This document shows positions 1 through 26,846 of a DNA stretch of 26,846 bases, one piece after another. A program made the position numbers and the translations under genes. A model generated the notes under the pieces. That model was not told where the DNA came from, ran no database searches, and saw only the letters and a list, made by a program, of their open reading frames with translations. Within the stretch, counting starts at the first letter, position 1. Each line of letters starts with the position of its first letter. This DNA is from a virus, in IMG/VR virus record IMGVR_UViG_3300031566_000309, positions 1 to 26,846 of that record, one strand, 5' to 3'.

Positions 1-443
1 TCCTTGCTCACGTCGATCAGGGTGTTGACCTCCGCCATGCGCTGGGAGAACTCGCTGTAGCGGTTAAAGGTTTTGATAACCGCGTACCCGGCCCCCGCCA
101 GGGCGATCAGCCCCGCCTTTGCCTTGCCCAGGTCCCCGGCCCAGCCGCCGGTCTCTTTCCTCAGCTCGGCGGTCTTTTGCTTGAGCTTGACCTTTGCCTG
201 GTACAGCTCGTTGCTCGCCAGGGTCCCGGATTTTTTGAGCGTGTCATAGGATCCACGGAGCTTGGTAATCTCGTCCCGGATCTCCTTGTAGGGCCGCACC
301 CCCAGGGCGGAGCGGGCCTCCATGACCTTCCGGGCGCCGGCCGCGGACTTCTTGGTCTTGTCCAGCTCGTCCCTGGTCTTGCGGAGCTCCTCCTTTGTCC
401 GGTCCTTTGCCTCGACCGTTATGGTGACTTTGCGGTCCGTCAT
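1..443 (-). CDS. Tail tape measure protein, N-terminal part (runs off the window)
   Basis: About 147 residues are visible before the window edge. The protein opens with a charged helical stretch (MTDRKVTITVEAKDRTKEEL, then repeated K/E/R-rich heptads) and passes into an Ala/Gly-rich helix (GDLGKAKAGLIALAGAGYAV). This is the usual start of a long-tail tape measure protein, which sets tail length and is wrapped by the chaperones encoded just upstream. The ATG at 443 overlaps the stop of the frameshifted chaperone product by four bases (ATGA), the same order as lambda G/GT-H. The identification rests on position, coiled-coil character and the upstream chaperone, because the diagnostic long C-terminal part is not in view. 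An alternative GTG at 450 opens a different, arginine- and glycine-rich frame that looks like a shadow. Confidence 0.75.
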   Translation of the reverse strand, partial: MTDRKVTITVEAKDRTKEELRKTRDELDKTKKSAAGARKVMEARSALGVRPYKEIRDEITKLRGSYDTLKKSGTLASNELYQAKVKLKQKTAELRKETGGWAGDLGKAKAGLIALAGAGYAVIKTFNRYSEFSQRMAEVNTLIDVSK

Positions 444-891
444 CGCTCACTCTCCGGGGGCTTGAGCCACCGGACGGCCTCCTCGATCGCGAGGTTGAAA
501 AAACTCCACCCGTACTCCCACGCCTGCGCGTGTCCCACCATGATCAGGCGGCAGGCTGCTCTTCTGATTTCTGCGCTGCCTGCGCTGCCAGCGCCGCCCT
601 TCCGAGGTTTGCCAGCCTTTGCAGGAGGCCGGCAAAAAAAGGGTTTACTTCTTCAACCGCGTCGATCATGAGCTCGATCTCGGACGGGGCATACTCCCCC
701 AGGTCCTCGATCGTGCTTTCGAGACTCATCGCGAGAGCTTCCGAGGGAAGCCGGTCCGGAAACAGCATGTCGATATCGCTGATTTCCGTGTCCTTCCCCA
801 GCGAATCCGTTATCTGCGCGATCTGTTTGACCGTGAGTTCACGGGCGGTGAATTTCTTGTCGCCGATTTTAAACGGCTTTTCTTTTCTCAT
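440..891 (-). CDS. Tail assembly chaperone, -1 frameshifted (GT-like) product
   Basis: The coding strand reads CCT TTT TTT GCC at 634-642, so the slippery heptamer T_TTT_TTT lies exactly in the zero frame. After a -1 slip the next codon is TGC, and the frame stays open for about 65 codons to a TGA at 440-442. The tail of that frame (MVGHAQAWEYGWSFFNLAIE, then EAVRWLKPPESER) has a normal protein composition, unlike the other alternative frame, which is arginine-rich. The extension's stop overlaps the tape-measure ATG. Programmed -1 shifting in tail chaperones is well known from lambda G/GT and many other long-tailed phages. That it happens here, and how often, is inferred. Confidence 0.7.
544..891 (-). 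CDS. Tail assembly chaperone, short (G-like) product
   Basis: This is a 115-residue acidic helical protein starting MRKEKPFKIGDKKFTARELT, with GGAGG four bases before the ATG. The open frame extends upstream through a repeat region (a Pro/Gly-rich run), but the strong ribosome site and the normal protein sequence begin at 891. Length, the N-terminal beta-then-helix pattern and the position between tail tube and tape measure fit the G-type chaperones of long-tailed phages, which coat the tape measure during tail assembly. A seven-T run near the 3' end (634-640) would let a minority of ribosomes enter the -1 frame and make a longer product. I do not recognise a specific Pfam family from sequence alone. 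Confidence 0.75.
   Translation of the reverse strand: MRKEKPFKIGDKKFTARELTVKQIAQITDSLGKDTEISDIDMLFPDRLPSEALAMSLESTIEDLGEYAPSEIELMIDAVEEVNPFFAGLLQRLANLGRAALAAQAAQKSEEQPAA
634..640 (-). promoter_or_regulatory. Slippery heptamer for -1 ribosomal frameshifting
   Basis: Seven consecutive T on the coding strand form T_TTT_TTT in the reading frame of the short chaperone, a canonical X_XXY_YYZ site. It lies about 30 codons before the zero-frame stop, and the -1 frame downstream runs without a stop to the tape-measure start. I did not identify a definite stimulatory stem-loop or pseudoknot 3' of the site. Confidence 0.7.
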
Positions 892-910
892 GGGTCCTCC
901 AAATCCCCCC

Positions 911-1003
911 CCAACCCTCCTTTGAAAAAGGGGGGCAAGGGGCCAACCCCATTTCAAAGATGGGCAAGGGGCCAACCCCCCTTTGGAAAAGGGGGGCAGG
1001 GGG
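911..1003. repeat. Three tandem copies of a ~31-bp CCAACCCC...GGGG repeat
   Basis: Units at 911-942, 943-971 and 972-1003 share the plan CCAACCCC(C)-CTTTGAAAA-GGGGGGCAAGGGG. Each is internally complementary (C-run against G-run) and could fold as a hairpin on either strand. The block fills the gap between the tail tube stop and the chaperone ribosome site. Elements of this kind are scattered through deltaproteobacterial intergenic DNA (from memory, not searched). Confidence 0.85.
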
Positions 1004-1009
1004 AATTTA

Positions 1010-1987
1010 TTACATGGTCTCGACTTTGTAATACTCCTGGCCGCTGGCCTGGTCCGTGTCTTTCAGCACCGTGCCCGTGACCGCGAGCACCGAGGCGCCT
1101 TCCCCGATCAGCGGGAACTCACCGTTCAGGAGGATATTGACCTTGTGGAATGTCCATCTCTGCCGCACGCCGTTGTCGTCCTTGTCGGAAACGAAGATCA
1201 GCTTGCGCTCCACCGATCCGGCGGACATCCCCCAGATGTAGCTGCGTTCCACGGCCTCGTAATCGTAACTGATAAAGTCCGTGTCGATGATGTCCCCGCC
1301 GCTCAGCTTGCGGATGTACCCGTAGTCGGGATCAAGGCTGTAATCCGTACCCTGCACGCGCCGTTCCGTTCCGTCCGCCTTGGCGATCACCACGTCCTCG
1401 AGAATTTCGATGCCCGCCGGAACGATATTATTGCCCTCGGTCTTCTGGACGGTCTCCCCGGCCTCGAATGTTCCGGATACATGGATCAGCTCGAGATAAT
1501 CATCGCCCACGAAGGCGATCTCCGCGCTTGCGCTCGAGGACTGGCCCGTCACTGTGTCGCCTATTGCCAGCGTCCCCGTAATCGTCCCGGTCAGCTTGGT
1601 TGAAAACACGTTCAGCTTGCCCAGATCGATATAAAGATCGTCGACCAGGTTCACGTCCGCCGCTGCCCCGACTTCATCGTGATACACATAGCTCGCGGCC
1701 TGGTTGTCGGTGTTGATCGCCGATCCGAGCAGGGTCATCTTCAGGTTCTCGTTCGTCATCTCCCGGAGCCCGAAGGTAAGCACCGCGTCCCGCTCCGTCT
1801 CTTTTTCGATGATCGTCGCCCTGGCCGCGTTCCGCGTGCTCTTCAGCTTTTCGGTCGTGATCGTGAGGGCGAAATTGATATTTTCCAGCTCCCCCAGGTC
1901 GTCGAACGACGCCTCACCCACCTCGCCGGCGTATGCCCTGCCGGTGCCGTAATAGCGGATATTGTCCGCGCTCGATGCTAATGGCAT
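1010..1987 (-). CDS. Major tail tube protein with an inserted small beta domain
   Basis: This is a 325-residue beta-rich protein of the virion tail. It starts MPLASSADNIRYYGTGRAYA with AGGAGG upstream. The N-terminal and C-terminal parts (about 1-130 and 185-325) have the alternating hydrophobic pattern of non-contractile tail tube subunits, with a section (TFGLREMTNENLKMTLLG) typical of phage tube proteins. Residues about 134-180 look like an inserted module: a TGTITGTLAIGDTVTG start, a Ser/Ala-rich turn, then VSGTFEAGETV. This type of module recurs in many phage structural proteins. The location directly before the tail chaperones supports the tube assignment. No sheath gene lies upstream. 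Exact family membership is not certain by eye. Confidence 0.7.
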   Translation of the reverse strand: MPLASSADNIRYYGTGRAYAGEVGEASFDDLGELENINFALTITTEKLKSTRNAARATIIEKETERDAVLTFGLREMTNENLKMTLLGSAINTDNQAASYVYHDEVGAAADVNLVDDLYIDLGKLNVFSTKLTGTITGTLAIGDTVTGQSSSASAEIAFVGDDYLELIHVSGTFEAGETVQKTEGNNIVPAGIEILEDVVIAKADGTERRVQGTDYSLDPDYGYIRKLSGGDIIDTDFISYDYEAVERSYIWGMSAGSVERKLIFVSDKDDNGVRQRWTFHKVNILLNGEFPLIGEGASVLAVTGTVLKDTDQASGQEYYKVETM

Positions 1988-2005
1988 TGTCTGTCCTCCT
2001 TTTTT

Positions 2006-2054
2006 AGCTGTCAGCGGTCAGCTGTCAGCGGTCAGCGTAAACGGCTGTTTACGC
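2006..2054. repeat. TCAGC-type degenerate tandem repeat plus an 8-bp inverted repeat
   Basis: AGCTGTCAGCGGTCAGC occurs almost twice in tandem at 2006-2037. It is followed by a perfect inverted repeat with arms GCGTAAAC (2035-2042) and GTTTACGC (2047-2054) around GGCT. The second arm contains the stop codon of the gp37-like gene. No T-run follows on the minus strand, so it is not an obvious intrinsic terminator. Confidence 0.75.
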
Positions 2055-2501
2055 TTTTATTGTTTTAAACTCATACCTCGCCGCGTAAAAACAAAGCCCC
2101 TTTTTTGGCGCCAGGTACAGCGGCGCCGCGGAGCGCAGGAGCATGACGCCGGAGCTGTGGATCTTTTTCCTGTGCAGCAGTCCCTCGGCCAGCTCCAGGA
2201 TCTCATAGACTCCCATGCTCGTCGAATCCCCGCGCCTCGAGGCCTCCGTTCCCCGCAGGTTGCGGTCGCCCACCAGGAGCATGATCCCGATATCCTCCTC
2301 ATCGTAGCGGTCCTTGTGCGTGAGCGCCAGGCCCGTGGCCACCACGTAAACACAGGGAAAGAGCAGCGTCATCCTGGCCAGCTCCTCGATGTCCTCCGCC
2401 TCGGCCTGGCCCGCGTAAAGCTCCAGGGTCTTGACACCCTGGTCTTTCAGCGGCTCGAGCACGGCGAGAATAACCTCCTCCAGCTCCTCGAACTCGTGCA
2501 T
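2049..2501 (-). CDS. Mu gp37-like protein (DUF1834)
   Basis: This is a 150-residue protein starting MHEFEELEEVILAVLEPLKD. The sequence matches my recollection of the DUF1834/gp37 family of Mu-like phages: an N-terminal acidic helix, a central strand region (FPCVYVVATGLALTHKDRYD), then IGIMLLVGDRNLRG and a C-terminal beta segment. It sits immediately after the gp36-like gene, as in Mu. Members are thought to act at the head-tail junction or tail terminus, but their biochemical role is poorly defined. AGGGAGGTCAC precedes the ATG. Its stop codon lies inside a repeat-derived inverted repeat. Confidence 0.8.
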   Translation of the reverse strand: MHEFEELEEVILAVLEPLKDQGVKTLELYAGQAEAEDIEELARMTLLFPCVYVVATGLALTHKDRYDEEDIGIMLLVGDRNLRGTEASRRGDSTSMGVYEILELAEGLLHRKKIHSSGVMLLRSAAPLYLAPKKGLCFYAARYEFKTIKA

Positions 2502-2517
2502 GTGACCTCCCTCTGGT

Positions 2518-2553
2518 CGGTCAGCTGTCAGCGATCAGCTATCAGCTATCAGC
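2518..2553. repeat. TCAGCTATCAGC-type degenerate tandem repeat
   Basis: Four to five imperfect copies of TCAGC(T/G)(A/G)(T) follow one another between the gp37-like gene and the small gene upstream of it. The unit is the same family as the repeats at 2006, 5654 and 9961. Confidence 0.75.
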
Positions 2554-2565
2554 CCTTCGGCTAAT

Positions 2566-2712
2566 TCATGGGGCCCCCTTGATAATTTTCAGGGCGAACC
2601 ACAGCCGCTTCCTGAACGGCAGGTGCCCGATCTGCCCGACCATCCCGATAAACCGTTTATCCGCCGCCTTGCGGGCCGCCCGCCGGATCTTTTTATGGAG
2701 CCTCCCGCTCAT
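2566..2712 (-). CDS. Small basic protein of the head-tail region
   Basis: This is a 48-residue frame: MSGRLHKKIRRAARKAADKR, then FIGMVGQIGHLPFRKRLWFA and a short tail. Its ATG overlaps the stop of the gp36-like gene (TAATG), indicating translational coupling. The N-terminal half is strongly basic and helical, and the C-terminal half has a short amphipathic hydrophobic stretch. I do not recognise a family. Position suggests a minor connector or assembly factor, but that is only context. The composition and coupling make it more credible than a chance frame. Confidence 0.6.
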   Translation of the reverse strand: MSGRLHKKIRRAARKAADKRFIGMVGQIGHLPFRKRLWFALKIIKGAP

Positions 2713-3137
2713 TAAAACCCGCTCATCTTGTCGCGATCGAAGATCCTCTTGTTCGACGAAATGCTAACCGTATTCGGCGTATTTGCCGGCGCCGGCGTTG
2801 CAGCTCCCAGCCTGATCTTTCCGTCCCTGACCGCTTCCAGGAACCGGATCGCCTCCTTGTGCCTGTCCTTGCGCACCTCGGGCGCGGCGTCCCCGCGCCT
2901 GGAAAAGAGATTATAGATGGCGATATCCACGCTGACCTGGCGGATCTTGTCCGGTACCGGCGAAAGAGGAATCGTGTACCTGTCCTGGCAATAGGCGTCT
3001 ATGGTGCCGTCCGCGTCCTCGATCGCCTTGATCACTTTGTCCGCGTCCACCGCACCTGCGCCCGCGTCATCCGTCAGCTGGATAAGGACGGCCTCGTCGA
3101 CCTGGTCCAGAATGTCGTCCTGTATGCAATAGGCCAT
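2712..3137 (-). CDS. Mu gp36-like protein (DUF1320)
   Basis: This 141-residue protein begins MAYCIQDDILDQVDEAVLIQ and has the DUF1320 pattern: an N-terminal acidic helical part, VIKAIEDADGTIDAYCQDRY, then PLSPVPDKIRQVSVDIAIYNLF and a KDRHKEAIRFLEAVRDGKI segment. DUF1320 proteins are the gp36 homologues of Mu-like phages and resemble head-completion adaptors that bridge portal and tail. It follows the gp35-like gene directly, with a one-base gap, as expected in the conserved gpT-35-36-37 series. Confidence 0.85.
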   Translation of the reverse strand: MAYCIQDDILDQVDEAVLIQLTDDAGAGAVDADKVIKAIEDADGTIDAYCQDRYTIPLSPVPDKIRQVSVDIAIYNLFSRRGDAAPEVRKDRHKEAIRFLEAVRDGKIRLGAATPAPANTPNTVSISSNKRIFDRDKMSGF

Positions 3138-3138
3138 G

Positions 3139-3486
3139 CTATTCCGGTACCACCCTCTCGCTCAGCTTTTCCGCGAGCATCCTCTGCAGCTCTTCTTTCC
3201 TGACCTTGGGCGGAAGCTCGACTCCCATCTCTTCCAGCCGCTCTTTTATCTCCCGCACCGTCAGGTCCGGCCGCTCTTCCTCCGTGCCTTCGACCTGCTC
3301 CCCGTCCTCCGGAGCTCCAGCGGCGGGAGATTTCTCCTCGACGATCTCCACCGTCAGCTTCGGCTCCGCCTGAAAAACTTTCAGCTCTGCGGAACTGAAT
3401 CTGTCGTCCGGGTACTCGGTCGTCCCTTTCGGATGGGCGACCCCGCAGCGCCGGAAATTGTGCTGTTTGCTCGTTATTCGAATCAT
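3139..3486 (-). CDS. Mu gp35/FluMu-type protein with C-terminal HeH/SAP-like motif
   Basis: This is a 115-residue protein starting MIRITSKQHNFRRCGVAHPK. The N-terminal 50 residues match the small domain found just downstream of major capsid genes in Mu and FluMu (an RRCG-type start, then SSAELKVFQAEPKLTVEI). A low-complexity acidic Pro/Glu linker (about 50-75) leads to a helix-extended-helix motif (LTVREIKERLEEMGVELPPK, then VRKEELQRMLAEKL), a fold often used for DNA binding or as a virion anchor. Its role in virions is not established. Confidence 0.75.
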   Translation of the reverse strand: MIRITSKQHNFRRCGVAHPKGTTEYPDDRFSSAELKVFQAEPKLTVEIVEEKSPAAGAPEDGEQVEGTEEERPDLTVREIKERLEEMGVELPPKVRKEELQRMLAEKLSERVVPE

Positions 3487-3500
3487 GATATCCTCCGTAT

Positions 3501-3569
3501 TGATTTAGAGATTCAGGAATTGAGGGATTTAGGAATTCCTCAATCCCTCAATTCGCAATCCCTCAATTT
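3501..3569. repeat. ATTGAGGGATT / AATCCCTCAAT repeat cluster
   Basis: An ATTGAGGGATT unit at 3519-3529 is followed by two inverted copies, AATCCCTCAAT at 3542-3552 and 3557-3567, with a 15-bp period. The cluster fills the gap between the major capsid gene and the gp35-like gene. It can form a hairpin and belongs to the set of host-type repeats seen at other junctions. Confidence 0.8.
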
Positions 3570-3573
3570 TCGT

Positions 3574-4479
3574 TTATCCCCCTCCGGTGCTGCCGTAGCT
3601 CATCTGCCAGAGCCCGTATCCTCCGGCCGCCCTGGCCTCCGCCCCGAAATGGAATTTCTTCCTCATGAACACGCTGTCGGATTCCTGGGTGGTCTGCTCC
3701 ACGAATACCGGCTTTTGCCTCTCCTGATAAATGAAGGGCTTGAGCGGCCGGTTGGTCACGTGCAGGTACCACGCGGTTGAGCTGGTCAGCCTCGGGTTGA
3801 GGAGCAGCTTCGCCGTGCCCTGATACGGATTCGGCGACTCGTCCGTGAACTTGTCGTTCTCCAGGAGCAGCTTGCCGGTTGCCTCCAGGGCCGGCGGTAC
3901 TTCGAGCAGATCCGGAATCAGCGCCAGGGGCCTGCCCTCGTCATCCGTGAAGCTCATAATGGCCAGCCTGGCCGCTCCGTAACTGGCGGCTGCCGCTGCC
4001 GTTGTGGCCGCGGACAGGGCGGCGGTTCCCAGGTTGCTCACGCTGGCGCCTGCCACACTGTGATCGCTGTCGTAAAAATACTGCCCGTCGTAGCAATCGC
4101 TCGCGAACGCACCATTTTTGAGCTCCGCGTCGATCTCGTCAGGCAGCTGTTTGGCGGAAAATCCCGCATCCCTGGCCTGGGGCTCGTACATGCCGACGTT
4201 GTCGTCCTGGATGTCGTTCCGGTCCACCTCGACCGTGGCCTCCCAGTCCTCATTCACGACCGTGTATTTGAACGCGGCCAGGGCCTTGAGCACCTTGTCC
4301 CCGAGCCATCTCCGCATCTTCGGGAACCGGCTCAGCCAGCCGTAATCGTTCTGTCCGGACCCGCTCGGCACGAGCATGGTGGTCTGCTGCCACAGGCTCG
4401 GGGCCTCGTCGAACGCCTTGTTGAAGGTGGTTTTCAGGTTGATGAAAACCGCTGTTAAATTGTCTCTGTTGACTATCAT
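3574..4479 (-). CDS. Major capsid protein, Mu gpT family
   Basis: This is a 301-residue protein beginning MIVNRDNLTAVFINLKTTFN. It shows the gpT hallmarks: KAFDEAPSLWQQTTMLVPSG near the N-terminus, a WLSRFPKMRRWLGDK segment, FKYTVVNEDWEATVEVDRND, then FYDSDH and C-terminal beta regions. It is the HK97-fold shell subunit of Mu-like heads. The length is close to Mu gpT (about 305). The order protease/scaffold, cement protein, gpT, gp35, gp36 supports it. AGGAGGG lies upstream of the ATG. An Ala-rich segment (AALSAATTAAAAASYG) in the middle is probably a loop or helix of the peripheral domain. Confidence 0.9.
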   Translation of the reverse strand: MIVNRDNLTAVFINLKTTFNKAFDEAPSLWQQTTMLVPSGSGQNDYGWLSRFPKMRRWLGDKVLKALAAFKYTVVNEDWEATVEVDRNDIQDDNVGMYEPQARDAGFSAKQLPDEIDAELKNGAFASDCYDGQYFYDSDHSVAGASVSNLGTAALSAATTAAAAASYGAARLAIMSFTDDEGRPLALIPDLLEVPPALEATGKLLLENDKFTDESPNPYQGTAKLLLNPRLTSSTAWYLHVTNRPLKPFIYQERQKPVFVEQTTQESDSVFMRKKFHFGAEARAAGGYGLWQMSYGSTGGG

Positions 4480-4501
4480 GGTTCAACCCTCCTCTTAATT
4501 T

Positions 4502-4580
4502 GTTGTCCGTTGACCGTTATCCGTTGTCCGTTGTCCGTTCACCGCTGGCCGTCGGAAAACGGTGAACGGTCAACGGTGAA
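4502..4580. repeat. CCGTTGT / ACGGTGA heptad repeat array with inverted halves
   Basis: The left half has repeated seven-base units (CCGTTGT, CCGTTGA, CCGTTAT, CCGTTCA). The right half carries the complementary units (ACGGTGA, ACGGTCA), so the array can fold into a long hairpin. It separates the capsid cement gene from the major capsid gene. The same heptad occurs at 13751-13775. Confidence 0.85.
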
Positions 4581-4590
4581 CATCTCTTGT

Positions 4591-5631
4591 TTATGTTAGC
4601 AGCTTGGACGTATACTCAAGCCAGGATCCCTGCACATAGAGCGCATCAGACGCGTGCGCGCTCGGGGTCAGCTCTATGGTTACCGTCTGGGCCCCTGCCG
4701 GAATGTCCGCGAGCGCGATCGTGATTATGGTCTCTCCGAATGCCTGGGCGATGGTTGCCGTCACGTCTTCCACCTTGGTGTCGCCGTCCATGAAATAGGC
4801 ATCCGATGCCAGAGTCACGGTATCGCCGTCCGCGTCCTTCTTGGTCAGCAGGTGGAGAACCAGATTTTTCGTGACGTCCATATCCGGCGGCAGCGGTACC
4901 TGAGTGATGATCGCCACCACGCTGGTAGCTACCCATGCCCACCTGAGTGCGCTGTCGGTATCGCCGTTGGTCATATCCAGGATCGGATCGGTCGCAGGCC
5001 CTCCGAAAGTGACCGTGTTCGTTCCGTCGCTGAGCATCCAGGATGTCAGGGGGATCGGAATGAATTTCTGTGTGTTGATCAGATGCAGGTAAATCTCCTG
5101 GAGAGCGCCTTCCACCTCGGTCTCGGCGGTGAAGGGACCCGCATCCACGATGCCGATGGCAGAGGCCATATGGGCGTCGGTGCCGTCGGAGATATGGGCC
5201 GCCGCATCGGACTGGCGTATGGCCGGCTCGATATCGATCCAGGCATGGGTGGTGTCGATATACATCGCGATGATGCCGCAAAAGATGTCATGCGTTGTGT
5301 TGCCCACCACGTCCACCGTCTGGTCATCCACCAGGTAGACGCTGTCTCCCACGTTGGCGATGGTGATGGCCGTACCCAGGGTGGCCTTGACCAGGCCGCG
5401 CCTGCGCAGGACCACGACTTTATCGCCGTCGTCGCCGAGGGAGTTATCCACGTGCTCGACCGCCACGCCCTCGAAGATAAGGCCCGCGGCGTCGTTGCCG
5501 GGTGTGGCATAGCCGTCGGCCCGGACGCACACGTAGCTGCCGCCGAAAATCTCGGTAGCCCGGTATATCTCGAAGGGCAGCTCCACCCCCTCGGTGTACT
5601 GCAGTTCTTTGTCTTGGGTTAATGCTGACAT
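4591..5631 (-). CDS. Capsid cement (DUF2190-like) protein with large C-terminal extension
   Basis: Residues 1 to about 125 resemble phage capsid cement/decoration proteins: YTEGVELPFEIYRATEIFGG, a GLIFEGVAVEHVDN strand pair, and GDKVVVLRRRGLVKATLG with a VGDSVYLVDD turn. These beta-tulip proteins stabilise heads and are about 110-130 residues long alone. The remaining ~220 residues form a separate part: an AHISDGTDAHMASAIGI linker, then a beta-sandwich-like region (VTFGGPATDPIL to the C-terminus). This gives 346 residues in all. The gene lies between protease/scaffold and major capsid, exactly where Mu-like cement genes sit. The C-terminal part is probably a head-surface domain, but no family was recognised. 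Confidence 0.7.
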   Translation of the reverse strand: MSALTQDKELQYTEGVELPFEIYRATEIFGGSYVCVRADGYATPGNDAAGLIFEGVAVEHVDNSLGDDGDKVVVLRRRGLVKATLGTAITIANVGDSVYLVDDQTVDVVGNTTHDIFCGIIAMYIDTTHAWIDIEPAIRQSDAAAHISDGTDAHMASAIGIVDAGPFTAETEVEGALQEIYLHLINTQKFIPIPLTSWMLSDGTNTVTFGGPATDPILDMTNGDTDSALRWAWVATSVVAIITQVPLPPDMDVTKNLVLHLLTKKDADGDTVTLASDAYFMDGDTKVEDVTATIAQAFGETIITIALADIPAGAQTVTIELTPSAHASDALYVQGSWLEYTSKLLT

Positions 5632-5653
5632 AATTCACTCCTTTCAGTCGTTT

Positions 5654-5721
5654 AGTTGTCAGTTGTCAGCGTTCAGCTTTCAGCTCTTTGGTTTCAGCTG
5701 ATCGCTGAGTGCTGAGTGCTT
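5654..5721. repeat. TCAG-rich degenerate tandem repeat
   Basis: Imperfect units such as AGTTGTC, TCAGCTTTCAGC and TGAGTGC repeat through the gap between the protease/scaffold stop and the cement gene ribosome site. It is the same general family as the 2006 and 2518 repeats but more degenerate. Confidence 0.65.
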
Positions 5722-5730
5722 CCTGGCTAT

Positions 5731-6276
5731 TTACAGTCCCCCGTACTTCTTGATATCCTCCGGCGTGTTCCCGAACATCTTGGCCACATTGAGGACCGCC
5801 TCATTCGCGATTACGTCGTCCGCCCTGGTCTCTTTTTTGGGCAGCTTGTCCATCGGGACCACCACCGGCGCCTTGGCCACGAAGGTCTTGAATCCTTCCA
5901 GGTCCCGCTCCGCATACTGTGCGGCCCACTCTTTCTGGTCCGGCGTGATCTTGCCCTCGGCCATAGCCTTGGCCACGATCTCGTCCGCGTCGCGCTTGCG
6001 AAGGTCTTTTTGCAGTTTCTCAAAATCCTCCCTGGATACCGTTCCCTTGCCGGTCTGCTTGAGCGCGTGGATGGATGCCACCACGGTCGAGACGCCGTCC
6101 GTCTCTTTCAGATCCAGGGCCTCGATCACCTCCTTGGCCACGACCTCTTTCGGTTTTTCCGCGACCTGCTTTTCCAGGTCCTTGCTCTTGGCCACGACCG
6201 CCTCGGCGGCCTCGACCACCTTGTCCTCGCCGGCGTCCTGTGCCAGCCCGAAAAGCTTCTTAAGTTTTTCTAACAT
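5731..6276 (-). CDS. Nested in-frame scaffold (gpZ-like) from an internal start
   Basis: Inside the protease gene, AAAGGAGG stands five bases before an in-frame ATG at 6276, giving a 181-residue product (MLEKLKKLFGLAQDAGEDKV onward) that consists only of the charged helical scaffold half. Mu makes its scaffold gpZ in just this way, from an internal start in gene I. The ribosome site is stronger than that of most full genes here. Separate production of the scaffold is inferred from this site and the Mu precedent. Confidence 0.7.
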   Translation of the reverse strand: MLEKLKKLFGLAQDAGEDKVVEAAEAVVAKSKDLEKQVAEKPKEVVAKEVIEALDLKETDGVSTVVASIHALKQTGKGTVSREDFEKLQKDLRKRDADEIVAKAMAEGKITPDQKEWAAQYAERDLEGFKTFVAKAPVVVPMDKLPKKETRADDVIANEAVLNVAKMFGNTPEDIKKYGGL

Positions 6277-7017
6277 TTTTGCCTCCTTTCGGAACTCTCC
6301 GATGTTGAATTTTTTACGGAACTTATCTAGTCGCTCGTTGATGATCGAGCGCTCCTCGGGGTTGTATTGGGCCTGGTTATCCTCCCGGCCCCAGTAGCCC
6401 GCAGCCGCCCGCGTCTGGGCCGCGTCCGGGCAGGGATAGCGGTAATTCACCGGGTCCAGCCACTCGTCGTCGGGCACGCTTTCCCACTCGCCCGGCTTTG
6501 TCACGTGCCCGCCTTCCTTGATGCCGATCTTGTATTTTTTCGAGCGGTTCTCCCTGGCCTGCCGTTCTTCCTCCAGGCTCATCTTGGCCATGATCGGCCG
6601 CAGGTTATTGATCCTCGGATAATTGGTCAGGGCCACGTTCTCGATCTTGACGATCTTCCGCCCGTTGTCGGAGACCCAGAATACCGGCGAGAAATAGCGG
6701 TACTCCCGGTTTTCCAGGTATTCCTTTGCCTGTTTGGTCCATTCCACGATCACCCAGAGCCCTTCGGTGCCGCGGTTGATGAGCCTCTTGACCCATCCCG
6801 CGGCCGGGGCCTGCACGTCTTTCAGGGTCTGGTGCTCGTAATCGATGACCATGTCGTTTCCCCGGCGCTCGAAATCGGCGATAACGGCGTCCATCGATTC
6901 GCCGTCCACAAACGCATCGTCCTCGCCCTCGATCCCGATCTTTCCGTACGGAAAAAGCTGGAATTCTCCCGGGGCGCCCTCGATGCTTTTGAGTACGTAT
7001 AAAAGTTTTAATCCCAT
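5731..7017 (-). CDS. Head maturation protease/scaffold fusion, Mu gpI family
   Basis: This is a 428-residue protein starting MGLKLLYVLKSIEGAPGEFQ. The ATG overlaps the gpF gene end by ten bases, and the longer frame upstream is the shadow of gpF. Residues 1 to about 190 have the Mu gpI protease pattern: MVIDYEHQTL (candidate catalytic His), APAAGWVKRL, and YRYFSPVFWV with SDNGRKIVKIENVALTNYP (candidate Ser region). An unusual middle block (about 195-245, KPGEWESVPDDEWLDPVNYR with two Cys nearby) precedes a highly charged helical C-terminal half typical of scaffolds. The protease is expected to remove the scaffold and itself from the prohead. Confidence 0.85.
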   Translation of the reverse strand: MGLKLLYVLKSIEGAPGEFQLFPYGKIGIEGEDDAFVDGESMDAVIADFERRGNDMVIDYEHQTLKDVQAPAAGWVKRLINRGTEGLWVIVEWTKQAKEYLENREYRYFSPVFWVSDNGRKIVKIENVALTNYPRINNLRPIMAKMSLEEERQARENRSKKYKIGIKEGGHVTKPGEWESVPDDEWLDPVNYRYPCPDAAQTRAAAGYWGREDNQAQYNPEERSIINERLDKFRKKFNIGEFRKEAKMLEKLKKLFGLAQDAGEDKVVEAAEAVVAKSKDLEKQVAEKPKEVVAKEVIEALDLKETDGVSTVVASIHALKQTGKGTVSREDFEKLQKDLRKRDADEIVAKAMAEGKITPDQKEWAAQYAERDLEGFKTFVAKAPVVVPMDKLPKKETRADDVIANEAVLNVAKMFGNTPEDIKKYGGL

Positions 7018-7682
7018 ATGGCTTCCTCCATCCGGTCGCGCAGCCGCGGGTCGTATCTTCCCGGGTCCGGCCGCCATTTCCGCACCGCGGGGTTGTACCG
7101 GAATCCCTCGTCCGGCTTCAGATCCGTGACCTGCGTCTGTTCCTTGAGGCCTTCCTCCTGCATTTCCTCTGCCGAAATGGAACGCACGACACATCTGCAC
7201 CGAAATCCATTTGGAACCATCCACGTGTTCCAGAACGGATGATCGTGGCGATAGATCTTGCCGTCCTGTGCCAAATGGCTCGGGCGCGTGTGCGTGTCGT
7301 TCACCGCGTCATACTCCCAGTACGGCCGGCGGTCCGCGACGGACTTCATCTGCTTGTAGCGGCCCACACTGTAGGCGGTCTGGATATTGGTCCTGAAGAT
7401 ATTGTCCAGCCGGTAGGGCGTCATGCCTGCCCAGCCCCGCCGGGCCATGATCTCGTCGATCCCCTCGCGGAACTCGAAGAACGTCCCGCCCTCCTCGATG
7501 GCCTTCAGGATCTCCCCGTGCAGGTCCTGCAGCAGGTCGGCAGAGCCGATGCGCGACACCGTAAACGCCAGGCTGTGTGCATAGTCACCCACTTCCGCCG
7601 CCAGGGTCTCGAACTCCGGTCCGGGCATGGCCGTCTTCTTTTGGAAAAATTCCACCGCCTCTGCAAACGGCATCCCTTTCAT
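7008..7682 (-). CDS. Minor head protein, Mu gpF family (short form)
   Basis: This is a 224-residue protein, MKGMPFAEAVEFFQKKTAMP onward. The C-terminal half carries the Mu F-like motif: FRTNIQTAYSVGRYKQM, then YWEYDAVNDTHTRPSHLAQD, and PNGFRCRCVVRSIS. This domain occurs in head morphogenesis proteins that ride on the portal. The ATG at 7682 overlaps the gpG stop (ATGA) and was preferred to the GTG at 7688. Mu gpF is much longer, so this is a compact version. The conserved His and CRC residues are all present. Confidence 0.88.
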   Translation of the reverse strand: MKGMPFAEAVEFFQKKTAMPGPEFETLAAEVGDYAHSLAFTVSRIGSADLLQDLHGEILKAIEEGGTFFEFREGIDEIMARRGWAGMTPYRLDNIFRTNIQTAYSVGRYKQMKSVADRRPYWEYDAVNDTHTRPSHLAQDGKIYRHDHPFWNTWMVPNGFRCRCVVRSISAEEMQEEGLKEQTQVTDLKPDEGFRYNPAVRKWRPDPGRYDPRLRDRMEEAIWD

Positions 7683-8224
7683 GCCCACGCCCCCGCGATA
7701 AAATCGGCGATCGACTCGTTGAGATACCGCTCGTCCGAGTCTTCCAGGTACATGTACGGCGTCGCCGGGATCACTACGGATTTTTTGAGTATGAACAGCG
7801 GCACGATATCCTCGCCCCTCTTCTGAAAGATGATCCCCTTTGCCACGAAGGTATCTTCAAAATCCGCGGCCCGCAGCGGCACGCGCTTATCCGCAGGCCC
7901 GCCCGGAAACGGGATGGTCAGGAACTTCTTTTTTTTCGGCCTGATCGTCCCGCCGTAGTGGTGTATCGCCGCGTAATCCACCTCGCCGGGGCCGCCGCCC
8001 GCGGAGATCTCCGCCATATCGGCGCTCTCCTCGTGGGTCAGGCTGCCCTTGAGCCTGCCCGTCCTTTCCTTGAGCGCCGGACCGGACAGCCGCTTCGATA
8101 TCTTTCTGACCATGCGCTCGCCGAAATCCGCCAGGGGCATCTTGAGATCCCGCGCCCTGTCACCCAGGTCATCCAGGACCTTAACAACTATCTCCTCGCC
8201 CCCAATGCGCAGCGTCAGTTCCAT
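7679..8224 (-). CDS. Virion morphogenesis protein, Mu gpG family
   Basis: This is a 181-residue protein with AAGGAG four bases before the ATG, starting MELTLRIGGEEIVVKVLDDL. The sequence follows the phage virion morphogenesis (tail completion S/gpG) pattern: a helical N-terminus with LGDRARDLKMPLADFGERMV, RTGRLKGSLTHEES, then VDYAAIHHYGGTIRPKKKKF (the typical YA..H..G segment) and IPATPYMYL near the end. It may help join head and tail or terminate the tail. The upstream extension of the frame is arginine-rich shadow of the portal gene end. Confidence 0.85.
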   Translation of the reverse strand: MELTLRIGGEEIVVKVLDDLGDRARDLKMPLADFGERMVRKISKRLSGPALKERTGRLKGSLTHEESADMAEISAGGGPGEVDYAAIHHYGGTIRPKKKKFLTIPFPGGPADKRVPLRAADFEDTFVAKGIIFQKRGEDIVPLFILKKSVVIPATPYMYLEDSDERYLNESIADFIAGAWA

Positions 8225-8234
8225 TTCTCCTTCC

Positions 8235-9866
8235 CTATGCCCTGTCAGCCTTTTTCTTTCTTCCCTTTGCCGCGTCCGCCGCGCCTGCAAGGGCCGCGGT
8301 GACCAGGGCGTCGCGTACCAGCTTTTCCAGGTCCGCCGGGTCCAGGTCCGCATAAACATCAAATATCCTGTCGCGCAATTCCTCCAGACTCGAGCTGGAT
8401 TCGATCAGTTTCCGGACCGGGCCGTCGATCCCTTTCCATGCCCCGGCCGCAAGCCCCACGGAATCGTCCGCGAGCTCCTCCAGTTCCTGCTGCTCAGCGT
8501 CAAAAACAGGCCCAGGGTCGTCTTTCGCCGTGAGACGCGTAATTCTAGCCGTCTTTGGCCCCATTCTCGCAGCCTGGGCCGAACTTGAACGCTTCATGGC
8601 CATCGGGGCGGAACTCACGGGCTGCAAAATCGTCTGATCATCCTCCGGCAGCGGGATCCCGAACCGCTCGCTCACGTGCTCGGCGGAAACCGGCTGGCCG
8701 AACTGGATCACGTTTTTGTATACCTCGCTCAGGCTCTTGAGATCCTCCCGCTCGTTCCAGATCGCCGCATATCCGGGTACCGGTGTATCCCATCCGAAGT
8801 TGAATCCTACCATCGGCCGTATCAGCTGATACCGTACGGTCGCTCCCACGGTGCGCGTATCCGCCTTGGCCAGGTCGATGCGCACCTCGTTGTGGGTCCT
8901 GGCCGCCGCGTAGGAGCCCACGTCGCCCACGTCCGCGGTCAGGGTCTGGCCCAGCAGGGCCTTGGATATCTCCTTTCCGCAGTACACGGCCATCGTCTCG
9001 TACGGGTTGTTCCCCCCGGCCCCGTGCTTGACCGCCTCGACGAATTCGATCTCCGTATTTTTGGAGATGATCCCGGCCGCGTCCGAGCCCAGGGATTGTA
9101 TGGCCGTGATCAGGGCGTCCTTGTCTTCCGGGCCCGCGCCGGTGTCGTATTTCCCCAGCCTGAGAGGCATCCCGAACACCTCCAGGAATGCCATCCAGTC
9201 CTTGAGCGAGTAGTTGCGGAAAAGAAACATCCACGCGCACACCCGGTAGATCCCGGACCGCGCCGCGTGGCCTGCCTTGCCCCCGTAGCGGTGGAAGAGG
9301 ATCTTCCAGGCCGGAATCTCCTCGCCCATCGTGTTCTCGTCCGAGATCAGGCGGGGATATTTGCGCAGGTACCCGGCCGGATCGGTAAACAGAAACCGTT
9401 TCTGCTCGATGAATTCCAGGTCCCGCGGCATGGCCTGGCCGGACGATGTGTCCCAGTGGATCTCCAGGGCCGAGAAACCCTTCCCGACGCTGTCCTGGAG
9501 CGAGACCAGGGTATCGTCCCAGTCCGTGGAATTGTCGAAGTACTCCTGGACAAACTCCGCCACCTTCACGTCCCGGTTGTCCTCCGAGGCCGGCGAAACC
9601 CGGAACTCCACGTCCAGTATGGCGTTTCTTCGCTTCTCCGCCTCCCCCAGGAGGTGGGCGTCCTTTTCCTCCATCTGGTCGAAGAGCTCGGCCTGTCTCT
9701 GCACATTCCCGGAATCCGCCTCTTTGAGCAGGGTCGTGAGCCGCTGCGGGGTCAGGCCCGCGCTCACATACTCCCGCCACGAATCCAGGACCGGCGCCGC
9801 CGCCAGGGGCCGCCGCTCCGGCGCCTTCATCGTCTTGATTTCCCGTCCGAACTGGTCCAGTATCAT
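8235..9866 (-). CDS. Portal protein, Mu gp29 family (DUF935)
   Basis: This is a 543-residue protein, MILDQFGREIKTMKAPERRP onward, with GGAG six bases upstream of the ATG. It has the DUF935 sequence plan: LTPQRLTTLLKEADSGNVQR, LFDQMEEKDAHLLGEAEKRR, an IHWDTSSG region, YSLKDWMAFLEVFGMPLRLG, and KALLGQTLTADVGDVGSYAA followed by HNEVR. These dodecameric portals form the DNA channel of Mu-like heads. The length is close to Mu gp29 (about 512), with a charged, Ala/Lys-rich C-terminal tail. Position after the terminase fits. Confidence 0.92.
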   Translation of the reverse strand: MILDQFGREIKTMKAPERRPLAAAPVLDSWREYVSAGLTPQRLTTLLKEADSGNVQRQAELFDQMEEKDAHLLGEAEKRRNAILDVEFRVSPASEDNRDVKVAEFVQEYFDNSTDWDDTLVSLQDSVGKGFSALEIHWDTSSGQAMPRDLEFIEQKRFLFTDPAGYLRKYPRLISDENTMGEEIPAWKILFHRYGGKAGHAARSGIYRVCAWMFLFRNYSLKDWMAFLEVFGMPLRLGKYDTGAGPEDKDALITAIQSLGSDAAGIISKNTEIEFVEAVKHGAGGNNPYETMAVYCGKEISKALLGQTLTADVGDVGSYAAARTHNEVRIDLAKADTRTVGATVRYQLIRPMVGFNFGWDTPVPGYAAIWNEREDLKSLSEVYKNVIQFGQPVSAEHVSERFGIPLPEDDQTILQPVSSAPMAMKRSSSAQAARMGPKTARITRLTAKDDPGPVFDAEQQELEELADDSVGLAAGAWKGIDGPVRKLIESSSSLEELRDRIFDVYADLDPADLEKLVRDALVTAALAGAADAAKGRKKKADRA

Positions 9867-9883
9867 AGAGTGCTCCGCACTTT

Positions 9884-10000
9884 AGCTGATCGTCCCTCGG
9901 CTTTGCCTTTCGGCCCCGAGCTCAAGGCCGAGGGGCTCGGGACCATGAGCTTGTCGAATGGCTGATCGCTGATAGCTGATCGCTGATCGCTGACAGCTAC
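9884..10000. repeat. Composite intergenic repeat: palindromic GAGCTTGTCGAA element plus TGATCGC tandem units
   Basis: The block spans the gap between terminase and portal. The centre has GGCCCCGAGCTCAAGGCCGAG and GGGACCATGAGCTTGTCGAA, which resemble a palindromic repeat spread widely in bacterial genomes. The flank at 9961-10000 is GCTGATCGCTGATAGCTGAT and further near-copies. Two different repeat families are stacked here. Confidence 0.75.
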
Positions 10001-10002
10001 TC

Positions 10003-11607
10003 TCACCACGTCCCCTTGACGCCGGCGAACCGGCGCTTCGAAATGGTTTTGTATTCCACAGGCCCGCCGCCCATGTTTATCGATTTATAATGTCCCAGTG
10101 CCAGCGCGATCGCCGCGTCTCCGTGCCGCATGAACTTCGGGTTTTTTGTATCGCTGACCGTCAGCCTGGGCAGCTTGATGATGCCGTCGATCAGCTCGAG
10201 CGCGCGGAGGTCGTTTTTTACGTCCGCGTCGCGCGGCAGGTCGATCGTCTGATCTGCGAAGCTGTCCTGGAACGGCTGCATGTGCTCCCTGTACCAGGCA
10301 TCGTTCAGGGTTATCTCCTCGATCAGCGGCCGGCCGTACTTGTCCGCCGTGTATTCCGCAAACGTCAGCCCCGGCCCGGTCGCATCCATCGCACCGCCCC
10401 GGAATCTCGGGAAGTTGTCTATCATGTACCAGAGCACCTGCTCCTGCTGGCGCGACGGCACATTGTGCATCTCCACCAGAAAGGGGCATTTCCGCACCAG
10501 GTTTTTCAAGATCTCCAGGGGGCCGATAACGGAAAAATTGCCGTACCGCGCAAAGTCCTGCCCGAAAACGTGATCGAGCGTTTTGTCCAGCCCTTTCATG
10601 AGCGGCGCGAGGTGGATCCGGATCCACTCGTCACACCATGATTTTCTGTAATCCTCCCCCTTGAGGGCAAAATTATTGTCCAGGGCGAGGCGTATGATCG
10701 GCCTCACCTCTTTCATGCATGCCTCGATCAAAATGCCGGGGATTGCCACCCCCGATCCTTCCCTGGGGATAGCGTCCAGCTCCTCTTTCATGGCCGCCGT
10801 GTTGGCCCCGTATGCCCCGCGCACCCGCTGGTACCATTCCTTTTTCCCTTCGGGCGTCGGGGTCCATCCCTTGACCATGCAGACCCGCTCGTACAGCCCG
10901 TTTTTAACGGCATCGTCGAATGTCACCCTGAATATCTTAAACGCGAACAGTCCCGCCCTCGTGTCGTGGATGAGCTGGTTGAACGGGTTCTTGTCGCCGT
11001 TGTGCGTGCTTATGATGCGGATGTCCCCGCCCCATATGATAAGGGCCAGGGTGGAATCGATCACGGCCTGCACATTAAGGTGAAACGCCGCCTCGTCGAT
11101 GTTGACCTTGCCCTGCAGTCCCCGGATGCTCGCCGGCCTGGATGATAAGGCCACTATCTGAAAACGCGATGCGAACCTGATCCGGTAACTGGTAATATGT
11201 TTTGACGATCCGTCCGGCTGCTGGTCCTCGAACAGGAACACCTCTATTCCCTGCCATCCGTCCGCCATAGCCGCCGCCATGACTCTGGCCATGTGGGCGC
11301 AATAGCCTATATACTCGAGACCTTTCTCTCTGGTGTCGCCGATGTAATAGACGTTATCCCCGCCCGCCTTCTTTTTACTCGAAGCCGTGATCGTATCGTC
11401 CAGGGCCGTGGCAAAGGTGATGCCCGTGCGCCGCCCCTTTTCTGCGATATTGAGGGGATACGCGTGGATCTGCTTGATCCACCCGGCCTGGTGTTTCATG
11501 AGCACACCTTCAGCCAGGGGGTCGTATCCCTCCGGGATCTCCCGCACGCTGGGAGGCAATTCATCCCAGCTTAGTATGCGCTCGATATCCCCGGGCCGGT
11601 CGGTCAT
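10003..11607 (-). CDS. Terminase large subunit, Mu gp28 family
   Basis: This 534-residue packaging motor has an N-terminal ATPase and a C-terminal nuclease. A Walker-A-like EKGRRTGIT lies at about 56-64 (the deviant P-loop of gp28-type terminases), a Walker B VNIDEAAF at about 168-175 with catalytic Glu172, and a coupling motif IISTHNG at about 198-204. The nuclease half has GQDFARYG (Asp351) and GGAMDATGPG (Asp408), the expected metal-binding acids. The ATG overlaps the stop of the gp27-like gene (TAATG). In Mu the enzyme cuts host-flanked DNA to fill heads; the same is expected here. Confidence 0.93.
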   Translation of the reverse strand: MTDRPGDIERILSWDELPPSVREIPEGYDPLAEGVLMKHQAGWIKQIHAYPLNIAEKGRRTGITFATALDDTITASSKKKAGGDNVYYIGDTREKGLEYIGYCAHMARVMAAAMADGWQGIEVFLFEDQQPDGSSKHITSYRIRFASRFQIVALSSRPASIRGLQGKVNIDEAAFHLNVQAVIDSTLALIIWGGDIRIISTHNGDKNPFNQLIHDTRAGLFAFKIFRVTFDDAVKNGLYERVCMVKGWTPTPEGKKEWYQRVRGAYGANTAAMKEELDAIPREGSGVAIPGILIEACMKEVRPIIRLALDNNFALKGEDYRKSWCDEWIRIHLAPLMKGLDKTLDHVFGQDFARYGNFSVIGPLEILKNLVRKCPFLVEMHNVPSRQQEQVLWYMIDNFPRFRGGAMDATGPGLTFAEYTADKYGRPLIEEITLNDAWYREHMQPFQDSFADQTIDLPRDADVKNDLRALELIDGIIKLPRLTVSDTKNPKFMRHGDAAIALALGHYKSINMGGGPVEYKTISKRRFAGVKGTW

Positions 11608-12131
11608 TACGCAACTCCCAGTACCTTTTTGCGCCAGAATTCAGCCTGGTCACTGCTCAGGCCCTGCTCGGAGGCGGCACTCTCGATGGCGTTTGCCGCG
11701 TCCTCGAGCGCCCGCTTCCTCGCCGCAGCCTCCATCTCCGTCTGCCACTTTTTCTGCCTCACCGCGGCCTGCGCCAGCTTGGCAACCATCTGGCCGATCC
11801 TGGGGAGGCTCTTGTTATCCACCTCCAGCTCAACGAGCAGCTCGAACGTTTTGGTCTGCACCAGCCGGATGATGGCGTCATTCATGGCGCCCGCGTCATC
11901 CTCCGAGGCCTCCGCGATGGCCTTGGCCTGGTCCGTGGCCACCTTGAGCGCCCGCAGCCTATCCTCGAAATTCTTCCCGTACCGGTGCACGCTGGATTTT
12001 GAGATCTCGTATCCCTGCTCCCGGAGCCATTCAGCCAGCCCCTCGTACCCGGCAAACCCGCCGCGGATCAGTTTTTTCTCCAGGTCCCGGCGCACCTCAT
12101 CGGGTAACAGTTCCACGCTCGACCGCTGCAT
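11607..12131 (-). CDS. Mu gp27-like protein (DUF3486), likely small terminase component
   Basis: This is a 174-residue protein starting MQRSSVELLPDEVRRDLEKK, with a GGGGGA ribosome site. It follows the DUF3486 plan: an N-terminal helix-turn-helix (IRGGFAGYEGLAEWLREQGY, then EISKSSVHRYGKNFEDRL) and a long Ala/Glu-rich helical C-terminus. In Mu-like phages this gene stands directly before the large terminase and is thought to supply small-terminase function. A longer frame begins at 12179 but overlaps the preceding gene and lacks a ribosome site, so the shorter start is used. Confidence 0.85.
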   Translation of the reverse strand: MQRSSVELLPDEVRRDLEKKLIRGGFAGYEGLAEWLREQGYEISKSSVHRYGKNFEDRLRALKVATDQAKAIAEASEDDAGAMNDAIIRLVQTKTFELLVELEVDNKSLPRIGQMVAKLAQAAVRQKKWQTEMEAAARKRALEDAANAIESAASEQGLSSDQAEFWRKKVLGVA

Positions 12132-12139
12132 GATTCCCC

Positions 12140-12442
12140 CTACCAGTACTTCGCCGGGCGGGCGATCCCGGGCAGGCACTCGACGGTATACTCCGCCACG
12201 TCGACCCCGTGATGGGTCAGGTCCGCGCTCCAGAAGGCGGTGTCCTTGCCGCTGATTACTATCAGCTTGCGGTCCTCCAGGTAATCCATCTCCCGTCTCA
12301 GCTCCCTGGGAGTGACAGGCATGTCCTCGCCGCCCACCGTGGCCATGATCACCTCTTCCGACACGGGATAGGGCCGCCCCACGTTCAGGGTCTGCAGTAT
12401 CCTCCAGCGCAATACCTCTATGCGTTTTTTCTCCAGGTCCAT
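12140..12442 (-). CDS. Small winged-helix phage protein (VpaChn25_0724-like)
   Basis: This is a 100-residue protein, MDLEKKRIEVLRWRILQTLN onward. Its start overlaps the preceding stop (TGATG). The pattern RILQTL....PVSEEVI....G..MPVTPRELRREMDYLEDRKLI with a C-terminal LTHHGVDVAE...PGIARP matches a small family always found just before the gp27-like gene in Mu-like phages. The fold looks like a winged helix, so DNA binding or a packaging role is plausible. No function is established that I know of. Confidence 0.75.
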   Translation of the reverse strand: MDLEKKRIEVLRWRILQTLNVGRPYPVSEEVIMATVGGEDMPVTPRELRREMDYLEDRKLIVISGKDTAFWSADLTHHGVDVAEYTVECLPGIARPAKYW

Positions 12443-12714
12443 CACAAGCCTCCCCGCCCTATAGGTTGATGCACAAACTCCCATATCGCGTCTATTTTCT
12501 GCTCGATCTTGCCGAAACTCATGATCCAGTCCTCGCGGCGGACGTAATCTTTCGGCAGCGCCTCCTTGAGGTCCGCCAGCTCCTGGCGCAGTTTATCGTG
12601 GCGATTGCCCTGCCTGAGTATGCTGCTTTTTATGTCCTTTAAGTAAATCACCGCCAATGTCAGCAGCGCCGAGAACACGCATCCCACGATTACCAGGGCG
12701 ATCTGCGCGGTCAT
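12442..12714 (-). CDS. Membrane-anchored coiled-coil protein (DUF2730-like)
   Basis: This is a 90-residue protein. One N-terminal membrane segment (about residues 5-25, IALVIVGCVFSALLTLAVIY) is followed by a cytoplasmic or periplasmic helical part (SILRQGNRHDKLRQELADLK). The position between holin and the winged-helix gene and the length match DUF2730 proteins of Mu-like phages. An inner-membrane spanin is the other possibility, because it sits in the lysis cassette and has the anchor-plus-coiled-coil design. I see no partner lipoprotein nearby. The start overlaps the holin stop (ATGA). Confidence 0.7.
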   Translation of the reverse strand: MTAQIALVIVGCVFSALLTLAVIYLKDIKSSILRQGNRHDKLRQELADLKEALPKDYVRREDWIMSFGKIEQKIDAIWEFVHQPIGRGGL

Positions 12715-13247
12715 GATTTGCCTCCCTGAATTGCACTGATAGCCCCCTCGATCAAACCGGGCTTATGCTCTCCCGCCTGTGCCCTTTTTTCTTTTCCCCT
12801 GTCCCAGACGGCCACGCCCAGGATGGAAAGCCAGCCCACCCAGATCCATTGAGGCACGTCCGGCACCGCCTTGCCGAGCAGGGGAAGGAGGAAATAGATA
12901 AGAATCACTGCCAGGGGATAGGCAAAACCGTTAGCCGGCCTCCAGGAGTACTGCGGCCACCGTTCGCTTTTCGATTCCGCCTGCATGGTGGCATTCACGG
13001 TTGCGAGTTTGGCGGCCTCGATCTGTGCCAGGCTTACCTCTTGTTCCATCGCCCTGGTCTGCAGCTCCACATAGAGTTTCGGGTCCGCCTCTATTTTGGC
13101 GGCCACAGCTTCGATGTCCGACTCACTGTCCCCTGTCACCGCCCTCATGAGCCCTCCCAAAAGCGTCCCTGAGCCGGGCAGAATAAGGTTCGCGACTGTA
13201 GGAGCAATCGCCTTGATCCCGTCCGCTATCGTGCTGAATGCGCCCAT
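12711..13247 (-). CDS. Holin, 3TM family
   Basis: This is a 178-residue protein, MGAFSTIADGIKAIAPTVAN onward, with GGAGG six bases from the ATG. The first 90 residues are an amphipathic part with a Gly-rich IAPTVANLILPGSGTLLGG start and a long acidic helix. A conserved SWRPANGFAYPLAVI leads into membrane segments at about 109-126 and 132-148, followed by a basic tail. The RP-N-G motif before the first clear membrane helix is typical of the 3TM holin family of phages and gene transfer agents. It lies directly after the endolysin gene and should time host lysis by permeabilising the inner membrane. Confidence 0.85.
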   Translation of the reverse strand: MGAFSTIADGIKAIAPTVANLILPGSGTLLGGLMRAVTGDSESDIEAVAAKIEADPKLYVELQTRAMEQEVSLAQIEAAKLATVNATMQAESKSERWPQYSWRPANGFAYPLAVILIYFLLPLLGKAVPDVPQWIWVGWLSILGVAVWDRGKEKRAQAGEHKPGLIEGAISAIQGGKS

Positions 13248-13249
13248 GA

Positions 13250-13699
13250 TTACCTCCCCAACAGGTAAAAATATTCGCCGTTCACCCGCCTCCATCTCTG
13301 GATCAGTTGAGCCGGACGAAGGTCTGTATGAAATCCGATCGAGACAGGCCTGCCTTTATACTGCCAGTCGTAATATATCCCGATGCCGCCAAAGCCCTGG
13401 CGTTCGACCAGCTGGTATTGTATCCGGGGGTCAAGATCGGTGAGAATGATAAAATCGGCGGCCTGGCAGCCCTGTTTTTCCAGATGGTAGCTGCTATCGG
13501 CATGCCCGTGCTCGCCGTAAAGATCCACTGCTTGCGTGATGATAATGACAGGCTTCTTGTCGGATATGATGTAGACCCTCTCCCATAGATAGTCGAGGTT
13601 CAAGACGAGGCGCATGTCGATCTGTTCGCCGCTTCCGGGATGGCGGGAATCATCAAACTCCTTAGAGACGAAATGACGGATCTGATCCCATGTAATCAT
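13250..13699 (-). CDS. Endolysin, peptidase M15-like D-Ala-D-Ala/L-Ala-D-Glu peptidase
   Basis: This is a 149-residue protein starting MITWDQIRHFVSKEFDDSRH. The M15 zinc site can be read: SSYHLEKQGCQAADF (His72 and Asp82, a stretched version of the SxHxxGxAxD motif) and SIGFHTD (His124). It should cut the peptide part of peptidoglycan at the end of infection. The holin follows two bases after its stop. No signal peptide is visible, so release through the holin is expected. Three extra residues between the zinc-site His and Asp compared with common M15 proteins are a minor oddity. Confidence 0.82.
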   Translation of the reverse strand: MITWDQIRHFVSKEFDDSRHPGSGEQIDMRLVLNLDYLWERVYIISDKKPVIIITQAVDLYGEHGHADSSYHLEKQGCQAADFIILTDLDPRIQYQLVERQGFGGIGIYYDWQYKGRPVSIGFHTDLRPAQLIQRWRRVNGEYFYLLGR

Positions 13700-13731
13700 T
13701 ACTCCATCTCCCCGGTTCCCCGTTCTTGTTA

Positions 13732-13775
13732 TTCCCGCCAGAGGCGGGATAAACGGTGAACGGTGAACGGTAAAC
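13732..13775. repeat. CCCGCC hairpin plus ACGGTGA heptad repeats
   Basis: TTCCCGCCAGAGGCGGGAT (13732-13750) is a short perfect hairpin. It is followed by three ACGGTGA-type heptads at 13751-13775, the same unit as in the 4502-4580 array. The block separates the small frame at 13775 from the endolysin gene. Confidence 0.8.
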
Positions 13776-13933
13776 TAATTAAAACTCACCCATGCCGGTA
13801 CCGGCCACGGATCCGCAATTACCCGCCCGTTCTTGATAAGAGGCAGATTCATAAGATACACACAGCCCGTTTGCCCCCGCGGCTCAACGATAATCCGCTC
13901 CGTCGCCTGCGCGTCTTCGCCTTTTTCCGGCAT
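13775..13933 (-). CDS. Small protein of unknown function at the start of the late region
   Basis: This is a 52-residue frame, MPEKGEDAQATERIIVEPRG, then QTGCVYLMNLPLIKNGRVIA and a Trp/Pro-rich end. The composition is protein-like rather than shadow-like. The frame stays open upstream to a TTG at 13963, but that start lies inside a terminator hairpin, so the ATG at 13933 is the more likely start; its ribosome site (GGGAACAGG) is poor. I do not recognise a family. It would be the first gene of the late operon. The alternative is that this is only leader sequence before the endolysin. Confidence 0.4.
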   Translation of the reverse strand: MPEKGEDAQATERIIVEPRGQTGCVYLMNLPLIKNGRVIADPWPVPAWVSFN

Positions 13934-13947
13934 CCTGTTCCCGCAAT

Positions 13948-13998
13948 AAAAAAAGCCCGACAATTCGACCTTCGATTGAAAATCGAAAAATGCCGGGC
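13948..13998 (-). terminator. Intrinsic terminator in the late leader
   Basis: On the minus strand TGCCGGGC-side bases (13991-13998) pair with GCCCGACA-side bases (13955-13962), and the stem is followed directly by seven T (13948-13954). An inner hairpin with arms TTCGATT (13971-13977) and AATCGAA (13981-13987) closes the loop. The structure stands about 160 nt downstream of the promoter at 14118-14146 and before the lysis genes. It could stop transcription arriving from the accessory genes, or act as an attenuator overcome by an antiterminator. Confidence 0.75.
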
Positions 13999-14021
13999 TT
14001 TGGTTAGCCGTTATGCCACGA

Positions 14022-14038
14022 TCCCGCTTTCAGCGGGA
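14022..14038. repeat. CCCGC hairpin in the late leader
   Basis: TCCCGCT and AGCGGGA flank TTC, forming a perfect seven-pair hairpin between the late promoter and the terminator. It resembles the hairpin at 13732-13750 and may be another intergenic repeat or a functional leader element. Outside the hairpin, the rest of the 14040-14110 stretch shows nothing I can name. Confidence 0.65.
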
Positions 14039-14117
14039 CGGGACTCTGAGTCGGGCTCCGTCAACCCCTGATCCGCCACTCTGTTCTGCAGCGGATAACT
14101 TTTTAATTGTATTTTAC

Positions 14118-14146
14118 ACGCTACAGGCGTTGCTGCAACATGTCAA
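14118..14146 (-). promoter_or_regulatory. Probable late promoter with internal palindrome
   Basis: On the minus strand a perfect TTGACA (14141-14146) is separated by exactly 17 bases from TAGCGT (14118-14123), a weak -10. A perfect odd palindrome GTTGC-A-GCAAC (14129-14139) lies in the spacer, suitable as an operator or activator site. The promoter stands between the accessory genes and the lysis/head/tail genes, where Mu places its first late promoter. A strong -35 with a poor -10 suggests regulation. Start-site position is inferred at about 14111. Confidence 0.6.
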
Positions 14147-14165
14147 GCAATTTTTTTAGCGGTCT

Positions 14166-15098
14166 TTATCCACGTATCTCCTGGTTAGCAGATAAGCTGA
14201 TTTTTGAAATATCATAATCCTTGTAAATCTCCCCTTTAGAACTCTTGCCTCGGAAATGCGGCGTGATCCAAAATCGACCGACATATCTTCCGAACAGTCC
14301 GGGCGGACCATATTCTCGGATATGGCCTCGACAAAAATGTAGGCGGTTGGTCCAGAGGCCCTGGGCCGGTTGAGATCCGTTTGTACTAAACCCCTGTAGT
14401 TCCAGGGTGTACCAGGATACCAGAGGAAGTTTGTTTTTTTTGTTCCGTTTCCTTTGGGCTTTTATATCCGGGATATTTTTTCTTGCCCTTACGTTTTTGC
14501 AGGACAGTAGGGTTAAGAATGTGTTAATAATAACCGAGCCTTGGACTAAGATGCCCACCTCAATTTCACCCCTTGGCCGCCTGAAGTCGCTCCGAAACTT
14601 ACGAGGCTCAAATACAGCGCCTGGTATCAGAACAAAGCCCTCTGTGGTTTTTTTGATTATTGCGGCTGACATTTTATTTAAAGCAGGACCGTCCTCATAC
14701 TCCATGAAAGATTTCCAAAACATACGGTAAAGGAGCAAACGATCAGAGGTGGAATCTTCAAACTTATTTTCTAATACCCACAAAACGGCATCGTTGAAAG
14801 ATAGACAAGAATTTTCACTTGGCATATATGATGCACAAAGGAATTTACCCTTTTTATCGCCGTCATTAATTAGGCTGCTGCCAAGCCTTTTATTCCCATC
14901 CCAAAAATTCGATAGGCTTTCATATACGCGGAAAACCTTCGCATCCGTAATCTTTGACTCATTCAATTCAAACCCGATTTCTCGCACTTGATCAATGAAC
15001 ATAACATCGACTCCGTTCTTCCTGTTAACGCCGTTATCAGCCGCCCGTCTTATCGGGTCGGATGGATTTGCTTGATAGGTGACGGTAAAAAAATGCAT
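14166..15098 (-). CDS. Unknown accessory protein with LHFCRGHIREYGPPGLFGRY motif
   Basis: This is a 310-residue protein, visibly more AT-rich than its neighbours. The middle is basic (ARKNIPDIKAQRKRNKKNKL). The C-terminal third carries a striking conserved-looking block, LHFCRGHIREYGPPGLFGRY followed by VGRFWITPHFRG. I have seen similar H-CRGH...LFGR...W...RG ends in proteins of phages and mobile elements, but I know no function. The ATG at 15098 has AGGA six bases upstream and overlaps the small gene before it by 62 bases. An in-frame ATG at 15002 with GGAG eight bases away would avoid the overlap and give 278 residues. It is probably a moron; host takeover or defence is conceivable but unsupported. 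Confidence 0.7.
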   Translation of the reverse strand: MHFFTVTYQANPSDPIRRAADNGVNRKNGVDVMFIDQVREIGFELNESKITDAKVFRVYESLSNFWDGNKRLGSSLINDGDKKGKFLCASYMPSENSCLSFNDAVLWVLENKFEDSTSDRLLLYRMFWKSFMEYEDGPALNKMSAAIIKKTTEGFVLIPGAVFEPRKFRSDFRRPRGEIEVGILVQGSVIINTFLTLLSCKNVRARKNIPDIKAQRKRNKKNKLPLVSWYTLELQGFSTNGSQPAQGLWTNRLHFCRGHIREYGPPGLFGRYVGRFWITPHFRGKSSKGEIYKDYDISKISLSANQEIRG

Positions 15099-15243
15099 TT
15101 ATGATCCTACCCGCCGCCATAAAAGAATTGTGATATTTTGTGAATTCATCCAGACGCCGTTTAGCATCTAATCTATCTTTGTTTTGTCGGCGGAACCAAC
15201 GTTCTTTTAATCTTTGATCATAGCTTTTTTTGCCATAAGTCAC
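15037..15243 (-). CDS. Small basic helical protein overlapping the unknown accessory gene
   Basis: This is a 68-residue frame starting from GTG: MTYGKKSYDQRLKERWFRRQ, then NKDRLDAKRRLDEFTKYHNS. The first 45 residues are highly charged, basic and predicted helical. The codon use is AT-rich like the following gene. It overlaps that gene's start by 62 bases in another frame, which could mean translational coupling. I recognise no family. A non-ATG start and the overlap lower confidence, but the sequence does not look like a shadow. Confidence 0.5.
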   Translation of the reverse strand: MTYGKKSYDQRLKERWFRRQNKDRLDAKRRLDEFTKYHNSFMAAGRIINAFFYRHLSSKSIRPDKTGG

Positions 15244-15272
15244 CTATCGCTCGACATCACACGCCCCGTTTT

Positions 15273-15446
15273 TTAGGGGTCGAGTGGATGGAGCTTGTTA
15301 GCCCTTATGCTTTTATCATAACAATCTTGGCTACAATAGCGATACAGTCCCCCAGGATTGAGATGAAAGGGAGACATCGGCCTAACTCTACGAATCCAAC
15401 ATGGAGCTTTTAATTCGCCGCCACAAAAATCACAATTACCTTTCAT
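15273..15446 (-). CDS. Small zinc-finger protein (CxxC...C...CxxxC)
   Basis: This is a 57-residue protein, MKGNCDFCGGELKAPCWIRR onward, with TTTGGAG six bases before the ATG. Cys5 and Cys8 form a CDFC knuckle, Cys16 follows, and a second pair is in YCSQDC (Cys38, Cys42). The design resembles small phage zinc proteins such as Mu Com, which controls translation of mom, but sequence similarity to Com is not evident and no mom-like gene was seen. A nucleic-acid-binding role is a reasonable guess. It sits between a zinc-ribbon gene and the AT-rich pair. Confidence 0.65.
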   Translation of the reverse strand: MKGNCDFCGGELKAPCWIRRVRPMSPFHLNPGGLYRYCSQDCYDKSIRANKLHPLDP

Positions 15447-15482
15447 CTTTTCTCCAAAGGGCTAACAGCAGCATACATGGAA

Positions 15483-16004
15483 TTAGCCCTTGCCATATTT
15501 ATCAAATGCCTGCTTGAGCTGGGGATGTTTTTTGATCGCCTCCTCCAGCCGGATCTCATCTTTCCTGTCCTGCCCACCTGCCCCCCTTCTCCCCTGCTCC
15601 CTTTCCTCTTCTTCCCGGGCCGTCATCCCCTCCGCACTCAGCCGCTCCCCGGCCTTGGAAAGGATCGCAAACAGATACTTGTGGTTCGTGAAGCCCCATT
15701 TCTGCATATTGCAGGTGTCGGTCATCGCCCGGATTATCTCCGGCTGCGACGTGCGGTACTGCTTGCCCCTATGTTTGAACGTGGACATTTCCAGGAGCCG
15801 GGCAACATTTTTGAAAATTCTGAGGCGCTTCGGTAATGGAACATTGCCGAATTCGGACTGTCTGAAACAGTCGGAATACTCGTATACGACGCGCCAGTGC
15901 ACTCCTAGTTTTGCTGCAATATCGTGTGTTTCCGTTTGTTCCAATTCATTTACGGCCTGTTCCAGAACAAACCGGCTTCCGCATTTCGGACAGATCAATT
16001 GCAT
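15483..16004 (-). CDS. Zinc-ribbon and helix-turn-helix-like phage protein, possible regulator
   Basis: This is a 173-residue protein, MQLICPKCGSRFVLEQAVNE onward, with GGGAG six bases upstream. CPKC near the N-terminus is half of a zinc ribbon; further ligands could be Cys46 and later residues. A HDIAAKLGVHWRVVYEYSDC segment looks like a helix-turn-helix. The C-terminus is charged and low-complexity (REEEEREQGRRGAGGQDRKD). I know similar zinc-ribbon/HWR proteins from prophages without assigned function. No Mor or C homologue is visible in the window, so this is one candidate for the middle/late regulator. That is inference only. Confidence 0.65.
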   Translation of the reverse strand: MQLICPKCGSRFVLEQAVNELEQTETHDIAAKLGVHWRVVYEYSDCFRQSEFGNVPLPKRLRIFKNVARLLEMSTFKHRGKQYRTSQPEIIRAMTDTCNMQKWGFTNHKYLFAILSKAGERLSAEGMTAREEEEREQGRRGAGGQDRKDEIRLEEAIKKHPQLKQAFDKYGKG

Positions 16005-16022
16005 TGCTCACTCCCTGTACAG

Positions 16023-16058
16023 GTCTCCAATTGAAAATTTTCAATTGAAAATCGACAA
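16023..16058. repeat. CAATTGAAAATTTTCAATTG palindrome and partial repeat
   Basis: A perfect 20-bp palindrome lies at 16028-16047 and is followed by a further partial copy (TTGAAAATCGACAATT). It fills the gap between the zinc-ribbon gene and the small membrane gene. Similar AATTGAAAAT units occur in the late leader at 13971-13987. Confidence 0.8.
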
Positions 16059-16220
16059 TTACAACAGCAACCCCAGGATCACGCCGAGCACGAAGCAGGC
16101 GATCGGCAGCAGCTCCGCCCGGATCCGCCATCGCCTCGTGTACGGCCCTTCCATGCACAGGGCAGCCGCCCGCATCATGATGCGCGTTTTGTCGTCATTT
16201 TTCGTTGACGTATTTTTCAT
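16059..16220 (-). CDS. Small C-terminally anchored membrane protein
   Basis: This is a 53-residue frame, MKNTSTKNDDKTRIMMRAAA onward, ending in a hydrophobic segment (about residues 38-53, LLPIACFVLGVILGLLL). GAGGG is four bases before the ATG. It overlaps the end of the preceding membrane gene by 26 bases in another frame. The charged N-terminus and bare hydrophobic end suggest a tail-anchored inner membrane protein. Family unknown. It lies outside the lysis cassette. Confidence 0.6.
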   Translation of the reverse strand: MKNTSTKNDDKTRIMMRAAALCMEGPYTRRWRIRAELLPIACFVLGVILGLLL

Positions 16221-16362
16221 AATCCCTCTTCTTTCTCCACCATCGGATCTCCTGTTTGACGAGATTACACATCACATACACGAATAAGGCGACCAGGCCG
16301 GCGAGAATGTACAAGCCCAGCCACCACCAGACGCTGTTGATCCCGCTGAATAGATATTGCAT
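16195..16362 (-). CDS. Small N-terminally anchored membrane protein
   Basis: This is a 55-residue frame, MQYLFSGINSVWWWLGLYIL, then AGLVALFVYVMCNLVKQEIR and a basic tail (WWRKKRDYEKYVNEK). One membrane helix lies at about residues 12-33. GGAG six bases upstream overlaps the stop of the DUF5131 gene. Tryptophans at both ends of the helix fit a membrane interface. Function unknown. With its overlapping partner it forms a pair of tiny membrane proteins that may work together. Confidence 0.65.
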   Translation of the reverse strand: MQYLFSGINSVWWWLGLYILAGLVALFVYVMCNLVKQEIRWWRKKRDYEKYVNEK

Positions 16363-16365
16363 CGA

Positions 16366-17256
16366 TTACTCCGTTTCTGGCCTCTCATTCCATTCCCGGC
16401 CATCGAGTAGACGGCCAGCGGCTTTTTTGCCGAGACGATTCATTGCTGCTGCTTGGCCGTCCCAATATTCGCCTTGACAGGTTTTTGTTCCGTCTGGTTT
16501 GATAAATATGCCGCCGCCCAACCGTTTTGAATAAGGTTTCCATTCCCCCCATTGCTTAAAGAAAAACGGCACTCCCGCCGCCTGGCATTGATCCCGAACC
16601 GACCGCGCCCAGTCCGGGTGCATGGGCCGGGCACCGGGGCCGGATTCACCGCCGAGGATTACCCAATCGAGTCCTTGTGGCCATGACCCAATCGTCTGTT
16701 CTCCTAAATGATAATTTCCCCTTATTTGAACCGGTCCCAACATCGGTTCTATGCTCACAAAATGTTTAGCAGCCGGGATCTGTAAGAGAATGGGAATGCG
16801 CTCGTCTGCTCGTTGCTGATTTTCGGCGGTGACTCCGAGCCAAATATTTCCTCGATCTAAGAATTCACGCCTCCAATGGTCTGGCGTTAAAAATATTGGT
16901 GATCGAAAATAATACCACGCGGCCTCTATGCGTTTGGTGAGTACTAGGAATGTGTGTCTTGTTGCTCGCCAACAAGTGTTAAGGACGTTATCGATTGTTA
17001 GCCAATCAACGTCTGGATGGAATAAGTCCCCCATTGAACAGACAAAGATCATCCGGGGCTTTTTCCATTTCAACGGCTGTTCAAGTCGGTCCGGATGAAA
17101 CGTTACCCTGAACGGATCGTCCTCCGGGTAGCCATAACGACCTTTAAGGCGCTGGGCCATGCGTCGGGCATAGCAATGCTCGCAGCCTTCGGAAACCGGA
17201 GAACAGCCAGTAATTGGATTCCACGTCTCCTCGCACCACTCGATTTTCGTTGTCAT
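16366..17256 (-). CDS. DUF5131 (phage Gp37/Gp68 family) protein with three-Cys cluster
   Basis: This is a 296-residue protein, MTTKIEWCEETWNPITGCSP onward. The N-terminal CSPVSEGCEHCYARRMAQRL gives the C...C..CYA three-cysteine signature of the family, distantly reminiscent of radical SAM iron-sulfur sites. MIFVCSMGDLFHPDV, VLTKR, WLGVTAENQQRADERIPILL, SIEPMLGP and DWVILGGESGPGARPMHPDW follow in the expected order, and FFFKQWGEW lies near the end. The family is common in phages and mobile elements and its reaction is not established to my knowledge. The start overlaps the upstream stop (ATGA). A three-Cys-motif partner (TcmP), often adjacent, was not seen. Confidence 0.9.
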   Translation of the reverse strand: MTTKIEWCEETWNPITGCSPVSEGCEHCYARRMAQRLKGRYGYPEDDPFRVTFHPDRLEQPLKWKKPRMIFVCSMGDLFHPDVDWLTIDNVLNTCWRATRHTFLVLTKRIEAAWYYFRSPIFLTPDHWRREFLDRGNIWLGVTAENQQRADERIPILLQIPAAKHFVSIEPMLGPVQIRGNYHLGEQTIGSWPQGLDWVILGGESGPGARPMHPDWARSVRDQCQAAGVPFFFKQWGEWKPYSKRLGGGIFIKPDGTKTCQGEYWDGQAAAMNRLGKKAAGRLLDGREWNERPETE

Positions 17257-17441
17257 GTGGTTTGCCCTCCCAGCATTCCAGCTTCTTGCCTCAGGCTCTT
17301 CACTTCTTCCTCGATCAGCTCTTTGCCCTTCCCGCACCCCTCACACTTCTTCAGCCCCTTGATATACCGGTGCATACAGAGCCGCTCGTAGACCTGCTGG
17401 TGCCACCCCGCACACCAGAACGAGTTGCCTTTATTGGTCAT
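17253..17441 (-). CDS. Small Cys-rich protein
   Basis: This is a 62-residue protein, MTNKGNSFWCAGWHQQVYER, then LCMHRYIKGLKKCEGCGKGK and an acidic helix. CEGC plus two upstream Cys and His residues could bind one zinc. Its start overlaps the HNH gene end by 11 bases and its stop overlaps the DUF5131 start, so it is tightly coupled to both. The longer upstream frame is shadow of the HNH gene. No family recognised. Confidence 0.65.
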   Translation of the reverse strand: MTNKGNSFWCAGWHQQVYERLCMHRYIKGLKKCEGCGKGKELIEEEVKSLRQEAGMLGGQTT

Positions 17442-18900
17442 GGCTTTGCAATGCCTCCCGGATGAAATAGAGCGCCTGCAGCTCCGGTGTGCGGAGCTCG
17501 GCGGCGGCCTTCGTTTCGAGCTTCTCATAAAGATCCGGATGTTGATCAAATTGCAGCGTGAGGGCCGGACCGTTGTCCCGAATCTCTTCCTCAGGCGGCT
17601 CAGGCCACGGCCCGGGTCGCGTGACTTTTCCGCCGGTGATATCTTTTGTATCTTTTGTATCTTCCCTCAAATCCTTCACGCCCGTCGCTTTTTGCAGCTT
17701 TTTTCCCCGCCGCCTCAATGCCCGTTTCGCGTAATATGCCTTACCGAAATACGTCTTTTGATAGTGCCGCTTACATTTGCCTTTTATTTTGGCCGGCTTC
17801 ATGCAGCCCGGCTCATCGCACATCTTGACTGCAACTGTTTTTTGTTCTTCCATTCGATCCTCCCCTTTTAATAGAGCCGTAATCTCCTGCCCCTGCGGGC
17901 AATCCCTGCACTCGGGCGGCGGTTCATAGGTATTGCCGTGCGCAACATATGGCCGCTGCCGATCCATGCAGGCTATTTTTTTCATGCGCGTGTGCGTGCG
18001 CTCGCACGTAAAATACCCCGGCCCGGCCAGGAGCTTGGCCCGGTCCATCATGCTGGCAAGGTTGTGCGGTTCTATGCTTACTGCTTCCATGCTTTCTAGC
18101 CTTCCGGCCTTCTCCCTCTTCCAGGTCCTAACCTCCAGCGTCGACAACGCCAGCACGCTTGGCTTGAGACTGTCCGGCGTATCTCCATACCCGTGCCGGT
18201 TCAGATTCAGGAGCTCGGCCCTGGAGATGAGCATCAGGTTATCCAGGTCGCACCGGGTTTTGTCCCCGTCGACAAACGCCACGACCATGCCCTCCGGCAC
18301 CGGGCCGTGCGCCTGCTCCCACAGATATACGTGCTTGTGCTTATACCGGGTCGGGAATCCGGTATACGGATCGGGCTCCGGTACTTTCATCAAAATAAAC
18401 CCCTCTTTTGAACCGATCCGCTCCGCCCCGATCGGCTTGCGGTTCGGAGGCGCATTCCCTTTTTTGAAGCTGGTTTTATTCGGGCCGGTCAGGCCCTTTG
18501 TGCCCGCGTTCCAGGGCCTGTGGCCCCTGGGAAAGTGCCCCGTCCGCCCGGATTTGATGCCCCGGTTGTGCACAAACGTTCTAATTTGTTTCACCGTCAT
18601 GCCGGTCCCGAAGCGCCTGTTGAATAAAGCGGTCATCTCTGCCATGCTCCTGCCTTTGTACTGGCCGCGAATGAACTGCGCCTGCCCAGCGGTAAAAAGA
18701 CGTTCCCGGTTTATCAGCCTGTCCTTATGCGCCCGGCCGCATCTGATCGCATTCTTGCGCAAAGCACTGCCGATCGCTTCTTCGGTTTTCTCCATGCCGA
18801 ACCGGTCGTTGAACGCCCGGGCAAGGCTCCGGGTGTTCATGGTGAGATATCCATCCCGCAGGAATTCAAGGTGCTCATCGGTGTAGATGAATCTACTCAT
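17431..18900 (-). CDS. HNH endonuclease-type protein with duplicated N-terminal repeat and zinc-binding C-terminus
   Basis: This is a 489-residue protein, MSRFIYTDEHLEFLRDGYLT onward. Two related helical repeats lie at about 6-57 and 69-122 (each T-x-x-H/Q-x-x-F-[LI]-R ... L/F-N-x-R-F-G ... N-x-x-I-x-x-GR), probably DNA-reading units. An HNH-type nuclease core follows at about 187-230: KHKHVYLWEQAHGPVPEGMV, then FVDGDKTRCDLDNLMLISRAEL. Two Cys clusters occur later (about 295-335, ECRDCPQG, and about 360-380, CDEPGCMKPAKIKGKCKRHY). The HNH part is common in phage nucleases; the rest appears to be fused extras. The start was chosen at the ATG that follows the upstream gene. Confidence 0.8.
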   Translation of the reverse strand: MSRFIYTDEHLEFLRDGYLTMNTRSLARAFNDRFGMEKTEEAIGSALRKNAIRCGRAHKDRLINRERLFTAGQAQFIRGQYKGRSMAEMTALFNRRFGTGMTVKQIRTFVHNRGIKSGRTGHFPRGHRPWNAGTKGLTGPNKTSFKKGNAPPNRKPIGAERIGSKEGFILMKVPEPDPYTGFPTRYKHKHVYLWEQAHGPVPEGMVVAFVDGDKTRCDLDNLMLISRAELLNLNRHGYGDTPDSLKPSVLALSTLEVRTWKREKAGRLESMEAVSIEPHNLASMMDRAKLLAGPGYFTCERTHTRMKKIACMDRQRPYVAHGNTYEPPPECRDCPQGQEITALLKGEDRMEEQKTVAVKMCDEPGCMKPAKIKGKCKRHYQKTYFGKAYYAKRALRRRGKKLQKATGVKDLREDTKDTKDITGGKVTRPGPWPEPPEEEIRDNGPALTLQFDQHPDLYEKLETKAAAELRTPELQALYFIREALQSHDQ

Positions 18901-19141
18901 CGTCTTTAACACCCGATCCAATCCCCAGCATTTGCGGGGCCGAGTCGATGAGCCCGTCGTTTATGGCTATCTGGGCCTTCAACGCGAGACTCGCGTTGTT
19001 AATAATCTGAGCGGCCACGTTGCTCACGCTTTTGGCGCGGCAGATCTCCTCCTGCAGCGCCTCGCCTTTCAGGTCTTCATCCGACAACCGCTCCACCTCC
19101 GCAAAGAGATGATTGTTCAAATCGATCAGCTTATTTTTCAT
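18893..19141 (-). CDS. Small conserved phage early protein, unknown function
   Basis: This is an 82-residue protein, MKNKLIDLNNHLFAEVERLS, then DEDLKGEALQEEICRAKSVS and a hydrophobic-rich helical region (NVAAQIINNASLALKAQIAI). The LNNHLF..LERL.DEDL.GE.L..EI.RAK pattern is one I know from many prophages as an unnamed small protein. No enzymatic motif is visible. Its ATG overlaps the previous stop (ATGA) and its own end overlaps the HNH gene start by eight bases. Confidence 0.78.
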   Translation of the reverse strand: MKNKLIDLNNHLFAEVERLSDEDLKGEALQEEICRAKSVSNVAAQIINNASLALKAQIAINDGLIDSAPQMLGIGSGVKDDE

Positions 19142-19419
19142 GCTTTTCCCCTTCTTTTCCCCCTCGATCTCCCCGTTATCAGGGTCACCGCCTGGGGCGG
19201 GTTTGACAGCCTGTCCACCTTGATCACCACGCCCATGCCGGCGTGCCAGTAGGTAGACAGCAGTTTATATTGCGTGCCGTCCGGCTCCATGAGCAGCCGG
19301 CCCTTTTGCAGCCACACGGCCTGGTCGAGCATCGTCACTATCCGGGCAGGGGAGGGCGGCTCGCACCCGAAATGTTCCCGCCACCTGTCCCTGAAATGCT
19401 TGCTCAGCGTCAGCTCCAT
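19138..19419 (-). CDS. Small early protein of unknown function
   Basis: This is a 93-residue protein, MELTLSKHFRDRWREHFGCE, then PPSPARIVTMLDQAVWLQKG, strands around LLMEPDGTQYKLLSTYWHAG and VVIKVDRLSNPPQAVTLITG, and a basic end. The helix-then-beta plan with an early SKHFRDRW is like DUF4258/RelE-type small proteins, but key residues cannot be confirmed. AGGAGTTAAGGCGA precedes the ATG. It is coupled to the following gene by ATGA. Confidence 0.65.
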   Translation of the reverse strand: MELTLSKHFRDRWREHFGCEPPSPARIVTMLDQAVWLQKGRLLMEPDGTQYKLLSTYWHAGMGVVIKVDRLSNPPQAVTLITGRSRGKRRGKA

Positions 19420-19424
19420 TCGCC

Positions 19425-19901
19425 TTAACTCCTTTCAGCCGTCTCATTTTTTATCAGCTCGTAGGTGTACGTCTCCTTCTCTTTTCTTATCGCCCCGATC
19501 ACCGCCAATCGCTCCGCCGGCCATTTGCCGATCACCTCCCGGTCGATCTTGACGGATCTTTTAAGCCCGTCTTCCCATCCCTCTGCCTCGATCCGGGCGA
19601 CAGCGTCCTTCGGTATGGTCACCTTCAGTTCCCTGCCGTACAGGAGGATGCCGTTTTCAAGCTTCACCTGGTCGGCGTCCTCGAACAAGTTGGCCTTATT
19701 TTTTTGCATGAGGGTGATCAGCTCTTTTTCGGTGCCCGCGATCGCATCGGTAAGGCGTGCCACCGAGGCCGCGTGCCGTTCGCGTATCCCGGCGATCTCG
19801 CCCTCGGCCTCCGCCTCTACCCGCGCCAGCTCCTCCAGGAACGCAGCGATATGCGCGAGATGGCTGTCCGCGCTATTCTTCAGGTTCGAGAGCTTCTCCA
19901 T
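19425..19901 (-). CDS. gam: Host-nuclease inhibitor Gam, Mu type
   Basis: This is a 158-residue protein, MEKLSNLKNSADSHLAHIAA onward. A long N-terminal coiled coil (about 1-65) is followed by a beta segment with ILLYGRELKVTIPKDAVARI and a C-terminal RSVKIDREVIGKWPAERLAV. These are the features of Mu Gam, a Ku-like DNA-end-binding protein that protects phage DNA from exonucleases. Mu Gam has about 174 residues. GGAGG lies six bases from the ATG. The gene overlaps the preceding one by 29 bases. Confidence 0.9.
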   Translation of the reverse strand: MEKLSNLKNSADSHLAHIAAFLEELARVEAEAEGEIAGIRERHAASVARLTDAIAGTEKELITLMQKNKANLFEDADQVKLENGILLYGRELKVTIPKDAVARIEAEGWEDGLKRSVKIDREVIGKWPAERLAVIGAIRKEKETYTYELIKNETAERS

Positions 19902-20289
19902 CTGTGCCCTCCCTCAGGTTCAGCTGCATCTGGCCCAGGAGCTCGGGCAGCCCGATATTTTGCATACTGGCGATCATGGCCAGTTTTTTCACCGCCTCGT
20001 GTTTGCGCCTGTCGAAAAAGAGCTTGAGCTCGTGGGCACTTCGCGCCAGGTAATACCCGCCCCCTGTCTGGCTCCTGGTCTCCCCGATCAGCACGCCAGT
20101 GTATCGCAGCTCGGTTATGACATGCCGCAGATCCCGGGTGTCGTTGATCCGGTGCCGCCAGTCTTTGTCGTACACCCGGGAGTACAGCTCGCCCATGCCG
20201 ATCGCCTTTTCGATCCCGATATGCCGCGTCAGGATCGCCAGCAGGCGGCCCTTGGCCTCTGACTTTGAAATCTTATCCACCTTATCCAT
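19873..20289 (-). CDS. Small early protein, possible winged helix
   Basis: This is a 138-residue protein, MDKVDKISKSEAKGRLLAIL onward. The region GMGELYSRVYDKDWRHRIND, then TRDLRHVITELRYTGVLIGE and SQTGGGYYLA reads like a winged-helix DNA-binding domain: two helices, a recognition helix and a beta wing. The C-terminal helix (HEAVKKLAMIASMQNI) could dimerise. It lies between GemA and Gam and overlaps both. Function unknown; control of early or middle transcription is possible. Confidence 0.72.
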   Translation of the reverse strand: MDKVDKISKSEAKGRLLAILTRHIGIEKAIGMGELYSRVYDKDWRHRINDTRDLRHVITELRYTGVLIGETRSQTGGGYYLARSAHELKLFFDRRKHEAVKKLAMIASMQNIGLPELLGQMQLNLREGTDGEALEPEE

Positions 20290-20680
20290 CGTTGATCCTC
20301 CTTATCACCGCCAGCAGCCGTTTGAGCCGCCGGGCGTCATGACAAAACCGCAAATCATCGACCCTGCAAATCTTCAACACCAGGCCCCTGAGCCGGCGCC
20401 CGGTGAGCTCCGAACCCGCCAGCTCCTGGCCTATCCGTTCCTTGAGCGCCTCCACCTGGGTCCTGCTGCCGCTTTTGACCCGCCAGCCCCTGGTTTCAAA
20501 GCGGACAACAAGCTGCTCCAGTTCGTTGTTGCTCAAGTCCGCCGCCGAATTCACGCCGAATTCCGTCTTCAGGATATCCCGGTAGAGCACATCGTCCAGG
20601 CACAAATCCTTTTTCGCGATATGCACCTTGGCCAGCAACACGTTTCTGATTTCGCTCTTCGGTTTTTTCGCTCTCATCAT
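20282..20680 (-). CDS. gemA: GemA-like regulator, Mu gp16 family (DUF1018)
   Basis: This is a 132-residue protein, MMRAKKPKSEIRNVLLAKVH, then IAKKDLCLDDVLYRDILKTE with FGVNSAADLSNNELEQLVVR and a GRRLRGLVLKICR segment. This matches DUF1018/gp16 (GemA) of Mu-like phages: a basic start, helices around LDDVLYRDIL, and a sterile-alpha-type middle. In Mu, GemA alters host gene expression and is linked to DNA supercoiling. The ATG follows the MuB-like gene by 29 bases. A long upstream extension overlaps MuB out of frame and is rejected. Confidence 0.85.
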   Translation of the reverse strand: MMRAKKPKSEIRNVLLAKVHIAKKDLCLDDVLYRDILKTEFGVNSAADLSNNELEQLVVRFETRGWRVKSGSRTQVEALKERIGQELAGSELTGRRLRGLVLKICRVDDLRFCHDARRLKRLLAVIRRINDG

Positions 20681-20709
20681 CCCGCAAACCCCGTTGATCC
20701 CGTCAAAGA

Positions 20710-21666
20710 TTAATCGCCCATCAAAAACTTTTCCGACTCCATCAGAAGCGGGAGCCCGAGAGGGTTGCCGTATTGCTCGTTGATCATCATCGCAACGTCC
20801 AGAAGGTTGGTAACGTAGCGGTACCGGCCCTGGCCTTTGGCGCGGGCGGCCAAAAAATCTATGCATTCCCCATCCAGGCCGGGGCAGTGACTCTCCGCGA
20901 TGGCCCGCGTGTCTTTTTTGGATATCCTGAATTTGTCCCGCTTCATCGCGATCCGGCTGTAGATCTGATCGAACAGGTACGCACGGCCCTCCGTCCCTTT
21001 CATCTGCTCATAGAGCCGCTCCTGGCCGACATATACGATGCCGAGACAGGCGCAATCGTGCAGCTTCCTGACGAGCTCGAAGGCCTCCCAGCTCAAAAAA
21101 TGGGCGTCGTCTATTATAAGGAGCCTGTTCGTGCCCTTGAGCCTCGCGATCAGCGCCTGGAGATAATCGCTGACACTGCTCTTCCGGCCCACGCCGCCGA
21201 CCTGCTCGATGACCCTGCGCAGAATCTGCGACGGCGTCTTCGTGGTGATGTCGGCGGTAACGAATACCGTGGCGCGATTTACCCTTTTATATTCCTTGCA
21301 CGTCTCCGTTTTCCCGGTGCCCGACGGCGCCAGGGCGGCGCCCATTTTTTGCTTCTGGTCGCAAAACTGGAGTACCTCCCAGATAAGCGTGGAGGCATTC
21401 GTCGTGACGAATTCCTTCGGGCCGGAGACAAACTGCAGGTCCTCTTCGCGCTCCAGGAGATTCTTGATATCCTTCTCGACCTCTTGCACGTTCCCGGCAT
21501 AGATCCGGTTGACGTACTGGCTGACGGCCGCCGTGGATCGGTTGATCATCCCGGCGATGCCCTTCAAGCTTCTCCCCGATTGGTCTTTCCAAAGGCAAAA
21601 CCTGTCGTGCAGGTTCTCGTCGTAAACCTTGCTTAAATCTTCTTTTACTGCCGGTTCAACAGTCAT
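20710..21666 (-). CDS. Transposition target-capture AAA+ ATPase, MuB family
   Basis: This is a 318-residue protein, MTVEPAVKEDLSKVYDENLH onward, with AGGAGG upstream. An N-terminal Cro-like helix-turn-helix (about 34-60, LKGIAGMINRSTAAVSQYVN) is followed by the ATPase: Walker A APSGTGKT at 113-120 and Walker B LLIIDD at 182-187, with a sensor-like VYVGQERLYEQ. MuB binds target DNA nonspecifically as an ATP-dependent filament and delivers it to the transposase, giving target immunity. The gene follows the transposase gene by 42 bases, as in all Mu-like phages. Length matches MuB (312). Confidence 0.93.
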   Translation of the reverse strand: MTVEPAVKEDLSKVYDENLHDRFCLWKDQSGRSLKGIAGMINRSTAAVSQYVNRIYAGNVQEVEKDIKNLLEREEDLQFVSGPKEFVTTNASTLIWEVLQFCDQKQKMGAALAPSGTGKTETCKEYKRVNRATVFVTADITTKTPSQILRRVIEQVGGVGRKSSVSDYLQALIARLKGTNRLLIIDDAHFLSWEAFELVRKLHDCACLGIVYVGQERLYEQMKGTEGRAYLFDQIYSRIAMKRDKFRISKKDTRAIAESHCPGLDGECIDFLAARAKGQGRYRYVTNLLDVAMMINEQYGNPLGLPLLMESEKFLMGD

Positions 21667-21708
21667 TTAATCCCCTCCTCTTAAGGTATTTTTTTGATCC
21701 TGAACGCC

Positions 21709-23667
21709 TTATTCATCCTCGTCCCGCACCGGATCGTTGATGGTCAGCCTCATGATCGGCCTGGGTTTTTCCGGCGGGGGCGCCGGCTTAAAGGTTAACG
21801 GCCGGTATCCCGGGCCGGAAACGGCCCGGAGCTGCGCTCCCTCCAGCTGGGTCCGCAAAACCCTGATCTTCGATTCCCGGTCTCTCACTTCCCTTGCCTC
21901 CCTCTCGTGAGGGTGGATCCTGGGCACGTGAGTCTTCGGTGTTTTCTCCGGCAGCCACAGCCGGTATTTCTGCGAAATCTGCTTTACCAGCCGGTTTTGC
22001 ATTTCAATTTTGGCGGCCACCTGGTCGCGATTCTTGGGGTTGATCATTCCCCACTCCTCGGCCCGGCACAGCAAGCTCCCCGAGGCCCGGCTGAAGATCC
22101 ATACCCGGCCGGGATCGAACGGATGATACCGCACGAACACCTCGGTACCGCCGTAATCGGCGAGCTCCGGCCCATAATAGGTGAGGGTCCGCTTGAAAAA
22201 CTCGTGCCTGATTTTAACCTGGCTGCGCTTGACGGTGAGCGGTTTGCCGTTGCCGTTTACGGCCTGGACGGGAAGGAAGATGTACTCGAGCACCTCCTCC
22301 GAAAGGGTCGTGACCGGGTACCGGGAGACGCTCTCGTTGTAGAGCTGCCGCGGGGTTTTTCCGGTGTCCTCGCCGCGATTCTTGAAGACGTGGTCGTTTT
22401 GTCCTTCGATCATGGCAAAAATCCGGTCGACCATCTCCTCTATGCCGAGGAGCTCCCCGGCCCGGATCATCTCGGTCAGCTCCTTTTGCTGGAGCTCGCT
22501 CTCGCGTGCATCTTTGAGGCGCTTGCAATACCCCGGGATCCGTTCGTTGCGGAGCACCTTATCGAACCTGCCGAACCAGCCCTCGATGGGTTTTGCCTGC
22601 GGGTGGCGGGGTTTCGCGCGTGTGTGCTGGATGGTCCCCGTCTTGATCCCGAGACCCGTGAGCTGTTCGATGAGCGAGGCCGTGTAATTGCTTTCCTCCG
22701 GCTTGCCCCAGTCGGTGTATAATTCGCCCGGCATTCCCCATCTCACGGCATTGATAAGGGCCTGCCCGACCGTGTATCTGTTATAGTGCTGGTACGCCAC
22801 CGCTCCCCAGGTCATCTGGGTGCGGAAGTCCATCCAGCAAAACAGCTCCAGGGTCGCGACGTCGCCCTTGTAATCGAAGCAGCAATAATCGGCCTTGTGC
22901 TGATCTCCTACGAGGCACTCCATCGCCCTGTAGGCTGTATGGTCCCTCCGGATCGCCGGCACTACGTCCTCCCTCAGCCCGCGGCCGCCCTTGTCCCGGT
23001 ATATAATAAGGCTGTCCGCGACCCTGCGGTGCAGGTTGCAGAACGACTCGTAGCACCCCACCTTGAGCCCTTTTTCCCTCGCCGTCCTTTGGATCCGTTT
23101 ATATGTGGAGCGCTTTTCCTGGTGTCCCCGGCGGTTTGCGATAATCTCCTCGATGGCCATGTGCGCAGCGTCATGATCCCAGGCCCGGACCGTGATCCCG
23201 AGGCTCTCGATCCTGACCCCGAAATTTCTGGTGGAAGAGATAATCTCCGCGCCTTTTTTTACCCTGTCCATAAGCCTGTACGCCGTGGCCACGTTGTACC
23301 CGTACTCCTCCGCGATATATTTGATCCTGGTTTTCCGGCCCCCGACCCAGTGCGGTACCGCCAGGCAGTCGCACAGCATCCGGATCTTTGTGGCCACCGC
23401 CGGGTCTTTTAATTTTTCCGGCGGAACCTTGACCTCGAAATAAGCGGCCGCTTCCTCCACGCTGTCCTCGTCGATGCCGCATCTGTGCCGCATGATCCGC
23501 TCCTGCACCTCCGCCGGCAGTCGGTCTAAAAAAAACCGCCTCTCTCGGCGGCCGCTAATGATTTCATGCGGCCATTTTTCCTTATTCGCTTTACCCATCG
23601 CCGCCTGTTTCGTTATCCCCAACACCTTCGCGATCTCTTTCGCGCTCACCAGCTCCGATCCGCTCAT
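21709..23667 (-). CDS. DDE transposase, MuA family
   Basis: This is a 652-residue protein, MSGSELVSAKEIAKVLGITK onward. The N-terminal winged-helix domain (about 1-60, ending RERRFFLDRLPAEVQERI) reads the internal enhancer in Mu. End-binding helical domains follow (about 80-225). The catalytic core has Asp255 in LVGDQHKAD, Asp319 in LYTDWGK and Glu362 in KPIEGWFGRF, the DDE triad with spacing similar to MuA. A beta-barrel and a basic C-terminal tail (for MuB/ClpX contact) end the protein. The ATG overlaps the preceding stop (ATGA). It should carry out integration and replicative transposition. Confidence 0.95.
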   Translation of the reverse strand: MSGSELVSAKEIAKVLGITKQAAMGKANKEKWPHEIISGRRERRFFLDRLPAEVQERIMRHRCGIDEDSVEEAAAYFEVKVPPEKLKDPAVATKIRMLCDCLAVPHWVGGRKTRIKYIAEEYGYNVATAYRLMDRVKKGAEIISSTRNFGVRIESLGITVRAWDHDAAHMAIEEIIANRRGHQEKRSTYKRIQRTAREKGLKVGCYESFCNLHRRVADSLIIYRDKGGRGLREDVVPAIRRDHTAYRAMECLVGDQHKADYCCFDYKGDVATLELFCWMDFRTQMTWGAVAYQHYNRYTVGQALINAVRWGMPGELYTDWGKPEESNYTASLIEQLTGLGIKTGTIQHTRAKPRHPQAKPIEGWFGRFDKVLRNERIPGYCKRLKDARESELQQKELTEMIRAGELLGIEEMVDRIFAMIEGQNDHVFKNRGEDTGKTPRQLYNESVSRYPVTTLSEEVLEYIFLPVQAVNGNGKPLTVKRSQVKIRHEFFKRTLTYYGPELADYGGTEVFVRYHPFDPGRVWIFSRASGSLLCRAEEWGMINPKNRDQVAAKIEMQNRLVKQISQKYRLWLPEKTPKTHVPRIHPHEREAREVRDRESKIRVLRTQLEGAQLRAVSGPGYRPLTFKPAPPPEKPRPIMRLTINDPVRDEDE

Positions 23668-23873
23668 CTCATGTCTCCAATCTTCCTGGCATGCTCCTTG
23701 CAATCCTTATTATATATACCGCCCCGCGTTTTAGGGATTGCGATCCCCTCTCTTTTCAGGGTGGCCTCAGTAACCATACTGTGATTCAGTTCGCCTCCCT
23801 CTACGATATATGTGGCTACTGGCTCTTTACCCTCGACTTCCCACCATGCTAAAAAAACCGCCGTTGGCCTCAT
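23664..23873 (-). CDS. Small early protein upstream of the transposase
   Basis: This is a 69-residue protein, MRPTAVFLAWWEVEGKEPVA, then TYIVEGGELNHSMVTEATLK and a basic end with one Cys. It starts with ATGA overlap to the preceding gene and ends with ATGA overlap to the transposase, so it is fully embedded in the early operon. No family is recognised. Position before A is like the small semi-essential genes of other transposable phages. Confidence 0.65.
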   Translation of the reverse strand: MRPTAVFLAWWEVEGKEPVATYIVEGGELNHSMVTEATLKREGIAIPKTRGGIYNKDCKEHARKIGDMR

Positions 23874-24379
23874 TTGCTGCCCTCCATCTCCCTCAAAAAT
23901 AACATCCTCTTTTTCTTCCGTGCCTGGGCCTCCCGGATCTCCTCGTCCAATTTTTGTATCTCGGCCCGCAGGGCCTCCGGCCCCGGCATGCTAAAAATTC
24001 CGCACGGCGTGCCCAGAACCCTGAGCGGCTCCACGCTCCCCGTCGCCTGGCAGAACGCCGGCAGGTACTCCGCCGGGATGTGCCTCCGGACCCACCGGTC
24101 TTCATCATCCCCCTGGACCCCGATCTCCGCCCTCTGGTCTTCCCTCGTCCAGGAATAGATCTGCTCCCTGGTGATTGTTTCATTGAGGAGGTGGCTCATC
24201 TCGCCCGCGATCTGGTGCACGGAAAGAGGGCAGTCCTTTATGGCCGCCCTCATTGAGCCTCGTAGATTTTCGATTATTCTGAATTGTCCGCCGGTGGGTG
24301 ATGATGCGGTGAAATGCTCTTTGACCAGGTCAAAGATGGTGAGCTGATTTTTGTCGATTCTTCGCCGTGATTTAGACAT
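23870..24379 (-). CDS. Early protein of unknown function, possibly DNA-binding
   Basis: This is a 169-residue protein, MSKSRRRIDKNQLTIFDLVK onward. The start at 24379 has AAAGG seven bases away, better than the ATG at 24385. Sequence blocks: NLRGSMRAAIKDCPLSVHQI, then AGEMSHLLNETITREQIYSW (a helix-turn-helix-like part), RHIPAEYLPAFCQATGSVEP, and a C-terminal coiled coil. The same plan occurs in early regions of Mu-like phages of Gram-negative bacteria, in my memory, without assigned function. Confidence 0.7.
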   Translation of the reverse strand: MSKSRRRIDKNQLTIFDLVKEHFTASSPTGGQFRIIENLRGSMRAAIKDCPLSVHQIAGEMSHLLNETITREQIYSWTREDQRAEIGVQGDDEDRWVRRHIPAEYLPAFCQATGSVEPLRVLGTPCGIFSMPGPEALRAEIQKLDEEIREAQARKKKRMLFLREMEGSK

Positions 24380-24394
24380 TGACATGCCTTTTAA

Positions 24395-24414
24395 ATGGTT
24401 TAATAATAAACCAT
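24395..24414. promoter_or_regulatory. Perfect 8-4-8 inverted repeat between Ner-like gene and next early gene
   Basis: Arms ATGGTTTA (24395-24402) and TAAACCAT (24407-24414) flank ATAA. No T-run follows, so an operator or RNA hairpin near the ribosome site of the next gene is more likely than a terminator. It occupies nearly the whole 39-base gap. Confidence 0.5.
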
Positions 24415-24418
24415 GAAG

Positions 24419-24652
24419 CTAAGCGGTCTTTTTATTGGCGCGCCTTTTTGCGACGGCAAGGTAATGCTCATGAAAGATCACATGGGGATCCCGATCGATC
24501 CTCTCGGCCACCGCCCGCATGATCCGGTCCGATACCATGATCTTGCGGACCACAATTGAGACGGCCATCTCGGACACGCCGAGATCCCTGGCGATCTCCT
24601 TCTGTCGTATGCCTTTTTTCTTGAGCGCCGCCTGTATGTCGGCAGGATGCAT
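24419..24652 (-). CDS. ner: Ner-like helix-turn-helix early regulator
   Basis: This is a 77-residue protein, MHPADIQAALKKKGIRQKEI, then ARDLGVSEMAVSIVVRKIMV and a basic end. The helix-turn-helix (about 15-40, QKEIARDLGVSEMAVSIVVR) and the small size match Ner of Mu-like phages, a lambda-Cro-like repressor that shuts down early and repressor transcription after infection. It precedes the transposase operon and lies about 960 bases from the repressor. The gene is separated from the divergent plus-strand gene at 24684 by only 31 bases. Confidence 0.82.
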   Translation of the reverse strand: MHPADIQAALKKKGIRQKEIARDLGVSEMAVSIVVRKIMVSDRIMRAVAERIDRDPHVIFHEHYLAVAKRRANKKTA

Positions 24653-24683
24653 TTTACGTAACCTCTTTATTGGGTGATAAAAT

Positions 24684-24866
24684 ATGGATGATACTCAGCT
24701 TCTTAAAAACATCTTTACCGCCCAGGTCCTGATCCTCGCGAATCAGATTAAGGCGGAGAAAAAAGCAAAAGGCACCACGAGCACAAGCGATTTTACTGCC
24801 GAAGCAATCAACCTGATTGAGCAGAAAAGAGCTCAGATACTCCGAACTCTTCGGCAATCGCCTTAA
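24684..24866 (+). CDS. Small plus-strand protein of the early control region
   Basis: This is a 60-residue protein, MDDTQLLKNIFTAQVLILAN, then QIKAEKKAKGTTSTSDFTAE and AINLIEQKRAQIL. The composition (helical, evenly charged) is that of a real protein, and GGGTGATAAAAT lies before the ATG. It runs opposite to the early operon: its start is 31 bases from the Ner-like start, and its end overlaps the minus-strand gene at 24808 by 59 bases. No family recognised. Confidence 0.6.
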   Translation: MDDTQLLKNIFTAQVLILANQIKAEKKAKGTTSTSDFTAEAINLIEQKRAQILRTLRQSP

Positions 24867-25023
24867 ACCTCGGGCTCTTAATGTGAACCTCGTGCGCTGA
24901 TAAAATGATGTTCTCGGCACGGTCCAGGACCGGCCGCACCTGGTTCATGGGCACGCCCTCGAATAACGAGGCGACCATGAAAGCGACCCCTTCGAACTCT
25001 TGGTCATCGAGATATCTGGCCAT
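24808..25023 (-). CDS. Small early protein, unknown
   Basis: This is a 71-residue protein, MARYLDDQEFEGVAFMVASL, then FEGVPMNQVRPVLDRAENII and HEVHIKSPRFKAIAEEFGVS. GGAGG lies ten bases upstream of the ATG. The sequence is protein-like with two helices. It would be in the first part of the early transcript. Its 3' end overlaps the plus-strand gene at 24684 by 59 bases. No family recognised. Confidence 0.6.
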   Translation of the reverse strand: MARYLDDQEFEGVAFMVASLFEGVPMNQVRPVLDRAENIILSAHEVHIKSPRFKAIAEEFGVSELFSAQSG

Positions 25024-25059
25024 TTTTCATTAACCTCCTGAAAAAAGGTGATTAAAATT

Positions 25060-25224
25060 ATGAAAAAAAGTGACGCTATAACTTTGGCGGCCCGTATCGT
25101 TGAGCGCCTGATTGATTCTGGTAAGCTCAATCTAGATTTGGACGTAAACGCCAGCCCAAAAAAGATTCTTACTATTACCGAGGCCATCGCCAAAGGGCTT
25201 ATCGAGATCGAAAAAAAGCTTTAA
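25060..25224 (+). CDS. Small plus-strand protein of the early control region
   Basis: This is a 54-residue protein, MKKSDAITLAARIVERLIDS, then GKLNLDLDVNASPKKILTIT and EAIAKGLIEIEKKL. AAGGTG lies nine bases before the ATG. It is convincing as a protein. Its start is 36 bases from the divergent gene at 25023 and its stop overlaps the convergent gene at 25221 by four bases. No promoter room is visible on either side. No family recognised. Confidence 0.58.
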   Translation: MKKSDAITLAARIVERLIDSGKLNLDLDVNASPKKILTITEAIAKGLIEIEKKL

Positions 25225-25376
25225 TCATGGGGATAGTCCCTGATTATTAGCCTGGGAGCTAATGCCTGCACAAACAGCCTGAGCACGAAAATCGGATCCT
25301 CCGTATCGTCCAGATCGAGGTCTTTGAAAGCATCTACGAGTTTCTTAGCTTTTTCGAGCCGCTCTTTTGGGTCCAT
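25221..25376 (-). CDS. First gene of the early transcript, small acidic protein
   Basis: This is a 51-residue protein, MDPKERLEKAKKLVDAFKDL, then DLDDTEDPIFVLRLFVQALA and a basic end. GAGGAG is eight bases from the ATG. A strong minus-strand promoter lies about 60 bases upstream, so it should be the first product of the early operon. Acidic helix followed by a hydrophobic helix. No family recognised. Confidence 0.62.
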   Translation of the reverse strand: MDPKERLEKAKKLVDAFKDLDLDDTEDPIFVLRLFVQALAPRLIIRDYPHD

Positions 25377-25438
25377 GATGAATGCTCCTCTTAGAAATAG
25401 GTTTATTTATTTTTTTCCGCTTAGATTTAGTTATATAT

Positions 25439-25468
25439 ATTATAACGGCACCTTTTTAGAAAAGTAAA
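25439..25468 (-). promoter_or_regulatory. Early promoter (Pe-like)
   Basis: On the minus strand TTTACT (25463-25468) is 18 bases from a perfect TATAAT (25439-25444). A second TTTACT is five bases further upstream. A CTTGTCGAT site at 25480-25488 abuts the -35 region, consistent with repressor control. It would drive the genes from 25376 through the transposase. Confidence 0.65.
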
Positions 25469-25479
25469 GTAAAAAAACG

Positions 25480-25599
25480 CTTGTCGATCGTTTTTTTTTG
25501 GAAACCAGCAAAAAAATTTAACTAGTTAAAATCATTAGACAATTTCAACCTACACCCACTTGTCGATCAACTTGTCGATTCCGTAGCCTAATCGACAAG
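25480..25599. promoter_or_regulatory. Operator array of four CTTGTCGAT sites
   Basis: Direct copies lie at 25480-25488, 25559-25567 and 25571-25579, and an inverted copy (ATCGACAAG) at 25591-25599. The last pair forms an inverted repeat with ten-base arms and a nine-base spacer. The second and third are 12 bases apart. They stand between the early promoter and the repressor gene, as expected for repressor/Ner operators. A 12-bp palindrome TTAACTAGTTAA also lies in the gap. I found no clear sigma-70 promoter for the repressor here. Confidence 0.7.
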
Positions 25600-25615
25600 C
25601 AAAATAGGACTAAAA

Positions 25616-26146
25616 ATGAGCATCGGCGACCGCATAAAAATGGTACGAGGGACGTTAACTCAAAAGCAATTTGCACTAAAAATAGGTGCTGGCCAGAGGT
25701 CTATCTATTCATGGGAAGTTGGTCATGCTGCACCCGGTGCAAAATCTCTTGAGGCAATCCACAGGGTATTTGGCGTTGACATACATTGGCTTTTAACGGG
25801 GGAAGGTGAGCGGTATATCAAGAAAGACGATAGTCAGGAAAATGATTTACCCCAGGCCCATGAATCGCTGGCAGAATATTCCGCAGACGCCCCCGGGCTC
25901 GGCCAGGCCGTGGAGATGCTGGCAACGATCCTTGGATCAGGAAACCAGGTATTTTCCCAGGCGGTGATGTCCAGCTTGAGGGCATCTGCTGCTGCTCTTA
26001 ATATAATGAAGCAGCGGAATCAGCAGATGGCCACCCTGGTGTCTGAGCTCAATGACTTTCGTAAACGCCTGGCCGCCCTGGAGGAACAATTTCAAAAGGA
26101 GCCGGAGGTAGAAAAGGGGGAGAATTTAGAAAAGAAACCAATGTGA
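25616..26146 (+). CDS. Lysogeny repressor, XRE-family helix-turn-helix (c-like)
   Basis: This is a 176-residue protein, MSIGDRIKMVRGTLTQKQFA onward. The helix-turn-helix (about 12-60, LTQKQFALKIGAGQRSIYSW, then SLEAIHRVFGVDIHWLLTGEG) is typical of phage repressors of this class. A hydrophobic middle and a C-terminal coiled coil (MATLVSELNDFRKRLAALEE) probably dimerise. No LexA-type Ser/Lys protease is visible, so RecA cleavage is not expected. AGGA is six bases before the ATG. It is the divergent gene next to the operator array, as the Mu c gene is. Confidence 0.82.
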   Translation: MSIGDRIKMVRGTLTQKQFALKIGAGQRSIYSWEVGHAAPGAKSLEAIHRVFGVDIHWLLTGEGERYIKKDDSQENDLPQAHESLAEYSADAPGLGQAVEMLATILGSGNQVFSQAVMSSLRASAAALNIMKQRNQQMATLVSELNDFRKRLAALEEQFQKEPEVEKGENLEKKPM

Positions 26147-26241
26147 TTTATCTATTCACGAAATATCATTAGATAATCTTCCGTGTTTTCAATACGTTAA
26201 AAAGGCAACCCGCTCACATCTCCACCCAAAAGGAGGTTATT

Positions 26242-26742
26242 ATGTCATTAATAACTTGCCCGGAATGTAAGAAAAAAATCAGTGAAAATGTCACTGCTTG
26301 TCCTCACTGCGGATATCAATTTACACCAGAAAAAATTGAAGAGCTTAAGAAGGCGGGCTCAAAGTTGGATAAAGGATGTTTAATCTCTCTTGGGGTTATT
26401 GGTCTTTTTGCTGCTCTTATTTTTATTTTCATACCTATGTATATACTTAACCCTGACAAAGCCAAAACGAAAAAAACTGACCCGCGAACAGAACGAATAG
26501 AAAAGCAATTTAATTCTTGGGACGGCTCCCACATCGGGCTCACAAAACTTATTAAAGCTTCAATGAACGACCCCTCGTCTTATAAACATGTCGAAACCGG
26601 GTACATCGACCAGGGTGATTATTTACTCGTTAAAACCACCTTCCGAGGTAAGAATAAATTCGGCGGCGTCGTTAAAAACTGGGTTTCCGCAACGGTAGAT
26701 TTAAACGGAAAGGTCCTTGAGATTATCGACCAGGGACCATAA
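26242..26742 (+). CDS. Zinc-ribbon membrane protein, probable moron
   Basis: This is a 166-residue protein, MSLITCPECKKKISENVTAC, then PHCGYQF, with zinc ligands Cys6/Cys9/Cys20/Cys23. A membrane helix is at about 46-69 (CLISLGVIGLFAALIFIFIP). The C-terminal domain (about 85-166) contains SMNDPSSYKHVETGYID, then TTFRGKNKFGGVVKNWVSAT and a final beta strand. This C-terminal type occurs in many small bacterial membrane or lipoproteins of unknown role. AGGAGG stands before the ATG. It is AT-rich and lies beyond the repressor, where lysogenic-conversion genes are usual. The 95-bp gap before it has no clear promoter. Confidence 0.7.
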   Translation: MSLITCPECKKKISENVTACPHCGYQFTPEKIEELKKAGSKLDKGCLISLGVIGLFAALIFIFIPMYILNPDKAKTKKTDPRTERIEKQFNSWDGSHIGLTKLIKASMNDPSSYKHVETGYIDQGDYLLVKTTFRGKNKFGGVVKNWVSATVDLNGKVLEIIDQGP

Positions 26743-26781
26743 TTAGGTTTGATCAGCTTGTGAAATAATCTGGTGTTTTTT

Positions 26782-26832
26782 AGTCGCACTTTGTGTTGCA
26801 ATACACCCCCAAAAACCGGGGTTTCAGTCGCA
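26782..26832. repeat. Two AGTCGCA repeats near the phage left end, possible transposase sites
   Basis: TTTTAGTCGCA (core 26782-26788) and GTTTCAGTCGCA (core 26826-26832) are 44 bases apart, about four helical turns, in the same orientation. They lie beyond the last phage gene, where Mu-like phages carry end-binding sites for the transposase. The actual end and the flanking target duplication are outside the window. Between them CCCC and GGGG around AAAAAC could form a weak hairpin, possibly ending the gene at 26242. Confidence 0.4.
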
Positions 26833-26846
26833 GGATATCTTTCACT

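Follow-up and report, generated by a model that had tools for sequence, protein, structure and literature searches.

The 26,846-nucleotide stretch of DNA analysed here (the window), an IMG/VR virus record, carries two convergent pairs of small genes inside the early operon of a Mu-like phage, downstream of a putative antisense promoter at the start codon of a CII-like regulator gene. We consider it probable that a lysogenic transcript of the lambda PRE or Fc02 pC1 type reads through these two accessory antisense pairs, that the early transcript opposes it, and that immunity or exclusion-type proteins of the lysogen are set against early partners. The arrangement is most likely a noncontiguous operon; by gene positions, the predicted lysogenic genes stand opposite to and inside the early operon.

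The window belongs to a Mu-like (transposable) phage, as identified by matches to a MuA-type transposase and a MuB ATPase; MuA-based genome scans found no host genome. Both convergent pairs sit between the candidate early promoter Pe and the Ner-like gene, with 25221-25376 as the first and 24808-25023 as the second gene of the early operon, and the CI-like repressor gene is read by the presumed lysogenic (plus) strand. The features are given below in window coordinates.

20710-21666, minus strand: MuB-like transposition ATPase (phrog_296, 1.7e-57; 29% identity to phage Mu B, 84% of query)
21709-23703, minus strand: MuA-like transposase (Pfam Mu-transpos_C, 4.7e-10; phrog_310, 4e-55)
23870-24379, minus strand: CII-like regulator (phrog_2345, 1.3e-22; ATG at 24379, ORF open to 24385)
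24379-24407, plus strand: putative antisense promoter (PRE/pC1-like), TTGACA-17-AATAAT (11/12 consensus), its -35 beginning on the regulator ATG
24395-24414: palindrome ATGGTTTAATAATAAACCAT with the -10 at its centre, a possible operator for the antisense promoter (p=0.015 against shuffles)
24419-24652, minus strand: Ner-like HTH_35 gene, 77 aa, in the cro/ner position (Pfam HTH_35, 1.3e-8; phrog_769, 7.8e-12)
24653-24683: divergent start region of 31 bp between the Ner-like gene and 24684(+)
24684-24866, plus strand: antisense gene of pair 2, 60 aa, weaker Shine-Dalgarno sequence GGGTGAT
24808-25023, minus strand: sense gene of pair 2, 71 aa, Shine-Dalgarno sequence AGGAGGT
25024-25059: divergent start region of 36 bp with back-to-back ribosome sites (AGGAGG on the minus, AAAGGTGAT on the plus strand)
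25060-25224, plus strand: antisense, presumed lysogenic-strand gene of pair 1, 54 aa, Shine-Dalgarno sequence AAAGGTGAT
25221-25376, minus strand: early-strand (sense) gene of pair 1, 51 aa, Shine-Dalgarno sequence AGAGGAG
25439-25468, minus strand: candidate early promoter Pe, TTTACT-18-TATAAT (10/12 consensus), the best sense-strand candidate
25480-25600: presumed repressor operators CTTGTCGAT, four copies flanking Pe (25480, 25559, 25571 and inverted at 25591)
25616-26146, plus strand: CI-like repressor, 176 aa (Pfam HTH_3, 2.7e-9; Phage_CI_repr, 1.3e-5; phrog_8, 6e-19)

Four small genes and their coding evidence

The four tiny genes are real, as indicated by their ribosome sites, their coding-like composition and signs of protein-level selection in relatives. 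ORF length alone is uninformative in this region, where several other ORFs of 42-88 aa overlap. The GC content at the second codon position (GC2) of the four genes is coding-like at 0.25-0.37, compared with 0.42-0.62 in overlapping control ORFs. For 24808 a dN/dS of 0.27-0.28 was obtained, while in 24684, 25060 and 25221 pN was about 0.33-0.35 against a pS of 0.73-0.85 that is close to saturation (25221: pN 0.33, pS 0.82; 25060: pN 0.35, pS 0.73). This pattern is consistent with purifying selection in all four genes, and in the selection comparison the annotated frame scored highest among the six frames. The initial annotation had thus correctly described four genuine interleaved genes in the early operon, with the right coordinates, strands and codons and with convergent overlaps of 59 bp (24808(-)/24684(+)) and 4 bp (25221(-)/25060(+)), and the comparison of frames in relatives that it proposed as a check on amino-acid selection came out in favour of the genes. 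The two distances between divergent starts also have the sizes it gave. The 36-bp gap separates 25060(+) from 24808(-), two of its four genes; the 31-bp gap, in contrast, lies between 24684(+) and the Ner-like gene, outside these four.

Homologues were found for each protein. The 24684 protein matches the profile of phrog_22129 (E=1.6e-13, residues 5-56 of 60) and is modelled as two helices by single-sequence prediction (pLDDT 78). Paralogy between 24684 and 25060 was not detectable, single-protein scans of viral contigs with these two proteins gave no matches, and neither did a phage tblastn with 24684. Searches of family libraries returned no named function for any of the four proteins, and an Rfam search returned no matches. 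Divergent starts similar to that at 25024-25059 occur in the related loci L003 (1755-1805) and L005 (60-115). At 25024-25059 and 24653-24683 of the window and in several relatives, start codons about 25-36 bp apart diverge over a shared back-to-back Shine-Dalgarno stretch, which forms a compact bidirectional ribosome-site element. Directly behind the repressor and on the same strand lies a gene for a zinc-ribbon membrane protein (UPF0547, phrog_3403; 26242-26742), which would share the plus-strand transcript, like e4 behind repc in Fc02.

Gene pairs among related phages

The relatives compared are, like the window, virus contigs of IMG/VR. The 25221/25060 pair is common to the window and L003, where the two homologues (1452-1607, 48-51% identity, E=2e-16; 1604-1762, 44% identity, E=2e-10; a single comparison each) are arranged convergently as in the window and also overlap by 4 bp; the MuA of L003 is only about 50% identical to that of the window. 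In L063 the 24684 homologue (49% identity, E=5e-11) converges on another gene with 80 bp of overlap, and the C-terminal half of that gene bears a weak resemblance to 24808 (E=0.04, 1/2000 shuffles, to be taken as a rough guide value). This pair is found downstream of the regulator, not upstream of it as in the window. The 24808 homologue of L062 (28% identity, E=3e-5) faces an antisense ORF 16 bp away; outside the family itself, no six-frame ORF matches the 24684 profile better than this one (E=0.07, 0/2000 shuffles). L063 and L062 therefore appear to keep 24808/24684-like pairs, the evidence being weaker for one partner in each.

Other relatives carry different cargo. L089 retains 24808 (76% identity), while a deletion removed the first 34 codons of 24684(+); this single gene in a single relative is the extent to which plus-strand frames were found broken, an outcome that the initial annotation had named as speaking against its reading. 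In L077, which also has 24808 (73% identity), the place of 24684 is taken by an antisense YjzC-like gene at 2838-3020 (PF14168, E=2.9e-10). L025, L077 and L089 share a third pair (MNAIEIV.../MKTKIIN...). Between L077 and L089 this pair is 100% identical in DNA, although the 24808 genes of these two phages differ at a pS of 0.37, which makes a recent exchange of the whole pair probable. A different antisense gene fills the same slot in L014, and a further one does so in L059 and L074. Two other phages have antisense genes for phrog_1244 proteins in their early regions (L036, 8-508; L044, 1466-1834). Taken together, the convergent pairs seem to be kept or swapped largely as units among relatives, and their staying head-on while moving between phages suggests that the opposition itself is selected.

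It is possible, though we rate it on the unlikely side, that the antisense promoter serves the repressor only, in a pure PRE function, and that the small plus-strand frames are passengers without a role in the switch. L015 and L023 carry the promoter, the HTH gene and the repressor without antisense genes, and many other relatives leave little room for them; the small genes are therefore dispensable and look accessory. The variation of the antisense genes among relatives and the lost gene start in L089 point in the same direction. However, the plus-strand frames are under apparent selection and have ribosome sites, and the pairs are retained or exchanged as units, which argues that they are not inert; they may still be cargo that leaves the decision between lysis and lysogeny unaffected.

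The joint movement of the pairs, together with the shifted position of the 24684/24808-like pair in L063, would also be expected if each pair were its own toxin-antitoxin or effector-inhibitor module whose convergence is incidental to the switch, and tha/ith of phage 80alpha is such a pair (PMC11087260). We nevertheless regard this explanation as unlikely. The four proteins gave no match to toxin, antitoxin or defence families (Pfam, PADLOC). Classical toxin-antitoxin genes are, moreover, usually co-directional.

An antisense promoter motif at the regulator start

The reading that we prefer, a lysogenic transcript across both pairs, starts from the putative promoter at 24379-24407. The Ner-like gene and the CII-like regulator are separated by a 33-bp gap that holds this site, one gene outside the interval 24653-25376, and only its -35 touches the regulator start. 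It is the top antisense-strand site in 1,950 bp of early region, a score reached in 4/200 shuffles (window alone). No plus-strand site upstream of the repressor scores higher by the matrix used (13.4, compared with 7.3 for the best candidate of a repressor promoter Pc). Its counterparts in five further phages rank first or second among the antisense-strand sites of their early regions. The D3112-like phage MP29, which has a phrog_2345 regulator, showed no antisense promoter at the regulator junction among its best-scoring sites.

To build a promoter profile, 80 loci with a phrog_2345-type regulator were collected and 49 non-redundant loci were used; regulator starts were placed and usable loci chosen by hand, and a locus was left out if it had no upstream sequence or if its start could not be set at the match. 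About 13 loci with a different regulator N-terminus do not have the motif. In the 49 phages the -35 columns read T1.00 T.98 G1.00 A.67 C.59 A.53, followed after 17 nt by -10 columns of T.82 A.76 T.39 A.41 A.41 T.51, and the TG position of an extended -10 has G at.63. Considered by itself, the -10 is separated from other positions in the same regions with a KS p=3e-29 across the 49 loci, a value that overstates independence as these loci share descent. Moving the anchor by 3-9 nt lowers the mean -10 score from 3.4 to less than -0.5, and the combined -35/-10 site falls in the top 1% of its own region in 48/49 loci. Ner-like homologues immediately precede the regulator in many loci.

TGTCAATG alone was considered as proof of the -35 and dropped, given that across 83 loci only the CA before the regulator ATG is near-universal. 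Because this CA may be translational, the promoter argument rests on the independent -10: the -1/-2 columns beside the ATG could partly reflect translation, which the -10 cannot.

The initial annotation had concluded that coding sequence must contain the plus-strand promoters. This conclusion is not supported, since one transcript from the site in the 33-bp gap could serve both plus-strand genes. That the plus-strand genes are instead driven by promoters of their own inside the opposing coding sequence, separate from the repressor transcript, seems quite unlikely to us. The gaps are indeed too short for a promoter plus a ribosome site, and a 9/12 site (TTAACC-17-TAAAAT) is found at 25030-25058 before 25060; however, this site, the best candidate for an additional internal promoter, is equalled or beaten in 52/200 shuffles and overlaps the ribosome site and start region of 25060. 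Farther upstream, both genes have a conserved plus-strand promoter that scores far better, and no terminator was found in the intervening DNA. No plus-strand terminator-like hairpin was found in 24400-25640. It is very improbable that the TTG... motif at the regulator start is a translation signal and not a promoter. In favour of a translation signal, the -1 A and -2 C hardly vary, even in loci that depart from TTGACA at its other positions; against it, a -10 and an extended -10 G stand at 17-nt spacing in the same loci in a phase-specific manner, while the position of the Ner stop varies widely.

Palindromes comparable to the one centred on the -10 occur at the same place in L077, L089, L051 and L059. 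The antisense promoter may be shut off by a regulator that binds as a dimer, and the Ner-like protein is one possibility. A half-site of the repressor operator at 24351, near the antisense promoter, was rejected as an operator, because L077 and L089 retain it in conserved IDK codons although their own operators read GTGTTGCG. The operators of these two phages lie at 1014-1131 (L089) and 1912-2031 (L077), and their spacing is similar to that in the window, with two direct copies 12 bp apart, one inverted and one 79-91 bp off. The operator sequence changes despite this similar spacing, from CTTGTCGAT in the window to GTGTTGCG in both relatives. A perfect A-tract/T-tract inverted repeat (AAAAAAACG...CGTTTTTTT, 25471-25497) encloses the operator nearest to Pe just upstream of the Pe -35 and may act as an UP element.

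The MP29 member of the regulator family also matches phrog_101, a 'CII-like activator' (6.8e-6). The structural model of the window regulator predicts an HTH region and a long C-terminal helix, which are YdaT-like features; in Foldseek the model gave POU/XRE domain matches only, weak ones with all E>1, and a PDB sequence search with the regulator found no match to phage CII or YdaT.

Proposed mechanism and known systems

From the genes, their pairing, the promoter motif and its conservation, all supported by sequence, we infer the transcription, the read-through into the repressor, the exclusion effect and the protein functions in the following model. During lysogeny or its establishment, the sigma70-type promoter at 24379-24407 would produce a plus-strand RNA. 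Starting at about 24414, this RNA would cross the Ner-like gene in antisense, encode the 24684 and 25060 proteins and continue into the repressor at 25616, with read-through from 25224 to the repressor as an assumed step. In the lytic cycle, Pe (25468-25439) would direct a minus-strand early RNA encoding 25221 and 24808, followed by the Ner-like protein, the regulator, MuA and MuB. As the initial annotation had pointed out, the gene layout means that this early transcript must read both plus-strand genes as antisense. Since the lysogenic and early RNAs would run antisense over the same genes, the two transcripts are expected to oppose each other along their length, by promoter occlusion, polymerase collision or double-stranded RNA, with one protein per pair made in each state. 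The plus-strand proteins are most likely accessory proteins of immunity or exclusion type expressed in the lysogen, and the minus-strand partners are most likely early proteins which, once the phage is induced, take their place or counteract them. The mutual-exclusion circuit between lysis and lysogeny that had been suggested for these genes fits the layout and has precedents in Fc02 pC1/pE (PMC9936078) and 80alpha tha/ith (PMC11087260); the effect itself is plausible on these grounds.

In 49 diverse phages an equivalent antisense promoter, recognized by its motif, always coincides with the CII-like start codon, so that a lambda PRE layout would hold generally across this phage group. Opposite early genes one could then search for accessory proteins expressed in the lysogen, which gene callers may miss because their genes are short and antisense. 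We tentatively extend this to many Mu-like phages, while considering the extension doubtful: they may hold an exchangeable slot for convergent antisense pairs in which a lysogenic-strand immunity or exclusion effector meets a head-on early partner as its dedicated inhibitor, with the one conserved promoter arming the effector together with the repressor and induction disarming it through antisense RNA and protein.

Three known systems bear on this proposal. In Staphylococcus aureus, tha/ith of 80alpha is an antisense prophage pair for which the inhibitor role has been demonstrated (PMC11087260). As in the noncontiguous operon of tha-1/ith-1, a predicted lysogenic-strand gene is opposed here by a small overlapping gene, and the two states would be mutually exclusive. 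In contrast to 80alpha, where the antisense gene interrupts the cI operon, it is the early operon that is interrupted in the window. No HEPN or other defence domain, as in tha/ith, was found in the four proteins (Pfam, PADLOC).

In phage lambda, PRE is an antisense promoter at the cro/cII junction that reads over cro into the repressor. A PRE/pC1-like feature is present in the window at the level of sequence, as a promoter motif at the ner(cro)/CII-like junction aimed at the repressor, and an antisense promoter at the junction of the cro and cII positions also occurs as PRE933P in CP-933P with YdaT (PMC9986795). Unlike lambda PRE, the promoter of the window is near consensus, may work without an activator and would carry protein-coding antisense genes. 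The two systems also differ from ours in that homology of our regulator to CII or YdaT is not established, the fold E-values all being above 1.

The closest parallel is Pseudomonas phage Fc02, a relative of B3 (Beetrevirus). Strand-specific RNA-seq of Fc02 revealed one lysogenic transcript from the distal promoter pC1 through antisense ORFs into repc, and both Olg1 and the opposing gp10 exclude superinfecting phages (PMC9936078). Its authors stated in 2023 that they knew of no earlier description of such a promoter, either in B3-like phages or in other Mu-like ones (PMC9936078). In B3, the best antisense promoter and an olg1 frame lie between gene 10 and the gene annotated as CII-like activator. 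The cargo of the window is different and apparently unrelated: B3 olg1 belongs to phrog_7132, a tblastn with B3 Olg1 found no match in the window or related loci, and none of the cargo proteins belonged to phrog_38063, the PHROG family by which homology to gp10 was assessed. The B3 regulator belongs to phrog_101 and ours to phrog_2345, and the B3 promoter lies in a 127-bp gap, whereas here the -35 sits on the regulator ATG. The opposed genes of Fc02 overlap almost fully and form one set, whereas those of the window overlap at their 3' ends and form two. What the window has in common with Fc02 and B3 is a Mu-like phage with a distal promoter beyond ner near a CII-like gene, and, as far as can be predicted, with pC1 of Fc02 an RNA that is antisense to early genes, encodes small proteins and reads into the repressor, opposed by early genes that are themselves coding.
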